Assembly: GCA_029259595.1 (NCBI GenBank)
Contig: JAJDEW010000168.1
Location: 1-64,000, forward strand
Length of the DNA stretch: 64,000 nt
Direction of reading: 5' to 3'
Source: Planctomycetota bacterium
GTDB taxonomy: Bacteria; Planctomycetota; UBA1135; GCA-002686595
Part shown: positions 1-64,000 of the stretch, piece after piece
Layout of the letters: each line of letters begins with the position of its first letter
How positions within the stretch are numbered: the stretch's first letter is position 1
Program-made: the position numbers and the translations under genes
The notes under the pieces: generated by a model
Told to the model about the DNA's origin: nothing
The model's input: only the letters and a program-made list of their open reading frames with translations
Database searches by the model: none

Positions 1-2
1 TA

Positions 3-266
3 ACCTCCGTCGTCGGCTTCCCGGTTCTGTCCGCAGGCGTCGTCGTCGGGCCTTGCCCCGCTCCGGGGGGAGGTGATGTAACCGTCTTCGATGGAGCTCC
101 CGGCGGCAACTGTGCGGTTCGGAAGCGGATCAACGGACAGACTTATTGGGGCATCTTCGATTGCGAGAGCGCAGGCGTGTGTTCAGCAGGTGGCATCTCG
201 GTGACCCCTAACCCGGGGACGACGTGGGGATCGGTCCCCAATTGCGGATATCTCTACTTCCTGTAG
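3..266 (+). CDS. C-terminal end of a Cys-rich, probably secreted protein (5' end outside window)
   Basis: An open frame runs from the left edge to a TAG at 264-266 and gives about 87 residues. The peptide is rich in Gly, Pro, Thr and Val and has five cysteines in short motifs (GPCP, GNCAV, FDCES, GVCSA, PNCGY). Even spacing of Cys in a Gly/aromatic-rich chain suggests disulfides outside the cytoplasm. It ends in a hydrophobic GYLYFL. No family was recognised. A strong hairpin follows directly, which fits the end of a transcription unit. It is too short for the usual ORF cut-offs because its start lies outside the window, so it could be part of a much larger repeat protein. Confidence 0.55.
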   Translation, partial: TSVVGFPVLSAGVVVGPCPAPGGGDVTVFDGAPGGNCAVRKRINGQTYWGIFDCESAGVCSAGGISVTPNPGTTWGSVPNCGYLYFL

Positions 267-277
267 GACGCCACGCA

Positions 278-317
278 CCTTGGGTTGTTGAAGCTGTAGA
301 GCTTCATCAACCCAAGG
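278..317. terminator. Strong intergenic hairpin, probable terminator
   Basis: Bases 278-294 and 301-317 form a 17-base-pair stem with a single mismatch (T288) and a 6-base loop (tgtaga). It lies 11 bases after the stop at 266 and ends 8 bases before the ATG at 326. There is no clear run of T after either arm, so this is a factor-independent type only by structure. It could also hide or shape the start region of the following gene. Confidence 0.6.
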
Positions 318-325
318 CACAAGCT

Positions 326-2464
326 ATGAACCTCAGAATCCTTGTCCTTGTACTGGTTGCTGTTCTAGCCTTCCTTGTGCTGTTTCCAAATGAAGGCGAA
401 ACACCAATTGACCTCAAGAGGGCTCAAGGCCCGGCCGACCCCTCGTCCCCGATAAGAAGTGAACCAGAGAGGGCAACTCTCAGCGACAATCGATCTCCAC
501 AGGTCGCTGGTCCAGTGGCAACCGAATCACAGTTGCGCTTGACTGTCTTACAAGAAGGAACAATGGAGCCGATAGAGGGGGCAGTCGTTGCCCTTCTACA
601 CGACCTGGAATCCGATCCAGGTCTTGCTCGCTGGTGGTTGAGCCCAACGACTTCTCGACCTGATGGGATCTGGACTACAGATGTAAAGGGAAGCCTGGAC
701 ATTTTAATACCCTCTGGGCGCGCATCTACTGTTTTGGCGAGAAGGATGGGAGCATCAGAACAACACGAAGCGCAGCTAGAAGTTCCAATCATGGAACCCG
801 GCGCCCGAATGGAAGAGATTCTCTACCTGGTAAGCCACTCGCTCTCCTTCTGGGGAAAGGTGATTGAGGTGCCAGGCGAAGCTGCTGTCGAAGGAGCAGA
901 TGTACTGGTCTTTGAGGCTCTTAGCGACCATGGTTGGACGAGACCTCTTGACGCACTTCAAACAACGTCAGACTCTGCCGGAATCTTCCATATTCGGTAC
1001 GAGACCTGGAAGCAGATGGGCATCCAGGTGAGTAAGCATGGCTTCGCCTTGGCCATAGAATTCCTCGACGAAGAGCACTCGACCCCATCCACCGCAGCCC
1101 TGGTGCCTATGCAGCAAGCAGGCGCGATTGAAGTCCATAGCCGTGACACCGAGGGTGCTGCAGCTGTGGGCCTTACGATTCGGGTAATTTCCGAGCTGCA
1201 CGAACTGGCATCCAGAGGAGGCGCACTCCCCATCGGCGGAGCTCCGCCTGTCGTTTGGACGGACACAACAGATCGGGATGGATACGCCAAAATCAAGAAT
1301 CTTCCACCTGATTGCAGGCTATCTGTTGAGGTTTGGAATGAGTCTGGCTCGGCAATCTACACTTCTAGTTTGACACTGAGTCCCGGCGAATCGAGATTGA
1401 TTCGGGTATCCGTTGGTTCGCACTTTGGGATCGACGGTGCCGCCTTTTTTCCAGACAACTCTGCTGCTTCGAACCGACGCATCTGGCTAAGCCATGAAGG
1501 AATCGAATGGCAGCATGAGACAGGCTTCCTTGCACCCCAAGTCAACCCATTCCGTGAGACCCGCACCGACGAATTGGGACGCTTCGCTTTCAGTGAACTC
1601 CCGAATGGTAACTGGTGGATTGGTAGTCCAGACAATGATATCTCACCGAATGCAAGAAGAGTGTCCCTCGATAGTCGAGACATCCACTTAGAGTTGCGAC
1701 TTGAATGGGCTCAATCACTGAAAGGCATCGTCAAGACTCCTGACGGAACACCGAAGGAAGGCGCAGAAGTCCAGCTCTATAACGAGAGCGGGGTCTGGAT
1801 TGCGGACACCCATACGGATGATATGGGAGAATTCTCGTTCGGGAGGCTTCCAAGATGTAACGTGACTCTCTTCGCGGTAAGCCCAGGCTTCGAAGGCTAC
1901 GGGCCGTCGGAAAGGTGGGAAGGAACCGTCGGTGCCAATGAAGAAGTCGTGCTGGCGTTGAGCCAAGGCGGAACGATCACCGGCCACTTGATCGGTGTAG
2001 AAGTATCCAAGGGAGAAGCAGTGCAACTCCAGGCAATACCAACGACCACGACGCAAAGGCCAGGAGTCAACATAAACTTGTCTGGCCTCAAACAGGATGG
2101 CCGAGGTGTAGCATTCTTTATCCCCGGACTTTCAGTCGGCGAATACTCTGTGTCCTGTGCTACTGACAAGGGATTCGTCGGGGTCGTTGGAAACGTCTTC
2201 GTCGAGGCTGGCGTTGGCGCAGAGGACATTGTAGTGATTATGGAGCGTGCAGGGTACCTACGGGTCATCTCGGACCAGGCCAGCAATCCAATCCGGTTCA
2301 GAGTTCTTTCGAACGGAGTTACGTCCTACGATGGCACTCTGCTTCCCAAGGAATCCCTGAAGATTCCCGTTGCAGCTGGGGAGGTTACCTTCTTGGCTGA
2401 GGGCAAAGATCCTATTCATGTCGATATCAAGTCTGGAGAAGAGGCAACGATTGACTCCCGTTGA
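326..2464 (+). CDS. Membrane-anchored repeat protein with carboxypeptidase-regulatory-like beta domains
   Basis: The 712-residue protein starts at ATG 326, where a typical short N-terminal anchor begins (MNLRILVLVLVAVLAFLVLF). The longer frame back to 224 only adds sequence running through the hairpin and the previous stop. After the anchor comes a Ser/Pro/Glu-rich linker, then several beta domains. One near residues 470-540 has the classic carboxypeptidase-regulatory look (GIVKTPDGTPKEGAEVQL, then D-GEFSF-LP). Others match more loosely (GAVV, AAVEGADVLVFEAL). No catalytic motif was seen. The function is probably surface binding or structural. Base composition is clearly more A/T-rich than the rest of the window (27 G/C in bases 361-420), which may mark transfer or relaxed selection. 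Confidence 0.75.
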   Translation: MNLRILVLVLVAVLAFLVLFPNEGETPIDLKRAQGPADPSSPIRSEPERATLSDNRSPQVAGPVATESQLRLTVLQEGTMEPIEGAVVALLHDLESDPGLARWWLSPTTSRPDGIWTTDVKGSLDILIPSGRASTVLARRMGASEQHEAQLEVPIMEPGARMEEILYLVSHSLSFWGKVIEVPGEAAVEGADVLVFEALSDHGWTRPLDALQTTSDSAGIFHIRYETWKQMGIQVSKHGFALAIEFLDEEHSTPSTAALVPMQQAGAIEVHSRDTEGAAAVGLTIRVISELHELASRGGALPIGGAPPVVWTDTTDRDGYAKIKNLPPDCRLSVEVWNESGSAIYTSSLTLSPGESRLIRVSVGSHFGIDGAAFFPDNSAASNRRIWLSHEGIEWQHETGFLAPQVNPFRETRTDELGRFAFSELPNGNWWIGSPDNDISPNARRVSLDSRDIHLELRLEWAQSLKGIVKTPDGTPKEGAEVQLYNESGVWIADTHTDDMGEFSFGRLPRCNVTLFAVSPGFEGYGPSERWEGTVGANEEVVLALSQGGTITGHLIGVEVSKGEAVQLQAIPTTTTQRPGVNINLSGLKQDGRGVAFFIPGLSVGEYSVSCATDKGFVGVVGNVFVEAGVGAEDIVVIMERAGYLRVISDQASNPIRFRVLSNGVTSYDGTLLPKESLKIPVAAGEVTFLAEGKDPIHVDIKSGEEATIDSR

Positions 2465-2610
2465 CCTTCGAGACCTGTAGAGCTCACACGAAATGTTTGC
2501 TAGTTCGTAAGCGGTAACTGCTCGTCCGTAGAATTCCCCCTGCGGGTTGTGTTCCCGTAGCGGGCTAACTTGGCGCAACTGACGGGTGACGCCCACAGTG
2601 CTACCCGGGC

Positions 2611-2616
2611 TATCCT
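2611..2616 (+). promoter_or_regulatory. Putative -10 element (TATCCT) 7 bases before ATG 2624
   Basis: TATCCT ends at 2616, and 7 bases separate it from the ATG at 2624. If this is a -10 element, transcription would start at or next to the start codon and give a leaderless mRNA. The same hexamer and spacing recur before other first genes in this window. The intervening bases ggaggg also resemble a Shine-Dalgarno site, but placed too close for normal use. Confidence 0.5.
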
Positions 2617-2623
2617 GGAGGGC

Positions 2624-4165
2624 ATGAAGCGTCTCCTCTCCGCCGTCAAGCGCCTCGTCCCTTCCCTGTCGGTCGCCACGGCCCTGGCCGTGCCGCTCGG
2701 CGCGACCTGGTCGATCGTCGCCGTCAACACGAGGACCGGCGAGGTCGTGGTCGCCTCCGCCACGTGCCTCACGAACTTCGACCTGCGTGCCAACCTGCCG
2801 GTGATCGTTGTGGGGCGCGGAGCGGGTGCGGCCCAATCCGCGATCGATGTCTCCGGGCGGGCGCGGCTGGAGATGTACGACGGCTTCTTGCGCGACCTGA
2901 CTCCCGACGAGATCTTCGAGAACATCGATGCGGCCTTGAACGTCTTCAACCGCCAGTACGGCATCGTCTCGATGATCGGGGACTCGGTCTCCTTCAGCGG
3001 GAATCAGGTCGGCATCGGCAAGGGGCAGGTGACAGGCGAGATCGACGGGATCAAGTACGCGATCCAGGGCAACGTCCTGACCGCCCAGGGTGTCGTCCTT
3101 GCGGCCGAGCGCTTCTTCCGCGAAGCGGACCCGTCCGTCGACCTCGCGACGCGGATCATGATCGGAATGGAGCGCGCGCGCCTCTTGGGTGGCGACGGCC
3201 GTTGCTCGTGCCTGACCGGTTCGCCGATCTCCTGCGGCGCTCCGCCGCCGAGCTTCGAGAAGGCGGCCCACGTCGGGTTCCTCGTGCTCGCACGCATCGG
3301 AGACACCGACGGGATCTGCAACGCGAACGGCTGCGCCACCGGTGACTACTACCTGAACCTGAACGTCATCGGGGGTACCGCAGATCCCGACCCCGTCTTT
3401 CAACTGCAGGACATGTTCGACGCCTGGCGTGCGGAGCGCGCCGGAAGTCCGGATCACCTCTTGTCCACCGTCAGCGCCTCGCACGACTCGCTCCCCGCCG
3501 ACGGGCGCTCGACGGCGAACTACGTCGTGCGCCTCGTCGATCTCGAGGGCAACGCCCTGACCGGGGGTGGTGCTGCGGTCGCGGTCGAGGTTCGAGGGGC
3601 GAACGGCCTCGTCAATGTGGGACCCGTCGTCGACAACGGCGACGGCACGTATTCGTTCGACGTTCAGGGAGGCGCGAATCCGGGCATCGTGAGCCTCGTG
3701 ATCACGGCCGAAGATGCGGTGCAGAAGGCGACGCTCTATCCCTTCCCCGAACTGCGCCTCGAGCCGGTCGCTCCGCTGCATTGCGGCGTCGACGCGGTGA
3801 CGGCTCTCGGCGGTCGCTCGGTTCCGTTCACGCTGGACGAGGCCGATGCGAGCGGAGCCGCCTACCTGCTCGTCGCGAGCGGCTCGGGCACCGTACCGGG
3901 AGTCGCCTTCGGACCTCACCTCGTGCCGCTGAACTTCGACGCCCTGACGCTGCGTTCGATCGCCCGCGCCGGGCAGGGGGCCTTTGCGCAGTCCGCCGGC
4001 CGCCTCGATGGCTCCGGACGGGCGCACGTCGTCCTGCGCATGCCACCCGGCGCGCTGGTGAACTGGCTCGGCCGCATCGACTGGGCGGCGATCACCTTCG
4101 GTGGCGGACTCGGCGGATCGTTGCGCGTGAGCGGTCCCGTTGGCTTCGACGTCCTCGACTCATGA
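2624..4165 (+). CDS. Secreted DUF1028 (Ntn-hydrolase-like) protein, paralog 1 of 4
   Basis: 513 residues from ATG 2624, which begins a normal signal peptide (MKRLLSAVKR then a hydrophobic stretch to PLGA). The longer frame to 2570 lacks this. After Ala27 comes T28-WSIVAV, the start of the DUF1028 domain (about residues 28-270, including VASATC, VIVVGRGAGAAQ, YAIQGN and GGDGRCSC). DUF1028 is of unknown function and is grouped with Ntn hydrolases, where an N-terminal Thr, Ser or Cys is the nucleophile. Residues about 285-385 form an Ig-like beta domain (PADGRS... GDGTYSFDV). The last 130 form a beta-rich tail shared with other secreted proteins here. Six cysteines are conserved in all four paralogs. 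The stop overlaps the next ATG by 4 bases. Confidence 0.85.
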   Translation: MKRLLSAVKRLVPSLSVATALAVPLGATWSIVAVNTRTGEVVVASATCLTNFDLRANLPVIVVGRGAGAAQSAIDVSGRARLEMYDGFLRDLTPDEIFENIDAALNVFNRQYGIVSMIGDSVSFSGNQVGIGKGQVTGEIDGIKYAIQGNVLTAQGVVLAAERFFREADPSVDLATRIMIGMERARLLGGDGRCSCLTGSPISCGAPPPSFEKAAHVGFLVLARIGDTDGICNANGCATGDYYLNLNVIGGTADPDPVFQLQDMFDAWRAERAGSPDHLLSTVSASHDSLPADGRSTANYVVRLVDLEGNALTGGGAAVAVEVRGANGLVNVGPVVDNGDGTYSFDVQGGANPGIVSLVITAEDAVQKATLYPFPELRLEPVAPLHCGVDAVTALGGRSVPFTLDEADASGAAYLLVASGSGTVPGVAFGPHLVPLNFDALTLRSIARAGQGAFAQSAGRLDGSGRAHVVLRMPPGALVNWLGRIDWAAITFGGGLGGSLRVSGPVGFDVLDS

Positions 4166-5724
4166 GCACCACCCCGACCTCGTCGCGTTTCACCGGACGC
4201 CGGATCCTCGCGCGGATGAAGCGTCCGCTCCGTTCGGTCGGCAGCGCCCTGTTCGTCGCGCTCGCGAGCGCACTGCCGCTTGGCGCCACGTGGTCCGTCG
4301 TGGCGGTCAACCTGCGGACGCGCGAGGTCGTGGTCGCGTCGGCGAGCTGCGTCTTTCAGGACCTGCGCGTTCAGGTTCCCGTCATCGTCGTCGGCCGTGG
4401 CGGCGGAGCCACGCAGTACATCCCCGACGCGCTCGCCCGCAACAAGATCATCATTCGCGATGGTTTCCTGGCGGGCTCGACGCCGCAGCAGATCCTCGCT
4501 CGGATCCAGACCGACGGTCCCGGCAGCCTGGTCGTGCGGCAGATCGGGATCGCGTCGATCGACGGCTTTCCGGTCGGGTATACGGGCTTCTCGGTGGATG
4601 CCGGCAAGGCGCACGTGAACGGGATCGCCGGTGACTGGGCCTACGCGATTCAGGGCAATTCGCTGACGGGTCCCGAGGTCATCCTCAACGCGGAAGCGGC
4701 CTTCCTCGCGGCCGAGGGCGACGGGGCCCAGCGCGTCATGGCGGCGATGGAGGGAGCGCGCGTGCTCGGCGGAGACGGACGCTGTTCCTGCGGCTTCGTC
4801 GATCCGACGGCCTGTGGCGTGCCGCCCGACGATTTCGAGAAGGCCGCCACCTCCGCCTTCCTCATGGTCGCGCGTATCGGGGATACCGACGGGGACTGCG
4901 GTCAGCCCGGTTGCGCGACCGGCGACTACTACCTCAACATTCGCAGCGACACCGGCCGTGTTCCACGCCTGGCCGAGCAGGTCGCGGCCTTTCGAGCGGC
5001 GCATCTGGGGCGCCCCGACCACTACACTTCGACCGCTCGCCTCGATCGCGACGCGCTCCCCGCCGACGGTCAAACGGCGGGCCAGCTCGTCGTCCGGCTC
5101 GCGGACATCGCAGGGGAGGCCCTGACGAAGGGCGGCGCGACCGTCAGCGTCGCGGTGGCGGAGGGTCCGGCCGACCTCGTGCTCGGCCCGGTGCTCGATC
5201 GCGGTGACGGGAGCTACGCCTTCGAGGTCCGCGCCGGAACGCTCGTCGGCCTCGCGCGCTTCGAGGTCGTCGCGGACGATGGAGTCGTGCGGGCCACGCT
5301 CTACCCGCGCCCCGAATTGCGCCTGGATCCGGTGACACCGCTGCACGTCGGCGTGGACACCATCTCGGCCACGAGCGGGGCCACGCTCCCGTTCACGCTC
5401 CAGGACGCCGCGGGGGCTGGTTCCGCCTTCCTGCTCGTCGCGAGCGGCTCCGGAACCGAACCTGGCCTCGTGGTCGGGCCGCACCACCTGCCCTTGAATC
5501 CCGACGCCCTGTTGCTGCGCAGCCTGAACCGCGCCGGTACGGGAGCCTTCCTCGGTTCGATCGGCCGGCTCGACGGCACGGGTCGCGCCGAGACGACGCT
5601 ACGGCTCCCGCCAGGAGCGCTGGTCAACTGGATCGGTCGCCTGGACTGGGCTTCGATCCGCTTCGGCGGCTCGCTCACGAACCTCTCGATCGACGGCCCC
5701 GTGGGCGCCGTCGTCGGAGACTGA
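4162..5724 (+). CDS. Secreted DUF1028 (Ntn-hydrolase-like) protein, paralog 2 of 4
   Basis: 520 residues from ATG 4162, whose ATGA overlaps the stop of paralog 1 and suggests coupled translation. An alternative ATG at 4216 (MKRPLRSVGS, 502 residues) would give a more compact signal peptide and aligns with the start of paralog 1. Neither has a good ribosome site. After PLGA comes T43-WSVVAVNLRTREVVVASASC. The layout matches paralog 1: DUF1028 domain, Ig-like domain (GDGSYAFEV) and a beta-rich tail (SGSGTEPGLVVGPHHLPLN). The Cys set is conserved (RCSC, ACGVPP, DCGQPGC). The substrate is unknown and the location is probably periplasm or cell surface. Confidence 0.85.
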   Translation: MSTTPTSSRFTGRRILARMKRPLRSVGSALFVALASALPLGATWSVVAVNLRTREVVVASASCVFQDLRVQVPVIVVGRGGGATQYIPDALARNKIIIRDGFLAGSTPQQILARIQTDGPGSLVVRQIGIASIDGFPVGYTGFSVDAGKAHVNGIAGDWAYAIQGNSLTGPEVILNAEAAFLAAEGDGAQRVMAAMEGARVLGGDGRCSCGFVDPTACGVPPDDFEKAATSAFLMVARIGDTDGDCGQPGCATGDYYLNIRSDTGRVPRLAEQVAAFRAAHLGRPDHYTSTARLDRDALPADGQTAGQLVVRLADIAGEALTKGGATVSVAVAEGPADLVLGPVLDRGDGSYAFEVRAGTLVGLARFEVVADDGVVRATLYPRPELRLDPVTPLHVGVDTISATSGATLPFTLQDAAGAGSAFLLVASGSGTEPGLVVGPHHLPLNPDALLLRSLNRAGTGAFLGSIGRLDGTGRAETTLRLPPGALVNWIGRLDWASIRFGGSLTNLSIDGPVGAVVGD

Positions 5725-5741
5725 GGAGCGGTCCGCGTACG

Positions 5742-5785
5742 GTCTACCCCGTTGTTCCCCGTGGGCGTGGAGACCGGGGTAGACT
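5742..5785 (+). promoter_or_regulatory. Inverted repeat overlapping a putative -10 (TAGACT) upstream of paralog 3
   Basis: gtctaccccg at 5742-5751 is perfectly repeated in inverse at 5775-5784, with 23 bases between. The right arm contains the first five bases of TAGACT (5780-5785), which ends 6 bases before ATG 5792. This reads as a leaderless promoter with a dyad that a regulator could bind. The 67-base gap between paralogs 2 and 3 is the only real break in the four-gene array, so this site could allow separate expression of the last two genes. Confidence 0.45.
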
Positions 5786-5791
5786 TCGGTC

Positions 5792-7339
5792 ATGGATTCT
5801 CTTTCGCGCCCCGCCCGCCTGTATCGACTCGTGACTTCGACCCTCGTCGCCGCTTCGCTGGTGCTGCCCCTGAACGCGACTTGGTCGATCGTCGCCGTCG
5901 ACACCGCGACCGGAGAGGTCGCCGTCGCCTCGGCCACCTGCCTGACGAACTTCGACTTGCAGCACGCCACACCCGTCATCGTCGTGGGGAGGGGTGCCGG
6001 CGCCGCCCAAGCCGCCGTGGACGTGTCGGGCGTCAACCGCGGGATCATGTTCGATGGCTTCCGCGCCGGCTGGACGCCGCGCGACATCTTCGACGAGATC
6101 CGGGCCAACGGCGCGGGCTCGGTGCAGAGCAAGCAGTTCGGAATCGTCGGCATGGAAGGCAACCCGATCTCCTTCTCGGGGATCCAGAACGGTGACGCGG
6201 CCTCGGGTCTGGTCGGACGCCGTGGCACGATCATCTACGCGATCCAGGGCAACGTGCTGGCGGGCGATGCGGTCGTCACGGCGGCTCGGGACGCTTTCAT
6301 CGCGGGCGAAGTCGACTTGAGTCAGCGGATGATGGCGGCGATGGAAGCGGCGCGCGCGTTCGGCGGCGACGGCCGTTGCTCGTGTGGCCCGGACGCCGAC
6401 AGCTGCGGCGCACCGCCGCAGAACGGCTTCACGAAGACCGCGCACGTCGGCTATGTCCTGGTCGCGCGCATCGGGGACACGGACGGGGTCTGCAACTCGT
6501 CGCTCGGGTGCGCGAACGGGAACTACTACCTCGCGGTCAACGTCGTCGGTGGCGCGCTCTCGCCCGATCCCGTCTTCACGCTGCAGAGCGAATACGACGC
6601 CTGGCGCTCGAACCTGGCCGGCCGACCGGACCACCTCCGTTCCAGCGCCCTGCCCGCGGTCGACTCCCTTCCGGCCGACGGTCTCACCGCGACCACCGTG
6701 GTCGTCGAGCTGGTCGACCTCGAGGGCGTTCCACTCGGCTTCGGCGGTGCCGATGTCCGGGTCGCGTTGGCCGAGGGCTCGCCCGACGTCGCGCTGGGGC
6801 CCGTGCAGGACCGGGGCGACGGAACGTACGCCTTCGGTGTCGTCGCGGGCAACGAGACGGGAACCGCGCGCTTCGTCGTCACGGCGAACGACGGGATCGC
6901 GAAAGCTACGCTGTTTCCCCATGCCGAGCTTCGGATCGACACCATCCAACCCGTTCACCTCGGCGTCGACGACCTGCGCGCGATCGACGGTGGCCGGCTC
7001 CCCTTCGTGCTGAACGATCCCGAGGCGGCCGAAGCGGCTTTCATACTGATCGCGAGTGGTTCGGGGACCGACCCGGGCGTCGTGATCGGTCCACACCTCG
7101 TTCCCCTCAACTTCGACGCGCTGACGCTGCGTAGCGTGCAACGCGCCGGCGAAGGCGCCTTCCGGGACTCGGTCGGCAGGCTCGATGCCTCCGGGCGCGC
7201 GCAAGCCACCCTGAACATGCCGCCGGGCGTGCTCGTGAACTGGATCGGACGCATCGATTGGGCGGCGATTGCCTTCGGTGGAGCCCTGGGCGGTTCGCTG
7301 CGGGTCCACGGCCCTGTCGGTTTCGACGTCGCGCACTGA
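5792..7339 (+). CDS. Secreted DUF1028 (Ntn-hydrolase-like) protein, paralog 3 of 4
   Basis: 515 residues. A signal peptide (hydrophobic TLVAASLVLPLNA) is followed by T30-WSIVAVDTATGEVAVASATC. The DUF1028 core, the Ig-like middle domain (about residues 285-385, GDGTYAFGV) and the beta-rich tail (LPFVLNDPEAAEAAFILIAS) are all present. It is the paralog most like number 1, sharing CLTNFDL and the QGNVL segment. The Cys pattern is the same (RCSCGPDADSCGAPP, VCNSSLGC). Its own putative leaderless promoter lies just upstream, and paralog 4 follows after 6 bases. As with all four, no activity can be assigned from sequence alone. Confidence 0.86.
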   Translation: MDSLSRPARLYRLVTSTLVAASLVLPLNATWSIVAVDTATGEVAVASATCLTNFDLQHATPVIVVGRGAGAAQAAVDVSGVNRGIMFDGFRAGWTPRDIFDEIRANGAGSVQSKQFGIVGMEGNPISFSGIQNGDAASGLVGRRGTIIYAIQGNVLAGDAVVTAARDAFIAGEVDLSQRMMAAMEAARAFGGDGRCSCGPDADSCGAPPQNGFTKTAHVGYVLVARIGDTDGVCNSSLGCANGNYYLAVNVVGGALSPDPVFTLQSEYDAWRSNLAGRPDHLRSSALPAVDSLPADGLTATTVVVELVDLEGVPLGFGGADVRVALAEGSPDVALGPVQDRGDGTYAFGVVAGNETGTARFVVTANDGIAKATLFPHAELRIDTIQPVHLGVDDLRAIDGGRLPFVLNDPEAAEAAFILIASGSGTDPGVVIGPHLVPLNFDALTLRSVQRAGEGAFRDSVGRLDASGRAQATLNMPPGVLVNWIGRIDWAAIAFGGALGGSLRVHGPVGFDVAH

Positions 7340-7345
7340 CCCGCC

Positions 7346-8875
7346 ATGCTACGACGCCTCTTCGGACGCACGCTGTTGGTCGCGACGCTCGTCGCGGCTC
7401 CGCTCGGAGCGACCTGGTCGATCGTCGCGGTCAACCTCGCGACCGGCGAGGTCGCCGTGGCTTCGGCGACGTGCATTCCCGGCGACGACATTCGCGCCGC
7501 CGTTCCGATCCTGGTGGTCGGTCGGGGAGCGGGAGCCGCGCAGTACGCCGTGGATCCGCTCGCGCGCAACCGTCGGATCATGTTCGATGGCTTCTCGAAC
7601 GGCGAGACGCCGCGCATGATCTTCGACGAGATCCGTGCGAACGGTCCCGGCAGCCTGCAGCTGCGCCAGTTCGGGATCGTCGGCTTGAACGGACCGCCAT
7701 TGACGTTCACGGGCAACTTCGCCGACCCGGGCCGCGAAGAGGTCGTCGGTCAGTCGGGGGACTGGATCTGGGCCATCCAAGGCAATTCGCTCTCGGGTCC
7801 GGAGGTGATCTTCGCGGCTCAGGAGGCCTTTCGAAGCACGGACGGGACGATGGCCGAGCGCCTGCTCGCGGGCATGCAAGCGGCGCGCGCCCTGGGTGGC
7901 GACGGCCGTTGCTCGTGCGACGCCTTCGCGCCGGATTCGTGTGGCGTACCACCGCCGGGCTTCACGAAGTCGGCCCACGTCGCCCAACTCGCCGTAGCGC
8001 GACGGGGGGACACCGACGGCGACTGCACGCCGGCCGGGTGCTTGACCGGAACCTACTACCTGAACCTGAACGTGATCGGCGGGGGCGGTTCGCCGGATCC
8101 GATCCTGTCCCTGGCCGACGGCGTCGCGAGCTGGCGCGCGGGTCTGCTCGGCCGGCCCGACCATCTGACCTCGCGGGCCGTGTTCGCCGCGGAGCTCCTG
8201 CCCGCCGACGGGCTGCGCGCGACCGAGCTCGTGATCGCATTGGCGGACCTCGAGGGGACGCCGCTCGTCACGGGCGGAGCACGGGTCGACGTGGCCGTCC
8301 ATCCCGAGGACGACGCGGAGCTCGTGAGCCTCGGCACCGTGGTCGATCGTGGTGACGGCACCTACGCGGTCGAGGTCCGTGCCGGGACCCGTCCGGGAGC
8401 GGTCCGCTTCGTCGTGACCGCTGACGACGGCGTCGCGCGGGCGACGCTTGCTCCGTGGCCCATCCTGCGTCTTGCGCCGCCGACGCCGCTCTTCCTCGGC
8501 ACCGAAGCGGTCTCCGCGCTCGCCGGCTCGAAGTTGCCCTTCACGCTCGCCGAGGACGACGCGGCCGGCGCCGCCTACATCCTGCTCGCGAGCGGCTCCG
8601 GCACCGAGCCAGGGCGAACGCTCGGAACGCACCACGTACCCCTGAACTTCGATGCCCTGACCCTGCGCAGCGTCGAGCGCGCAGGCGTCGGCGCTTTCTT
8701 CGGCTCGATCGGACGCCTCGATGCGAGCGGACGCGCGCAACCCGAGTTGCACATTCCACCCGGCGCCCTGGTCAACTGGCCCGGACGTATCGAGTGGGCC
8801 GCCGTCAGCTTCGGTGGTGCGCTCGGCGCATCCGCACGCGTCGCGGGCCCGGTCGGCTTCGACGTCACGCACTGA
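7346..8875 (+). CDS. Secreted DUF1028 (Ntn-hydrolase-like) protein, paralog 4 of 4
   Basis: 509 residues starting 6 bases after paralog 3, so the two are probably on one message. It has a short signal peptide (MLRRLFGRTLLVATLVAAPLGA) and then T23-WSIVAVNLATGEVAVASATC. Order of parts: DUF1028 domain, Ig-like domain (GDGTYAVEVRAG, residues about 285-385) and the beta-rich C-terminal segment (YILLASGSGTEPGRTLG). It diverges from paralogs 1 and 3 in the loop after the first Cys (IPGDD instead of LTNFD), a change it shares in kind with paralog 2. Cysteines are conserved. This ends the array; the next gene is metabolic. Confidence 0.86.
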   Translation: MLRRLFGRTLLVATLVAAPLGATWSIVAVNLATGEVAVASATCIPGDDIRAAVPILVVGRGAGAAQYAVDPLARNRRIMFDGFSNGETPRMIFDEIRANGPGSLQLRQFGIVGLNGPPLTFTGNFADPGREEVVGQSGDWIWAIQGNSLSGPEVIFAAQEAFRSTDGTMAERLLAGMQAARALGGDGRCSCDAFAPDSCGVPPPGFTKSAHVAQLAVARRGDTDGDCTPAGCLTGTYYLNLNVIGGGGSPDPILSLADGVASWRAGLLGRPDHLTSRAVFAAELLPADGLRATELVIALADLEGTPLVTGGARVDVAVHPEDDAELVSLGTVVDRGDGTYAVEVRAGTRPGAVRFVVTADDGVARATLAPWPILRLAPPTPLFLGTEAVSALAGSKLPFTLAEDDAAGAAYILLASGSGTEPGRTLGTHHVPLNFDALTLRSVERAGVGAFFGSIGRLDASGRAQPELHIPPGALVNWPGRIEWAAVSFGGALGASARVAGPVGFDVTH

Positions 8876-9018
8876 GTTCCGACCGCCGCCCTGGAGCACC
8901 GCGGCCGATGTCCCGAGCTCCGGGCTACGTCGCGAGCTCCGGGCCTTCCTCGCGGACTCCGAACCGGGCTCCGGCGAACAGCGCTCCTCGACCCTGGGTC
9001 CGTGGCCCGACCGCGGAG

Positions 9019-9024
9019 TAGACT
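9019..9024 (+). promoter_or_regulatory. Putative -10 element (TAGACT) 7 bases before dapE
   Basis: TAGACT ends at 9024 and the ATG is at 9032. The surrounding sequence is very like the one before the gene at 5792 (gacc, then G-rich, then gtagact, then cgg, then tcATGGAT). This supports ATG 9032 over the upstream GTG at 9002, which would lie before the promoter. Confidence 0.5.
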
Positions 9025-9031
9025 GCGGCTC

Positions 9032-10051
9032 ATGGATCGCACCCTCGACACTCTCCTGGACTGGATCGCCATCGATTCGGTCACGGGTCACGAAGACGAC
9101 TACGGCGACGCGCTGTCGCGCACCCTGGAAGGGATGGGCTTCGGCGTCGAGCGCCAGGAGCTCGCGCCCGGGCGCTCGAACGTGCTGGCGCGCGGCAAGG
9201 GCGACCCGCTGGTGGTCTTCTGCACGCACCTCGACACCGTGCCGCCCTGGTTCGGCCCCGAGCGCAAGGGCAAGGTCATTCACGGGCGCGGATCGTGCGA
9301 TGCGAAGGGGCCGGCGCTGGCCATGATCGAGGCTGTGCGCGCACTGCTCGCCGGGGGCGAAGACCGCGTCGGCTTCCTCTTCACGGTCGGCGAAGAGACC
9401 GACGGCGCCGGTGCGCAGCTCGCGAACGCGAAGCTGGCCGAGCCCTGGCATCCGCGCTTTACGATCGTGGGCGAACCGACGGACAACGCCTTCATTCGCG
9501 GTGGCAAGGGCGTGTACAAGTGCATGCTGCGCGCGACGGGTGTCGCGGGCCACAGCTCCCAGCCGATCGGCCCCTCGGCGGTGCACGAGCTGGTCGGAGC
9601 CATCCAGCGCATGCTGGACGATGACTGGGGCACGCACCCTGTCGTCGGGCAGGGGACCATCAACTTCGGCCTGATCGAGGGCGGCCTGGCGCCGAACGTC
9701 GTGGCGCCCAGCGCCTGGGCCGAGGTCTTGGTTCGTGCCGTGGAAGCGCCCGCGACGGTCGAGGCGCGCGTTCGCCGACACCTCGGCGCGAACGTCGTCC
9801 TGGAACCGACCAAGGGCTACGGTCCGGTCGAGTTCGTCGTCCCCGCGGGCCAGGAGGGACCGGTCGTGGCCTTCGGGACCGATGCGCCGTACCTCCCGAA
9901 GTGGGGCAGGCCCCTGCTGTACGGTCCCGGCAGTATCCGGGATGCGCACACGGCGCACGAGAAGCTCGAGGAGGACGAGTTCCTGCAAGCCATCGGCGAC
10001 TACGCCCGGACGGCGAAGGAGCTCCTCGCGCGCATCGACGCGGAGGGTTGA
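9032..10051 (+). CDS. dapE: M20 family metallopeptidase, probable succinyl-diaminopimelate desuccinylase
   Basis: 339 residues. M20 zinc enzymes of the DapE/ArgE type hydrolyse an N-acyl group from an amino acid using two metals. The expected ligands are visible: H66 and D68 in THLDT, D90 in GRGSCDAKG, the E121-E122 pair in VGEETDG, a Glu in VGEPTD, and a late His in AHEKLEEDE. A dimerisation insert (GVAGHSSQP) is present. Next to DapD the most likely substrate is N-succinyl-LL-diaminopimelate, giving LL-diaminopimelate for lysine and peptidoglycan. An acetylornithine or acetyl-lysine deacetylase role cannot be excluded by sequence. dapD starts 4 bases after this stop. The start was chosen from the promoter spacing. 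Confidence 0.8.
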   Translation: MDRTLDTLLDWIAIDSVTGHEDDYGDALSRTLEGMGFGVERQELAPGRSNVLARGKGDPLVVFCTHLDTVPPWFGPERKGKVIHGRGSCDAKGPALAMIEAVRALLAGGEDRVGFLFTVGEETDGAGAQLANAKLAEPWHPRFTIVGEPTDNAFIRGGKGVYKCMLRATGVAGHSSQPIGPSAVHELVGAIQRMLDDDWGTHPVVGQGTINFGLIEGGLAPNVVAPSAWAEVLVRAVEAPATVEARVRRHLGANVVLEPTKGYGPVEFVVPAGQEGPVVAFGTDAPYLPKWGRPLLYGPGSIRDAHTAHEKLEEDEFLQAIGDYARTAKELLARIDAEG

Positions 10052-10055
10052 GGCG

Positions 10056-10823
10056 ATGCTCTCGGGAGCTGAGTTGCTCGACGCGCTCGAATCCGGCGCG
10101 CTGCGCGTGGCCGAGCGCGAGGGAGACGCGTGGGTGGTCGACGGCGACGTGAAGGAGGCGATCCTCGGCCTCTTTCGGACGTCGGAGGTCGTCTCCATGG
10201 ACGCGGCCGGACCGCTGTGGCCGTTTCGCGACAAGGCGCCACTGACGGTGCGACGCTTCGGGCCGGACGACGGAGTTCGGCTCGTTCCCGGTGGCTCTGC
10301 GGTCCGGCGCGGAGCCCATGTCGGCCGCGGCGTCGTCCTGATGCCGCCCTGCTACGTCAACATCGGAGCCTGGGTCGGCGCCGGCAGCATGATCGACAGC
10401 CACGCGCTGGTCGGTTCCTGCGCCCAGATCGGTACGGGCGTGCACGTCTCCGCCGGGGCGCAAATCGGTGGCGTGCTCGAGCCGGTTGGTGCGCGCCCCG
10501 TGATCGTCGAAGACGATTGTCTGGTCGGCGGCTTGGCAGGACTGTTCGAGGGGGTGCGCCTTCGGCGTGGCGCCGTCGTCGCCGCCGGTGTGGTCCTGAC
10601 GGCGACCACGCCGGTCTTCGACCTGGTGCACGAACGCGAGCTACGCGGGACGCGCGACGCTCCGCTCGAGATTCCCGAGAACGCCGTCGTCGTCCCCGGA
10701 ACCCGCCCCGTGCGCGGGGCCTTCGGCGAGCAACGCGGCCTGGGCCAGGCCTGCGCCTTGATCGTGAAGATCCGCGACGCCTCGACCGATCGAGCGACCG
10801 CGCTGGAAGACGCCCTGCGTTGA
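10056..10823 (+). CDS. dapD: 2,3,4,5-tetrahydropyridine-2,6-dicarboxylate N-succinyltransferase
   Basis: 255 residues, close to the usual length of DapD. It has an N-terminal helical part, then a left-handed beta-helix of hexapeptide repeats (about residues 85-195: VRRGAHVGRGVVLMPPCYVN, IGAWVGAGSMIDSHALVGSC, QIGTGVHVSAGAQIGG). The MIDSHALVGSCAQIG and VEDDCLVGG stretches are typical of the succinyl-CoA pocket in this family. The enzyme transfers succinate from succinyl-CoA to tetrahydrodipicolinate in lysine and DAP synthesis; it is cytoplasmic and usually trimeric. Together with the preceding DapE it supports the succinylase route. The true start is ATG 10056; the same frame is open far upstream but inside dapE. 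Confidence 0.9.
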   Translation: MLSGAELLDALESGALRVAEREGDAWVVDGDVKEAILGLFRTSEVVSMDAAGPLWPFRDKAPLTVRRFGPDDGVRLVPGGSAVRRGAHVGRGVVLMPPCYVNIGAWVGAGSMIDSHALVGSCAQIGTGVHVSAGAQIGGVLEPVGARPVIVEDDCLVGGLAGLFEGVRLRRGAVVAAGVVLTATTPVFDLVHERELRGTRDAPLEIPENAVVVPGTRPVRGAFGEQRGLGQACALIVKIRDASTDRATALEDALR

Positions 10824-10825
10824 CG

Positions 10826-11350
10826 ATGGGGCCGCTCGCGCCAGGCAACGCCAAGAGGCTCTGCATCGCGATCGTCTTCGCGTTGCTCTTCACGTGGCGC
10901 GGCGCGGGCTCGCTCCTCGCGGTCGTCGACGAGATCGCTTCCGTCGAGCGTTCGGACTGGAAGCAGGCGCTGACGGCGACGCAGGACGAGCGGATCCGAC
11001 GGGGTCTCGCCTTCTGGGAGAAGCGCTACGGGTTCGAGGTCGGACGCGAGGCTTTGCTCTTCTCCGCCTTGCGCCAGGAGGTCCCTCCCGAAGGCGAGAT
11101 CTGGTTCGTCACCGCACGCGAGCCCAAGGCGATGTCGGCTTGGTCCCACCTACGCGTCCTGCTCCATCCGCGGCGCTTCGAATGGACTCCGGCAATCCCC
11201 GCGGACTGGAAGGAGTCGACGAGCGGCCTGCACGCGGACTTCTTCATCCTCGAGTACGGTGGCACGAGCGGGCGGCTGGATGATTCGTTCGAAGCGGTCG
11301 CGCGTGGGGACGACTATGTCCTCTGGCGCTTCGTGGGAGGGGGCGGATGA
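10826..11350 (+). CDS. Unknown membrane-anchored protein coupled to a GT-C-like gene
   Basis: 174 residues starting 2 bases after the dapD stop. There is one N-terminal hydrophobic segment (LCIAIVFALLFTWRGAGSLLAVV, an anchor or uncleaved signal), followed by a soluble domain facing the periplasm. That domain has mixed alpha/beta character (WEKRYGFEVGREALLFSALR) and a Trp-rich end. No known family was recognised. Its ATGA overlap with the following multi-membrane protein suggests a two-protein unit. Proteins of this layout often assist a membrane glycosyltransferase, but that is inference from position only. Confidence 0.7.
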   Translation: MGPLAPGNAKRLCIAIVFALLFTWRGAGSLLAVVDEIASVERSDWKQALTATQDERIRRGLAFWEKRYGFEVGREALLFSALRQEVPPEGEIWFVTAREPKAMSAWSHLRVLLHPRRFEWTPAIPADWKESTSGLHADFFILEYGGTSGRLDDSFEAVARGDDYVLWRFVGGGG

Positions 11351-12804
11351 ACCTCCCGCTCCAGGACCTGCTTTCGATCGTCGTGTTCCCCTTCGGACTC
11401 GGTGCGGCGCTCCTGCGCACCATCGGGATCCGCTGGCGCAGCGATCCGCTGGCCTGGGCAGGTTGGGCCTGGCTGGCAGGCAGCTTCGGAACGGGTCTCG
11501 TCATGTTCGCGTGGTCCTTCTGCGGGCCGAACTACCTCTTCGAGAGCGTCCCGCGCCTGGTCATCACGTTCCTGTTCCTGGCGGGGCTCGCGGCGGGGCG
11601 GTTCGTGCGTCCCGCGCCCTGGGCGGACGGGGAAGCTCCGCGTGCTTCCCGTGTGGAGCGCGGCGTCTTCGCGTTCTGCGTGGCGGTGCTCTTCGCGCTC
11701 GTTCTCCAGCGCGTCGTCCTCGCGACGAACCTCCCCGTCCTGACCGACGACGAGGCGGAATTCTGGGCCTACAAGGCCAAGTTGATCTTCACGAGCGGGG
11801 GCTTCAACGACAGGTTTGCGGCGGCCGTCAGCGCGGGGGGGGCCTACAACATGGACTACCCCAACCTGAATCCTCTGCTGCAGCTCTGGGCCTTCGTGCA
11901 CGCGGGCAACGTCCTGCACGTCGCCAATCGGTTGCCGATCCAGCTGTTCGCGTTGGCGCAGTTCTTGGTCTTCGCCGCCTGCGTGCGACGGCACCTGCGC
12001 CCCGGCCTCGCCGCGCTGGTCGTGCTCCTGTTCGTCGCGACCCCACAGGCGCGCTTCCAGGCCGGACTCGCCCAGGGAGACCTGGCCGTCGGCTTCGGCC
12101 TCTTGGTGGCCTTCGACGCCTGGACGCGCTGGCGCGCGAGCGGCGAGACGGCTTGGTTCCGGCTCGCGATGCTCGGCCTGGCCTTCTCGCTCTGGTCGAA
12201 GAACGAAGCGCTGCTCTATGTCGTTTGCAGCGCGGCAGCGGCCAGCGCGGTGTACTGCATCGAGTTCCGCCGCACGCGACGTCGGCCGCGCCCGAGTCCG
12301 GCCGCACTCTGGGTGGCCCTACCGCTTGGGATCTACGCGCTCCACGCGGCGTTCAACACGCACTACGGCCTCTCGAGCGGCTTCCTCGCCAACGAACGTC
12401 GCGACGAAGGCCTCGTGTCCCTCGTCGTCGAACAAGCCTCCGAACGCGCGGGCTCCGTCGGGGCCTGGTTCGCGACGAAGATCGCCTTCGCCGAGCTCGT
12501 GCCGCCGTCGCTCGGCGCGCGGCATTCGAACCTGGTCTTCCTGGCGCTCCTCCTGCTCGCGGCGATCTTTCCACGGGCCATCCTGCGGCGGACCGAACTG
12601 GCCGTTCCGTTGTTGGCCTTGCTCTGCGCCCTGCTGGGAATCGGCCTCGTCTTCGTCGGCGCTCCACACGACGTTCACTGGCACCTGAAGACGGCCGCCG
12701 AGCGCGTCGTGTACCAGCTCGTGCCGGTCGCCTGGCTCTGGGTCGCGGCCGCCCTGGCTGCAAACAGGGTCTTCGCGCCGGCTCGTTCCGAGCTCCCGGA
12801 CTGA
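11347..12804 (+). CDS. Multi-pass membrane protein, GT-C/GT39-like glycosyltransferase candidate
   Basis: 485 residues with about ten to twelve hydrophobic helices. After the first helices an acidic pair lies in the motif LTDDEAEFWAYKAK (near residues 133-146), followed by a loop with YNMDYPNLNPLLQLWA. An acidic motif in the first outer loop, with a YP-type motif further on, is the hallmark of GT-C enzymes such as ArnT and PMT. These move sugars from polyprenyl-phosphate donors on the outer face of the inner membrane. Overall similarity is weak, so the sugar and acceptor are unknown. It overlaps the preceding gene by 4 bases and converges on transketolase. Confidence 0.7.
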   Translation: MNLPLQDLLSIVVFPFGLGAALLRTIGIRWRSDPLAWAGWAWLAGSFGTGLVMFAWSFCGPNYLFESVPRLVITFLFLAGLAAGRFVRPAPWADGEAPRASRVERGVFAFCVAVLFALVLQRVVLATNLPVLTDDEAEFWAYKAKLIFTSGGFNDRFAAAVSAGGAYNMDYPNLNPLLQLWAFVHAGNVLHVANRLPIQLFALAQFLVFAACVRRHLRPGLAALVVLLFVATPQARFQAGLAQGDLAVGFGLLVAFDAWTRWRASGETAWFRLAMLGLAFSLWSKNEALLYVVCSAAAASAVYCIEFRRTRRRPRPSPAALWVALPLGIYALHAAFNTHYGLSSGFLANERRDEGLVSLVVEQASERAGSVGAWFATKIAFAELVPPSLGARHSNLVFLALLLLAAIFPRAILRRTELAVPLLALLCALLGIGLVFVGAPHDVHWHLKTAAERVVYQLVPVAWLWVAAALAANRVFAPARSELPD

Positions 12805-12820
12805 CCCGGACGGCGCCCGT

Positions 12821-12839
12821 CGGTTCTTACGAAGAGCCG
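12821..12839. terminator. Small hairpin between convergent genes, possible terminator
   Basis: cggttctt (12821-12828) pairs with aagagccg (12832-12839) with one G-T wobble and a 3-base loop. It lies 16 bases after the stop at 12804 and in the gap before the end of the convergent transketolase gene. No T-run follows. The rest of the gap 12840-12966 shows nothing recognisable. Confidence 0.35.
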
Positions 12840-12966
12840 TCCATCTCGTGGAACCCGGCAGGAACGGCCTGCGTCTTCGGCACGTGGCCCGGTCGATTTC
12901 CGCCGCTCCTCCCGCGCTCTAGGTCAACTGCACGGAACGGGGGCGGCGCGACCGGGCCGATCCCGT

Positions 12967-14988
12967 TCAGGCCTCGGCGCGGGCTTCCTGCGCGGCCTCG
13001 ACGACCGCGTCGACCGTGAAGCCCAGCTGACGGAAGAGGGTGCCTCCCGGGGCCGAAGCTCCGAAGCGGTCGAGGCCGAGCGTCCGTCCGGCGTCCGTCG
13101 TGAAGCGTTCCCAGCCGAAGGTCGAGCCGGCTTCGATCGCGACTCGCGCGCGCACTCCACGTGGCAGCACGGCCTCTTGCCAAGCCGCATCCTGCTCGCG
13201 AAAGAGCTCCTGGGACGGCATCGACACCACGCGGGTCGGGACCTTGTCCGCCTCGAGGCGTGCCTGGGCTTCGAGGGCGAGGTGAACCTCGCTGCCCGTC
13301 GCGATCAAGATGACCTCCGGCGCGTCGCCGGCGGCTTCGGACAGGACATAGGCGCCACGGGCGACGCCTGCGGCCGGACCGAGGACCGAGCGATCGAAAG
13401 CTGCGAGACCCTGGCGACTGAGCACGAGCGCCGTCGGACGGTTCTTGGACGACAGGGCGATGCGCCAGGCCTCGACGGTCTCCGTCGGATCGGCCGGGCG
13501 GAGGACGAGCAGGTTCGGAACCGCGCGCAGGCTGGCGAGGTGCTCGACCGGCTGGTGCGTCGGACCGTCCTCGCCCAAGCCGATCGAGTCGTGCGTGAAC
13601 ACGAAGGTGACCGGCAGGTGGTTCATGGCCGCGAGTCGGATCGCGGGCCGCATGTAGTCGGAGAAGACGAAGAAGGTCGCCGTGAACGTGCGCGCGCCGC
13701 CGTGGTAGGCGATGCCGTTCGCGATGGCGCCCATCGCGTGCTCGCGGACACCGTAGTGGATGTTGCGGCCCGCTCCGGTGTGACCGTCGAACGAGCCCAG
13801 ATCGGTGAGCGCTGTCATGGTCGAACAAGACAGGTCCGCGTCGCCACCGAAGAACCAGGGGATGGTCTTCGCGATCGCGTTCATGGTCTGCCCGCTGGCG
13901 ACGCGCGTCGCGACCTTCTCGCCCGGGGCATACGTCGGGAGCTCGGCATCCCAGCCGGAGGGCAGCTCGCCGGAGAAGGACAGGCGCCGCTCGGCCTCGA
14001 GCGCCGGATAGCTGCGGGCCCAGGACTTCAGGCGTTGCTTCCAGGCGCCGTGGGCCGCTTCACCGCGCTGGCGGGCGGCGTGGAAGTGCTCGCGGGCCTC
14101 GTCGGGAACGAAGAAGCTGCCCTCGTGGTTCCAGGCCAGGTTCTTCTTCGTCGCGGCGACCTCGTCGTCACCGAGCGGCGAGCCGTGCGACTTGGAGGAA
14201 CCGGCCTTGTTCGGCGAGCCGTAACCGATCGTCGTCTTGACGATGATGAGCGACGGGCGCTCGGAGTCGGCCTTGGCCGCCGTGATCGCGGCATCGATCC
14301 CGTCGAGGTCCGTGTCGCCGTCCGCGACCGTTTGAACGTGCCAACCGTAGCTCTCGTAGCGCTTCGCCACGTCCTCGGTGAAGTGCAGCGAGTTCGGGCC
14401 GTCGAGCGAGACGTCGTTCGCGTCGTACAGGCAGATCAGCCTGCCGAGCCCCAGGTGTCCCGCCAGCGACGCGGCCTCGGCCGAGAGCCCCTCCATGAGG
14501 TCGCCGTCCGAGACGAGGCCGTACGTGTAGTGGTCGACGACGACTTCGTCGGCGCGGTTGAAGCGGTTCGCCAGGCGCCGCTCTGCGATCGCCATGCCCA
14601 CGACGTTGGCGCTGCCCTGGCCGAGCGGGCCGGTCGTGGCCTCGACGCCCGGGGTCAGGCCGAACTCCGGGTGCCCCGGCGTCTTCGCATTCCACTGCCG
14701 GAAGTCCTTCAGGTCATCGAGCGACAGGTCGTACTCGTACAGGTGGAGCAGCGCGTACAGGAGCATGCTCCCGTGTCCGGCCGAAAGGACGAATCGATCC
14801 CGGTCGAACCAGTGCGGCGCCTTCGGGTCGAAGTTCAGGTGCCGTTGCCAGAGGACATAGGCCATCGGCGCTGCGCCGAGCGGAAGGCCGGGATGCCCCG
14901 AGTTGGCTTTCTGCACCGCGTCGATGGCGAGGGTGCGGATCGTGTTGACGCAGAGCTGGTCGATCGAAGCCACGTGGGTCGTGGTCAT
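12967..14988 (-). CDS. tkt: Transketolase
   Basis: 673 residues, the normal length. Transketolase moves two-carbon units between sugar phosphates using thiamine diphosphate in the non-oxidative pentose phosphate pathway. Signs: the N-terminal [20 protein letters not shown] motif, the TPP/Mg site GDGDLMEG-like ([20 protein letters not shown] with DAND after it), the pyrimidine-binding middle domain ([20 protein letters not shown], where the Glu activates the cofactor) and the C-terminal domain ([14 protein letters not shown]). The start was set at ATG 14988 because the frame upstream to 15150 has no protein-like content. The 5' region is long: a TATGCT-type -10 on the minus strand near 15128 would leave a leader of roughly 130 bases. 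Confidence 0.95.
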
Positions 14989-15252
14989 GGCGCGGGCACC
15001 TCGGTGACGGTGGCTGGCGAGCCGGTGGGGCGACGGCGGGGACGCCTGAAGCGGGCGAATCCAGGGCTCCGGAGCGGTGCGGAAACGACCGCGGATCGCG
15101 TCGGTCGGAGCGAGGTCGGCCAGCATAGACCTCGCACGGACCCGATCCACGGCGGAGTGGCGTTTCTGCGCAGGAGGCGCCGCGCGGCCCCGTTCGGCCG
15201 TGATCCGTCCCGCAGCGTGGACGAGCCGCGCGTCAGCGGCTCGCCAGCCGGG

Positions 15253-15354
15253 TCAGCCGCGCCCGCCCCGGGTCCTCCAGGTCTTCCAGCCCTCGGCGAG
15301 GAAGCTGAAGACCAGGAAGACGAGCAGGGCAATCCAAGCACCGGGTCCTAACAT
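15253..15354 (-). CDS. 33-residue single-pass membrane peptide
   Basis: A short frame from ATG 15354 to TGA 15253 encodes a peptide that opens MLGPGAWIALLVFLVF, has one membrane helix, and continues with a basic tail (KTWRTRGGRG). A strong ribosome site, AGAGGAG at about 15362-15368, sits 7 bases before the ATG, and in a window where most starts lack one this is telling. It lies 58 bases downstream of the PKD/FG-GAP gene on the same strand. The topology would be N-out or hairpin-free single pass with the positive end inside. The role is unknown; small proteins of this kind often bind a larger membrane complex. Confidence 0.6.
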   Translation of the reverse strand: MLGPGAWIALLVFLVFSFLAEGWKTWRTRGGRG

Positions 15355-15412
15355 CGTCGTACTCCTCTTGCGTTGGTGTTGGCGGGGTGAGCGGGCGTGG
15401 CCTGGGAGGTGT

Positions 15413-17341
15413 TCACGGCTGGATGGTGATCCGGACCGCGTCGGTGATCCCGACGGGGATCGCCGCGCCGGGGGTCGGGTCGACCAGGCGACCCTGGGCG
15501 AAGATCTCGCGACCGATCAGGTTCGTGTTGCCGGGGATCGCGACGTCGATCCGAGCGGGGTTGCCCGGCCCGGCCCATGCCCCTCCGGTGAGCAGCCGAA
15601 ACGGTGCCGGTTGGAGCGCGATCAAGAGCTCGCCGGGAGCTCCCGGACCCGCCATGCCGAGCCCGTTTACGAGCCGCCCGCAGGGATAGTTCCCGTCCGC
15701 CTGGAACGTCAGTGCCAGGAGCGGGATCGAGCCGGGAGCCTGGGTTCCGAGCGGGTTGTCGAGCCCCAGGCTGACGACGGTGCCAAGGCGTGCATCCCCG
15801 GCCAGGACCTGCATGCTCCCGGTCGGGTTGACGCCGCAGCCGTAGACCAGGAGGGCCGCAACGGGCGCTTCCACTTCGACCAGATCGGGGAGCGTGAGCG
15901 TGCTCGTGCCGCCGTCGCCGTCCTTGACCGTCAAGGTCACGGTGTAGCGACCGACCGCGTCGTAGACGTGGACCGGAGCGGCTTCGGTCGAGGTCGTGCC
16001 GTCTCCGAAGTCCCAGCTCCAGGCGAGCGGTGCTCCGCTGGAGTCGTCCTGGAACCGAACCGTGAGCGGGCTCTTGCCCGAGGTCGGGGTCGCGCTGAAG
16101 GCCGCGCCGAGCGGCGTCGTGCACTCGTCGACGGGGTAGAGGTAGGCGCCGCCGCGCTGTCCGCGATCGAAGGGCGCGCCGATCAGGACGGTGCCCCGCG
16201 AGACCGCGACGGCGTGGCCGAATTCATCGAAGGGCGCCGCGTCGGTGGGGATGATGCGTCGGACGTGCTCCCAGCCCGCCGCGCCACGCCGGAAGACGTT
16301 GACGGAGCCCGAGCGCAGGCCGACCACCGCGTCGAAGCGCGAGCCGACGACCACGGTGTCGCCGTCCACGTCGGAGGAGAACCCGAAGCGCGCGTCGGTC
16401 GAGCCGAGGGGGTCGGTCAGCACGGCGGTCTCGGTCCAGACGCCGCGGAGCTTCTCGTAGACGTAGGCCTTGCCGCGGTTCGAGCCGAGCGCGCTGTCGT
16501 TCCAGGCACCGACGACCAGGGTCGTGCCCTGGATGCCGACCGAGCGTCCGAACTCCGCTCCCGCGCGGGCGTCGGAGGGCGTGAGCCGAGCCGTTTCGAC
16601 CCAGGTGCCCCCGATGCGCTCGAGCACGTAAGCAGCGCCGCAGTTGTTGAGTCCCTTGCCGCCATCCTTGCGCCACGAGCCGACGACCGCGACGTCCCCG
16701 TCGAGCGCGACGGCGTCACCGTAGAGGGCGTTGCGCTCGGCGTCGCCGGCGACGACCTTCTGCGTCTCGGTCCACGTGTCGCCGATCCGACGGAAGAAGT
16801 AGGCCGCTCCGGAGTTGTTGCCGTTGTCGCTGTCGAAGCGCACCCCGATGAGCGCGTTGTCTCCGGAGATGGCGACGTTCTCGGCGAAGTTGTGCTGTTT
16901 CTGGGCGTCGCTGGGCAAGAGCTTGGCGACTTCGCTCCACACGCCGCCCGTGCGCTCGTAGACGTAGGCCGCCCCCGAGTTGTTGCCGAAGCTCGAGTCG
17001 TGGAACTCCGCGCCGACGATCACACGGTCGCCCGAGATGCCGACCCAGTTGCCGAACTGGTCCGAGCTGCCGCCGTCCGAGGGGGTGAGGCACGCCGTCT
17101 TCACCCAGCCCGCAGGACCCCGGTCGAAGACGTAGGCGAAGCCGGGGCGCTCGTTGTTGACGGAATAGGCTCCGACCACGGCGGTGTCGCCGTCGATCGC
17201 GACCGCCTTGCCGAAGTAGTCGAAGATGGCGGAGTCGGTGGAAAAGACCTTCTGCGGGTCACACTGAGCAGACGTCGCACCGGCCAGGAAGGCGGCGATC
17301 CCGAACGTCCCGAGCAGCCGGGGGAAATCAATGCGTCGCAT
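15413..17341 (-). CDS. Secreted FG-GAP-type beta-propeller protein with PKD domain and shared beta-rich C-terminus
   Basis: 642 residues from ATG 17341, which follows GAGAGG at a good distance; the frame can extend 6 codons further but would bury this site. A signal peptide ends near GATSAQ. Residues about 30-410 are seven or so repeats of the form FG-AVAI-GD-AVVGA with YVYER strands, an FG-GAP-like propeller. Residues about 415-490 are a PKD domain (WDFGDGTTSTEAAPVHVYD). The last 150 residues form a beta-rich segment (VYGCGVNPTG, PLLALTFQ, IFAQGRL). There are no catalytic residues. It is probably a surface or matrix protein. The 5' leader carries a small dyad at 17389-17413. Confidence 0.85.
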   Translation of the reverse strand: MRRIDFPRLLGTFGIAAFLAGATSAQCDPQKVFSTDSAIFDYFGKAVAIDGDTAVVGAYSVNNERPGFAYVFDRGPAGWVKTACLTPSDGGSSDQFGNWVGISGDRVIVGAEFHDSSFGNNSGAAYVYERTGGVWSEVAKLLPSDAQKQHNFAENVAISGDNALIGVRFDSDNGNNSGAAYFFRRIGDTWTETQKVVAGDAERNALYGDAVALDGDVAVVGSWRKDGGKGLNNCGAAYVLERIGGTWVETARLTPSDARAGAEFGRSVGIQGTTLVVGAWNDSALGSNRGKAYVYEKLRGVWTETAVLTDPLGSTDARFGFSSDVDGDTVVVGSRFDAVVGLRSGSVNVFRRGAAGWEHVRRIIPTDAAPFDEFGHAVAVSRGTVLIGAPFDRGQRGGAYLYPVDECTTPLGAAFSATPTSGKSPLTVRFQDDSSGAPLAWSWDFGDGTTSTEAAPVHVYDAVGRYTVTLTVKDGDGGTSTLTLPDLVEVEAPVAALLVYGCGVNPTGSMQVLAGDARLGTVVSLGLDNPLGTQAPGSIPLLALTFQADGNYPCGRLVNGLGMAGPGAPGELLIALQPAPFRLLTGGAWAGPGNPARIDVAIPGNTNLIGREIFAQGRLVDPTPGAAIPVGITDAVRITIQP

Positions 17342-17388
17342 GGCGTACCTCTCTCGCAACTTGGACCGCTCCCTCGGAAAAGGCTTCG

Positions 17389-17413
17389 CAGGCCACTCGA
17401 CCAGGGTGGCCTG
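17389..17413. other. 8-bp dyad in the leader of the PKD/FG-GAP gene
   Basis: caggccac (17389-17396) and gtggcctg (17406-17413) are perfect inverted copies around a 9-base loop. The dyad lies about 50 bases upstream of the start at 17341 on the minus strand. It could be an operator, or a terminator for the incoming acyl-CoA dehydrogenase transcript, whose stop is at 17489. No T-run was seen on the minus strand after it. Confidence 0.3.
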
Positions 17414-17488
17414 ATTGCGGTCAGGTAGGCAAAGGTAGCCGGCCAGGAAGCGGCGGTCGGGCGAAAGCGGATTCGTCCGACGGAATCG

Positions 17489-19132
17489 TCAGGCTCGACG
17501 TTCCATGTCCTGCGCGACGACCCGGACGAGCTCGTCGTCGGCGTGCGCCGCGTCGCTTGCGGCGTGATGGAACTCCTGGATTCGACGTCGCAGGGCCAGG
17601 CGTGCGACGGCGAGCTCCGCATCCGTGAGCGTGCCGGAATCGATCCGAGACTGGATCCGGCCGAGCACGCAAAAGCTTCCGAACAGGGCCACGGCCTGGT
17701 CGGCGAGGCGCCGCAGGGGAAGCTGGGCGTCCCGCACGCGCGCGCCGTGGGCCGCGGCCAGGGCGCGGGAGCTCGCGCCGAAGGTCTGCACCAGCTCCTC
17801 GAGCTCCTCGCGCTCGGGGTCGAAGCAGGCGTCGAGGCCCTCGATCCGGGGCCGCAGGGGCGTGTCGGTGACCTCGCCGCGGATCCAGGGTCGCAGGCCC
17901 TGGCTGACGAGCATCATTCGCAGGACCTGGTTCGTGCCCTCGAAGATCATGTTGATGCGTGCGTCCCGGATGATGCGTTCGTACGGGTACTCGCGCATGA
18001 AGCCGGTGCCGCCCGTGACCTGCAGGGCGTCGTTCGCGATGCGCCACAGGGCCTCGGTCGCGAACATCTTGCAGCACGCGGCCTCGAGCATCGTCTCCAC
18101 CTCGCCGCGGTCCATGCTCGTGGCGGTGAACCACGTTCCGGCCTCCATCGTCCAAAGGTCGGCTTCCATGCTCGCGAGCATCTCCGCCACCATGCCGAAG
18201 CGCGCGATCGGTTGGCCGAACTGTTCGCGCTCGAGCGCGTGCGCCATGGCGAGGTCGCGCGCCAGACGCGCCTGACCGATGCAACAGGCGGCCAGGCCGT
18301 GACGGCCCGAATTCAAGACCTCGAGCGCGATCTTGAAGCCGCGCCCGCGCTCGCCCAGCAGGTGGTCGGCAGGGACGAGGACGCCGTCGAGGCCGACCTC
18401 CGTCGTCGACGAGCCGCACAGTCCCATCTTGGCCTCGGGCGCGCCGATCGAAACCCCTTCGGTCGCGGCCGGGACGATGAAGGCCGAGATCGGGCGCTCG
18501 AGGAGCGGCGCGTCGGGGTCGTCGGGGTGGGGCGTGCGTGCGAAGACGGTGAACGTGTTCGCGATGCCGCCGTTCGTGATCCAGATCTTGCGCCCGTCGA
18601 GGCGCCAGCCGCCGTCCGCGGCAGGGTCGGCCGTCGTGCGGAGCGCCGCGGCGTCCGAACCGGCGCTGGCTTCGGTCAGGGCGAAGGCGGCGATGCGCTC
18701 GCCGGTCGCGAGCGCCGGCAGCCAGCGCTGCTTCTGCTCGGGCGTTCCGAAGAGCAAGAGGCCCTTCATCCCGATCCCGAGGTGGGCACCGAGCACGGTG
18801 ACGGTCGAAGCGCAGCGGTGCGCGACCGCCTCCATCATGCGGGCGTAGGTGTACTGGCCCGCGCCTGCGCCGCCGTAGGCCTCGGGGATCGTGAGCCCGA
18901 AGAGGCCCAGCTCCTTCAAGCCCTCGATGACGGAGAGCGGGATGTTCTTCGTCCGGTCGATGGCGGCGGGGTCGATCGCTCCCGCCGCCCAGTCGGAGAC
19001 CATCGCGACGATTTCATCCGCGGTCTCGCGCGTCTCGTCGTCCGGCGTGGGGAAGGGCAGGAGACTCGCGAGTTCGATCCGGCCCTGGAAGAGAGCGCGC
19101 ACGAAACCGGAACGGGGAGCAGCGGAGGCCAT
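17489..19132 (-). CDS. Acyl-CoA dehydrogenase (long/very-long-chain type)
   Basis: 547 residues, longer than the 380 of short-chain enzymes and like VLCAD/FadE2-type proteins with an extra C-terminal helical domain. It catalyses the FAD-dependent first step of beta-oxidation. Visible motifs: FALTEASAGSDAAAL and KIWITNGG (FAD and substrate binding), REQFGQPIARFGMVAEML, and RDARINMIFEGTNQVLRMML, in which the Glu of FEGT is the catalytic base. It is the last gene of a minus-strand operon after thiolase and the FadJ-like gene, 71 bases downstream of the latter. The acyl chain preference cannot be read from sequence. Confidence 0.92.
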   Translation of the reverse strand: MASAAPRSGFVRALFQGRIELASLLPFPTPDDETRETADEIVAMVSDWAAGAIDPAAIDRTKNIPLSVIEGLKELGLFGLTIPEAYGGAGAGQYTYARMMEAVAHRCASTVTVLGAHLGIGMKGLLLFGTPEQKQRWLPALATGERIAAFALTEASAGSDAAALRTTADPAADGGWRLDGRKIWITNGGIANTFTVFARTPHPDDPDAPLLERPISAFIVPAATEGVSIGAPEAKMGLCGSSTTEVGLDGVLVPADHLLGERGRGFKIALEVLNSGRHGLAACCIGQARLARDLAMAHALEREQFGQPIARFGMVAEMLASMEADLWTMEAGTWFTATSMDRGEVETMLEAACCKMFATEALWRIANDALQVTGGTGFMREYPYERIIRDARINMIFEGTNQVLRMMLVSQGLRPWIRGEVTDTPLRPRIEGLDACFDPEREELEELVQTFGASSRALAAAHGARVRDAQLPLRRLADQAVALFGSFCVLGRIQSRIDSGTLTDAELAVARLALRRRIQEFHHAASDAAHADDELVRVVAQDMERRA

Positions 19133-19203
19133 CGTCTAGCGATCCGTATGAGAGGTACGAAGGCGGAGGGCGGTGCGCCGGATGACGTGCTTCAACGGGC
19201 TCC

Positions 19204-21414
19204 CTACGTGGAGGCGTGGAACGTCCCGTTGGAGTCCGCGAGCCCGGAGAGGATTCCGGCCGGCTGGAAGCGCCCCACGCGCGCCTCGGGCTCGGGCCCG
19301 GTGCTTTCGAGAGCTCGCAGTCGTTCGACGACCTGCTTGGCCCCTAGCGTGTCGGCATAGCGCAGCACGCCGCCGCGGAAGGGCGCGAAGCCCGTCCCGA
19401 AGATCGTCGCGAGGTCGAGTTCGCGCGGTCCGCGGACGACCTCTTCCTCGAGTGCGCGCGCGGCTTCGTTCACCATCGCCAGGACGAGCCGGTCGATGAT
19501 CGCGTTCTCGGTCAGCTCGAGGCTGCCGCGCGGCGGCAGTTTGGGAGACAGGCCGAGGTTCACGGCGCGCCCTTGCTTGTCCTTGCGCCACACGAAGATG
19601 CCGCCGCCCGTCTTCTTGCCGAGCCGGCCCGCTTCGACCAACGGCTTCAGCCAGGTGCAGGCACGCATGCGCTCGCCGTAGGCCGCCTCGAGCGAAGCGC
19701 CCGCGTGCGAGGCGATGTCCAACCCGACTTCGTCGATGAGCTCGCACGGCCCCATCGGCATGCCGAAGTCGACCAGCGCCTTGTCGATCGCCTTCGGGTC
19801 GATGCCTGCCGCGACCAGGCGCATGGCCTCGTCGAGGTACGGACCGAGCACGCGGTTCACGAGGAAGCCCGCGACGTCCTTCGTGACGACCGGCGTCTTT
19901 CCGAGCCGCACCGCCAGCTTGGCGGTCTTCGCGACCGTCTCGTCCGACGTCTTCGAGCCGCGCACGATCTCCACCAGCGGCATGCGCCGCACGGGGTTGA
20001 AGAAGTGCATGCCGACGACCCGCTCGGGGCCCGGCAGCGTCTCCGCGATGCGGTCGACCGAAAGCGAGGACGTGTTCGTGGCGAGAATGGCGCCCTCCGG
20101 CATCAGCTCGGCGAGCTCGCCCAACACGGCGCGTTTGACCTCGAGCCGCTCCGCCACGGCCTCGATGACGATCTCGCAGCGGGCAAAGCCCTCGGCGGAC
20201 GTCGTGCGCTCGAAGCGATCGAGCGCAGCGTCGGCTTGATGTCGCTCGAGCCGCCGGCGCTTGCGCTTCTTGTCGATCTCGCGCTCGTGCTCGGCTTGCG
20301 CGGTGTCGAGCTGGCTCGTGTCGAGATCGCGCAGACGCACGGACAGGCCCTTCTCCGCCATCAGGCTCGCGATGGCCGCTCCCATGACGCCGGCGCCGAC
20401 CACGGCGCCGCGCTCGAGCTGGGCGACCGCGCTACCGTTCGGGAGCTCGGCCAGCTTCTTGGCCTCCTCGCTCATCCGGTAGATCGTGACGAGGTTCTTC
20501 GTGACGGGATTCGTCGCGAGGGGCTTCACCGCCTCGATCTCGGCCGCGAGGCTGTCGCGCAGCGGGATGCGCGGCGCGCGCACGGCGACCGCCAGGGCCG
20601 CGAGCGGCGCGGGATAGTGCCCGTGGGTCTTCGCGAGCACGCTCTTCTGCGCCTGACCCGCGATCAGCGCGCCCGCGATCGGATTGCGATCGATCAGGAT
20701 GCTCTTCCAGCCCCTTCGACCGCGGTAGCGCAGACGCTCGCGCCCGGTCGCGACGTCGGCGGCAATGCGCTCGAGGTACTCCGGCTTCGTCAGGCGGTCG
20801 ACCAGGCCGGCCCGCAGGGCTTGCTTCGCGCGAAAGGTCTTGCCGGTGAGGATTCCGTCGAGGGCCAGCGGCAGTCCGATGCGGCGCGGGAGGCGCGACG
20901 TTCCGCCCCAGGCCGGGAGGATGCCCAGCATGACCTCCGGGAGCCGCAGGTGCGACTTGGGGTGGTCGGCCAACACGATGCGGTCGCAGGCGAGACAAAT
21001 CTCCGTGGCGCCGCCCGGAACGGGCCCTCCGACGGCGGCGACGGTCAGGATGCGGCCGCGGCCGCGCCGGCCCAGCTTGTACAGCCGTTGGAAAAGCCCT
21101 TGGACCTCGCGCACGAACTTGGCGGCGACCTCGGAATCGTTGATCTCAGCGATCGCCTCGATGTCCGCGCCGGCGACGAACGACAGCGGCTCGCGGCCGG
21201 TGATGACGAGACCGCGCACGGACTTGTCCGCGGCGATCCCTTCGAGCGCCTGGTCGAGGTCGCGCAAGAGCGGTACGTCGAACACGGCGATCTTCGGGCG
21301 ATGGGGCGGGTCGAGCACGAGGCGCACGAGGCCTTCCTCGGGTCGTTCGATCCGCACGCAGGCGCCGGCCTCGGGCGCGTTGTCCGGAACGTGAATGCCT
21401 GTGAGGTCGATCAT
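19204..21414 (-). CDS. fadJ: Bifunctional enoyl-CoA hydratase/3-hydroxyacyl-CoA dehydrogenase (FadJ-like)
   Basis: 736 residues in the order expected of FadJ/FadB alpha subunits. Residues 1-210 are enoyl-CoA hydratase with the oxyanion loop (FVAGADI) and two acidic residues in GGATEICLACDR and LPEVMLGILPAWGGT. From about residue 340 an NAD-binding fold begins (GAVVGAGVMGAAIASLMAEK), then VGMHFFNPVRRMPLVEIVRG with the catalytic His, and a C-terminal dehydrogenase domain (KDVAGFLVNRVLGPYLDEAM). It hydrates and oxidises acyl-CoA intermediates. The hydratase glycine loop is VGGPVPGGATE rather than the usual GGG-E-A, a mild oddity. Its ATG overlaps the thiolase stop by 4 bases, so the two probably form an alpha/beta complex. 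Confidence 0.92.
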   Translation of the reverse strand: MIDLTGIHVPDNAPEAGACVRIERPEEGLVRLVLDPPHRPKIAVFDVPLLRDLDQALEGIAADKSVRGLVITGREPLSFVAGADIEAIAEINDSEVAAKFVREVQGLFQRLYKLGRRGRGRILTVAAVGGPVPGGATEICLACDRIVLADHPKSHLRLPEVMLGILPAWGGTSRLPRRIGLPLALDGILTGKTFRAKQALRAGLVDRLTKPEYLERIAADVATGRERLRYRGRRGWKSILIDRNPIAGALIAGQAQKSVLAKTHGHYPAPLAALAVAVRAPRIPLRDSLAAEIEAVKPLATNPVTKNLVTIYRMSEEAKKLAELPNGSAVAQLERGAVVGAGVMGAAIASLMAEKGLSVRLRDLDTSQLDTAQAEHEREIDKKRKRRRLERHQADAALDRFERTTSAEGFARCEIVIEAVAERLEVKRAVLGELAELMPEGAILATNTSSLSVDRIAETLPGPERVVGMHFFNPVRRMPLVEIVRGSKTSDETVAKTAKLAVRLGKTPVVTKDVAGFLVNRVLGPYLDEAMRLVAAGIDPKAIDKALVDFGMPMGPCELIDEVGLDIASHAGASLEAAYGERMRACTWLKPLVEAGRLGKKTGGGIFVWRKDKQGRAVNLGLSPKLPPRGSLELTENAIIDRLVLAMVNEAARALEEEVVRGPRELDLATIFGTGFAPFRGGVLRYADTLGAKQVVERLRALESTGPEPEARVGRFQPAGILSGLADSNGTFHAST

Positions 21415-22796
21415 GCCGCCATCCTCTCGAGAACGACGGCCCCGCCCTGGCCGCCTCCGATGCAGAGGGTCGCGAGTCCGAGTTCGCGATCGCGAACCCG
21501 CAGCTCGTGGGCGACCGTGAGCAAGAGCCGTGCGCCGGTGGCGCCGACCGGATGTCCGATCGCGATCGCGCCTCCGTTGGGATTCAAGAGGTCGTCGCCG
21601 AGCTCGCCCAGAGCCCGGTCGCGGCCGAGGTGCAACCTGGCGAACTCGTCGCTCGCAAAGGCCTTCTGGCAGGCCAGGACCTGGGCCGCGAAGGCCTCGT
21701 TGATCTCGACGACGCCCATGTCGGCGACCGTCGCTCCGGCCTGGGCGAGCGCCTTGGCGCTCGAGAAGACGGGGCCGATGCCCATCCGGTCGGGGTCGCA
21801 GCCGGACCAGGCGAAGCTCTTGATCGCGGCGAGCGGCGTGAGCCCGAGCTCCTTCGCGCGCGCTTCCGTCGTCACGACGAGCGCGGTCGCTCCGTCGGTG
21901 ATCCCGCAGGCGTTGCCCACGGTGACGACCCCGTCGGGCTTCTCGAAGTACGGCTTCAGCTTGGCCAGACGTTCGATGGTCTGGTCGTCACGGATGCCGT
22001 CGTCCGCCGTCAGTGCGCTGCTGCCCGGGCGCGCGCCGCGTCCGAGGTGGGGGACGATTTCCTGCGCGCCTCGGCCCGACTCGCGTGCGGCCTTGGCGCG
22101 CTCGTGACTACGCAAGGCGAAGGCGTCGGCCTGCTCGCGCGTGATGCCGAAGTCGCGAGCGAGGTTTTCGGCGGTCGAGCCCATGATGAGCCCGTTGGTC
22201 GGATCGGTGAGGCCCTCCGTCAGCGCGATGCGCGGTGCGAAGAACATCCCGGGTCGCAGGGAGGCGAGCGCCGACAGACGTTGAACGACGCTGCGGGCCT
22301 TCATCATCCGTCCGAAGAACCCGACGGCAGCGTCGTTGTAGATCAGCGGATAGGCGCTCATCACCTCGACGCCGGCGCATACGAAGAGCTCGCCGCGGCC
22401 GGCTTCGATGCGCGTGACCGCGGACGTGACGGCCTGCATTCCGCTCGCGCAGTTGCGCGCGACCGTGAAGGCCGGAACGCCCTGGGGGACACCGGCGCGC
22501 AGGGCGATCACTCGGGCGACGTTGGCCTGATCGTGGGGTTGCCCGACGCAGCCGACGATGACTTCGTCGATCGTGCCGGCGTCGATTCCCGTGCGTGCCA
22601 GGAGCTCGCGCACGGCGCGGGCTCCGAAATGCCCGGCATCCTCGCGCGCGAACGCGCCGCCCGCGCGCGCCTGGGGCAGGCGCAATCCGGCGGCGAGCAC
22701 CACTCGTCCTCGTTGGTCGTTCAAGGTTCTTGGACTTCTTCTCGATTTCAGGGGGTCGGAACGATCGGTGTCGAGCGCGGCGCCCGACCATTGCAC
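21411..22796 (-). CDS. fadI: Acetyl-CoA C-acyltransferase (thiolase), FadI-like
   Basis: Up to 461 residues. Thiolase cleaves 3-ketoacyl-CoA with CoA, the last step of beta-oxidation. The acyl-accepting Cys lies in VARNCASGMQAVTSA, the His in NPNGGAIAIGHPVGATGARL, and the C-terminal Cys in LATLCIGGGQGGA. The GTG at 22796 gives the longest form. A TTG at 22724 (NDQRGRVVLAAGLR) is as likely, because the first 24 residues look unlike a thiolase, and neither has a clear ribosome site. It is the first gene of the beta-oxidation operon and divergent from the patatin-ferredoxin gene. About 200 bases separate the two longest reading frames; no convincing promoter was identified there. Confidence 0.9.
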   Translation of the reverse strand: MQWSGAALDTDRSDPLKSRRSPRTLNDQRGRVVLAAGLRLPQARAGGAFAREDAGHFGARAVRELLARTGIDAGTIDEVIVGCVGQPHDQANVARVIALRAGVPQGVPAFTVARNCASGMQAVTSAVTRIEAGRGELFVCAGVEVMSAYPLIYNDAAVGFFGRMMKARSVVQRLSALASLRPGMFFAPRIALTEGLTDPTNGLIMGSTAENLARDFGITREQADAFALRSHERAKAARESGRGAQEIVPHLGRGARPGSSALTADDGIRDDQTIERLAKLKPYFEKPDGVVTVGNACGITDGATALVVTTEARAKELGLTPLAAIKSFAWSGCDPDRMGIGPVFSSAKALAQAGATVADMGVVEINEAFAAQVLACQKAFASDEFARLHLGRDRALGELGDDLLNPNGGAIAIGHPVGATGARLLLTVAHELRVRDRELGLATLCIGGGQGGAVVLERMAA

Positions 22797-22991
22797 TCTT
22801 CCCTACGGGCGGAATCCACGGAAGGGACGGGGACCGTGGACACGCCCCTCGGGAAGACGTTGAATGACCATCGATCGGGAAGGCCCTTTCGCTTGACCCC
22901 TGCCCGGTGCCGACGGCCCGGGTCGCGGCCGATCCCTCCCGCAAACTCCCCTTCGCAAGGAACTCCCATTCCTGACTCCCCCCGTATTCCC

Positions 22992-24104
22992 GTGACGGCC
23001 GGCCCCGCTCGCCCGCGCGCGACCTCGGCCCGCGTCCAGCCCCGCACGGTGCTCGTCCTCGGTGGGGGCGGCATGCGAGGCATGGCCCACGTCGGTGTGC
23101 TCAAGGCTCTGCGGAACCTCGGCGTGCGCTACGACGCGATCGTCGGCACCAGCATCGGTGCGCTGGTGGGCGCGATGGCGGCCGGCGGCTATTCGGTCGA
23201 GCGCATGGAGGAGATCATCGGGGGGCTGAACAAGGACGACTATTTCCGGCTCAATTTCCTGAAGCTGCTCCTGAAGGGCATGCGCGCCTCGAGCGTCTAT
23301 CGCGGCGACACCTTCCAGGCGCGGCTCACCGAAATCCTCCCCGACGTGGCCTTCTCGGACATGGAGGTGCCCTTCTTTTGCAACGCGGTGCGCCTCGAGA
23401 CCGGCGGGCAGATCTTCTGGGGTGCGCCGGGCTGCGACGAGATCAGCCTGGTCGACGCGGTCTACTCGTCGTGCTGCCTTCCGGGGATCTTCGAGCCCTA
23501 CCAGCGCGAGGGCTTCCATTACATGGACGGCGGCATCGTCGACGCCCTGCCCCTGCGCTTCGCGAAGTCCCTGCGGCCCGATCTCATCATCGCGATCGAT
23601 CTGACGGTGAAGGCGACGTTCAAGGCGCCCAACTACAAGGACCGTGTCGTCAGCACGCTCTACCGCTCGTTCGAGATTGCCGAGGAGATCATCGTCGAGC
23701 AGGGACTGCACATGCACGCCGACGATCGGACGGTCTTGATCCAGCCCAAGGTCGGGCACCTCGCGCGCTTCGACTTCAACGACGTGCCCGAGATCGTGCG
23801 GTTGGGCGAAGAGGAGACGATTCGGGTCCTGACGTCGCACGCGGCGACGCGCAACCTGGTGGCCGACGACCTCGAGCTGCCCGGGCTCTCCTGTCCCGTC
23901 GTGCCGCGCGACTTCGTGTCCATCCGCATCGACTCCGAGGCCTGTATCGGCTGCGGCAACTGCGAGATGGTGTGCGAGACCCAGGCGTACTGGACGAACG
24001 GCGACAAGGCTGAGGTCCGCAAGCTCTCGAACTACGAGTGCACACGCGATCACGCCTGCGCTCGCAACTGTCCGACCGACGCGATCCACCTGAGCAACCT
24101 GTAG
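22992..24104 (+). CDS. Patatin-like phospholipase fused to a C-terminal 4Fe-4S ferredoxin-type domain
   Basis: 370 residues. Residues 18-230 are a patatin fold: glycine loop G24-G-G-G-M-R-G30, nucleophile Ser54 in GTSIG, and catalytic Asp179 in MDGGIVDALP. These are lipid acyl hydrolases using a Ser-Asp dyad. From about residue 308 a ferredoxin-like part follows, with C318, C321, C324 and C328 (CIGCGNCEMVC) and a second, incomplete set C350, C356 and C360 before Pro. So one complete cluster motif and one atypical motif are present. Such a hydrolase-redox fusion is unusual. The GTG start at 22992 is the last good candidate before the glycine loop. It is divergent from the beta-oxidation operon, so a link to lipid turnover is plausible. 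Probably cytoplasmic; no signal peptide. Confidence 0.85.
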   Translation: MTAGPARPRATSARVQPRTVLVLGGGGMRGMAHVGVLKALRNLGVRYDAIVGTSIGALVGAMAAGGYSVERMEEIIGGLNKDDYFRLNFLKLLLKGMRASSVYRGDTFQARLTEILPDVAFSDMEVPFFCNAVRLETGGQIFWGAPGCDEISLVDAVYSSCCLPGIFEPYQREGFHYMDGGIVDALPLRFAKSLRPDLIIAIDLTVKATFKAPNYKDRVVSTLYRSFEIAEEIIVEQGLHMHADDRTVLIQPKVGHLARFDFNDVPEIVRLGEEETIRVLTSHAATRNLVADDLELPGLSCPVVPRDFVSIRIDSEACIGCGNCEMVCETQAYWTNGDKAEVRKLSNYECTRDHACARNCPTDAIHLSNL

Positions 24105-24117
24105 TCGGAGACGGCCG

Positions 24118-25071
24118 ATGGTGCGAGGCGGGGGTGCGGTCCGGAGGATGGTGCCCGCCTCGGGCGCCATGGCAAGGTTGTCCGGACGTTCCCGCGGACA
24201 GGGGCCCGAACGCACCGACCGTGCACGACGACGCTTCGGAGGCGCGCGCGCGGTCGACTCGGCGGTGCTGGTCCCGCGCGGTGTCGGACAGTTGCTCGAC
24301 CGGTCGATCGAGGGCTTCCTGCACTTCTTCCTCGTGTGCGTGGCCGTACCGCTGGTCTTCTGGATCCCGATCGACCTCGGCTCGCAGCTGATCCTGAGCT
24401 CGAACGCGTCGCCGTTCGCGGACGTCGCCTGGCTCCTGACAGGCATTCCGATCAAGATCCTGAGCGTGGCTCTGATCTGCTGCTTCGCGGGGCCATGGAT
24501 GATCGGGGGAGCGACGGACGCCCGCGCCGCCCTCTCCCTGGCGCTCTCGAAGCTCCTCGGAATCGCCGTCGTGACGGTCCTGGCCAACACGCTCCTGGTC
24601 GGTTCGTGCTGCTTGTGTCCGCCCATCGGCCTCAGCCTCTTCTGGCTGGTCAGCGCGGCGGCGCCGATCTACGTCCTGGAGAACCGCGGCTTCTTCGAGT
24701 CGATCGCGCGCAGTGCGAACCTGGTGCGCGGGTGGGCGAACCTGGGACGCTGGCTCGGGCTCATCGGTGTCGGCACGTGCATCGTGATTCCGCTGACCGG
24801 CTTCGCGACCGCTCTCGAGGACCCCGAGGTCGTCGAGCAACTGCGCGAAGTCCTGCACGTCGACGGCTGGCTCTACGACGTGTCCTGCTCGCTCCTGCGA
24901 TCGTTCGTCAATGCGAGCGTTTCTGCCCTCTTCACCTTCATGAACCTGGCCTTCTACGTCGACTGCCGCGTGCGCAAGGAAGGCCTGGCCCTGCGCGGGC
25001 AGCTCGACGAGCTCGTGGAGCGAGCGCGCTCGGGCAAGTCGGCGGGCAGCCTCGGCGGGGGACGCGCATGA
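24118..25071 (+). CDS. Multi-pass membrane protein opening the DUF4129/MoxR cluster
   Basis: 317 residues. After a basic N-terminal stretch comes LVPRGVGQLLDRSIEGFLHF, a motif seen at the start of membrane proteins resembling the GPDPase membrane domain, followed by about five hydrophobic helices and a charged C-terminal helix (QLDELVERARSGKSAG). A later ATG (24181 region and beyond) is possible because the first 40 residues look unstructured. The next gene overlaps by 4 bases (ATGA). It has no catalytic motif. From position it probably belongs to the membrane part of the MoxR/DUF58 system. Confidence 0.75.
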   Translation: MVRGGGAVRRMVPASGAMARLSGRSRGQGPERTDRARRRFGGARAVDSAVLVPRGVGQLLDRSIEGFLHFFLVCVAVPLVFWIPIDLGSQLILSSNASPFADVAWLLTGIPIKILSVALICCFAGPWMIGGATDARAALSLALSKLLGIAVVTVLANTLLVGSCCLCPPIGLSLFWLVSAAAPIYVLENRGFFESIARSANLVRGWANLGRWLGLIGVGTCIVIPLTGFATALEDPEVVEQLREVLHVDGWLYDVSCSLLRSFVNASVSALFTFMNLAFYVDCRVRKEGLALRGQLDELVERARSGKSAGSLGGGRA

Positions 25072-25685
25072 GGGGCCTGCAGAGCGAGGGGCTCGACGAT
25101 CGTGCCGTGCGCGCCGTCCTCGAGGACGTCCTCGCGCGACCGGAGTTCGACGACGAACCCTCGCAGCTCGAGGACTTCCTCCGCCGCTTGGAGCTGCCCG
25201 AATTCGAAGGTCTCGGGCTACCGGGTTGGCTCGGGCCGCTCCTCGTCGGCCTGCTGGTCGCCTTGCTCGTCTGGAAGTTCGTACGCCGCGCGAAGACGCC
25301 GGACGAGCCCGGTGAGAGCGAGCAAGCCGGCCCCATGACACCGGCCGAGCGCGTGCGCGATCTCCTGGAGCGCGCCCGCGTGGCCAGGACGGAGGGCGAC
25401 CTGCGCCTCGCCTTGCGCCTCTTCTTCTTCGCCCTCGTCATCGGTCTCTCGAACCGTGGCGACCTGCGCTATCGCGATGCCTGGACGTGGCGCGAGCTGC
25501 TCGCGCGGGGGCGTCCTGGTACCCGCGTCAAGGGCCTGCTCGCCGAGCTCGTGACCGAGCTCGAAGCGAAGGAGTTCGGGCGCGCGCCGACGAGTGCAGC
25601 CGACGTCGAACGCCTGGAGAGCCTGTGCCGCCAGCACCTCGGGTCGCTGGCCCTCGTGCGGCGAGAAGCGGAGGTCGCACCGTGA
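25068..25685 (+). CDS. DUF4129 domain membrane protein
   Basis: 205 residues. One membrane helix (GWLGPLLVGLLVALLVWKFV, about residues 52-72) separates a short acidic N-terminal part from a cytoplasmic helical domain. That domain carries the DUF4129 signature: AERVRDLLERARVARTEGDL followed by ALRLFFFALVIGLSNRGDLR and AWTWRELL. DUF4129 proteins sit next to MoxR and DUF58 genes in many bacteria and may help the chaperone act at the membrane. The ends overlap both neighbours by 4 bases, so all are co-translated. Confidence 0.82.
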   Translation: MRGLQSEGLDDRAVRAVLEDVLARPEFDDEPSQLEDFLRRLELPEFEGLGLPGWLGPLLVGLLVALLVWKFVRRAKTPDEPGESEQAGPMTPAERVRDLLERARVARTEGDLRLALRLFFFALVIGLSNRGDLRYRDAWTWRELLARGRPGTRVKGLLAELVTELEAKEFGRAPTSAADVERLESLCRQHLGSLALVRREAEVAP

Positions 25686-26977
25686 ACGGCTTCACGCGCT
25701 TGATCGGCTTCGGGCTCTTCTGCGGCGTCGTCTTGCTCCTCGCGTTGGCCGCGATCCTTCCCAGCGGCCGCAGCCCGACGCCGCACAGCGTCTTCTCCGT
25801 CGAACGCGACGGCCTGCGCGCCGCGTACCTGTTTCTCGCCGAGCTGGGCCAGGACGTGGCCGCGTGGACCGAGGCCCCCGGCAAGCTGGTGGGGGAGGAC
25901 GTGCTCGTTTCGTTCGGCGTTCCCGACGCGCCGCCCGGGGCGGGCGGTCCGGGCGAAGAGGTGCGACGGGCCGGTTCGCGGCGCCTGCGCGATCCGCTGC
26001 ACTACCTGCGCTTCGTCGAAGAGGGTGGCACGCTCGTCGTCGCGTTGAGCGAAGACATGCAAGCCTTCCTGCGGGACGAGCTGGGCCTGGCGGAGCTCGA
26101 AGACCTCGAGCCGCTCCCCGGGCGTCGGACCGAGCGCTCGACCTGGATCTTCGCGAGCGGTGAACGCTTCGAGCGCATGGGAGACGGCGGCATCGAGTTC
26201 GCGCCCTTGTCGCCTTCGTCCCCGTTCGTCGTCCTCGCGGCGGACGAGGAGGGGGCGGCGCGCGTCGTCCGTCTACGCGTGGGGAGGGGGCGGATCGTGA
26301 TCGCGACCACGCTCGACTTCCTGGACAACCACGACCTCGAGGAAGGCGACCACGGCCTCTTCCTGGCACGCTTCGTCGAGCTCCTGGCTCCGCGCGGGCG
26401 GCTCTGGTTCGACGAGTACGCGCTGGGCGGTTGGGTGCCCGAAACGCCGCTCGAGCTGGCGCTCGCCGCGGACAATGCGCCCTTCACGCTGCACCTCATC
26501 GGGCTCGCCCTGGTGCTGCTCTGGAGCGCGGCCTGGGTTCGCGGGTTCCCGCGCGATCCTCAACCCCTGTCGCAGCTTTCCGCCACGGCGCGCGTGCGCG
26601 CGTTGTCGGGTCTCTTGCTCGCGGCGCGGCGCTTCGATCTCCTGGCGCGGCTCTTGACGGCGGGGGTGTTGCGCCGGCTGGACCGGGGCGTGCGCGGGTC
26701 GTCCGCCGCAGGTGAGGACGAAACGGGCTCCCCTCCCGCGCTCGAACCCGCTAGGGTCCGGACCGTGCTCGGCGCACATGCGGCCCGCCTGGGTGGAACC
26801 GAAGGCCTCGAGCGCGCGACCGCGCTCTTCACGCGCGAGGTCCGTGACGCGAACGCCCTGGCGCAACTCGCCGCCGAGCTCTCCGCGCTCGAGTCCCGCC
26901 TCGGATCCGAAGAACCCGCGGCCCGGACACGGCCTTCTCGCAGAGGACTCCACGCCGAAGCCTCCCCGTCACCATGA
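25682..26977 (+). CDS. DUF4350 domain membrane protein
   Basis: 431 residues from GTG 25682, overlapping the previous stop (GTGA). It has an N-terminal membrane helix and then the DUF4350 region (SVFSVERDGLRAAYLFLAEL, EEGGTLVVAL), which resembles a Rossmann-like or GATase-like fold facing the periplasm. A second helix near residues 270-290 (LHLIGLALVLLWSAAWV) follows, and then a cytoplasmic helical tail. DUF4350 proteins accompany MoxR/DUF58/DUF4129 sets; the exact role is not known. The frame continues open upstream to 25487 but that part lies inside the DUF4129 gene. Confidence 0.82.
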   Translation: MNGFTRLIGFGLFCGVVLLLALAAILPSGRSPTPHSVFSVERDGLRAAYLFLAELGQDVAAWTEAPGKLVGEDVLVSFGVPDAPPGAGGPGEEVRRAGSRRLRDPLHYLRFVEEGGTLVVALSEDMQAFLRDELGLAELEDLEPLPGRRTERSTWIFASGERFERMGDGGIEFAPLSPSSPFVVLAADEEGAARVVRLRVGRGRIVIATTLDFLDNHDLEEGDHGLFLARFVELLAPRGRLWFDEYALGGWVPETPLELALAADNAPFTLHLIGLALVLLWSAAWVRGFPRDPQPLSQLSATARVRALSGLLLAARRFDLLARLLTAGVLRRLDRGVRGSSAAGEDETGSPPALEPARVRTVLGAHAARLGGTEGLERATALFTREVRDANALAQLAAELSALESRLGSEEPAARTRPSRRGLHAEASPSP

Positions 26978-27984
26978 GCGATCCCGACGTTTCCACCGAC
27001 TCGCCCCGAACCGACTCCGATGCGAGCACGCCGACTTCAGCGGTCGTCGAACTCTCCCGCCGCCTCCGCGCCGCGACGGGCGAGGTGCTCGTCGGCCTGG
27101 AGGGACTCGTGGACGATTGCCTCGTCGCGATCCTGGCCGGCGGGCACGTCCTGCTCGAGGGGCCGCCGGGCGTGGCCAAGACCTTGGCCGTTCGAACGCT
27201 CGCGACGGCGCTCGGGGGCAGCTTCTCGCGCATCCAGTTCACGCCCGACCTGATGCCGTCGGACGTCACCGGCATCAGCTTGTTCCATCCCGGCCAGGGC
27301 GAGTTCCGGTTCCAGCGCGGCCCCGTGTTCGGGCAGTTTCTCCTGTGTGACGAGATCAATCGCGCACCGGCGAAGACTCAATCGGCCTTGCTCGAGGCGA
27401 TGCAGGAGCGCTCCGTCACCGTGGACGGCGTGCGGCACGAGCTACCGACGCCCTTCACGGTGTTCGCGACCATGAACCCGATCGAGCACGAGGGCACGTA
27501 TCCGTTGCCCGAGGCCCAGCTGGACCGCTTCCTGTTCAAGGTGCTGGTCGGCTACCCGCCGGCCGACGTGGAGGCCCACCTCCTGGCGCGGGCGCATCGT
27601 CACGAACCGGAGAAGACGCCCGAAGAGCTCGGGGTGCGAGCGGTCGCGAGCCCCGAGGAGCTGTTGCTCGCGCGCAAAATCGTTGACGGCGTCGTGGTGC
27701 GCGAGGATCTGCCCGCTTACGTCGTACGACTCTTCCACGAGACGCGCACTTCCCCTTCGCTCGCGCTGGGAGCGAGTCCGCGTGCCGGAGTGATGCTGTT
27801 GCGTGCGGCCAAGGCTCGCGCGGTCCTGGCCGGGCGCGACTACGTCCTGCCCGACGACATCAAGGAGGTCTTCCTGCCGGTCGTGCGGCATCGCGTGGCG
27901 CTCGATCCGGCGGAGGAGATCGAAGGCGTACAGGCGGACGAGGTGCTGCGGCGCATCCTCGACGCCGTGGAGGTCCCGCGCTGA
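26974..27984 (+). CDS. MoxR family AAA+ ATPase
   Basis: 336 residues. Walker A is [15 protein letters not shown], Walker B is [11 protein letters not shown], followed by [17 protein letters not shown], and sensor 1 is in [20 protein letters not shown]. The C-terminal lid is present ([19 protein letters not shown]). MoxR ATPases act as chaperones that mature or activate partner complexes, often with a von Willebrand or DUF58 protein coded next to them. It overlaps the DUF4350 stop by 4 bases, and the next gene begins on its own stop codon. It is cytoplasmic. This is one of the most certain calls in the cluster. Confidence 0.93.
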
Positions 27985-29369
27985 TCCCGACGACGCGACT
28001 CGCGGTCCTGGTCTTCGTCGCGCTGCTCGCGTCGCCGCTGATCTGGTTCGTGGAACACGGGCGGGCGATCGTGCTCGGAATCGACGTCGTCCTCGGGCTC
28101 ACGGTGTGGATCGACCTCCTGCGGACGCCGCGTCCGGCCCTCTTTCAAGTCGACCGCCGGCTGCCCGAACGCGTCGGCCTGTCGCGCCGCTTCGAGCGCG
28201 AAGTCCTCGTCGAGGCGCCGGCTGCGGCGGGCCTCGCGGCCGAGCTCGACGAGCGCTTTCCGGCGCCGTTCGAGGTGCTCACCGTGACCCGCGACGGCGT
28301 GCACGAAGCGCCGGCCGCCGATCGGCCTGGTGCACCGGACACCGTTCGCTTCGATAGCGAGGGAAAGGCCCGCTTCGTACGCGCCTACCGCGGGAACCTG
28401 CGCGGCCTGTTCTCGTTCGAGAGCCTGCGCCTGCGCGTCACGGGCCCCTTCGGACTGTGGCAGCGACAGGCGCGCTTCGAAGGCGGACAGGAGTTGGCCG
28501 TCGAGCCGGCGCTCTTGAACCTGCGCCAGACGCTGGCGCTCGCGGCGAGCGATCGCTGGCACGATCTGGGCGTGCGGATCCTGCGACGGCGCGGAGGCGA
28601 GCGCGAGTTCGAGTCCCTGCGCGAATACGTTCCGGGTGATGACGTCCGCCGCGTCGACTGGAAGGCCTTCGCCCGACGCGGCAAGCCGATCGTGCGGCAG
28701 TACCAGGTCGAGCGCGGCCAAGAGCTCATCCTCCTGGTCGATCTCGGACGCCGCATGCGCGCGACCGCCTCCGGAGACGACGATGCGAAGCGGCGTGGCT
28801 GGACGAAGTTGGACTGGGCGCTCGACGCCGCCTTCCAGCTGGCGGCCGTCGCGCTCGCCAAGGGGGACCGCGTCGGCATGGCCGCCTTCGCCCGCGGGCT
28901 CGTCACCTTCGTGGCTCCCGCGCGCGGCTCGAAGCAGCTGGCGCGCATCTCGAGCGAGCACTTCCGCCTCCTGCCGCGCGAGGTCGACGCCGATCCCGCG
29001 CTGGCCCTGCGCGAGCTCGCCGTTCGTCACCAGCGCCGCGCGACGATCCTGATCCTCTCCGACGTCGCCGATCCGTTGAGCGTGTCGGACCAACGCCGCG
29101 CCTTGGCGGCGACGTCGCGCCGTCACCGCATCGTGTTCTGCGCCTTGGACGATCCGGGCGTGAGGTCCTGGGCACACGGCGAAGGCGAAGCGCAAGGTCG
29201 CTCAGGCGCCGCCTTGCGTGCAGCGGCCCTCGAGCTGGAGGAAGACCGTCGCCGGGCCCTGCGCGAGCTCGCACGCAGCAAGGTGCGCGTCGTGGATGCC
29301 CTCCCGGCCGAGGCGGCGGCCCCGCTGCTCGCAGCCTGGCTGGAAGAACGGCAAGCCTCCCACGGCTGA
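27981..29369 (+). CDS. DUF58 protein (vWA-like partner of MoxR), apparently with a CTG start
   Basis: The DUF58 core is clear: [20 protein letters not shown] with [18 protein letters not shown], then [10 protein letters not shown], the metal-site-like strand of a von Willebrand type fold. The first ATG/GTG in frame is GTG 28050, but that start would remove the first of two membrane helices normal in this family. Reading back, CTG at 27981 opens a fitting helix ([18 protein letters not shown]) and overlaps the moxR stop as CTGA, just like the ATGA and GTGA overlaps of its neighbours. I therefore annotate 462 residues from CTG; 439 residues from GTG 28050 is the conservative alternative. It converges on the SpoIIM-like gene. 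Confidence 0.8.
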
Positions 29370-29400
29370 CCGCTGCGACCGACCTCCGCGTGGATGCGGG

Positions 29401-30405
29401 CTACGTCTTGCGTCCGCCGAGCAGTGCCCAGGCCGACAGGGCGACTCCCGTAGCGATCGCGGTCGCCAGGCGCACGTTCGCGGGGGCGTGCGGACTCACG
29501 AAGCCTTCGATCATCCCGGCGATGAACAGGAGCGGGAAGACCGGCGTCAGGAGCCGTAGGGCGCGGCGGCTCTCGACCTGCAGGGCATAGCGGCGGGTCC
29601 AACGGCCCGGGCGGATCCAGGCTCGCACCAGGACCAGGCCGGCGGACCCCGCCAGGAGCAGGGCCTGGATCTCGAGGACGCCGTGACACCACAGGATCGA
29701 CGAGATCGAGCCGGCTTGATCCCAGTGCCCGGCGACCGCGGTGTAGGTGCCGAGCATCAGGGAGTTCTGCGAGAGGATCAGGAGGTAGAGCGGGGGAACC
29801 AGGGCCGAGGCGAAGATCAGGATTCCCACCGACATGTTGTGGACCATGATCCAGCCTGCCGTGTGCGGAGACTCGCCGAAGCCGAAGGTGAAGTTGCCGC
29901 GGAAAGGCTCGCCCGCCGGCGTCTCCTCGAGCTGGCGAATCGTGTCGGCGACGACGCCACCGTCGAGCAGGGACGACGCCAGATCGAGGTCCCGTGAGAC
30001 GGCGACGAACGCCAGGATCGCGAGGCCGTAGACGAACCCGAACGTGAGCGCGAGGAGGCGCCACTCCGCGCGGAGCGCACGCGGACACTCGGCCATCACG
30101 AAGTGCCAGGCGTCGGCCAGGAAGCTCGAGGCGCCGGTCCGGTGGCGGCGAAAGAGCACGCTGTGCGCGCGTCCGACGAGCGCGCGCGCCTCGGCCGTTC
30201 CCCGCGGGGCCTGGCCGGTCGATTCGAGGCGGGCGACGAGTGAAGAGGCGTGCCGGTAGAGCCGCATGAGCTCGAGCAAGTCGTCCCCACGCAAGCGTTG
30301 CAGTTCGAACTTGTCCGTCTCCAGGAGGCGACGCAGCCGCTTCAGGTGCGAGAGATCGAGCTTTTCCTGGGGGCGCTCCGGCTTCCCTTCCCGTGCCTCG
30401 ACCAT
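29401..30405 (-). CDS. Stage II sporulation protein M (SpoIIM/DUF95) family membrane protein
   Basis: 334 residues. It has a charged helical N-terminal third (DLSHLKRLRRLLETDKFELQ), then about five membrane helices with the family motifs FTFGFGESPHTAGWIMVHNM, ILSQNSLMLGTYTAV and LWCHGVLEI. In non-sporulating bacteria members of this family sit beside MoxR, DUF58 and RDD genes, as here, so a sporulation role is not implied. Divergent from the RDD gene with only 47 bases between starts. A TATCCT element lies 7 bases before its ATG, suggesting a leaderless message. It ends 31 bases from the convergent DUF58 gene. Confidence 0.85.
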   Translation of the reverse strand: MVEAREGKPERPQEKLDLSHLKRLRRLLETDKFELQRLRGDDLLELMRLYRHASSLVARLESTGQAPRGTAEARALVGRAHSVLFRRHRTGASSFLADAWHFVMAECPRALRAEWRLLALTFGFVYGLAILAFVAVSRDLDLASSLLDGGVVADTIRQLEETPAGEPFRGNFTFGFGESPHTAGWIMVHNMSVGILIFASALVPPLYLLILSQNSLMLGTYTAVAGHWDQAGSISSILWCHGVLEIQALLLAGSAGLVLVRAWIRPGRWTRRYALQVESRRALRLLTPVFPLLFIAGMIEGFVSPHAPANVRLATAIATGVALSAWALLGGRKT

Positions 30406-30412
30406 GGCGGAG

Positions 30413-30445
30413 AGGATACGGGCTGGACCGCCGCCACAGTATCCT
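30413..30445. promoter_or_regulatory. Back-to-back promoter pair between the SpoIIM-like and RDD genes
   Basis: TATCCT occurs on both strands: on the minus strand at 30418-30413, 7 bases before the ATG at 30405, and on the plus strand at 30440-30445, 7 bases before the GTG at 30453. Identical hexamer and identical spacing in the two directions make a strong case for paired leaderless -10 elements. The two cores are only 21 bases apart, so the -35 contacts would overlap each other. Confidence 0.6.
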
Positions 30446-30452
30446 CTGCGGC

Positions 30453-31232
30453 GTGACCGATCTCCTCATCGAGACTTCCGAGGGCCTGACGCTGCGCCAC
30501 GAGATCGCGGGCGGAGGAGCGCGCACGGCCGCGGCTCTGGTCGATCTCTCGATCTACGTGGTCGGACTGGTCCTCGCGGGGGCCCTCGTCTTCGGGCTCT
30601 CCGTCGCGGATCCGACGGGGCTCTCGCGCTTCGTCGCCGGGCTCTTGGTCGGCGGCGTGTTGGGCTTGCTCGTCCTGTACCACGCCGGGTTCGGGTTGCT
30701 TCTGGACGGACGTACGCCGGGCAAGCTCTTGCTGGGGCTGCGCGTCGTGGACGTGCACGGCTATCCGGCCCGTGGAACGAGTCACGTCTTGCGCGCGCTG
30801 TTCTTCGTGCCGGAGGCGATCCTGTTCGTTCCGCTGCCGCTCGGTCTCGTGCTGTACTCGGTGAGCGCGCGGCATCAGCGACTCGGCGACCTCGTCGCCG
30901 GAACCCTCGTCGTACGGGAAACTCGACCGCACGAGACCGCCGACCCCTATCCGAACACGCGCTGGAACGCGTTGACGCGACGGCGTCTCGCGCTCACGCC
31001 AGCGACCGCGGCGCGTCTCTCGCTCGAGGACCTGACCTTCCTGCGCCGCCTGCTCGGAGCATCCGAAGTCGCCAGCTCCGCACGAGTCGCGCTGGTGCGC
31101 GACGCCGTTCGCCACTACGGCCGGCGGCTCGAACTCGCCGTTCCGCACGAGCCTGACGAGGAGGAGGGCCGCGAGATTCTGCGCGAGCTCTACGTCTTCC
31201 TGCGCGACGCGCGTGCCGTGTCTCAATCCTGA
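30453..31232 (+). CDS. RDD family membrane protein
   Basis: 259 residues from GTG 30453, set by the promoter spacing; the same frame upstream to 30393 runs into the divergent gene. The RDD domain has three helices with characteristic residues: R in GGARTAAALVDLSIY, D in GRTPGKLLLGLRVVDVHG, and RHQRLGDLVAGTLVV at the end. A cytoplasmic helical tail of about 100 residues follows (LSLEDLTFLRRLLGASE). RDD proteins are of unclear function, sometimes linked to ion transport, and are regular members of MoxR/DUF58 neighbourhoods. Its end overlaps the convergent protease gene by 10 bases. Confidence 0.87.
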   Translation: MTDLLIETSEGLTLRHEIAGGGARTAAALVDLSIYVVGLVLAGALVFGLSVADPTGLSRFVAGLLVGGVLGLLVLYHAGFGLLLDGRTPGKLLLGLRVVDVHGYPARGTSHVLRALFFVPEAILFVPLPLGLVLYSVSARHQRLGDLVAGTLVVRETRPHETADPYPNTRWNALTRRRLALTPATAARLSLEDLTFLRRLLGASEVASSARVALVRDAVRHYGRRLELAVPHEPDEEEGREILRELYVFLRDARAVSQS

Positions 31233-32152
31233 GGCGGACGCAGCCGACCGTGGAAGCGCTCGAGCTCGCGTAGCTTGCCTTCGTCGAAGCCACCCGCCGG
31301 CTCGACCGCGGGGTCCCAAACACTCGGACGGCGGGCGACGCCGGTATGTCCGACTTCCGGACTCGCGACCGGTTTCGAGGCCGGCGGAGGAGGAGGTGGC
31401 GCTTCGCCGTCCCAGGCCTCGCTCCGCACTCCGTCGAAGGCGGCCGCCGCCGGCCCCGCAGCACCGAAGGGCGAAACGCCGTGCCGCAAGCGCACGGACA
31501 AGAGCTCGCGCCCGCCGAAGAACCAGATGAACAGCGCGATCAACGGCAACACGCAACCGAGCCCGGCCAGGTAGCGGCTCCCTGACCCGAGCAACGCCAG
31601 CGCGACCATCCCGAAGGCCACCCAACGCCCCGTGCGCACGGCCTGCTCCGTCGCCGTCAACCAGTCACGCCTGCGCGCCAGCCAAGCGCGAAGCACCCGA
31701 CCGCCGTCCATGGGAAACGCTGGCAGGAGGTTGAACAGTCCCAAGAGCAGGTTGATCACGGCGAATCCGCCCGCCAGCTCGGCCACGAAGCCCGAGGACG
31801 CGGCCTGCCCCAGGAAAGCGACCGCAAACCCGAGGGCTGCGAGCCCCACGTTGACGAGCGGGCCCGCGATCGCGACCCAAAACTCCACCTTCGGCACCTC
31901 GGGGATCACGGTCATGCGCGCCATGCCACCAAGCGGCCAGAGGGTGATGTCGACCACTTCGAGCCCGAAGTGCCTTGCGACCAGGCTGTGGCCGAGTTCG
32001 TGCAGGACCACGCAGCCGAAGAGACCGATCACGAGCGGCACGGCCAGGGCCGGGCTGACCGAGGCGGCGAAAAGGAAGAGGAACGGCAGGAAGCTCCAGT
32101 GCAGGCGGATCGGGATCCCGAAGGCGGTCGCGATTTGGAGGGATCCGTTCAC
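31223..32152 (-). CDS. Site-2 protease family (M50) intramembrane metalloprotease
   Basis: 309 residues with a GTG start. Zinc ligands lie in VVLHELGHSLVARHFG (HExxH) and in NLLPAFPMDGGRVLRAWLA (the distal Asp of the DG motif). There are about six membrane helices, then a soluble tail of about 80 residues rich in Pro and Ala. The layout is that of SpoIVFB-like S2P enzymes without PDZ or CBS domain. These cut membrane-bound regulators within the bilayer. No anti-sigma factor is coded nearby, so the substrate is unknown. The region before the start is an unbroken pyrimidine run on this strand, with no ribosome site. Confidence 0.88.
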   Translation of the reverse strand: MNGSLQIATAFGIPIRLHWSFLPFLFLFAASVSPALAVPLVIGLFGCVVLHELGHSLVARHFGLEVVDITLWPLGGMARMTVIPEVPKVEFWVAIAGPLVNVGLAALGFAVAFLGQAASSGFVAELAGGFAVINLLLGLFNLLPAFPMDGGRVLRAWLARRRDWLTATEQAVRTGRWVAFGMVALALLGSGSRYLAGLGCVLPLIALFIWFFGGRELLSVRLRHGVSPFGAAGPAAAAFDGVRSEAWDGEAPPPPPPASKPVASPEVGHTGVARRPSVWDPAVEPAGGFDEGKLRELERFHGRLRPPQD

Positions 32153-32184
32153 GGGGAGGAGGAGGGGGAGAGGAGGGGGAAGGC
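32153..32184 (+). other. 32-base homopurine tract between divergent genes
   Basis: Every base from 32153 to 32184 on the plus strand is A or G, with runs of 4, 5 and 5 G. It directly abuts the GTG of the protease gene on the other strand. Such tracts can form triplex or near-quadruplex structures; a fourth short GGG (32190-32192) makes a loose G4 possible. Any effect on the divergent promoters is speculative. Confidence 0.4.
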
Positions 32185-32259
32185 GAGTGGGAGTCGGGGA
32201 AGGATCGAGCTACGGACACGAGCCGAGCACATCCGTGATTCGATGGCAGAGTATGGGCG

Positions 32260-34617
32260 GTGTTGCCGTCCTCTGACCACTCTCGCCGCGCGCTCGTCCT
32301 GCGGATCAGCTCCGAGGGAGTCCGCGCCCAGACCCCTGCGGAGCTCGTGCGGCCGGGGCGGGCACGGCTCGCGCGCTTCGGAGGGACGGCCCACGCCCTG
32401 GTGCGGCTCGAGGCCGAGCTCGAGGCCGGGGCGGATCCGGCTCGGATCTTCGTGTTGTGCGCAGGAGACGCCGTTCGACGTGGGCTGCCGACGGCGGCGC
32501 GTGCGACGGTGATGGCGGCGGCGCCCTTGGCGGGCGGGCTCGCGGAGGGGCAGCTGGGTGGCTCGCTCGGGCCGGCGCTCGCGGCGCTGGCGGATGTGGT
32601 GTTGCTGATCGGGGATGCGGAGGCGGAGAGCTCGGGTGGGCACGCGCGCGAGCGGGTGCTGTGCCTGGATCGGGAGGGGCGTGCTTCGGTCGAGCGCCTG
32701 GAGGGGTTGGCGGAGTGCTCGCCGGCTCGAGCGCTCGCGCTCCTGCGCGAGCGCTTCGTCGATCACGCCGTGCTCGTGACGGGGCCGGCGGCGGCGCGGG
32801 GGGTGCGTTTCGCGAATCTCGCCGGGGGACACGAGCCGCCGAGCTTCGTCGGACGGGGGGGGCTCGGGGCGTCCTTTGCGGCGCTCGGGTTGCGGGCGCT
32901 CGTGGTCGCCTTGCCGGTCGCCGCGGCGCGTTCGTCGGACGACGAGCGTGCGGCGGGGGCCTTGGTCGCTGCCCTGGGTCGTTCGCCGCGTCTGGCCGCG
33001 CGGTCGCGGAGCGGGACGCTCGAGCTCTTCCACGCGGAAGCGGCACGGAGCGCGAGCGACGTCGATCCCAGAGCCGTGCTCGCGAGCGCGGCTGCGGCGA
33101 GCGCGCGGCGTGACGGTTGCCGGGGCTGTCCGACGCCGTGCGGTTGGGTCCTGCGAACCTCGCTCGACGGGAAGGAGGAAGGGGCGGGGGTCGAAGGGCG
33201 GGTTCACTTCTCGGCCTTGCGAAACCTCGGTACACCGCTCGGGCTCGACTTCGAGGGCGCCCGCCGCGTGCTCGCTGCCGCCGATCGGATCGGAGTCGAC
33301 GCGAAGGAGCTCGGACAGGGCCTCTTGCTGCTCGTGCGCGCGAGCGAGGCCGGACTCGTTCCGGGGCCCTCACCGCGGGGCGACGTCGACCGCTGCGTCG
33401 AGTTGACGTTGGCCTTGGCGGGGGAGGCGGAGGGCGACGAGCCGCCCGCCTCGCCGCCGCCGACTGCTCCTGTTGGCCGGGGCTCGCGACGCGCCCACGA
33501 GGCCGTCGACGGTACGGGGCTCTCCCTGCCAGCGGCCCTCGGAGCCTTGCGTCGAGGTTCGCAAGCGCTGGCCGCGGCGCTCGGAAAACCGGCCTGGGCG
33601 GGGATCCGCAACGAGCTTTCGAGCGGCAACTTGGCCCAGGAGCTCGGCGTGCGCGTGGCGGCGGCCGGACGCGATCCGATGCGCAGCTTTCCGTTCCTGG
33701 TCGAGGCGGGCGGGCGCGAGGCACTCACGCGCATCTTCGAAGGGTTGGCCTGGCCCGCGGGAGCCGAGGATCCGGCCCGCGCGGCCGGCAAGGGGCTGCT
33801 CGTCGCGTGCCAGGAGAACCTGGTGGGCGCGGTCGATGCCCTGGGCTTTTGCGCCTTCTCGATGGCGGGGCTGTGCGCCGACGCGGCGCTGTCACTGGAC
33901 GAGCTGGCGGCCTGGCTCCTGCCTGCCGCAGCGCTGGCCGAGAGCGCGCCCCCCGCCGACCCCGCCCGCTCCTGGGCCGGCCTCGGAGCGGGTCGCCAGC
34001 TGCTCGCCCTGGGAGCCAACCTGGTCGTCCTGCGACGCCACCTCGCGCCGCACTTTCAGGCCGCGGGCGGCGCACACGCGCAGCGCCCCGAAGCGCCCGC
34101 GAGCGACGCTCCGAACGCGTCCATGCTGGCGGCGCTCGAGCGCGACTACCACCGTGCCCGCGGGCTCTCGGACGACGGCCGGCCCCTGCCCGAGCTCGTG
34201 GCGGCGCTCGGAACCCCGGCCGTGCTGGCCCCGCTCGCGCGGTTCTCTGCCGCCGAATCCGCTACCTCTGGGGAGCCTCGGGTAGCGGATTCGGCGGCCG
34301 AGGCACGCGTTTCGACCCGGAACGATGCGCAGGCGGAAACGGATGCGGTCGCCCGACCCGGTTGCGTCGGGCTGCGCGCGATCGGCCCCTTGGGCGAGGC
34401 GCTCGGCGGCGCGAACGAGGTCGAACTCGAGCTCCCGGCGTCGGTCACCGTCGTGCTCGCGGCCGTCGCGGCGGCGCATCCCGAGGCGGCCGAGCGGATC
34501 TTCCAGGGCGCGCGCATCGTGCCCGCCGTGTGGTGTGCGGGCCGGCGCCTCGAGCCCGGCGACACGGTGCGCGACGGGGATCGACTGGACCTGGTCGTGG
34601 CGATCGCCGGCGGCTGA
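32260..34617 (+). CDS. Aldehyde:ferredoxin oxidoreductase (tungsten family) with fused C-terminal MoaD/ThiS-like domain
   Basis: 785 residues, longer than the usual 600-620. Residues 1-210 are the AOR N-terminal domain, with VTGPAAARGVRFANLAGGHE and a RGGLGASFAALGLRALVV stretch. The iron-sulfur ligands are C287, C290 and C294 (CRGCPTPC) and C531 (DALGFCAFSMAGLCADAALS), at spacing very like known AORs. The helical AOR C-terminal part ends with DGRPLPELV. After a linker (about 660-700) comes a ubiquitin-like domain ending in VVAIAGG, as in MoaD, the sulfur carrier for molybdopterin. The start (GTG 32260 or TTG 32263) is uncertain. The enzyme family oxidises aldehydes or related carbonyls with a W/Mo-pterin and ferredoxin. 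N-terminal similarity is weak, so this may be a divergent subfamily. Confidence 0.85.
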   Translation: MLPSSDHSRRALVLRISSEGVRAQTPAELVRPGRARLARFGGTAHALVRLEAELEAGADPARIFVLCAGDAVRRGLPTAARATVMAAAPLAGGLAEGQLGGSLGPALAALADVVLLIGDAEAESSGGHARERVLCLDREGRASVERLEGLAECSPARALALLRERFVDHAVLVTGPAAARGVRFANLAGGHEPPSFVGRGGLGASFAALGLRALVVALPVAAARSSDDERAAGALVAALGRSPRLAARSRSGTLELFHAEAARSASDVDPRAVLASAAAASARRDGCRGCPTPCGWVLRTSLDGKEEGAGVEGRVHFSALRNLGTPLGLDFEGARRVLAAADRIGVDAKELGQGLLLLVRASEAGLVPGPSPRGDVDRCVELTLALAGEAEGDEPPASPPPTAPVGRGSRRAHEAVDGTGLSLPAALGALRRGSQALAAALGKPAWAGIRNELSSGNLAQELGVRVAAAGRDPMRSFPFLVEAGGREALTRIFEGLAWPAGAEDPARAAGKGLLVACQENLVGAVDALGFCAFSMAGLCADAALSLDELAAWLLPAAALAESAPPADPARSWAGLGAGRQLLALGANLVVLRRHLAPHFQAAGGAHAQRPEAPASDAPNASMLAALERDYHRARGLSDDGRPLPELVAALGTPAVLAPLARFSAAESATSGEPRVADSAAEARVSTRNDAQAETDAVARPGCVGLRAIGPLGEALGGANEVELELPASVTVVLAAVAAAHPEAAERIFQGARIVPAVWCAGRRLEPGDTVRDGDRLDLVVAIAGG
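34249..34298. repeat. Perfect 18-bp inverted repeat inside the AOR-MoaD linker
   Basis: gccgccgaatccgctacc at 34249-34266 is exactly repeated in inverse at 34281-34298, with a 14-base loop. It falls in the coding sequence of the oxidoreductase gene at residues about 664-680, between the two domains, and encodes a flexible Ala/Ser/Glu-rich stretch. An 18-base perfect stem inside a gene is unlikely by chance. No second copy was noticed in this window. Confidence 0.85.
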
Positions 34618-34755
34618 GGCGGGCGCGGCGGAGGGAGCCCGAGGCCTTGCGCCCGAGGCCCTTCGGGGAGCTGGGGAGGCGGCCATGTCGACCGACATCG
34701 GGAGTGACCCGCGCCCGTGCGCCGCTCCGGCCTTTCGCCGCGCGGGTGCGGCCAG

Positions 34756-34761
34756 TAGGTT
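34756..34761 (+). promoter_or_regulatory. Putative -10 element (TAGGTT) 8 bases before the GT9 gene
   Basis: TAGGTT ends at 34761 and the ATG is at 34770. The placement matches the TANNNT-to-start spacing seen at other first genes here and supports this ATG over the long open frame upstream. Confidence 0.4.
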
Positions 34762-34769
34762 CCCCCACG

Positions 34770-35852
34770 ATGCGCATCGCGATCCTCAAGACCGGCGCCC
34801 TGGGCGACGTCCTCCGCACGACCTCGATCCTCCCCGGCCTGCGCGGTCGGGCGGCGCGCGAGGGGCGCGAGCTCGAGGTCGTCTGGGTCACCGCCCCGGC
34901 CGCTCGCGACCTCGTGCGGTTGCACCCGCTCGTGGATCGGGTCGAGCTCCTGGATCCGCGCGACGCAGCGGCCTGGAAGGAGCTCGGCGAGAAGCTTCAG
35001 GGCGCGAGCTTCGAGCGCGTGCTCTCCTTCGACGACGAGGAGGCCGTCTGCCGACTGGCGACGTGGCTCGATGCCGGACGCGGCACCGTCTCGGGGGCCT
35101 TTGCCGATCCGGACAGCGGGCGCTTGGCCTACACCGAAGACTGCGCCCCGTGGTTCGAGATGGGCCTGTTGTCGGTGCACGGCAAGGAGGAGGCGGACCG
35201 TCGAAAGAAGGACAACCGCGAGAGTCACCCTGCGATCTTCGCGCGGATGCTCGGGGTCTCGATCGGTGAGCCCGAGCTGCCGCTGCCCGACAACAACGTG
35301 ATGTCCGCAGCCGACTTCGCGCGGCGCATGGACCTGCACGCGCGCGGACCGGTCATCGGGCTGAACACCGGCGCCGGTGGGCGCTGGGAGTCGAAGCGGC
35401 TGCCCGAGGAGCGCGTCGTCGCGCTGGTCGGTGAGCTCCACGCGCGCCTGAACGGGGAGGTGTCCTTTCTCCTGCTCGGTGGTCCCGAGGAAGGCGAGCG
35501 CAACGCGCGGATCCAGGCCGGTGTCGCCACGGACGTCCTCCTGGTCGATGCCGGAACGCGCAACACGCTGCTCGATTTTGCCGCCCTCGTCGGGCGTCTC
35601 GACCTGCTCGTGACGAGCGACAGCCTGGCGCTGCACATCGGCGTGAGTCAGAGGGTCCCGCTCGTGGCCTTCTTCGCGCCCACCCCCGCGGCCGAGATCG
35701 AGCTCTACGGCCGCGGCGTGAAGGTCGAGAGCACGGCGCCGGACTACGCCTCGTACCGGCGCGATGCGGACACCTCGACCCTGACCGTGGAGCGCCTGAG
35801 CGAGGCGATCCTGCTCGTCTTGGCCCAGGCGCGCGGGGGAGCCCCGGCGTGA
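34770..35852 (+). CDS. Glycosyltransferase family 9 (heptosyltransferase-type)
   Basis: 360 residues, the normal size of GT9 enzymes. N-terminal MRIAILKTGALGDVLRTTSI is the family's acceptor-side motif. The donor half has GPVIGLNTGAGGRWESKRLP (the GA-W-KRLP pattern of ADP-heptose transferases), FLLLGGPEEGERNARI, and LLVTSDSLALHIGVSQRVPL with the conserved Asp and His. It would add heptose or a similar sugar to the lipopolysaccharide core on the inner face of the membrane. ADP-heptose genes hldD and hldE lie 25 kb away in this window and give a donor supply. The next small gene overlaps by 4 bases. Confidence 0.88.
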   Translation: MRIAILKTGALGDVLRTTSILPGLRGRAAREGRELEVVWVTAPAARDLVRLHPLVDRVELLDPRDAAAWKELGEKLQGASFERVLSFDDEEAVCRLATWLDAGRGTVSGAFADPDSGRLAYTEDCAPWFEMGLLSVHGKEEADRRKKDNRESHPAIFARMLGVSIGEPELPLPDNNVMSAADFARRMDLHARGPVIGLNTGAGGRWESKRLPEERVVALVGELHARLNGEVSFLLLGGPEEGERNARIQAGVATDVLLVDAGTRNTLLDFAALVGRLDLLVTSDSLALHIGVSQRVPLVAFFAPTPAAEIELYGRGVKVESTAPDYASYRRDADTSTLTVERLSEAILLVLAQARGGAPA

Positions 35853-36055
35853 AGGCTCCCTGGGTCTGGTACCTCGCCAAGGGGCTCGAGGGGGTCGGGA
35901 TGGTCGTCGTCCTGGTGGGGCTCGTCTTCTCGATGCAGCTCGGCTTCCAGGACGAAGGGCTCGAGTCGATGCGCTACGAGGGGCTCGCTCTGGCCTGGGG
36001 CGGTGGGATCTTCGTCGTCGGATGGCTGCTCGAGCGTGCGATCGGCGCGCGCTGA
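35849..36055 (+). CDS. Small two-helix membrane protein of unknown function
   Basis: 68 residues from a GTG overlapping the GT9 stop (GTGA). Two membrane helices (VGMVVVLVGLVFSMQLGF and LALAWGGGIFVVGWLL) are joined by a short acidic loop. The basic ends would be inside. No known family was recognised. Tight coupling to the heptosyltransferase suggests it works at the membrane with surface glycan synthesis, or simply shares its message. Confidence 0.7.
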   Translation: MKAPWVWYLAKGLEGVGMVVVLVGLVFSMQLGFQDEGLESMRYEGLALAWGGGIFVVGWLLERAIGAR

Positions 36056-36276
36056 CCGCACGAGCGGCCCTCAGGTTCCCTGATTCGCTCAAATTCATCC
36101 GGTTGACGGGCGCCGGAGTCCGCGACCCGTACGAAGCCGTCGATCTGCGCCAGTCTGCGGGCTAGCGCGGGCCAGGGTCGACGCCTAGACTCGGGTCTCT
36201 CTCTCCGTCGATTCGCCCGTTGTTCCGCTCTGGAACGATCGTCAGGTGCTCGGCCGGGCCAAACAACTACCCAGCG

Positions 36277-38409
36277 ATGGTTCCTACGAAGCTCACCTTC
36301 CTCTTCGCCGTCCTCGCTCTCGTCGGTCGGGCTGCGCCCGTTGGCGCTCAGTTCGTGGTGGACAACTCCAACCTCCCGAGCGGTTCCAACAACAACTCGA
36401 CGACGGAGAACGTCGACTTCGGCGACGTCGACCTCGATGGGGACTGGGACTGTGCCATGGCCGACGGCGGCGACGACGGCAACGACCAGAACCGCATCTG
36501 GATCAACCAGGGCAACCTGCAGGGTGGCTCGGTCGGAAACTTCCAGGACGAGACCGCGGCGCGCTTCCCGAGCGTGCTGGACGACAGTCGCGACATCGAG
36601 TTCGCCGACATCGACAACGACAGCGACCTGGACATCTACATCTCGAACACGGCCCAGATCACGAACCAGGGCAACCGCTGGTGGGTGAACCTCGGGGCCA
36701 AGCAGGGTGGCACGATGGGCTTCTACAACGACGAGACGAGCACCCGCTGGGTCGGCCTCGGCGGAGCGGGCTCCTCGATCGCGCCCTCGCAGGTGCTGCC
36801 GTTGAACACGTTCATCGATTGGTCCTGTGACTGCGACTTCGGAGACCTCGACAACGACGGCGACCTCGACCTCGTGCACTCGAGCTACGGCGGTAGTTTC
36901 GGCGGCAGCGTGCCGACTCGCCTCTTCCTCAACGACGGCGACGGCCACTTCTCCGAGTTCAACCCCTCCGGGTTCCAGCTGACCGGACCGACGATCTCGA
37001 ACGGCAACCCGGGCCTGTGGTGCGAAGGCACGCAGCAGGCGGACACGACCAACTCGACCGGGGTGAACTGCGACATCGCCAGCTCGGCGCTCGACATCGA
37101 CGTGGCCGACATCGACGGCGACTTCGACCTCGACATCCTCCACGGAGCCCGCAACGAGGCGCCGCGGATGTTCGCCAACCGGCTCGATTCGTCTTCGTTG
37201 GCCCCGGCCAACGGCGGCGCGCTGCTCTTCCGCGATGTCACCGGTGCGGCCTTCGCGCCCGGCTACTTCGCCGGAACGTTCGGCCACTACGAGCAGGAGA
37301 TGGGCGACATGGACGGCGACGGCGACGTCGACCTCTACGGCCTGAACTGGCAGACGAACTTCGGCTTCGACGACGTCGTCATGGAGAACATCGGCGGCTT
37401 CTTCTCGAACCAGGTCGTGCTCGGAGGCTCCTCGGACGACGACAACGAGGGCGACTTCATCGACTACGACAACGACGGTGACCTCGACCTCTGGGTCGCG
37501 AACTTCAGCGGCGGAGACAAGCTCTACCGCAACAACAACAACGGCGGCTCGAGCTTCAGCTACACCCAGGTGTCGGCGCCCTTCTTCAGCGCCGTGTCCC
37601 TCGACGCCGATGTCTGCGACACGGACAACGACGGCGACTACGACGTCCTGGTGGCCGAAGACAACTTCCAGGCCAACACCTTCTGCCGCAACACGACGGG
37701 GGTCGTCGACACGCACGCGCCCTACATCCCGGCCGTCGAGAAGCTCACGAACCGCCCGGCCGAGCAGGCTGGTGCGCCGATCCGCGCCCAGGTGTACGAC
37801 AACGCGCCGTACTACATCACCTGGTACAACCCGACCGAGATCCAAGTCACGGTCGATGGCTGCGACCTGCCGGCGATTCCGGCGCGCAGTTCGGCCGGTC
37901 AGATCTTCCGCGCGGTGATGCCGGGCAACCTGGTCGGCAACGTCAGCTACAAGTGGTCTTCCCACGACGAGTACGGCAACACGGGCACCTCGGCGAGCTC
38001 GGCCTACATCTCGTCCTACGGTGGTCCGTCCTTCGCCACGACCTACGGCACGGGCACGAACGGTTCGCTCGGCGAGCCGACGATCTCGGCGATCTCGGTG
38101 CCCTACGTCGACAGCACGCTCTACCTCTCCACGGGCAACTCCGCGCCCGGGACCCCGGTGCTGATCTACGTGACGGGCAGTGCGCTGCCCGTTCCCTTCC
38201 AGCTCGGCAACATCCTGCTCGCCAACGTCGGCGGACCGATCTTCCTCTCGGAAGCGGCCGTCTCGAACGCGAACGGGTGTGCGACCGTGGCGATCCCGAT
38301 CCCCGACTCCGTGTCCGCCGGCCTGCAGATCTTCGCCCAGGGCTTCGCTCTCGGTGGCGTGGTCGACCTGCTCGCCAGCACGAAGGGTCTCCAGGTGACG
38401 CTCCAGTAG
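36277..38409 (+). CDS. Secreted FG-GAP/VCBS-repeat protein with calcium-type Asp-rich loops and shared C-terminal segment
   Basis: 710 residues from ATG 36277, which opens a signal peptide ending at VGAQ; the frame to 36220 adds nothing signal-like. Residues about 40-490 are repeats with DxDxDGDxD loops (DVDLDGDWDCAMAD, DIDNDSDLDIYISN, DLDNDGDLDLVHSS, DMDGDGDVDLYGLN, DYDNDGDLDLWVAN), a calcium-binding propeller like VCBS/FG-GAP proteins. An Ig-like part follows (residues about 500-590), then a C-terminal beta-rich segment (LYLSTGNSAPGTPVLIYVTG, LQIFAQGFALGGVVD) similar in style to the PKD protein. Probably a surface or exported structural protein. TAGACT at 36186-36191 could be its -10 with a leader of about 80 bases. 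A terminator follows. Confidence 0.87.
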   Translation: MVPTKLTFLFAVLALVGRAAPVGAQFVVDNSNLPSGSNNNSTTENVDFGDVDLDGDWDCAMADGGDDGNDQNRIWINQGNLQGGSVGNFQDETAARFPSVLDDSRDIEFADIDNDSDLDIYISNTAQITNQGNRWWVNLGAKQGGTMGFYNDETSTRWVGLGGAGSSIAPSQVLPLNTFIDWSCDCDFGDLDNDGDLDLVHSSYGGSFGGSVPTRLFLNDGDGHFSEFNPSGFQLTGPTISNGNPGLWCEGTQQADTTNSTGVNCDIASSALDIDVADIDGDFDLDILHGARNEAPRMFANRLDSSSLAPANGGALLFRDVTGAAFAPGYFAGTFGHYEQEMGDMDGDGDVDLYGLNWQTNFGFDDVVMENIGGFFSNQVVLGGSSDDDNEGDFIDYDNDGDLDLWVANFSGGDKLYRNNNNGGSSFSYTQVSAPFFSAVSLDADVCDTDNDGDYDVLVAEDNFQANTFCRNTTGVVDTHAPYIPAVEKLTNRPAEQAGAPIRAQVYDNAPYYITWYNPTEIQVTVDGCDLPAIPARSSAGQIFRAVMPGNLVGNVSYKWSSHDEYGNTGTSASSAYISSYGGPSFATTYGTGTNGSLGEPTISAISVPYVDSTLYLSTGNSAPGTPVLIYVTGSALPVPFQLGNILLANVGGPIFLSEAAVSNANGCATVAIPIPDSVSAGLQIFAQGFALGGVVDLLASTKGLQVTLQ

Positions 38410-38430
38410 CGCCACACCCCGACGACAAGG

Positions 38431-38475
38431 CGGCCGCGACAGGGGGAGAGTCCCCGGTCGCGGCCGTGTTCGTTT
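38431..38475 (+). terminator. Rho-independent type terminator after the FG-GAP gene
   Basis: cggccgcgac (38431-38440) pairs perfectly with gtcgcggccg (38457-38466), with a second inner stem of four G-C pairs. The stem is followed by tgttcgttt, a T-rich tail. It lies 22 bases after the stop and just before the promoter of the next gene, cleanly separating the two units. Confidence 0.75.
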
Positions 38476-38480
38476 AGGAT
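38475..38480 (+). promoter_or_regulatory. Putative -10 element (TAGGAT) 8 bases before the radical SAM gene
   Basis: TAGGAT ends at 38480 and the ATG is at 38489. The hexamer starts on the last T of the preceding terminator tail. This implies that the radical SAM - GT2 - GT-C operon has its own, probably leaderless, message. Confidence 0.5.
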
Positions 38481-38488
38481 CGCCCCCG

Positions 38489-39574
38489 ATGAAGCTCTTC
38501 CGCGCGCTGCGCTTCGCGTCCCGCGGTCTACACCGCTCGGGCCCGCCCGTGCACCTGACCCTGTTCGTGACCGGGGCCTGCAACTTGCGTTGCCGGCATT
38601 GCTTCCATTGGCGCGAGGTCGCCGAAGGTGTGTCCGGTCCGAGCGCGGAGGAGGTGGGGCGGCTGGCAGACTCGGCCGCCCGGCTCGGGCCGCTCTTGTG
38701 GGTCAGCTTCGGAGGTGGCGAGCCCTTTCTGCGCAAGGACTTGCCCGAACTCGCGCGGTCCTTCGGACGCCACGGTCTCGCCCACCTGGCGATCCCGACG
38801 AACGGGCTCGTGGACCGCATGGTCGACTCGGTGGAGCGCATCGCGACGGAGAACCCTGAGACCTACCTCTCCGTCGCCGTTTCGATCGATGGTCCACCGG
38901 ACGTGCACGATGCCATCCGTGCCGTCGCGGGCGGGCACGCGCGCTCGTGTGCGGCCGTCCGTCGCCTTGCGCGCTCGAAGGAACGGCATCCGAACCTGGG
39001 CGTCGGTCTGATCTTCACCGTGACCCGCGAGAACCAGGACACGCTGGCGGACCACGTCGAGGAACTCGTCCGCGAGCTCGAGCCGGACAACGTGACGATC
39101 AACCTCGCGCGCGAGGACGCGCTCGACCGGAGCCTGCTCGAGGTCGACACCGATCGCTACCGCGAGGTCGTCGACCGCAAGCGACGCCTGCAGCGAGAAG
39201 GCCGCATCCCGTACTTCGACTTTCCGCTCGCACGTGTCGCGACGGCGCGCGACGACCTCATGTACGAGCACGTCGAGAGCGTGGCCCGGGGTCGCGTGAA
39301 GCGGCACCTGCCGTGTACCGCCGGCCAGCTGTCGGCGGTCGTCTTCGAGAACGGCGACGTCCGCGCCTGCGAGGTGCTGCCCGATACGCTCGGGAACCTC
39401 AACGACACCGGCTGGGACCTTGCACCGATCTGGAAGAGCGCCGAGGCCGCGCGCTTGCGGGAGCGCATCGAGCAGACGCGTTGTTCGTGCACCTGGGAGT
39501 GCGCGCAGGCGGACAACGTGCTGTTTCAACCCAAGCTGTGGCCGAAGCTCGCGCGCAAGGCCGTCTCGCGATGA
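38489..39574 (+). CDS. Radical SAM protein with SPASM-type C-terminus
   Basis: 361 residues. The radical SAM cluster is C31, C35 and C38 (CNLRCRHC), followed by the SAM-binding GGGEPFLRKDL-like stretch (FGGGEPFLRKDLPELARSFG). The C-terminal region has a SPASM-like cysteine set: LPCTAGQLSAVVFENGDVRA with CEVLP after it, and QTRCSCTWECAQADN. SPASM enzymes modify peptides or carry out heme, quinone or sugar-related radical chemistry. A plain peptide substrate gene was not seen nearby, and the two coupled partners are glycosyltransferases, so a surface glycan or lipid-linked substrate is an alternative. Its stop overlaps the next ATG. Confidence 0.85.
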   Translation: MKLFRALRFASRGLHRSGPPVHLTLFVTGACNLRCRHCFHWREVAEGVSGPSAEEVGRLADSAARLGPLLWVSFGGGEPFLRKDLPELARSFGRHGLAHLAIPTNGLVDRMVDSVERIATENPETYLSVAVSIDGPPDVHDAIRAVAGGHARSCAAVRRLARSKERHPNLGVGLIFTVTRENQDTLADHVEELVRELEPDNVTINLAREDALDRSLLEVDTDRYREVVDRKRRLQREGRIPYFDFPLARVATARDDLMYEHVESVARGRVKRHLPCTAGQLSAVVFENGDVRACEVLPDTLGNLNDTGWDLAPIWKSAEAARLRERIEQTRCSCTWECAQADNVLFQPKLWPKLARKAVSR

Positions 39575-40656
39575 GCGCGCAGGCCCTGGCCCTCGGCGTC
39601 CTCGTTCCCTGCCACGACGAAGCGCGGGTCATCGAGCGTCGCCTCCAGAACCTCCTGGTCCACTGCGAATGGCCGCAGGGGGTCGGACATCGCCTGATCG
39701 TCGTCGACGACGCCTCCACCGACGGAACCGGCGAGCGTGTGCAGCGGGCCTTCGCCGCCTACGCGCGCGCGGACGTCCGCACCGAGCTCGTGACCCTTCC
39801 CCAACGTGGCGGCAAGAACGCGGCAGTCCGGCGCGGAATGGCGAGACTGGACGATGTCGAGCTCATCGTCCTCACCGACGCGGACGTCGTCTGTGATCCC
39901 GATGCCTTGCGTGCGCTCGAGCAGGCCTTTCGCGACGATCGTGGTCGGGGTGGAAGGCTCGGGTTGGCCTGTGGAGCGCAACGCTTCGTCCGCACCCTCG
40001 CCGACGACGGGACGGTCTCCGCCCCGCCCGGCCAAACGCTGGAGGACGCGAGCGAGGGCTACGATCGTTGGACCGCGCGCGTTCGGCGTCTCGAATCGCG
40101 CTTGGGCAAGCTCTTCAGCGTCCACGGTCAGCTCGTCGCCTGGCCGCGGGAGTCGGGGCTCGCGCCAAACGAACCGCTGGCGGCGGACGACATCGCCTTG
40201 GGACTCTCCGTCCGGGCCGCGGGGGGGCGGGTCGAGCTGGTCGCTGACGCGCGCTTCTTCGAGGAGAAGCCGCGCGCCGCGAACGCGGACGAGCAAGCAC
40301 GCCGTCGTGCACGCGGCTACTACCAGGTCGTGTTCGATCGAACCGGAGCCCCGCTCGGAGACGGAATCGCGGACCGCCTCCAATGGGCGCTGTACCGGAC
40401 GTTGCCGGCGGTGTTTCCGGAGTTGTGCGCGCTCGTCCTCGTCATTGCGACCGCCCTCGCGTCCGTTCTGCTGCCGGGGCCCGTCGCCGTCTTGTTCGTT
40501 CTCGCGCTGCTGCTCGCGCTGGGCTCGCGACGCGCTCGCGCGTGGTTGCGATTGCTCGTCGTGATGCGGGTAGCCCGGCGCGAGGCGGCCTGGAGACGTC
40601 AGACGGATCGCTGGGACATGCCGCGCGTCCTCACCCCCGACCGTCGTCGCCCATGA
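39571..40656 (+). CDS. Glycosyltransferase family 2 with C-terminal membrane segments
   Basis: 361 residues from ATG 39571, overlapping the radical SAM stop (ATGA). GT-A fold motifs: VLVPCHDEARVIERRL, LIVVDDASTDGTGE, the metal-binding DAD in IVLTDADVVCDPDALRALE, and an acceptor-side ADD in LAADDIALGLSVRAAGG. QARRRARGYYQ stands where processive enzymes carry QxxRW, but the fit is loose. Two hydrophobic helices near the C-terminus (LVLVIATALASVLLPGPVAV) anchor it. It likely transfers a sugar from a nucleotide donor to a lipid or polymer at the inner membrane. The next gene overlaps by 4 bases. Confidence 0.87.
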   Translation: MSAQALALGVLVPCHDEARVIERRLQNLLVHCEWPQGVGHRLIVVDDASTDGTGERVQRAFAAYARADVRTELVTLPQRGGKNAAVRRGMARLDDVELIVLTDADVVCDPDALRALEQAFRDDRGRGGRLGLACGAQRFVRTLADDGTVSAPPGQTLEDASEGYDRWTARVRRLESRLGKLFSVHGQLVAWPRESGLAPNEPLAADDIALGLSVRAAGGRVELVADARFFEEKPRAANADEQARRRARGYYQVVFDRTGAPLGDGIADRLQWALYRTLPAVFPELCALVLVIATALASVLLPGPVAVLFVLALLLALGSRRARAWLRLLVVMRVARREAAWRRQTDRWDMPRVLTPDRRRP

Positions 40657-42689
40657 GGAGCTCCGTGCCGCTCGCTCTCGAGCGCCAGCCTTGGTCGAAG
40701 CGCGAGCGCGGTTGGCTCGCCGTCGTGTTGATCGGAGCGTGGTTCCTGCGGATCCTCGTCGCCCTCGACTACGAGCACCACCATCCGCTGGCGCAGCGAC
40801 CTGTGATCGACGAGGCCTCCTACGAGCGCCAGGCGGTCGAGATTGCCGGCGGCGATTGGATCGGCCACGAGGTCTTCTTCCAGGAGCCGCTCTACCCGTA
40901 TGCCCTGGCGCTCGTCTACGCCTGCGCTGATCCGGAGGCGGCGAGCCGAGGGTTCGCGAGCCCCGCGCAGCGCACGGCCGCGCGCCACGCCCAGGCCTTC
41001 CTGGGAGCTTGCCTGGTCCTCTTCGTCGCGCTCACGACGCGGCGGCTCTTCGGCCCGCAGGCGGGCCTCGTGGCGGCGGTGGTCAGCGCTGGCTACGGAC
41101 CACTCTTGATCTTCCCGAGCTACCTGCTCAAGCCGAACCTGTTCGTGCCGCTGATCGCGGCGCTCGTCTGGCTGCTGGTCCGAGCGGGGGAGGGCCGTTC
41201 CCGGAGCGCGCTCGTGTGGCTCGTCGTCGGAGTGTTGTGCGGCCTTGGAGCGCTCTTGCGCGGGAACCTGCTCGTGCTCTTGCCTGTGCTCGTTCCCTTG
41301 CCGTTCTGGATCGGAAATCAGGCGAACCGGCCCTCGAACGGGCTGCTCGGAGTCGGACTGCTCCTCGTAGGCATCGCCGGTGTCCTGGGCCCGGTCGCCT
41401 GGCGCAACTATGAGGTCGGCGGCGTCTTTGCGCTGACGACGAGTGGTGCGGGGACAAACCTCTACGGTGGCAACAACGTCGAGAACCCCTACGGGCGTGC
41501 GACGGAGTTCTCATGGGTACGTGGCATCCCAGAGCACGAATTCGGTGACTGGAAGCGCGAGGCCGAGCGTCGCGTCGAGCGAGAGCTCGATCCCGTCGAG
41601 GTCAGCGACTTCTGGGTCGGGGAGACGCTGCGCTCGGTGCGCGAGCGACCGCTCGTCCACCTCGGCATCCTCTGGAACAAGTTGCGACTGACGCTCGGAC
41701 GCTACGAGATTCCGGACAACCACCACCTCGGGTGGGATGCGGACCATCTGCGCACGATGCGGATTCCCTGGCCCGGATTCGGGTTGATCGGATGGCTCGG
41801 ACTCGCGGGCATGCTGGCCTTCCTCCAGTCGGGCAGGGTGCGGGACGAGGACGGCCTGCGCGACCCGGCCGGGGCCGGCTTCGTGCTCCTGTTCTTCGTG
41901 CTCTACACGGGGACGATCGTGCTGACCGTGACCAGCATGCGTGTGCGTCTCGGGCTGGTTCCGCTCCTGATGCCGTTCGCGGCCTGGTTCGTCGTGCGCG
42001 TCGCAGCGGGTATTTCGGGAGGCAGCGGGAAGCTCCGGGGAGAGCGGGCCCGTCTGGGGCGTCTCGTCTTGCCAGCTGCGCTCGCCGCTCTGCCGGTCTT
42101 CGTTCCGGTGCTCTCCTCGGCCGATCGGGAGGCGGACCTGGCCAAGCGTGACTACAACCGCGCGGTGTACCTCTTGGAGGACGAAGGCCGCGTCGACGAA
42201 GCGCTCGCGATCGCCCTGCGCCTCGATGAGGCGTATCCCCAGAGCCCGCGGGTGCTGGTGCTCTTGGCTCAGGTGCGCTACGCCGAGGGCAAGGCCCTGC
42301 TCGCCGATGGAGGCACGCTGAGCGAGGCCTCCTTGATCTGGGACGAGGCCTTGAAGACCCTGCGGGACGTCGTGGAAGACGAGTCGACGACGCCTCGAGA
42401 CCTCTTTGCCGCCCGCGCTTTGGCCGGATACATCCAGCTGGAGACGGGTCACTGGGACTCCGCCGTTCGCCACTTCGCCGAAGCCTTCGAGTTCGATCCG
42501 AGCGACCGCAACCTGCGCTTGGGCTATGCGAACGCCCTGTACGAAAGCGCCCTGTCACGCTCGCCCGACGACGAGACCCGGGCCCGGCTCCTGCTCTGTG
42601 AAGAGCTCCTGGCGGGACTCACGGATGAGCAGACGAGCGCGGAACTGGATCGGCTCCTGGTCCAGGTGACCGACGAGATCGTCCGTTAG
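40653..42689 (+). CDS. GT-C (GT39/ArnT-like) membrane glycosyltransferase with C-terminal TPR-like region
   Basis: 678 residues from ATG 40653, overlapping the GT2 stop. It has about ten membrane helices. The first outer loop has an acidic motif (VIDEASYERQA) and the family's EPLYPYALAL motif, typical of enzymes that use polyprenyl-phosphate sugars. From about residue 490 a soluble helical tail follows (NRAVYLLEDEGRVDEALAIA; ALAGYIQLETGHWDSAVRHF), which reads as TPR repeats. With the radical SAM and GT2 proteins it forms a tightly coupled three-gene unit, so the three may modify one glycan or glycoprotein. Confidence 0.85.
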   Translation: MRSSVPLALERQPWSKRERGWLAVVLIGAWFLRILVALDYEHHHPLAQRPVIDEASYERQAVEIAGGDWIGHEVFFQEPLYPYALALVYACADPEAASRGFASPAQRTAARHAQAFLGACLVLFVALTTRRLFGPQAGLVAAVVSAGYGPLLIFPSYLLKPNLFVPLIAALVWLLVRAGEGRSRSALVWLVVGVLCGLGALLRGNLLVLLPVLVPLPFWIGNQANRPSNGLLGVGLLLVGIAGVLGPVAWRNYEVGGVFALTTSGAGTNLYGGNNVENPYGRATEFSWVRGIPEHEFGDWKREAERRVERELDPVEVSDFWVGETLRSVRERPLVHLGILWNKLRLTLGRYEIPDNHHLGWDADHLRTMRIPWPGFGLIGWLGLAGMLAFLQSGRVRDEDGLRDPAGAGFVLLFFVLYTGTIVLTVTSMRVRLGLVPLLMPFAAWFVVRVAAGISGGSGKLRGERARLGRLVLPAALAALPVFVPVLSSADREADLAKRDYNRAVYLLEDEGRVDEALAIALRLDEAYPQSPRVLVLLAQVRYAEGKALLADGGTLSEASLIWDEALKTLRDVVEDESTTPRDLFAARALAGYIQLETGHWDSAVRHFAEAFEFDPSDRNLRLGYANALYESALSRSPDDETRARLLLCEELLAGLTDEQTSAELDRLLVQVTDEIVR

Positions 42690-42903
42690 AAAGTCGGGTT
42701 CGGACCGTGATCACGGGCCGCTTCGCGAGTCAGGTGCGATCGACGAGCCGCCACCGCCGGGCCGGGGCGAGCGGAATCCGGACTGGGCTGGAGATCTCGT
42801 TTCCGTCAGGCCGATAGGCCGTGGATCGAGCTTCCCCCTCCTCTCGTGCAGCCGCGCGGCTCGCGATGGGATCCGAATTCCTTGCACGACCCCACGCCGA
42901 CCC

Positions 42904-44010
42904 ATGACGACTCCCTCCGATCCGCAAGCTCTCAAGCGCCAACTCGCCCGCTGTCAGAAGACGTGTGAGGAGGCTATCGGCACGATCGACAACCTCTCCG
43001 AGCGGCGCAGCACTTTCCTGATGCGCAACCTGGACGACGCCTTGAATCAGCTCGAGCTGATCCTGCGCGTACTCAGCGATCGCGAGCCCGATCGTTCGAG
43101 CCAAGAGGCGAAGAGTTTCCTGCGTCGCATCACGATCGGACTCTCGAAGCGGGAACGGGACGAGGAAGAGACGGACGACGGAGAACTGCCCGCGCTCGAC
43201 CTGTCGCAGCAGGGGTTGGAAGGCAACACGTGGACGATCCCGATCTCGGAGCTGATCGGTTTCTTGGCCTTCGGTCGCAAGACGGGCGTTCTGTGGGTGG
43301 ACAGCCCCGAGGAGAACTATCTGATCGGTTTGCACGAGGGCAACCTCATGCACGCGACCAGCGATCGGACGCCCGAAGGCATGCGCCTGGGCGAGATCCT
43401 GGTCGGGCTCGGCTACCTCACCCGTCGTCAACTCGAGCGCTTCCTGTCGACCCTCGATGGCGACGCGGATCACGCCGGTGAGGCGCTGCTCGAGAGCGGC
43501 CTGATCAGCAACGAAGAGCTCCAGGAGGCGTTGAGCCAGCAGGTCCAGCAGCTCTTCCATCGCCTGGTCCAGACGAAGAACGCTGTGTTCCACTTCCGCG
43601 AGGGGATGCAGGTCATGCTCGCCTATCAGGTCGAGCTGAACACGACACAACTGCTCCTGGAGACCGCTCGAGTGCAAGACGAGCGCGAAGCGCACGAAGC
43701 GCAGCCCCAATCACAGGAGTGGGACTCCTGGAATCACGACGTGCTTTCCGAGCTCTCCAAGCTGGCGGACGTCTTGCCGAAGGAAGAGGTCGAGACTTCG
43801 GCGAAGGTGGACGCAACGACGTCGAAGCCCGGTACGGACGCGAAGGCCCAGCCGGAGCCGGCCCTGCCGAACTCGAAGGCCTCCGAGGCTTCCGAGGCCT
43901 CCGGGGCAAAGGACGAGAAGCCGGCATCCGTGCTCGAATCCGACAGCAAGTCCGGCGACGCCGAGCACTCGAAGGGCAAGTCCGAGCCGCACAAGGGCAA
44001 GGGCAAGTAG
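42904..44010 (+). CDS. DUF4388 (PATAN domain) protein with charged low-complexity tail
   Basis: 368 residues. An N-terminal helical part (residues 1-90) is followed by the DUF4388 region (about 100-240): WTIPISELIGFLAFGRKTGV with LWVDSPEENYLIGLHEGN, then LGEILVGLGYLTRRQLERFL and LISNEELQEALSQQVQQLFH. DUF4388/PATAN proteins are linked to signalling and gliding or twitching control in other bacteria, acting as adaptors beside response regulators. The last 110 residues are Ala/Glu/Lys/Ser-rich and probably disordered (SKASEASEASGAKDEK). It appears as a single gene; the 214-base gap before it shows only a 12-base palindrome at 42705-42716. Confidence 0.8.
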   Translation: MTTPSDPQALKRQLARCQKTCEEAIGTIDNLSERRSTFLMRNLDDALNQLELILRVLSDREPDRSSQEAKSFLRRITIGLSKRERDEEETDDGELPALDLSQQGLEGNTWTIPISELIGFLAFGRKTGVLWVDSPEENYLIGLHEGNLMHATSDRTPEGMRLGEILVGLGYLTRRQLERFLSTLDGDADHAGEALLESGLISNEELQEALSQQVQQLFHRLVQTKNAVFHFREGMQVMLAYQVELNTTQLLLETARVQDEREAHEAQPQSQEWDSWNHDVLSELSKLADVLPKEEVETSAKVDATTSKPGTDAKAQPEPALPNSKASEASEASGAKDEKPASVLESDSKSGDAEHSKGKSEPHKGKGK

Positions 44011-44022
44011 GAGCGGCGCGGC

Positions 44023-45885
44023 TCAGTCGGAGAACGGACGGATCCACTCCAAGGCGAGGATCAGCATCTCGTCCCAGATCTGCGGCCCGTCCCTGACCAC
44101 GCGACCCGGGTAGAGGTTTTCGGGGTTGTCCGAGCGGTTGTCGAAGGTCGCGGTCACGAAGAGCTTCGAGCCGGCGGGCGCGAACGGCTTGTCCCGGAAG
44201 ACGTAGCTGAACTGCCAGTCCGGATCCCAGGCGGGGATCTCGAGCAGGCGTTCGGGACTCTCCCCCGGTCGTTGCAGGTCGACCGCGAACGTGTCTCCGA
44301 TGAGGTGCATGTGCGGCGTCAACGAGCGCAGCAGCGAGTCGAAGGGCAGCACCTGCTCGATCGTCCAGGCCTCTCCGTAGGTCTCGGGGGCGATGACGAA
44401 GTCGCGGTTGCGCAGCAGACGACTCTCGGCCACGAAGCGCGGAGGCGCCTCCGCGAGAACCAGTCCGAGTCGCGTGAGATCGGGCGTCGCCACGCCGTTC
44501 GGCGTGTAGTGCATCTCGAAGCGGATCCGAGAGCCCTTCGGCAGGAAGCGTGCTACACCTTCTTCGAAGATGCGGGGCCCCTTGCCGGGCAGGTAGCCGA
44601 TCAAGAATTCCCAGCCCTCGCGTTGCTTCTTCCAGGGAGCCAGCGTGTCGAGGATCCGCCGGCCCGGATCGAGCGCCTCGGGTGGCGGCTGGAACATGAT
44701 CGTCGCGTGGTGCACGACCTGCGGAGCACCGGGCAGCACTTGCAGTCGCTCGACCCACAAGTCGCGCGGGACGACGACGTCCGAGATGACGCGGGTCAGG
44801 TCGACGATGCCCTCGGCCGGGACCTCGAAGGGCTCGGGAAAGGGAAACACGACGTCGGGGTGGCCGATCTGCCAGTTGTCCTCGTAGGCGCGCGCCAGCG
44901 GAGCGTCTGCTGGGTCGCCTTCGGGCGCTCCGGCCTCGATCCACGCCAGCAACGTGTCCCGGTCGGCCTCCGACAAGCTGCGGTCGTTCTCCCACGCACC
45001 GACGTGCGGATCGGCGAACCAAGGCGGCATCAGTCGCTCGCGGACCACGAAGCGGACCATGCCGCGTCGGCCGCGGGCCTCCTCGTAGGAGGCGAGCGAG
45101 AAGGGGCCGGCGCCGCCCGCGCGGTGGCATTCGACGCAGTTGCCCTGGAGGATGCGCGCGACCTGGTCGTGGTAGGTGATCGGAGCGGGGGGTGCCGCGC
45201 TCTCGGGCTCCTCGTCGAAGGCCAGGAAGCAGCCCGGGGCGGACGTGGCGGGAAAGGGGACCTCTTCGCCGGCCAGCAGCGCCTCGGCCGCGCCCACGAG
45301 ATAGCGGCGCCGGGGTTCGCCCTGCGAGACGCCCCGTCCGTACTGGTCGTCGATCGCTCCGCGATAGCGCAGCGTGCGCGCGGAGTCGATCAGGAAGACC
45401 TCCGTCGTCGTCTTCGGGTGCAGCGCGCGCGCGAAAGCGAGCTCGCGGTCGGCGACATAGCGCCCTTGGAACCCGAACAGCTCGACCTCGGAGCGCATCT
45501 CTTCGAGCGTGTTGTGCTCGGAAGGGTTGATGTAGAGAAAGGGGATCCCCTGGGCCGAAAGCAGCGCGTCGAGCCGGGCCGTCTCCGGGCCATAGCGCTT
45601 GGAGACCGGGCAACCGACGTCGCGCACGACCAGGACGAGTCCCTTGCCGCCACCGAAGTCGGACAGGCGGCCCAGCTGGCCGGCGAGGTCGATGAAGGCC
45701 AGGTCCGCGAGGCGTTTGCCGATGCCCGCGTCGCGCGGATCGACGAGCTTGGTGCGCTCCTTCAGGACGCTCGCGAGCTGCTCGGCCTCGGACGTCCGGG
45801 GCTGCACGGCGTCCGGAGCGTCTGCACATGCCGCGAGCAGGGTCGCGGCCAGGAGGAAGGGAAGGAGGGCGTGCGTGCGGTTCAT
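44023..45885 (-). CDS. Lipoprotein with redoxin, cytochrome c and copper-monooxygenase-like domains
   Basis: 620 residues. A lipobox (LLAAC, cysteine near residue 20) anchors it to a membrane. Residues about 50-200 are a thioredoxin-like redoxin domain with VVRDVGCPVSKRYG, a single Cys in place of a CxxC pair. A heme c site follows (GNCVECHRAGGAGPF, near residue 250), then a region like type II copper ascorbate-dependent monooxygenases with HHATIMFQPP and LTPHMHLIGD as candidate copper ligands. This three-part layout occurs in planctomycete-type secreted enzymes of unknown substrate. It would work in the periplasm or on the cell surface in electron transfer or oxidation. It converges on the DUF4388 gene with 12 bases between. 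Confidence 0.83.
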   Translation of the reverse strand: MNRTHALLPFLLAATLLAACADAPDAVQPRTSEAEQLASVLKERTKLVDPRDAGIGKRLADLAFIDLAGQLGRLSDFGGGKGLVLVVRDVGCPVSKRYGPETARLDALLSAQGIPFLYINPSEHNTLEEMRSEVELFGFQGRYVADRELAFARALHPKTTTEVFLIDSARTLRYRGAIDDQYGRGVSQGEPRRRYLVGAAEALLAGEEVPFPATSAPGCFLAFDEEPESAAPPAPITYHDQVARILQGNCVECHRAGGAGPFSLASYEEARGRRGMVRFVVRERLMPPWFADPHVGAWENDRSLSEADRDTLLAWIEAGAPEGDPADAPLARAYEDNWQIGHPDVVFPFPEPFEVPAEGIVDLTRVISDVVVPRDLWVERLQVLPGAPQVVHHATIMFQPPPEALDPGRRILDTLAPWKKQREGWEFLIGYLPGKGPRIFEEGVARFLPKGSRIRFEMHYTPNGVATPDLTRLGLVLAEAPPRFVAESRLLRNRDFVIAPETYGEAWTIEQVLPFDSLLRSLTPHMHLIGDTFAVDLQRPGESPERLLEIPAWDPDWQFSYVFRDKPFAPAGSKLFVTATFDNRSDNPENLYPGRVVRDGPQIWDEMLILALEWIRPFSD

Positions 45886-46026
45886 CGGGTCGAAGGGAGG
45901 CGCGGCGAGACCTCCACGAAGACCATAGCACGCGATCGGGGGCGGGGTCGGGATTCCGGCTCGCGCCCCCGGGATGACTCCGACGTTCGGAAAAGATTGC
46001 GTGAACCCCGTGACCTCGACGCTCGA

Positions 46027-46032
46027 TATCGT
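46027..46032 (+). promoter_or_regulatory. Putative -10 element (TATCGT) 8 bases before ATG 46041
   Basis: TATCGT ends at 46032 and the ATG follows after 8 bases. The GTG at 46038 directly before it is in frame but less likely as the start, given this spacing. Confidence 0.4.
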
Positions 46033-46040
46033 GAAGTGTG

Positions 46041-46430
46041 ATGACCACCGTGGCCGAACCCGAACCGTCGACCGAACACTCCCCGCGCACCGAAGCTCGA
46101 GCGCGTGACACCGTCTCCGCGCGCCCGCCTTCGCTCGCGTGGACGCTGCTCTTCGGCAGTCTGACCGCCAGTGCGGGTCACGGCCTGTTTCTCGCCTTCG
46201 CGATCACCGACGGCTTCCGCGGTTGGCCCTCGCTCCACGACCTGGGCAACGGGCTCGCCCCGTTGACGCTCTGGTTTCTGGTGTCGATCCCCGGCGCGCT
46301 CGCGCTCGTCTTGCTCCGGCGGCGCGTGAGCGCTTGGTCCGCCGGTCGGTTGCGCCTGGCCGCTGCCGTCACGACCTCGCTGACGATCGTCGTCTTCGCA
46401 GCCTACTTCGGCGTGCTGGCTCGTTCCTGA
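46041..46430 (+). CDS. Small membrane protein with three helices, unknown function
   Basis: 129 residues. A polar N-terminal 30 residues precede three hydrophobic helices (WTLLFGSLTASAGHGLFLAF, LTLWFLVSIPGALALVLL, VTTSLTIVVFAAYFGVL). A basic loop between helices 2 and 3 (RRRVSAWSAGRLR) would be inside. No family was recognised. It is a single plus-strand gene between two minus-strand units, with its own predicted promoter. Confidence 0.65.
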   Translation: MTTVAEPEPSTEHSPRTEARARDTVSARPPSLAWTLLFGSLTASAGHGLFLAFAITDGFRGWPSLHDLGNGLAPLTLWFLVSIPGALALVLLRRRVSAWSAGRLRLAAAVTTSLTIVVFAAYFGVLARS

Positions 46431-46466
46431 AGCGGGCTGCACGTCGCGCGAGCGCGGCCCGCTGCC

Positions 46467-48254
46467 TCACTCTCCGCCTTCGAGCCCGAGCACCTCGTCG
46501 CCCGCGTAGCCCAGCGCGCGCAGGAGCTCTTGGTTGTCCTGCTTCGCGTCTCCGGCTCGGGCGCGTAGCCGCAGGATCATCTCCGGTGGCGCGTACCAAC
46601 CCGCACGAGCCAGTTCGGCGAAGAGGTCGCGGGCTTGCTCGGAGCGCTCCAGGTACAGGTCGATCGTTTCGCCGGGGTCCGCCTCCAGGTCGAACATCCG
46701 CCAGGTGGGACGTGGTTCGGATTGGTCCCACGGGGCGAGGCTGGGGACGGGGCGCTTCGTGGGGAGGTCGTTCTCGCGGCGGATGACCTTGAAGCGACCG
46801 TCGCTGAGCGCCCGCCAGTGCCAGGGCGGACGTTCGTCGCCGCCGGTTTCCATCGGCGCCAGACGGTGGTCGGTCTCCTCGCCGCGCGCGAGCGGCAGCA
46901 GGCTCGACCCCTGGGCCTCGGCCGGTGTCTCGTCGGCGAAGCCCGCCAGCTCGAGCAGGGTCGGAAAGACGTCCATCAGGCGCACCTGTTGCGCGACGCG
47001 TCCGGGTTCGAGGCCAGGAGCCCAGATGACGAGCGGGACGTGCGTCAGCTCTTGATAGAGGCTGTGTCCGTGTCCGAGCTGGCCGTGCTCGAGGAACTCT
47101 TCGCCGTGGTCGCCGGACAGGATCACGATCGTGTTCGGGTGCTCGGCGAGGACCTCCGCGAGGAAGGGGCCGAGCCAGTGGTCGACGTACAAGAGCTCTT
47201 CGTCGTAGATGTCGACGATGCGTTGGAGGTCCGCGCTCGTGATGTCGGCCAGGTTGCGCTCCCCGCTGCGATACTCGTCGATCACCGGCCCCAGGAGCTG
47301 AAAGTCCGCACCCGACGAGTCGAAGGTGCCCCGGAAGGGCTCCGGCGCCACGTACGGGTAGTGGGGGTCCATGATGTGAACGTAGGCGCAGAACGGGCGC
47401 TCCTCGTCGCGCTCGTCCGCAAGCCAAGCGCGCACGTCCGGGAGCATGCGTTCGGCTCGTCCCGGATCGAAAGTCTTCGTGCGATCGGGGTGATAGAAGT
47501 AGTCGACGAAGTGTCCGGCACCCTGTGCGAAGCCGCGCTCGGGGAGGATGTTCGGGTTGTTCGACCACATGGCGGTGTCCCAGCCCTTCGAGCGCAGGAT
47601 CTCGACGAAGGTGGTCACACCCGGCGGAAGGATCGTGCCACGCACGGAGAGCCCGAGCACGGGCTGGCTGATCGCGCGGTGTTTCGACGGCATCAGGCCC
47701 GTGAAGAGCGTGGCGACCGAGGGCTTCGTCCAGCTCGACGAGGACTGCGTGTTCTCGAAGACGAGGCCCGAGGTCACGAGCCGGTCGAGGTTGGGTGAGA
47801 CGTCGCGTTCGTAGCCCAGGAAGCCGGCGTGGTCCGCGCGCCAGGTGTCGACCAGAACGAACAGGACGTTCGGGCTCTCCGGGCGGGCCGCGGGCTGGGT
47901 GGCGCGCGCGACGAGGGTGGGCAGGAGGAAGGCCGCGCATCCGGCCGAGACGACCGACAGCGGGTGTCCGACGAGTGCGCCCGCGCGCCGCGCGCAGCGA
48001 GCGAAGCGCGTGCGCTCGCCTACCAGCTGCGTCGCCGCGACCACGACGAAGGTCGCCAGCGCGCCGACGCCACCGGCCTTCCAGGAGAGCTGCCGGCTCC
48101 AATGATCGAGCCCCAGCCAACCGAATCCGTCCCGCACCCAACCTTGCACGCCGACCTCGTGCCAGGTGCGCCAGAGGCCGAAGGCCAGGATCGCGAGCGA
48201 GCCACCCGTGAGGGCGGCCAGGAGCGAGCGGATGAGGCGCGGGCGAAACTGCAT
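46467..48254 (-). CDS. Sulfatase-superfamily membrane enzyme with Thr at the nucleophile position
   Basis: 595 residues from ATG 48254. Three or so N-terminal membrane helices are followed by an alkaline-phosphatase-superfamily domain from residue 127 (PNVLFVLVDTWRADH with D136; later SGDHGEEFLEHGQLGHGHSL). Classic sulfatases have CxPxR or SxPxR at the active site; here it reads SWTKPSVATLFTG, so the nucleophile would be Thr176, not formylglycine. This is the pattern of phosphotransferase-like members rather than true sulfatases. It could transfer or remove phosphoethanolamine or similar groups on the outer face. The start is supported by TAGGAT at 48262-48267, 7 bases upstream on this strand. 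Confidence 0.85.
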   Translation of the reverse strand: MQFRPRLIRSLLAALTGGSLAILAFGLWRTWHEVGVQGWVRDGFGWLGLDHWSRQLSWKAGGVGALATFVVVAATQLVGERTRFARCARRAGALVGHPLSVVSAGCAAFLLPTLVARATQPAARPESPNVLFVLVDTWRADHAGFLGYERDVSPNLDRLVTSGLVFENTQSSSSWTKPSVATLFTGLMPSKHRAISQPVLGLSVRGTILPPGVTTFVEILRSKGWDTAMWSNNPNILPERGFAQGAGHFVDYFYHPDRTKTFDPGRAERMLPDVRAWLADERDEERPFCAYVHIMDPHYPYVAPEPFRGTFDSSGADFQLLGPVIDEYRSGERNLADITSADLQRIVDIYDEELLYVDHWLGPFLAEVLAEHPNTIVILSGDHGEEFLEHGQLGHGHSLYQELTHVPLVIWAPGLEPGRVAQQVRLMDVFPTLLELAGFADETPAEAQGSSLLPLARGEETDHRLAPMETGGDERPPWHWRALSDGRFKVIRRENDLPTKRPVPSLAPWDQSEPRPTWRMFDLEADPGETIDLYLERSEQARDLFAELARAGWYAPPEMILRLRARAGDAKQDNQELLRALGYAGDEVLGLEGGE

Positions 48255-48261
48255 CGAAGGG

Positions 48262-48267
48262 ATCCTA
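48262..48267 (-). promoter_or_regulatory. Putative -10 element (TAGGAT) 7 bases before the sulfatase-like gene
   Basis: On the minus strand TAGGAT ends 7 bases before the ATG at 48254. It falls in the 115-base gap after the parvulin-like gene, so the sulfatase-like gene probably has its own message. Confidence 0.5.
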
Positions 48268-48369
48268 CCGCTGCGCCTTCGACAAAAAAGCGCGGTTGGC
48301 TCGCGGGAATTCCTTCGGAACCTGCGCGGGGTGGAGCCGGGCCAGGCCGCGGCGTCCGGGCTCCTGCCT

Positions 48370-50289
48370 TCAGTCGAGCAAGACCTCGAGCTCGAGATCC
48401 TGGCACAGCCGGTTCTTCGCCTCCGCCAGCTGGACGGAGGTCGGTCGCTGCTTCCGCAGGCGCGCGAGGAGCTCGTCCCGGACACCGGCGAGGGGGGTCA
48501 CTTCGTTGCGGTCGACCTGGAAGAGGTAGAAGGCCTGTCCGATTTGGAGCGGGGCGCTGACCTGGCCGGGGCGCAGCCCGACGAGGACCTCGCGCGCGTC
48601 GTCCGGAATCCGGGTCCAGACGAAATCGTCGGAGGGCCGGCCGCCGCGCTCCTTCGTGTTCGGATCGTCGGAGTGGAGCTTCGCCAGCGAGGCGAAGTCG
48701 ATGCCGGCTTCCAGCTTGGACCGCAGGGCCTGCGCACGTTCGCGCGTGGCCGCCTCGCCGTCGTCTTCCGGCTGCGGCGCGATCAGGATCCAGCGGACCT
48801 CGAGGTTGCGGCCCTCGGGACCGTAGGTGCGCTCCCAGGCAGCCCGCACGTCGTCCGCGGTGGGAGGGAAGCGCCGGCGACGGAGCTCCTCGACGCGCAG
48901 GTCCGTTTCGGCGGCGAGCGTGAGCTCGCGCAGCAAGCTCGCCTCGGTTCGGTTCACCCGCCACAGGTGATCGCGCCAGTCGTCCTCGCTGGGCGCGTCG
49001 ACCTCGCGCTTGCGAGCCTTGTAGTCCGCGGCCGCGCGCGCGCTGACCTCGGCCGCCTCGATCGTGATCCCGGCTTCGTCTGCCAGCGTCTGGATGTGTT
49101 GACGCTCCGCGTAGCGTCGAGCATCGATCTCGCCGCGGGTCGCGAGCAACCACGCCACGTAGCGTGCACGGGAGACGACCTCGTCGCCGATGCGGAGCAC
49201 CGCGTCGGTCGCGTCGGTCGCGTCCGGCGGAGTGGTGAGGCCCGGCAGGACGGAGAAGGGCGTCGCCGCGCGCAGGTTCGTGCGCACCTCCTCGATCGCC
49301 GGTCGGGTGACGGGGGCCTGTTCGAGCTCGGCGCGTAGCTCGTGCGCGACGTCGTCGAGGGGCACCGTGAACGGACCGTGGGATTCGAACAGCCAGACGG
49401 CATTGCCCACGGCGAAGGGCCCGGCCGCTTCGCCGGCGGGGAGCCCTTCCACGGCCTGGACCACCTCGAGCGGGAAGCCGGCTCTCGAAAAGGGCTCGGG
49501 CCGCGGCGCGGGTTCCTGCGGTCGCCGCTCGAGCGCGAGCTCGGCCAAGGCCGTTCCGGCTCGCTGTCGTGCGAGCAAGGCCCGCGCCTCGGTCGAGAGT
49601 TCCTCGCGCCGCGCCTGTTCTCGGCTACGCCGCTCGTTCGGCACTTCCCCGGGCAGTGGCGTGATGCGCACCGGCAGAGCCAGCGCCACGACGCGTGTCG
49701 TGACTCCCTCCGGTCCATAGCGCTCCTCCCAGGCCGCCCGCACGTCGTCGGACGTGACCGTGCGCTGCGCGCGGGCGATTCGTTCGAGCAAGAGATCCGT
49801 CTCGAGCTCGAAGGCGCGCTCGCGCAGGAGCCCGGCCGGTGTGCGGCCCTCGCGCGCGAGCTCGGCTACCCAGCGCTCGCGGTTGCCACCGAAGGCCCCT
49901 TCGATCCGTCGCTGGAAGGCGTCCTCGACGGCGGCGACGGCCGCACCGGGCTCGAGCTCGATCCCCGCCGCGCGGGCGCTGTTGCGAACGAGCTCGGCCT
50001 CGGCGAAGGTCGCCACGAGTTGTTCCCCACGGAAGGCGAGCAGCCAGTCTCCGTACGCAGCGCGGGTCACGGCCTGTCCGTCGACGCGCAGGACGAGGTC
50101 CGCGCCGCCGTCCCGAGCGGACGTGTCCTGCCGAGCGGACGTGTCCTGAACGGAGGCTCGCAACGCCGCGCCCGCGAGGAGCGCGGCGCACAGGCAGGCC
50201 GCGACGAACGGAGCCGGGCGACCCGGTCCCTCAGACCGCCTCGGCCGAGCGGTCGTCCGCGCTGAATTGCATGGCGTGGAGACGGGCAT
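48370..50289 (-). CDS. Exported tandem parvulin-like (PpiC/SurA-type) protein
   Basis: 639 residues. An N-terminal hydrophobic segment (FVAACLCAALLAGAALRA) directs export. Two similar modules follow, about 60-330 and 350-639. Each has a helical chaperone-like part (DDVRAAWEERYGPEG and DDVRAAWERTYGPEG) and a parvulin-like part. The second module has the better isomerase core (KLHSDDPNTKERGGRPSDDF, VGLRPGQVSAPLQIGQAFYL); the first keeps only the end (GLPAGEAAGPFAVGNAVWLF). So it is an internally duplicated SurA-like folding factor with one probably inactive unit. Its start overlaps the end of the ABC transporter gene by 59 bases. A 17-base sequence is repeated twice in a row near 50118-50150 (QDTSAR twice). 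Confidence 0.82.
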   Translation of the reverse strand: MPVSTPCNSARTTARPRRSEGPGRPAPFVAACLCAALLAGAALRASVQDTSARQDTSARDGGADLVLRVDGQAVTRAAYGDWLLAFRGEQLVATFAEAELVRNSARAAGIELEPGAAVAAVEDAFQRRIEGAFGGNRERWVAELAREGRTPAGLLRERAFELETDLLLERIARAQRTVTSDDVRAAWEERYGPEGVTTRVVALALPVRITPLPGEVPNERRSREQARREELSTEARALLARQRAGTALAELALERRPQEPAPRPEPFSRAGFPLEVVQAVEGLPAGEAAGPFAVGNAVWLFESHGPFTVPLDDVAHELRAELEQAPVTRPAIEEVRTNLRAATPFSVLPGLTTPPDATDATDAVLRIGDEVVSRARYVAWLLATRGEIDARRYAERQHIQTLADEAGITIEAAEVSARAAADYKARKREVDAPSEDDWRDHLWRVNRTEASLLRELTLAAETDLRVEELRRRRFPPTADDVRAAWERTYGPEGRNLEVRWILIAPQPEDDGEAATRERAQALRSKLEAGIDFASLAKLHSDDPNTKERGGRPSDDFVWTRIPDDAREVLVGLRPGQVSAPLQIGQAFYLFQVDRNEVTPLAGVRDELLARLRKQRPTSVQLAEAKNRLCQDLELEVLLD

Positions 50290-52075
50290 AGATTCCCCCT
50301 TCGGCGAGGAGTTCGTTGTGGGTGCCGGCTTCGCGCAAGCGACCCTTGTGCAGGACCAGGATCCGATCGGCGCGGCGGACCGTCGACAACCGGTGAGCGA
50401 CGACGAGCGCGCTGCGCTCGCGCAAGAGGCTGTGCGTCGCGGCTTCGATGCGCGCTTCGGTGCCCGAATCGACGCTGGACGTGGCCTCGTCGAGGATCAC
50501 GAGGCCGGGTTCACCGGCCAGGGCGCGCGCGATCGAAATCAGCTCGCGCTCGCCGGTCGAGAGGGTGGCGCCGCGCTCCTCGACCTCGGTGTCGAGCCCG
50601 TTCGCGAGCCGCCGGACGAGCTCGTCGGCCGAGCTCGTGGCGAGCGCGGTCTCGATCGTGTCGTCGTCGACGCGGTCGCGTCCCAGCTCGAGGTTCTGGC
50701 GCACGGTTCCGGAGAACAGGAAGTCCTCCTGGAGCACGATGCCCAGCTCGTGCCGGTACGTGGCGAGATCCAGCTCGCGCAAATCGACGCCGTCGATCGT
50801 GATCCGCCCGGCGGTCGGGTCGTAGAAGCGCAGGAGCAGGTTGACGAGCGTCGACTTGCCCGCACCGGTCGCGCCGACCATCGCCACCGTAGCGCCGGGT
50901 GGAATCTCGAAGCTGACGTCCTCGATCACGGGCGTGCCGCCCGCTCCACCGTAGGAGAAGCTGACGTGCTCGAAGACGACGTGTCCGGTGAAGGGCCGTG
51001 GGAGCGCGAGCGCGCGCGTGGGGCTCGCGATGACCGGCTCGGTGTCGAGGATGTCGAAGATGCGTTCGGCGGACGCGAAGGCCGATTGGAGGATGTTGTA
51101 GCGCTCTCCCAGCTCGCGAATCGGACCGACCAGGTGCTGCAGCAGGAACCAGAAGAAGAGGAACTCGCCGAAGGTGAGCGAGCCGGCGGCGATCGAGGCA
51201 CCACCACTCCAGACGATCGAGCCCTGGATGCCGAAGACGACGAAGCCGACGATCGGATAGAACAGCGCGAACAAGAAGATCGTCCGCAAGTTCGCGGACA
51301 GGTAGCCCGAGAGATGGTCGGTAAAGCGACCGGACACGAGCTTCTCGCGTCGGAACATCTGCACGACGCGGATTCCGGAGAGGATCTCCTGCAGGAAGCC
51401 GTTCAGCCGCGCGAGGCGCGCGCGCACCGTGCGATGCGCGCGCCGCGCCCCGCCTCGGAAGACCAGGCTGACCCCGATCAAGAGCGGGGTCAGGACCAGG
51501 ACGAGGGTCGCGAGCGGGACGCTGACCGAGAACAGGAGGCCGAGGACGATCACGACCTTCAGGAGGTCGAAGATCAGCACGACGAGGCCGGACGTGAAGA
51601 GCTCGTTCAGGTTCTCGATGTCGCTCGTGACACGGGTCACGAGCGACCCGGTCGGATGCTTGTCGAACCAGGAGAGCTGCAGCCGTTGGATGTGGCGAAA
51701 CAGGGCCGTGCGCAGGTCGTGGATGACCGCTTGTCCCGTGCGCGTGAGCCAGGCGACCTCGAAGTAGCGCAGACCGGACGAGACCGCGACGACCAGGAGG
51801 TAACCGAGGGCCCACCAGCCCAGAGTTTGCACCCAGGGCGAGACGTCCGCTCCCGGATCGACCTGCAGCGCGGCCTGCGCGCTCGCGATCGGGCCGTCGA
51901 CGGCTCCGCGGATCAACCACGGCCCGTAGAGCTGGGTCCCGAACAGCGCCAGCAGGATGAGGAAGCTCTTCACGAACAGCCCGGCATGGGGTCGCGCATA
52001 GCGCGTCAGCCGCCGCATCACGGCGGAGTCCCAGGCCTTCGTGGCGACGAGCTCGTCGTGCTTGGTCGCCCTCAC
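50231..52075 (-). CDS. ABC exporter half (membrane plus ATPase), consensus Walker B, altered signature
   Basis: 614 residues from GTG 52075, which overlaps the upstream ABC stop (GTGA). Six membrane helices span residues about 30-320, then an ATPase domain: Walker A MVGATGAGKSTLVNLLLRFY, signature ATLSTGERELISIARALAG, Walker B LVILDEATSSVDSGTEARIE with the catalytic Glu, and H-loop VVAHRLSTV. The signature is LSTGE instead of LSGGQ. The gene upstream has the reciprocal change, so the pair fits an asymmetric heterodimeric exporter. The substrate is unknown; lipids, peptides or drugs are possible. The end overlaps the parvulin-like gene. Confidence 0.9.
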   Translation of the reverse strand: MRATKHDELVATKAWDSAVMRRLTRYARPHAGLFVKSFLILLALFGTQLYGPWLIRGAVDGPIASAQAALQVDPGADVSPWVQTLGWWALGYLLVVAVSSGLRYFEVAWLTRTGQAVIHDLRTALFRHIQRLQLSWFDKHPTGSLVTRVTSDIENLNELFTSGLVVLIFDLLKVVIVLGLLFSVSVPLATLVLVLTPLLIGVSLVFRGGARRAHRTVRARLARLNGFLQEILSGIRVVQMFRREKLVSGRFTDHLSGYLSANLRTIFLFALFYPIVGFVVFGIQGSIVWSGGASIAAGSLTFGEFLFFWFLLQHLVGPIRELGERYNILQSAFASAERIFDILDTEPVIASPTRALALPRPFTGHVVFEHVSFSYGGAGGTPVIEDVSFEIPPGATVAMVGATGAGKSTLVNLLLRFYDPTAGRITIDGVDLRELDLATYRHELGIVLQEDFLFSGTVRQNLELGRDRVDDDTIETALATSSADELVRRLANGLDTEVEERGATLSTGERELISIARALAGEPGLVILDEATSSVDSGTEARIEAATHSLLRERSALVVAHRLSTVRRADRILVLHKGRLREAGTHNELLAEGGIYARLHAMQFSADDRSAEAV

Positions 52076-53814
52076 AGCTCCTCGAGCTCCTCCAGCATCC
52101 GCTGGCGGTCCCAGGTCGCGCGATACCACTCCGAGCGCTCCAGGAGCTCGTCGTGCGTGCCCTGGGCCTCGATGCACCCTTCCTTCAACGCGACGATGCG
52201 GTCCGCTTCGCGCACTGTCGCGAGGCGGTGAGCCGCGATCACGACCGTGCGTCCCTGGCCTGCGCCGCGCAGCTTCTCGAGCAGCTTGGCCTCGGTCTCG
52301 GTGTCGACGGCCGAGAGTGCGTCGTCGAGGATCAGAACCGGCGCGTCCTTCGCGAGCGCGCGCGCGATGCAGCTGCGCTGGCGCTGGCCGCCCGACAACG
52401 TGACGCCGCGCTCGCCGATGAGCTGGTCGTAGCCGGCAGGGAAGGCGGCGACCTCGGCGGTCATCTCCGCGCGCTCGATCAGCGTCGCCAGCTCTTCGTC
52501 GTCGAGCGTGCGTCTTGCGCCGAACGAGAGGTTCTCGCGATAGCTTTCCGAGAACAGGAAGCTGTCCTGGGGAACGTAGGCCATGGCTCCGCGCAGGGTC
52601 TCGAGCGAGAGCTCCTTCAACGGGATACCGTCGAGCGTGATCTCGCCGCGCGCCTCGAACAGACGGCCGAGCAGGTTCAAGAGCGTCGACTTGCCCGCGC
52701 CCGTCGGCCCGACCACGCCGAGGGTCGAGCCGGCCGGAACCTCGATGTCGATGCCGGTCAGGGCCGGCGTGGGAGCGTCGGGATACTGGAAGGCGACGTC
52801 GTCGAGCCGCAGCTCGCCCCGCACTTCGTCGAGCGGGCGGGGCGTCTCGGGGTCACGAATGTCGACCGGTTCGTCGAGCAGCTCGTCGATCCGTTCGGCG
52901 CTCGCGAGGGCGCGGGGATAGAGGCCAGCCATCCAACCCAGCGCGATGACCGGCCAGAAGACCTTGAAGCCGAGGTCGATGAACTTGAACAGGTCGCCTG
53001 CCTGGATCGTGCGATCGATCATCGCCATCCCGCCGACGAAGAGGATCGGCAGGAAGGCCAGGTCGTGGGAGAGGTGGATCAGGGCCTGCGTGAGCCCGCG
53101 CGCCCGCGCGAAGCGCACCTGGTGGTCGCGGTTCGTGCGCGAGCGCTCGTCGAACCCCGCGCTCTCGTGCGCCTCGAGGCCGTAGCCCTTGACCACCCGG
53201 ATCCCGGCGAAGTTCTCCTGGGCGCGATGGCTGATGTCCGCCAGGCTCTCCTGGACCGCGGTCGAGTAGCGGTGCATGCGCGGCGTCAGGACCTTCATGG
53301 ACACCGCCACCAGGACCAGTGGAATCGACATCGCGAACGTCACCGCCGGTGAGATGCGGTAGAGCACGAAGAGGCTGCCCGGGACCATGACCGCCGCCCC
53401 GAGCACGTACATGAGGCCGGGCCCGAGCAGCATGCGGACGTTCTCGACGTCGGAGGTCAAGCGGCTGACGATGTCGCCCGAGCGACTCTTGTTGTGGAAG
53501 CCGAACGAGAGCACGGTCAGCTTGTCGAAGAGCTCCTGCTTCAGCTCGACCTCGACGCTGCGCGAGACGCCGACGATCCACCAGCGCTGGAGAAAGCGGA
53601 ACGTCCCTTGCGCGGCGGCGACCACGAGGAGCAGGCCGAAGAAGCCCGGCAGGAAGGCGGTGTCGTCGTTCGTGCGCAGCCGATCGATGGCGTCACCGAT
53701 CATGACCGTGATCCGGATGTCGCAGAGCACGACGAGCGGAACGCAGAGCGCGCCTGCCGCCAGGCGCTTGCGGTGACGGAGGAAGCGCAGGAAGAAGACG
53801 TAGAGTCGGCTCAC
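52072..53814 (-). CDS. ABC exporter half with non-catalytic-type Walker B (Asp for Glu)
   Basis: 580 residues from GTG 53814, overlapping the peptidase stop (GTGA). The membrane domain covers residues about 15-310. ATPase domain: Walker A VVGPTGAGKSTLLNLLGRLF, consensus signature VTLSGGQRQRSCIARALAKD, Walker B VLILDDALSAVDTETEAKLL, where the usual catalytic Glu is Asp, and H-loop VIAAHRLATV. In paired exporters such as TM287/288 or BmrC/BmrD one half carries exactly this Glu-to-Asp change. With the next gene it should form one transporter with one active and one degenerate ATP site. Confidence 0.9.
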   Translation of the reverse strand: MSRLYVFFLRFLRHRKRLAAGALCVPLVVLCDIRITVMIGDAIDRLRTNDDTAFLPGFFGLLLVVAAAQGTFRFLQRWWIVGVSRSVEVELKQELFDKLTVLSFGFHNKSRSGDIVSRLTSDVENVRMLLGPGLMYVLGAAVMVPGSLFVLYRISPAVTFAMSIPLVLVAVSMKVLTPRMHRYSTAVQESLADISHRAQENFAGIRVVKGYGLEAHESAGFDERSRTNRDHQVRFARARGLTQALIHLSHDLAFLPILFVGGMAMIDRTIQAGDLFKFIDLGFKVFWPVIALGWMAGLYPRALASAERIDELLDEPVDIRDPETPRPLDEVRGELRLDDVAFQYPDAPTPALTGIDIEVPAGSTLGVVGPTGAGKSTLLNLLGRLFEARGEITLDGIPLKELSLETLRGAMAYVPQDSFLFSESYRENLSFGARRTLDDEELATLIERAEMTAEVAAFPAGYDQLIGERGVTLSGGQRQRSCIARALAKDAPVLILDDALSAVDTETEAKLLEKLRGAGQGRTVVIAAHRLATVREADRIVALKEGCIEAQGTHDELLERSEWYRATWDRQRMLEELEEL

Positions 53815-55883
53815 CGCCCCTCGCTCCGGTCGGTGTCCGGTCCACGCGCGTCTTCTCCGGCCTGCTCCCAGGCGGCGCGCAGGGCGTCGATGGCTGCGGT
53901 GATGGCCTCGAGCTCGGCCTGCGCCGCTCGCTCGTCGCCTCGGGCCCGCGCCGCGCGGAAGATCGGCAAGGTCTCCGCGGCGTAACCTGTCTCGAGCCCG
54001 GGCGCCCAGAGCCGGTTCTTGTACCAGGGTCGTTCGGGCAGTCCCGGCGCGTGCTCCAGAGCGGCGTAGAAGCGCGGAGCTGCCGCGGGGTCGGCACCCG
54101 CAGCGAGCGCCGTCTCGGACGAGCGCGCGAGCCGCGCGAAGGCCTCCGCCAAGCTCTCGAGCGGTTCGATCATGGCCGAGTCCGGCTCCTCGCGGTCCGC
54201 TTCGCGCGCGACCATGCGTCCCAGTGCGTCGGCCGCTTCGACCGCATCGAAGCTCGTCGCCGGAGCGTCCGCCACCGTGGCGAGCAGCTCGGCCAGGAGC
54301 TCGCCCGCGCACTCGTGCACGACGAAGCCGGGGTCGAGGAAGCGGTCCATCAGGTCGAAATCGTCGAAGCGCGTGTGGTACTGCCCGCCCGAGCGCCCCC
54401 CGAACGAGACGTCGAGCACGGGGATCGCCAGATGGTGCAGGAAGACGGTGAAGTCGGAGCCCGAGCCCGGCAGCCCGAGCTCGCGGGGCTCGTCGCCATC
54501 GCGTCCTTCGCCCCAGGCCTCGGCCAGGGTGCGCGCGTCTCGCCGTCCAGCGACCGGGGCCTCGACGCGCGCGAGCACGGCCTCCAGCGTCCGGAGCCAG
54601 CCTGGGCAGCCGCTCGCGTTGAAGCGCGGTCCCGAGACGACGGCGTCCGCGTTCACGTAGAGCGCCGCCCGTCGCCGCAGCTCGTCCGCATGCCCTTCGG
54701 CCCATTCGGTGCTGCCGATCAGGCCGAACTCCTCCGCATCCCAGAAGCCGAGCACGAGCGTGGCCTGCGGCTTCCAGCCCGCGGCGGCGCGCTCGCCCAG
54801 GCGTTGCGCCGCGCGCAGGAGCGAGACCGTTCCGCTGCCCGCGTCGTGCGCGCCGCGGACCCAAGCGTCGCGGTGGTTGCCGGCGAGGACGAGTCGCTCG
54901 CCCGTTCCGGCCAGGCGCGCGATGACGTTCGTGATCGGACGGACGTCGCGCGGAGCGTCGAGCGTGAGCGAGACGTGGACCTCGTCACCCGCGGCGAGGG
55001 CGTCGAGGATCGCTTGAGCTTCTCCAACCGCGAGCGGGACGGCCGGCAAGTTCGGAAGCACGGCTTCGCGCTGCGCTTCGGACGAGCGGCGACCGCCGAC
55101 TTCGGAGGCATAGCCCGGCGTCGACGGGTCGCCGGGGACGCGCGCGAGGGACAGGATCGAGCCGCGCTGCGCGGCCCAGTCGGGCTTCCACGGACCCTCC
55201 GGCCAGACGCTTCCGCGGTCCGAACCCTCGTCGGCGCGTGGGCTGTAGAGCAGGGCTGCGACGCAACCGAACTCTTCGGCGAGCTCCACTTTGACGCCGC
55301 GGTAGGCGCCGCCGTAGCGCGCGAACGCGATACGTCCCGCGATCTCGGTGCCCGCTGCGGTCAGGCGTTCGTAGTCGGCCCGCAGGCCCCGACCGACGTC
55401 GACGACGGCTGCGGTCACCTGGCCGCTGCGCGCATAGGCGAGGAACTTGGGGATGTCGTCCGGCGCTTCGTGGTCGGGGTCGAAGGTCTCGATGCGTTCG
55501 AAGAGTCGCTCGCCCAGTTCGAGGTTCGGTTCGCCGGAGGCCTCCTTCGTCGGTTCGCTCGGTCGCGTCGCATGCGCTTGCAAGGCGATCGAGCGCGGGA
55601 GGGAGAGCAGCACCTCGCGGCGATCGAATTCGACGGCCCAGCCGGCGGCTTCCAGGACCTCGGCGACGTAGCGTGCGCCGCGCTCGGAACCCGACGTGCC
55701 CGCCAGGCGCGGGACGGCGCACAGTCCGCGCGACAGCTCGCGGGCCGGCGCGTCCTGCCCCCTGCCCTCGCTCGGCTCGGCTGCTTGCGCCGCGCTGCGC
55801 GGCCAGGGGGAGGCGGGGGGCGGGCCGCAGGGGCCGGCCAACAGGGCCGTGGCGCCCAGAAGAAGCGGGGTGAACGGGGTCAT
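53811..55883 (-). CDS. M28 family zinc peptidase, glutamate carboxypeptidase II-like
   Basis: 690 residues from ATG 55883, with a hydrophobic export signal (PFTPLLLGATALLAGPC). A PA-like insert domain (RIAFARYGGAYRGVKVELAE) precedes the M28 core. Metal and catalytic residues: LAGNHRDAWVRGAHDAGSGT (His, Asp), GFWDAEEFGLIGSTEWAEGH (Glu pair), YVNADA (Asp) and YHTRFDD (His). A helical dimerisation domain ends the protein, as in NAALADase/PSMA relatives. It is expected to trim peptides or glutamyl groups in the periplasm. TATCCT on the minus strand at 55919-55914 could start transcription with a leader of about 23 bases. The end overlaps the first ABC gene. Confidence 0.87.
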   Translation of the reverse strand: MTPFTPLLLGATALLAGPCGPPPASPWPRSAAQAAEPSEGRGQDAPARELSRGLCAVPRLAGTSGSERGARYVAEVLEAAGWAVEFDRREVLLSLPRSIALQAHATRPSEPTKEASGEPNLELGERLFERIETFDPDHEAPDDIPKFLAYARSGQVTAAVVDVGRGLRADYERLTAAGTEIAGRIAFARYGGAYRGVKVELAEEFGCVAALLYSPRADEGSDRGSVWPEGPWKPDWAAQRGSILSLARVPGDPSTPGYASEVGGRRSSEAQREAVLPNLPAVPLAVGEAQAILDALAAGDEVHVSLTLDAPRDVRPITNVIARLAGTGERLVLAGNHRDAWVRGAHDAGSGTVSLLRAAQRLGERAAAGWKPQATLVLGFWDAEEFGLIGSTEWAEGHADELRRRAALYVNADAVVSGPRFNASGCPGWLRTLEAVLARVEAPVAGRRDARTLAEAWGEGRDGDEPRELGLPGSGSDFTVFLHHLAIPVLDVSFGGRSGGQYHTRFDDFDLMDRFLDPGFVVHECAGELLAELLATVADAPATSFDAVEAADALGRMVAREADREEPDSAMIEPLESLAEAFARLARSSETALAAGADPAAAPRFYAALEHAPGLPERPWYKNRLWAPGLETGYAAETLPIFRAARARGDERAAQAELEAITAAIDALRAAWEQAGEDARGPDTDRSEGR

Positions 55884-55913
55884 GGGGTGCCGCGCTCGCG
55901 GGAGCGGCCGAGC

Positions 55914-55919
55914 AGGATA
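55914..55919 (-). promoter_or_regulatory. Putative -10 element (TATCCT) upstream of the M28 peptidase operon
   Basis: On the minus strand TATCCT lies at 55919-55914. No start codon occurs at the leaderless distance, so it would give a short leader before ATG 55883. The same hexamer is used at 2611 and in the pair at 30413-30445. Confidence 0.35.
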
Positions 55920-56065
55920 GAGCATCGCCAGGCCGAGGCCCACGGCAGGCGGCCCCAGGGCTCGCCGATCCGGTCCAGGCCGCTCAGGTTGCCCCAGGTA
56001 GCGTAAAACTTGCGTGAAAGCAAAACCGAGTTCCCTCGGCCGCCCGCTACCGAGGTCCGAAGGCC

Positions 56066-56722
56066 ATGCAAGAAGGCTCCAACAAGGTGGAACGTATCCG
56101 GCACCGCCGGACGTTAAGACTACTAGATCAGGTGAGGACGCCGACCGCCTTTGTCCCGGCCCCCGCGACCGACTCAAGGCTCCCCGGTTTCTTGTCGAAG
56201 CACGGACCCATGAACCAGGCCAGAAGGCAGACCCGCACCGACGAGATTCCCCGGCTCGCGCCGGAGGTCCCGACCGCCTTCGTGCCCACCCAGAAGGCCC
56301 CTGAGGCCCCCGAGTCCGCCGTCGAGGCCCGTTCCGACGCCGAGCGCCGTGTGCGCTGGGATCTGGGCTGCCACCTGGTCTGTCGCCTGACGACGCTGCA
56401 TCCTGAGCGAGCCCTGTCCCGGGCCTTGGTCCAGCATCTCGCCCAAGAGATGCCGGACATCGAGTTCACCCTCTCCGCCCGGATCCCGACCGACATCATC
56501 TGGGTTTGCGGCTACCAGGAAGGCCATGCCGAGCTCATCGCCGATCTGCGGCGGGAGAACGACGAGGCCTTCATCGTGATCACGGGCCGGGGCGTGCTCG
56601 AGACCTGGGAAGACGAGGTGCTCGCGGCGGGAGCGGACACCGCTTGCGGTTGGCCGATCGCTTACAACCGCCTCAGCCAGATCTTCCACGAGCGCGAGAC
56701 CGGCTCCGTCAGCAGCACCTGA
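56066..56722 (+). CDS. Degenerate receiver-like protein with repeated N-terminal motif
   Basis: 218 residues from ATG 56066; an ATG at 56210 would give 170. The longer form is favoured because the segment TPTAFVPA (near residue 24) recurs as VPTAFVPT (near residue 69), suggesting one duplicated linker. Residues about 95-215 look like a response-regulator receiver fold: PTDIIWVCGYQEGHAELIAD, EAFIVITGRG and VLAAGADTACGWPIAYNRLS. The phospho-acceptor Asp is not at the usual place and the conserved Lys-Pro is replaced (GWPIAY), so it probably does not work as a normal phospho-switch. The 182 bases before it show nothing certain. Confidence 0.6.
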   Translation: MQEGSNKVERIRHRRTLRLLDQVRTPTAFVPAPATDSRLPGFLSKHGPMNQARRQTRTDEIPRLAPEVPTAFVPTQKAPEAPESAVEARSDAERRVRWDLGCHLVCRLTTLHPERALSRALVQHLAQEMPDIEFTLSARIPTDIIWVCGYQEGHAELIADLRRENDEAFIVITGRGVLETWEDEVLAAGADTACGWPIAYNRLSQIFHERETGSVSST

Positions 56723-56885
56723 AGGGTGCCGATCCGGGGCTCCTCGGGCCCTGCCTCTTGATCGCGGACGGCTTCTCCCGTTAACATGCCGGGCTTCACG
56801 CGGGTGCCCGACCCGCCGCGGACCGCTGCGCGGTCCGGCCGAAGGCTTCGCGCCCGAGCCGGCGCCCTTCCCTTACGGATCTCCG

Positions 56886-57095
56886 ATGGACACCACTCTC
56901 CCGCAGCGTCTCCAGAAGTCGGTTTCCGGATCCTTCCACAAGACGGCGCTTCTGCAGAAGCGCGTCCGGGAGCTGATCCGCGGCGCCGCCCCCTTGATCG
57001 AGACGCGTGAACAGGATCCGATCAAGATCGCCTTCCTCGAGATGGAGCGCGGTTTGATCGAGCTCATCCCCGAAGAAGAGAAGCCGCTCATCTGA
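56886..57095 (+). CDS. rpoZ: RpoZ-like small protein (candidate RNA polymerase omega subunit)
   Basis: 69 residues. The pattern LLQKRVRELIRGAAPLIE, then a short gap, then DPIKIAFLEMERGLIEL, matches the core of omega subunits: a helix with R and A followed by G-PL, then the A-EI-G-I helix. Omega helps fold and assemble the beta-prime subunit. The size fits (omega is 60-100). The N-terminal part is short and the match is by eye only, so a non-polymerase small helical protein is possible. It is followed after 71 bases by lpxK. Upstream TAACAT (56782-56787) could be a -10 with a leader of about 90 bases. Confidence 0.6.
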   Translation: MDTTLPQRLQKSVSGSFHKTALLQKRVRELIRGAAPLIETREQDPIKIAFLEMERGLIELIPEEEKPLI

Positions 57096-57166
57096 GCCGT
57101 TCGAGGACGCCTCTGCGTCCGGTAGGTCCGCGCAGGCGGAGCGCCGAGGGCGCCCCTTCCGAATCG

Positions 57167-58267
57167 ATGGCTCCCGCACGCCCCGCGTCCCGGCACGATC
57201 GGCGGCCCGAGCGTTGGCTCGCGCGGCGCGGAGGTCGCGTCGAATTCCTGCGCCTACCGGCCTTCCTGTTCGGTGTCGTCGGACGCCTGCGCAACGCCGG
57301 CTTCGATCGCGGTTGGCTGCCGGTCGACCACCTGGAGGTGCCCGTCGTCTCGATCGGCAACCTCACCGCGGGCGGAACGGGCAAGACGCCCTTCGTCGCC
57401 TTCCTTGCGCGCGAGCTGGCGGCGCGCAACTGGCGGCCCGGGATCGTGTCGCGTGGCTTTCGTGCGACGCACTCCGGTGCGAGCGACGAGGGACGGATGC
57501 TCGACCTCGAGCTCGGCGACACTCTGCGGATCGAGGACCGGGTCCGCGCCCGCGGCGCGCGCGAGCTGACCGCGCGCGGGGCCGACGTCATCCTGCTCGA
57601 CGACGGCTTCCAACACCGCCGCCTCGCGCGCGACCTCGACGTGGTGCTCGTCGACGCGACGCGCCCCTGGGGCCTGCCCGCGCCGGGGGTGCGCGCGCTC
57701 TTGCCGCGCGGCCTCATGCGCGAGCCGCTGGCGTCGCTCGCCCGCGCGGACCTCGCGGTCCTGACGCGCGTCGACCAGGTCGATGCCGAACGGCTCGATG
57801 CGCTCGAAGCCGAGCTCGTCGCGAGCGCGCCCGGACTCGGCGTGCTGCACGCGCGTCACCGCCCGGTCCGCCTCGTCGCCCTCGAGCCCGATGGGCAGGC
57901 CGGCGGGACGCACGCGCTCGAGGCGTTGACGGGGCGCTCCGTCGAGCTGCTGAGTGCGATCGGCAACCCCGAGGGCTTCGAGGCGAGCGTGCGCGGCCTC
58001 GGCGCGACGATCGCGCGGCACCACGCCTTTCCCGATCACCACGTCTTCACCGCCGACGACCTGAAGGGGGTGGGAGACGAGGCGCGGCCCGTGCTCACGA
58101 CCGCCAAGGATGCCGTCAAGCTCACGGGCGTCGCCGGTCTCTGGCGACTCGACGTCGAGCTCGAGCTCGTGCGGGGTGGCGAAGTCCTCGCGGCGCGGCT
58201 CGACGCCCTGCGGCCGGGACGCGAACGAAGGGAACGTGCGGCACTCCACGGAGGTCTCGTTGGCTGA
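57167..58267 (+). CDS. lpxK: Tetraacyldisaccharide 4'-kinase
   Basis: 366 residues. LpxK phosphorylates the lipid A precursor at the 4' position on the inner membrane. Motifs: P-loop SIGNLTAGGTGKTPFVAFLA near residue 65, IVSRGF, VILLDDGFQHRRLARDLDVV, PWGLPAPGVRALLPRGLMRE, and the C-terminal FPDHHVFTADDL. An N-terminal hydrophobic patch (LRLPAFLFGVVGRLRNAG) fits membrane attachment. It shows that this bacterium makes lipid A. The next gene overlaps by 8 bases. Confidence 0.93.
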   Translation: MAPARPASRHDRRPERWLARRGGRVEFLRLPAFLFGVVGRLRNAGFDRGWLPVDHLEVPVVSIGNLTAGGTGKTPFVAFLARELAARNWRPGIVSRGFRATHSGASDEGRMLDLELGDTLRIEDRVRARGARELTARGADVILLDDGFQHRRLARDLDVVLVDATRPWGLPAPGVRALLPRGLMREPLASLARADLAVLTRVDQVDAERLDALEAELVASAPGLGVLHARHRPVRLVALEPDGQAGGTHALEALTGRSVELLSAIGNPEGFEASVRGLGATIARHHAFPDHHVFTADDLKGVGDEARPVLTTAKDAVKLTGVAGLWRLDVELELVRGGEVLAARLDALRPGRERRERAALHGGLVG

Positions 58268-59315
58268 GCCGAACGAGCCCTGGCCCGTCCCCTGGCAGCC
58301 GGTCCACGGACCCGAGAAGGGACTCCTCCGCCGCTTCGAGGCCTTCCTGTTGCGCGCGACGCTCGCGTGCGCGACGCGACTCGGGGACGGCTTGCTCGAG
58401 CGCTTCTACGCGTTGCTCGCACGCGTCGCGGTCCATGTCGATCGACGTCACACCGCGGCGGCGCGGACCTTCTTGGTGCAGGCGCTGGGTGAGCTGCCCG
58501 AGCGCGAGCTGTCCGAGCGCGTGCGCGCGAGCTACCGCCACCTCTTCCGTGTCGTGGTCGACTCCGAACGACTCCTGCGGGTGCCCGCCGAGCGTCTGCT
58601 CGAGCACTTCGAGGTGCGCTGGACGGACGACGCGCGTCGCTGGGCCGCCTGGGAGGGCGGGCGTGTCTCGGTCAGCGCCCACATCGGACAGTGGGAGGCT
58701 TCGTCGGTGCTGCTCCCGCTCTTGGGCGTGGGGCCGGTGTACGCCGTTGCCAAGCCGGCGAAGAACTTCTACGTGTCGCGCGACATGCAGGCGAGCCGCG
58801 AGCGGCGGGGCATGCGCGTCCTGCCGCGGCGCGGTGCCATGCAGGATGCACCGCGGGTCCTGGAAGCGGGCGGGACGATCGGGCTCCTGCTCGACCAGCG
58901 CGCCCGCAAGAAGCCGGTGCTCGCGCCCTTCTTCGGCCGCCCGGCCCGCTGCGACCGCTCGTCCGCCGTGCTGCTGAGGCGCTGGAAGGTGCCGGTGGCG
59001 ATCTTCGCCTGCTACCTGCGGGAGAAGCCGCTGACCTACGTCCTCGAGTTCCACGACGTGATCTGGCCCGCCGAGATCGAGGGCGAAGCCCCCGAGGCGA
59101 TCGTGGGGCGCGTGAACCGGGCCATGGAGGCCTCCATTCTCCGGCATCCCGAGCAGTATTTTTGGCTCCACGACCGATACAAGGACACGCCCTTGCCGAA
59201 CGACGCTTCGGCCTCCGCCGATGAGGATCCCGAGCCCTCCGAGCCGCAAGTGCGCGGGGGAGCGGGCAACGGGAGCGGGCAGTCGGTATCGTCTGGACAC
59301 GCGGAGCAACCATGA
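58260..59315 (+). CDS. LpxL/HtrB-type lipid A acyltransferase
   Basis: 351 residues from TTG 58260, chosen because GGAGG (58250-58254) sits 5 bases before it; upstream codons lack such a site. The catalytic HX4E motif is in SAHIGQWEASSVL. Other family signs are GTIGLLLDQRARKKPVLAPF and RHPEQYFWLHDRYKDTP. It adds a secondary acyl chain to Kdo-lipid A or an equivalent. The end carries a polar tail of about 45 residues not typical for the family. Whether it is LpxL or LpxM cannot be decided. It overlaps lpxK and the next gene, so all four are coupled. Confidence 0.87.
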   Translation: MAEPNEPWPVPWQPVHGPEKGLLRRFEAFLLRATLACATRLGDGLLERFYALLARVAVHVDRRHTAAARTFLVQALGELPERELSERVRASYRHLFRVVVDSERLLRVPAERLLEHFEVRWTDDARRWAAWEGGRVSVSAHIGQWEASSVLLPLLGVGPVYAVAKPAKNFYVSRDMQASRERRGMRVLPRRGAMQDAPRVLEAGGTIGLLLDQRARKKPVLAPFFGRPARCDRSSAVLLRRWKVPVAIFACYLREKPLTYVLEFHDVIWPAEIEGEAPEAIVGRVNRAMEASILRHPEQYFWLHDRYKDTPLPNDASASADEDPEPSEPQVRGGAGNGSGQSVSSGHAEQP

Positions 59316-60262
59316 TCATCGTCACGGGAGGAGCCGGATTCATCGGAAGCAACCTCGTGCGCGGCCTGAACGCGCGCGGGTTCGACGACATTCTCGTCGT
59401 CGACGATCTCGAGGACGGCGACAAGCACCGCAACCTGAACGCGGCCGCCTTCCGCGACCTGGTCGATTACCGCGACTTCCTCGCGCGCGACCCGGACTTC
59501 ACCAACGTCGACGCCGTGTTCCATCAGGGCGCGTGCTCGGACACGATGGAGCAGGACGGTCGCAAGATGCTGCGCGTCAACTACGAGTACTCGAAGGAGC
59601 TGCTCGACCGCGCGGTCGGTCGCTGCCCGTTCCTCTACGCCTCGTCGGCCTCCGTTTACGGCGATGGCAAGCGCGGCTTCCGCGAAGAATCGAGCTGCGA
59701 GTTTCCGCTCAACGTCTACGCCTTCTCGAAGTTCCTGTTCGACCGCCACGTGCGGCGTGTGCTGCCGACCGCCAACACCCAGATCGTCGGCCTGCGCTAC
59801 TTCAACGTCTTCGGTCCCCAGGAGAATCACAAGGGGCGCATGGCGTCCGTCGTTCCGAAGTTCCACGAGCAGCTGCAGAGCGGTGGAACGCTCCAGGTGT
59901 TCGAGGGCAGCGACGACTTCCGACGCGACTTCGTCTGGATCGACGACGTCGTGGACGTGAACCTCTGGTTCCACGAGCACCCTGAGCGCAGCGGGATCTT
60001 CAACTGCGGCTCCGGCCGAGCCGAGAGCTTCCTCGCGCTCGCACGGTACGTCGCCGGGCACTACGAGGGCGCTCGGATCACCGAGGTGCCCTTTCCCGAT
60101 GCCCTGCGCGGAAAGTACCAGGCCTTCACCCAGGCCGATCTCTCGCTCCTGCGGGCGGCAGGCTACGAGAACGAGTTCACATCGCTCGAAGATGCCGTCG
60201 CTTCCTACGTCGCCCTCTTGAAGGAAACGGGCGGCATTCACACCGAACCGGCGCAATCATGA
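59312..60262 (+). CDS. hldD: ADP-L-glycero-D-manno-heptose 6-epimerase
   Basis: 316 residues, the standard size. A short-chain dehydrogenase/epimerase fold with MIIVTGGAGFIGSNLVRGLN (NADP-binding Gly loop), VFHQGACSDTMEQDG, the catalytic YASSASVYGDGKRG and YAFSK (Tyr and Lys), and RYFNVFGPQENHKGRMASVV with FRRDFVWIDDVV. These are specific to HldD/RfaD. It converts the ADP-heptose made by HldE to the form used by heptosyltransferases. The start overlaps the acyltransferase stop by 4 bases and its own stop overlaps hldE by 4. Confidence 0.94.
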   Translation: MIIVTGGAGFIGSNLVRGLNARGFDDILVVDDLEDGDKHRNLNAAAFRDLVDYRDFLARDPDFTNVDAVFHQGACSDTMEQDGRKMLRVNYEYSKELLDRAVGRCPFLYASSASVYGDGKRGFREESSCEFPLNVYAFSKFLFDRHVRRVLPTANTQIVGLRYFNVFGPQENHKGRMASVVPKFHEQLQSGGTLQVFEGSDDFRRDFVWIDDVVDVNLWFHEHPERSGIFNCGSGRAESFLALARYVAGHYEGARITEVPFPDALRGKYQAFTQADLSLLRAAGYENEFTSLEDAVASYVALLKETGGIHTEPAQS

Positions 60263-61737
60263 ACGATCGGGAGCTCCTGCGGACGCTCGCGGATCTCGCT
60301 CGGCCCCGCATCTTGATCGTGGGTGACCTGATCCTCGATCGCTACGTGGCGGGTGACGTCGGGCGCATCTCGCCCGAGGCACCGATCCCGGTCTTGAACG
60401 CGCGCCACGTCGAGGAGCGCCTCGGTGGGGCCGGCAACGTGGCGGTCAACCTGCGCGCGATGGAGGCCGATGTGGAGGTCATCGGAGTCGTCGGGCGGGA
60501 CGAGCGCGGCGAGCGCTTCCTCGGGATGCTCGCGTCAATCGGCGTGGACACGTCGAAGTCGGTCGTCTGCGAAGGACGACCGACGACGCAGAAGACGCGC
60601 CTCACCAGCGGGGGTCAGCAGATGATCCGCATCGACTGGGAGGAGGCGGCGCCGATTCCGCAGGCGATCGTGGACGAGATCGCGGCGGCTCTGCCCGGGC
60701 GCATCGCCGCGGCTCGCGCGGTCGTCCTGTCGGACTACGGCAAGGGCGTCCTGACGCCGGCGATCCTGAAGATGGCGATCGAGGCCGCTCGCGCGGCGGG
60801 CGTCCCGGTCCTGGTCGATCCGAAGGGCAACGACTACCGCCGCTACCACGGCGCGACCTTGCTCACGCCGAACAAGAAGGAGGCCGAGGAGGCGCTCGGC
60901 CGCAAGCTCTCCCAGCTGGCCGACGTGCCCGCGGCGGTCGCCGAGCTGATCGAGCTCGCCGGGCTCGCGGCCGCGGTCGTGACCCTGGGACCGGATGGGA
61001 TGTACTTTCGCTCCGACGACGATCGCATCGGCGCCTGCGAAGGGCGCGTGCCCGCGATGGCGCGCGCGGTCTTCGACGTCACGGGCGCGGGCGACACGGT
61101 GATCTCGCACCTTGCCCTAGGGCTCGCCGCCGGGGTGGGGCTCGAGACCGCGGTCCATCTCGCGAACCGCGCGGCCGGCATCGTGGTCGGACGTCGTGGA
61201 GCGGCGTCGGTGACGCGCGACGAGCTGCGTGCGGCGCTCGGAGAACGCCGTGATGGCTCGGGGCACGTGCTCGAGCGCGACGAATTGCCCGCGTTGCTGG
61301 CGGAATGGCGTGCGGAAGGCAAGCGCGTGGTCTTCACGAACGGCTGCTTCGACATCCTGCACGCCGGGCATGTCGACTACCTGCGCACGGCCCGTTCGCG
61401 CGGCGACGTGTTGATCGTGGGGGTGAATGACGATGCGAGCATTCGCCGTCTAAAAGGCGAGGAGCGTCCCTTCAATCCGCTCGCCGATCGCATGACCGTC
61501 CTGGCCGCGCTCGAAATGGTGGATGCGGTCGTTCCGTTCGCCGAGGACACACCGCTGGAGATCGTGCGCGCGATCACTCCGGACGTGCTCGTGAAGGGGC
61601 AAGACTGGGAGGGCAAGGGCGTCGTCGGCCGAGAGTGGGTCGAGAAGCACGGCGGGGAAGTCTTCTTGGCGCCGCTCCTACCGGGGCGTTCGACGACCGG
61701 CATCGCAGAACGCGTCAAGCGCGCTACGCACGGCTGA
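60259..61737 (+). CDS. hldE: Bifunctional heptose 7-phosphate kinase/heptose 1-phosphate adenylyltransferase
   Basis: 492 residues, the normal length of the fused enzyme. Residues 1-330 are a PfkB-type kinase (GDLILDRYVAGDVGRISPEA, ERLGGAGNVAVNLRAM, FDVTGAGDTVISHLALGLA with the catalytic Asp). Residues about 350-492 are a nucleotidyltransferase (VVFTNGCFDILHAGHVDYLR with the HxGH motif, PGRSTTGIAERVK). It makes ADP-D-glycero-D-manno-heptose. Genes for the isomerase GmhA and phosphatase GmhB are not in this window. It is last in the lpxK-acyltransferase-hldD-hldE unit. Confidence 0.95.
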   Translation: MNDRELLRTLADLARPRILIVGDLILDRYVAGDVGRISPEAPIPVLNARHVEERLGGAGNVAVNLRAMEADVEVIGVVGRDERGERFLGMLASIGVDTSKSVVCEGRPTTQKTRLTSGGQQMIRIDWEEAAPIPQAIVDEIAAALPGRIAAARAVVLSDYGKGVLTPAILKMAIEAARAAGVPVLVDPKGNDYRRYHGATLLTPNKKEAEEALGRKLSQLADVPAAVAELIELAGLAAAVVTLGPDGMYFRSDDDRIGACEGRVPAMARAVFDVTGAGDTVISHLALGLAAGVGLETAVHLANRAAGIVVGRRGAASVTRDELRAALGERRDGSGHVLERDELPALLAEWRAEGKRVVFTNGCFDILHAGHVDYLRTARSRGDVLIVGVNDDASIRRLKGEERPFNPLADRMTVLAALEMVDAVVPFAEDTPLEIVRAITPDVLVKGQDWEGKGVVGREWVEKHGGEVFLAPLLPGRSTTGIAERVKRATHG

Positions 61738-61816
61738 AGGGAGCAGGGGCAAGTCCCGAGCTGCGGCCGCTCGGACCCGGCCGACGAACAGGACACGCCG
61801 CGGCGTTCCAGAGCGT

Positions 61817-62338
61817 TCAGCCGGAGGCGCCACCGGAACCGGGCAGCAGCCGCGGCGGTTGGAGCCAACGCAGGATTCCGCAGCCGGCGCGCAGGTCGCG
61901 CCAGTGCTCGATCGGGACGTCCACCCGTGCCATCGTCGCCGTTGGAAAGGCCGGCGGCACGCCTCCGGTGAGACGGGCAACCCAGTTCGAAAGCGTCGGT
62001 TGGTGCCCGACGACGACCAGGCCATGGACCGAGGCGGGCAGTTCGAACACGAGCTGGAAGAGCTCGGCCGCGCCGGCCTCGTAGATCGCGCGCAACTCGC
62101 GGATCTCGCAATTCCAGCCGCCCGCTTCGGCCGCCAGGCGCGCGGTGGTCGCGGCGCGGGTCGCCGTCGAGGTCAGGACCAGGTCCGGCAGCTGCCCGCT
62201 CTCCGCGAGGTAGCGGCCCATGCGCCGGGCGTCGACGAGGCCACGCTTTGCGAGCTTGCGCTCGTGGTCCGGGCCGAGCGCATTCAGCTCGGCCTTGCCG
62301 TGGCGAAAGGGAATGACAAAACGCGAGACGTCATCCAT
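61817..62338 (-). CDS. sixA: SixA-type phosphohistidine phosphatase (histidine phosphatase family)
   Basis: 173 residues from ATG 62338; ATG 62353 would add five. The catalytic His is in FVIPFRHGKAELNALGPDHE (RHG), with a second Arg in TSTATRAATTARLAAE and a late His in GLVVVGHQPTLSNWVARL. The small size is right for SixA, which removes phosphate from histidine phosphotransfer domains; a phosphatase for another small phosphate compound is possible. The start overlaps the end of the CYTH gene by 8 bases, so they are translated together. Confidence 0.88.
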   Translation of the reverse strand: MDDVSRFVIPFRHGKAELNALGPDHERKLAKRGLVDARRMGRYLAESGQLPDLVLTSTATRAATTARLAAEAGGWNCEIRELRAIYEAGAAELFQLVFELPASVHGLVVVGHQPTLSNWVARLTGGVPPAFPTATMARVDVPIEHWRDLRAGCGILRWLQPPRLLPGSGGASG

Positions 62339-63005
62339 TCCGGTGTGTTCCATCCGCCAAGGAAAAGAAGCGCTTGGCCTTGCTCTCCGCGGTCGACCAG
62401 ACGATGCCAGCTTCGGCGAAGAGCGCGCGGAGTGCCGCTCCAGCTGCCTCGACGTGTTCGTCCTGTGCGAGCTCGACTTCGATCTCGAAGTCCGTTCGAC
62501 CGGGAAAGGTCGTGCGGTCCAGCTCGAAGACGAGCGGCTCGTCGATGGAGGAGCCCGCGAGGCTGACCGGGCCGAGCCGGCGGCGCGCATTCTCGAACAG
62601 GCCGACGTGGATCAGGGGACGGTCCTCCCTGGCGCACCGGGCCGCCTCGAGCAGCGAGGAGGCCGGGTGTTCGGCGCCGAGCAATTCCAGCGGCGACTCC
62701 GTTTGCTCCAGGATGGCACGGGCGGTCGAAGCGTCGACCTCGACCGCGAGCTCGGTCCTGCGCGTGAGCTCACCGGATTCGTGTGATGAACCCTTCGCGG
62801 TGAGGGTGAAGTGGCCCTCCTCGTCGCGTAGACGCAGCGAGACGCCGGCTTCGCGCAGGGTGTGTGCGGCGGTATCGAAGAAGTGGTTCGTCTGGTACAC
62901 GGGCGACGGGAGTGGGCCGTCGCTGCCGAGCGCCCGCGCGAGGGCGAGGAAGTCTTCCTCGCCGCTGACCTTGAACTTGAACTCGATCTCTTGGCTGCGC
63001 GCCAT
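62331..63005 (-). CDS. CYTH domain protein (triphosphate tunnel enzyme family)
   Basis: 224 residues. The N-terminal QEIEFKFKVSG is the ExExK motif that defines the family, followed by NHFFDTAAHTLREAGVSLRL, FTLTAKG, RTELAVEVD, FELDRTTFPGRTDFEIEVEL and a C-terminal SKAKRFFSL. These line a beta-barrel tunnel with acidic and basic residues that bind metal and triphosphate. Members are triphosphatases or adenylate or thiamine-triphosphate enzymes; often a CHAD domain is attached, but not here. Coupled to sixA, it suggests a joint phosphate-handling role. The best-known activity for bacterial stand-alone CYTH is inorganic triphosphatase. Confidence 0.9.
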   Translation of the reverse strand: MARSQEIEFKFKVSGEEDFLALARALGSDGPLPSPVYQTNHFFDTAAHTLREAGVSLRLRDEEGHFTLTAKGSSHESGELTRRTELAVEVDASTARAILEQTESPLELLGAEHPASSLLEAARCAREDRPLIHVGLFENARRRLGPVSLAGSSIDEPLVFELDRTTFPGRTDFEIEVELAQDEHVEAAGAALRALFAEAGIVWSTAESKAKRFFSLADGTHRNG

Positions 63006-63397
63006 GTGCAGGTCAGGGAGTCACGCGGCCGTTTCCGCGTCCGACGTCCCGCTTCCCATGGCATCCAGCATCTTGCGATCGGCCTTCCGAAGCAAGGGGC
63101 TCTTGCCATCCGGCTTCATTCGCTCCCGAATCTCCTTCCAGGGTCTCCGGTGCCGGTGCCATGACGACGTCCTCGATCGCGGGGATGCGCCCAAGAACCT
63201 TGCCGCGAGCGGAGGCCGACGCCCAGGCACCCGAAACCGGTTCTCCACTTGTTCCGCGCTACACCAGCGAAAGTCCGATTGAGTCTCCCGAAAGGACACG
63301 CGAGGTTTCGCTCGCGGGCGAGGATGGAGACGATTCGCGAACCCCGCGCGCTCCCGCGCGTCTGACCGAGAGGGGTTCACCGCGTGTGCTTCCCAGG
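63006..63397. other. 392-base region without a convincing gene
   Basis: This gap lies between the CYTH gene start and the divergent nuclease gene. The minus strand is open in one frame for 119 codons (63380-63021), but only its last third looks protein-like. A possible 32-residue peptide from ATG 63119 to 63021 (MKPDGKSPLLRKADRKMLD) has GGGAG-like bases just before it. It may be a decayed gene end or a small basic peptide. No promoter hexamer at the usual leaderless spacing was found for either neighbour. Confidence 0.35.
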
Positions 63398-64000
63398 ATG
63401 AAGAGCATGACTTCCCTTCCTACCCTCCTCCTCGCGTCGGCCCTCTGGGTCGCAACGGGTGCTCAGCCGAACGTGGGCTCCCAGGACGCCGCTCGCGGCC
63501 TGGTCGAGGCGGCGGTGGCACGCTCGCGGCAGGTTCCCGGCTCCATTCCTTCGCGCCTCGTGACCGTGACACGCGTGATCGACGGCGACACGATCCATGT
63601 CGAGCGGGACGGAAGGACCGAAAAGCTGAGGCTGCTCTCGGTGGATACGGAGGAGAAGATCACGGGTCGGCCCGTGCATTCTCCGAGCAAGCCGGAGACC
63701 GTCTTCGGGCAGGAATCGGCGCTCTGGGCCCAGGCCTTCTTTCGCGAGCTCGGCGAGCCGGCGCGTGTCGGGCTGCGCTTTCCGCACGATCGTGAAGAGC
63801 GCGACGTCTACGGACGCCTCCTTTGTCACGTCATCCTGCCGGATGGTCGGGACTTCAATCTCCTGCTGGTCGAGCTCGGGTTCAGTCCCTACTTCAACAA
63901 GTACGGCAACAGCAGGATCGCGCATGCCGCCTTCGTCGAGGCCCAGGAGCACGCCCGCGCGGAAGCCCTCGGGATCTGGGACCCCGCCACGAACCTCGCC
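63398..64000 (+). CDS. Secreted thermonuclease (SNase-like), cut by the window end
   Basis: 201 codons are visible from ATG 63398 to the right edge with no stop. A signal peptide (MTSLPTLLLASALWVATGAQ) is followed by a 30-residue linker and an SNase barrel: VTRVIDGDTIHVERDG, KLRLLSVDTEEK with the catalytic Arg and acidic residues, FGQESALWAQAFF, then YGRLLCHV with the second Arg, and FNLLLVELGFSPYFNKYGNS and EALGIWD near the end. These calcium-dependent enzymes cut DNA and RNA outside the cell. Most of the domain is present, so the missing part is probably short. Confidence 0.87.
   Translation, partial: MKSMTSLPTLLLASALWVATGAQPNVGSQDAARGLVEAAVARSRQVPGSIPSRLVTVTRVIDGDTIHVERDGRTEKLRLLSVDTEEKITGRPVHSPSKPETVFGQESALWAQAFFRELGEPARVGLRFPHDREERDVYGRLLCHVILPDGRDFNLLLVELGFSPYFNKYGNSRIAHAAFVEAQEHARAEALGIWDPATNLA

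Follow-up and report, generated by a model that had tools for sequence, protein, structure and literature searches.

A tandem array of secreted DUF1028 proteins with a candidate nucleophilic threonine at the predicted signal-peptidase site

Introduction

The closest structurally described relative of the proteins reported here is SPO2555 (PDB 2imh), a DUF1028 (PF06267) protein that SCOPe places in the Ntn subfamily d.153.1.7, with an N-terminal Thr (PMC9140057). The same review finds that 2imh strongly resembles the proteasome subfamily and describes autocleavage as the rule in the Ntn-hydrolase superfamily (PMC9140057). A DUF1028 structure has been on record since 2006, and the family is widespread in bacteria and archaea, with matches on 316 plasmid records covering 64 organism first names. 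Our literature search returned no paper naming DUF1028 (COG3342, PF06267) and no reported activity for any member. An earlier note on this DNA remarked that DUF1028 has no known function, which is true of its activity but not of its fold class, already known (PMC9140057).

SPO2555 belongs to the same Pfam family and fold as the proteins encoded in the window (the entire 64,000-nucleotide stretch of DNA analyzed), and the Thr, Gln44, GN and GG motifs are shared or nearly so. Unlike the array proteins, it is a single domain without a signal peptide, Cys-rich insert, Ig domain or C-terminal module, and its crystallized chain has residues ahead of the Thr. The 20S proteasome beta subunits and HslV, Thr Ntn-hydrolases of PF00227, resemble the array in their N-terminal Thr nucleophile, which in our proteins is predicted. 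However, Pfam scans gave no PF00227 match to the window proteins, and the array chains appear to be exported and multidomain, with no sign of a ring or ATPase partner. Proteasome and HslV profiles matched 1 of 26 genomes of relatives, and weakly.

Penicillin V acylase and bile salt hydrolase do not split a long precursor; loss of Met, or of a signal peptide in the Gram-negative enzymes, is enough to expose the nucleophile. They use a Cys instead of a Thr nucleophile and form a different family. On plasmids, RidA-DUF1028-ArgE groups place DUF1028 beside an M20-type deacylase, as in the window. However, the plasmid DUF1028 is cytosolic and has no Ig or tail domains, whereas the planctomycete M20 gene pairs with dapD and may belong to the lysine pathway.

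Results

Four tandem genes encode secreted DUF1028 proteins

The array comprises four intact ORFs lying head to tail, separated by 50, 67 and 6 nt (Table 1). As the earlier note had proposed, all four encode secreted DUF1028 paralogs with an Ig-like domain, each with a predicted signal peptide and the corresponding Pfam matches; their lengths are 502-515 aa, not 509-520 residues. DUF1028 scores 62-88 bits across the copies (Pfam cut-off 26.2) and Invasin_D3 (PF09134), an invasin-type Ig domain, scores 37-46 bits (cut-off 33). NCBIfam and PHROGs searches of the array proteins gave nothing useful. Pairwise identity is 52-58% over the full length, or 47-58% for DUF1028, 48-58% for the Ig domain and 58-67% for the C-terminal part. 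A fifth paralog lies on a different contig of the same genome, in which we found no full-length canonical DUF1028.

The same architecture is found again in dozens of planctomycete genomes, so the array is not a product of chance. Every named relative with a phylum given belongs to Planctomycetota, including isolate Poly30 and the cultured Pla86 and Pla163, each of which carries one copy. No sigma-70-type promoter or terminator pattern was found inside the array, although this absence carries little weight in this organism. Directly upstream (224-2464) lies a gene for a 746-residue protein with four carboxypeptidase-regulatory-like stretches, with a GC content of 0.55, lower than the rest of the window.

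Table 1. Coordinates in the window of the array genes, their parts and the conserved neighbors
Feature	Position	Strand	Basis
Copy 1, secreted DUF1028 protein, 513 aa	2624..4165	+	ORF; Pfam DUF1028 62.4 bits, Invasin_D3 46.2 bits
Copy 1 predicted signal peptide (...VPLGA-TWS)	2624..2704	+	(-3,-1) rule
Copy 1 predicted mature Thr1, candidate nucleophile	2705..2707	+	Profile position 1 of PF06267
Copy 2, secreted DUF1028 protein, 502 aa	4216..5724	+	ORF; Pfam DUF1028 63.9 bits, Invasin_D3 38.5 bits
Copy 2 predicted signal peptide (...LPLGA-TWS)	4216..4287	+	Thr1 codon at 4288
Copy 3, secreted DUF1028 protein, 515 aa	5792..7339	+	ORF; Pfam
Copy 3 predicted signal peptide (...LPLNA-TWS)	5792..5878	+	Thr1 codon at 5879
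Copy 4, secreted DUF1028 protein, 509 aa	7346..8875	+	ORF; Pfam; AlphaFold2 model
Copy 4 predicted signal peptide (...APLGA-TWS)	7346..7411	+	Thr1 codon at 7412
Copy 4 DUF1028 / Ntn-type domain, mature residues 1-245	7412..8146	+	AlphaFold2 model, match to 2imh
Copy 4 Cys-rich insert, mature residues 166-213 (C167, C169, C177, C205, C210)	7907..8050	+	Absent from canonical DUF1028
Copy 4 Ig-like domain (Invasin_D3)	8168..8428	+	Pfam
Ig-like domain, copies 1-3	3461-3715, 5023-5271, 6656-6898	+	Pfam
Copy 4 C-terminal module, common to unrelated exported proteins	8465..8866	+	
C-terminal module, copies 1-3	3752-4153, 5317-5709, 6932-7330	+	
M20 family deacylase/peptidase (DapE/ArgE-like), conserved neighbor	9002..10051	+	Pfam M20; synteny
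DapD (tetrahydrodipicolinate N-succinyltransferase)	10056..10823	+	NF008808 271.7 bits, cut-off 204; 4 nt after M20 gene

The N-terminal domain resembles a DUF1028 Ntn fold

In the array proteins, the Pfam match covers only positions 1-158 of the 193 in the PF06267 profile. We built an AlphaFold2 model of mature copy 4 with 53 sequences (pLDDT 94.8, pTM 0.86). Its best PDB match in Foldseek is 2imh, itself a DUF1028 protein (E 1.8e-9, TM-score 0.75-0.77 by target, 241 columns), at 22% identity. Together with this match, the way strands and helices follow one another in the model points to an alpha-beta-beta-alpha sandwich. It had been suggested that the N-terminal 240 residues constitute DUF1028. 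The model bears this out, aligning about 240 columns with 2imh, but Pfam places only about 166 residues, because the Cys-rich insert interrupts the family pattern.

To examine conservation, we used 123 secreted homologues gathered through patterns elsewhere in the protein or through the profile; they are mutually related, and counts among them are not independent. T1, C21, Q44, G124, G162, G163, D164, R197 and all six cysteines are invariant (123/123), and N125 is present in 118 of the 123. The array copies all keep T1, Q44, GN124-125, GGD162-164 and the six cysteines, so none of the four looks decayed. The cysteines occupy the places first noted in the array, and three disulfides among them are plausible. 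T1, Q44, GN and GG(D/E) also occur in canonical DUF1028 proteins, nearly all of which keep the T1, Q44, GN and GG positions. Counting against our overall proposal, the DLRVDD motif of the canonical family is absent from the secreted form.

The conserved threonine coincides with a predicted signal-peptidase site

The first position of the PF06267 profile is the Thr of a TWS motif, preceded in the four copies by PLGA or PLNA at the end of the signal peptide. Among the secreted homologues, TWS or TWG starts at the predicted cleavage site in 123/123, with the Thr invariant, and the preceding residue is A, S or G in 119 of 122. These Thr counts exclude rows whose profile match starts after position 3, including one frame-damaged copy. 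A strict AxA or VxA motif falls at the A-T bond in 72% of 118 homologues, and no other offset between -10 and +7 exceeds 22%. Counting against this assignment, T-x-S at mature positions 1-3 fits the loose cleavage rule too. Because the predicted signal-peptidase site lies exactly before the Thr, export itself should expose the candidate nucleophile, and autocatalytic cleavage of a precursor appears unnecessary in secreted DUF1028, where signal peptidase would do.

Canonical members present the same Thr in other ways. The start codon immediately precedes it in nine of 15 plasmid-borne, cytosolic-type homologues (locus L184 was read by eye), and some other canonical proteins have leaders of 4-8 residues before it. 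In planctomycete canonical DUF1028 proteins (L006-L011, L211-L235), the Thr often sits well behind the lipobox of a lipoprotein-like leader and is preceded by VA, a possible self-cleavage site. One such homologue, L013, has a lipoprotein-like leader and no Thr at that position. Judging from these leaders, removal of Met and signal peptidase could each expose the Thr, and the lipoprotein-like and short-leader group would need self-cleavage or another step. This group is the main soft spot of our proposal: if the Thr is not exposed there, it may not be the nucleophile.

Unrelated exported proteins carry the same C-terminal module

We found no support for the idea that the beta-rich tail belongs to a design specific to DUF1028. 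It is a generic module: the last ~130 residues of the array proteins recur in at least 10 further genes of the source genome, 0-31 residues from the end, and the carriers are unrelated exported proteins (a subtilase, a metallophosphatase, FG-GAP and haem-motif proteins). The Pla86 genome (G016) contains 80 matches. Neither the array proteins nor the other carriers scanned have a Pfam match in this region. Given its presence on so many unrelated exported proteins, the module probably serves the lineage as a domain for sorting or attachment. In relatives, the tail beyond the Ig domain is swapped while the N-terminal domain is kept.

The array is old and its copies have diverged

A tree of the family, built as the earlier note had advised to tell recent from old duplication, recovers a single clade (support 97) that unites the window copies with the fifth paralog, one further homologue and members of another genus's five-gene array. 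Within it, copies 2 and 4 form a sister pair (support 98), and copy 3 joins a sequence of the other genus (support 93). Fourfold silent sites are only 38-48% identical among the copies, which means that they are saturated. Other multi-copy secreted sets do exist: tandem sets of two to five DUF1028 genes occur in 8 of 37 family genomes, the window's included, and pairs arose separately in other branches of the tree. Taken together, the tree, the saturated silent sites and the recurrence show that duplication is recurrent, old and retained.

We rejected recent amplification, given the saturated silent sites and the interleaving of the copies with those of another genus. Gene conversion was also considered and rejected: we found no conversion tracts, and the longest identical run between copies is 26 nt. 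In the array of the other genus (L035, ~13400-13560, minus strand), one of the five copies loses its frame just after TWS, either as a pseudogene or through an assembly error.

The DUF1028 genes occupy a conserved locus

We called neighboring genes with a codon-position filter against antisense ORFs in high-GC DNA. In 16 genomes of the family, including the window's, DUF1028 genes share their strand with an M20 gene, and the other side of the DUF1028 genes often holds carboxyltransferase, biotin carboxylase and biotin carrier genes. The conserved same-strand locus (9002-10823 in the window; L035-L164) reads carboxyltransferase, biotin carboxylase, biotin carrier, one to five DUF1028 genes, M20 and dapD. 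Given its position beside dapD, the M20 gene may simply serve lysine synthesis and not be a partner of DUF1028. We rejected a functional link between DUF1028 and lysine synthesis, since synteny alone does not prove shared function.

Elsewhere, canonical DUF1028 genes neighbor ABC transporters (some of the dipeptide type), a gamma-glutamyltransferase-family gene and RidA/ArgE genes, all of which fit amide or peptide substrates. The RidA-DUF1028-ArgE groups occur on proteobacterial plasmids (L175, L178, L179, L181), including one of E. coli, and resemble an uncharacterized small-molecule pathway. DUF1028 also lies beside RidA on a Klebsiella plasmid.

Discussion

We propose that the array encodes divergent threonine Ntn-amidohydrolases that act outside the cytoplasm and owe their activation to signal peptidase, a reading to which we assign a probability of about 0.6. 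We infer the cleavage, catalysis, disulfides, location and substrates from computed features: the domain architecture, the conserved residues, the match to a solved fold, the position of the Thr at the predicted cleavage site, the age of the array, the recurrence of such arrays and the conserved locus. An early guess of extracellular amidase or peptidase activity gains strength from the link to Ntn-hydrolases and the Thr at the signal-peptide site.

According to this model, the pre-protein would be inactive in the cytoplasm, its Thr1 still bonded to the signal peptide. After Sec export, type I signal peptidase would cut between A and TWS, making Thr1 the mature N-terminus, and the free amino group and hydroxyl of Thr1 could then attack an amide bond. 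Q44, G124-N125 and G162-G163-D164, common to canonical DUF1028, are likely to form the rest of the active site. The Cys-rich insert, probably closed by disulfides, would stabilize the domain outside the cytoplasm. The Ig-like domain may act as a spacer or binding module, and the C-terminal module would send or attach the protein to the same place as the lineage's other exported proteins. The four copies, an old set, have diverged in their catalytic domains, and the most likely outcome is that each came to favor its own small peptide or N-acyl-amide substrates.

The same features could come from surface or adhesive proteins whose function lies with the Ig and C-terminal domains, the Ntn-like fold being only a dead scaffold. 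The Ig domain does match the invasin/intimin type, and the C-terminal module is also found on structural-looking FG-GAP proteins. However, a dead scaffold should lose T1 somewhere, and T1, Q44, G124, GGD and R197 are invariant in 123/123; moreover, it is the tail past the Ig domain that relatives exchange and the N-terminal domain that they retain. We therefore consider a non-catalytic role unlikely. A less probable explanation still is that Thr1 is exposed by self-cleavage, the A-T bond being an autoprocessing site instead of a signal-peptidase site. Autocleavage is described as the superfamily rule (PMC9140057), and in lipoprotein-type and short-leader DUF1028 proteins the Thr follows A, S, G or N with no signal-peptidase I site there. 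In the secreted type, however, this bond is precisely where a canonical signal peptide stops, and signal peptidase suffices.

The number of copies could also reflect gene dosage, the array merely raising the amount of one enzyme, and all four do share the same architecture and every predicted active-site residue. Dosage arrays are usually near-identical. These copies, by contrast, are 52-58% identical, with saturated silent sites and no conversion tracts, and copy 3 clusters with a sequence of another genus (93% support), which makes this explanation quite improbable. Between the dose need and the divergent specificities first offered for the array, its age and the greater divergence of the catalytic (DUF1028) part than of the C-terminal part favor specificity and disfavor dose.

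More broadly, and more tentatively than for the array itself, secreted planctomycete DUF1028 proteins might form a family of export-activated Thr Ntn-hydrolases, signal peptidase replacing self-cleavage. Its members would have expanded into long-standing tandem sets that act on distinct amide substrates outside the cytoplasm, and a C-terminal sorting domain particular to the lineage would deliver them.

The class of the DUF1028 fold as Ntn was already known; what is new is the predicted signal-peptidase site exactly before the Thr. From this pattern a precise prediction follows for an orphan fold, namely that export switches the enzyme on and a T1A substitution kills activity. If true, secretion rather than self-cleavage would supply the activating step, a clean example of such coupling. 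The C-terminal module, in turn, points to an undescribed route of delivery or attachment in a poorly known planctomycete lineage. For DUF1028, a family without an assigned activity, our analysis offers a concrete and testable job, probably that of an amide-cutting enzyme.
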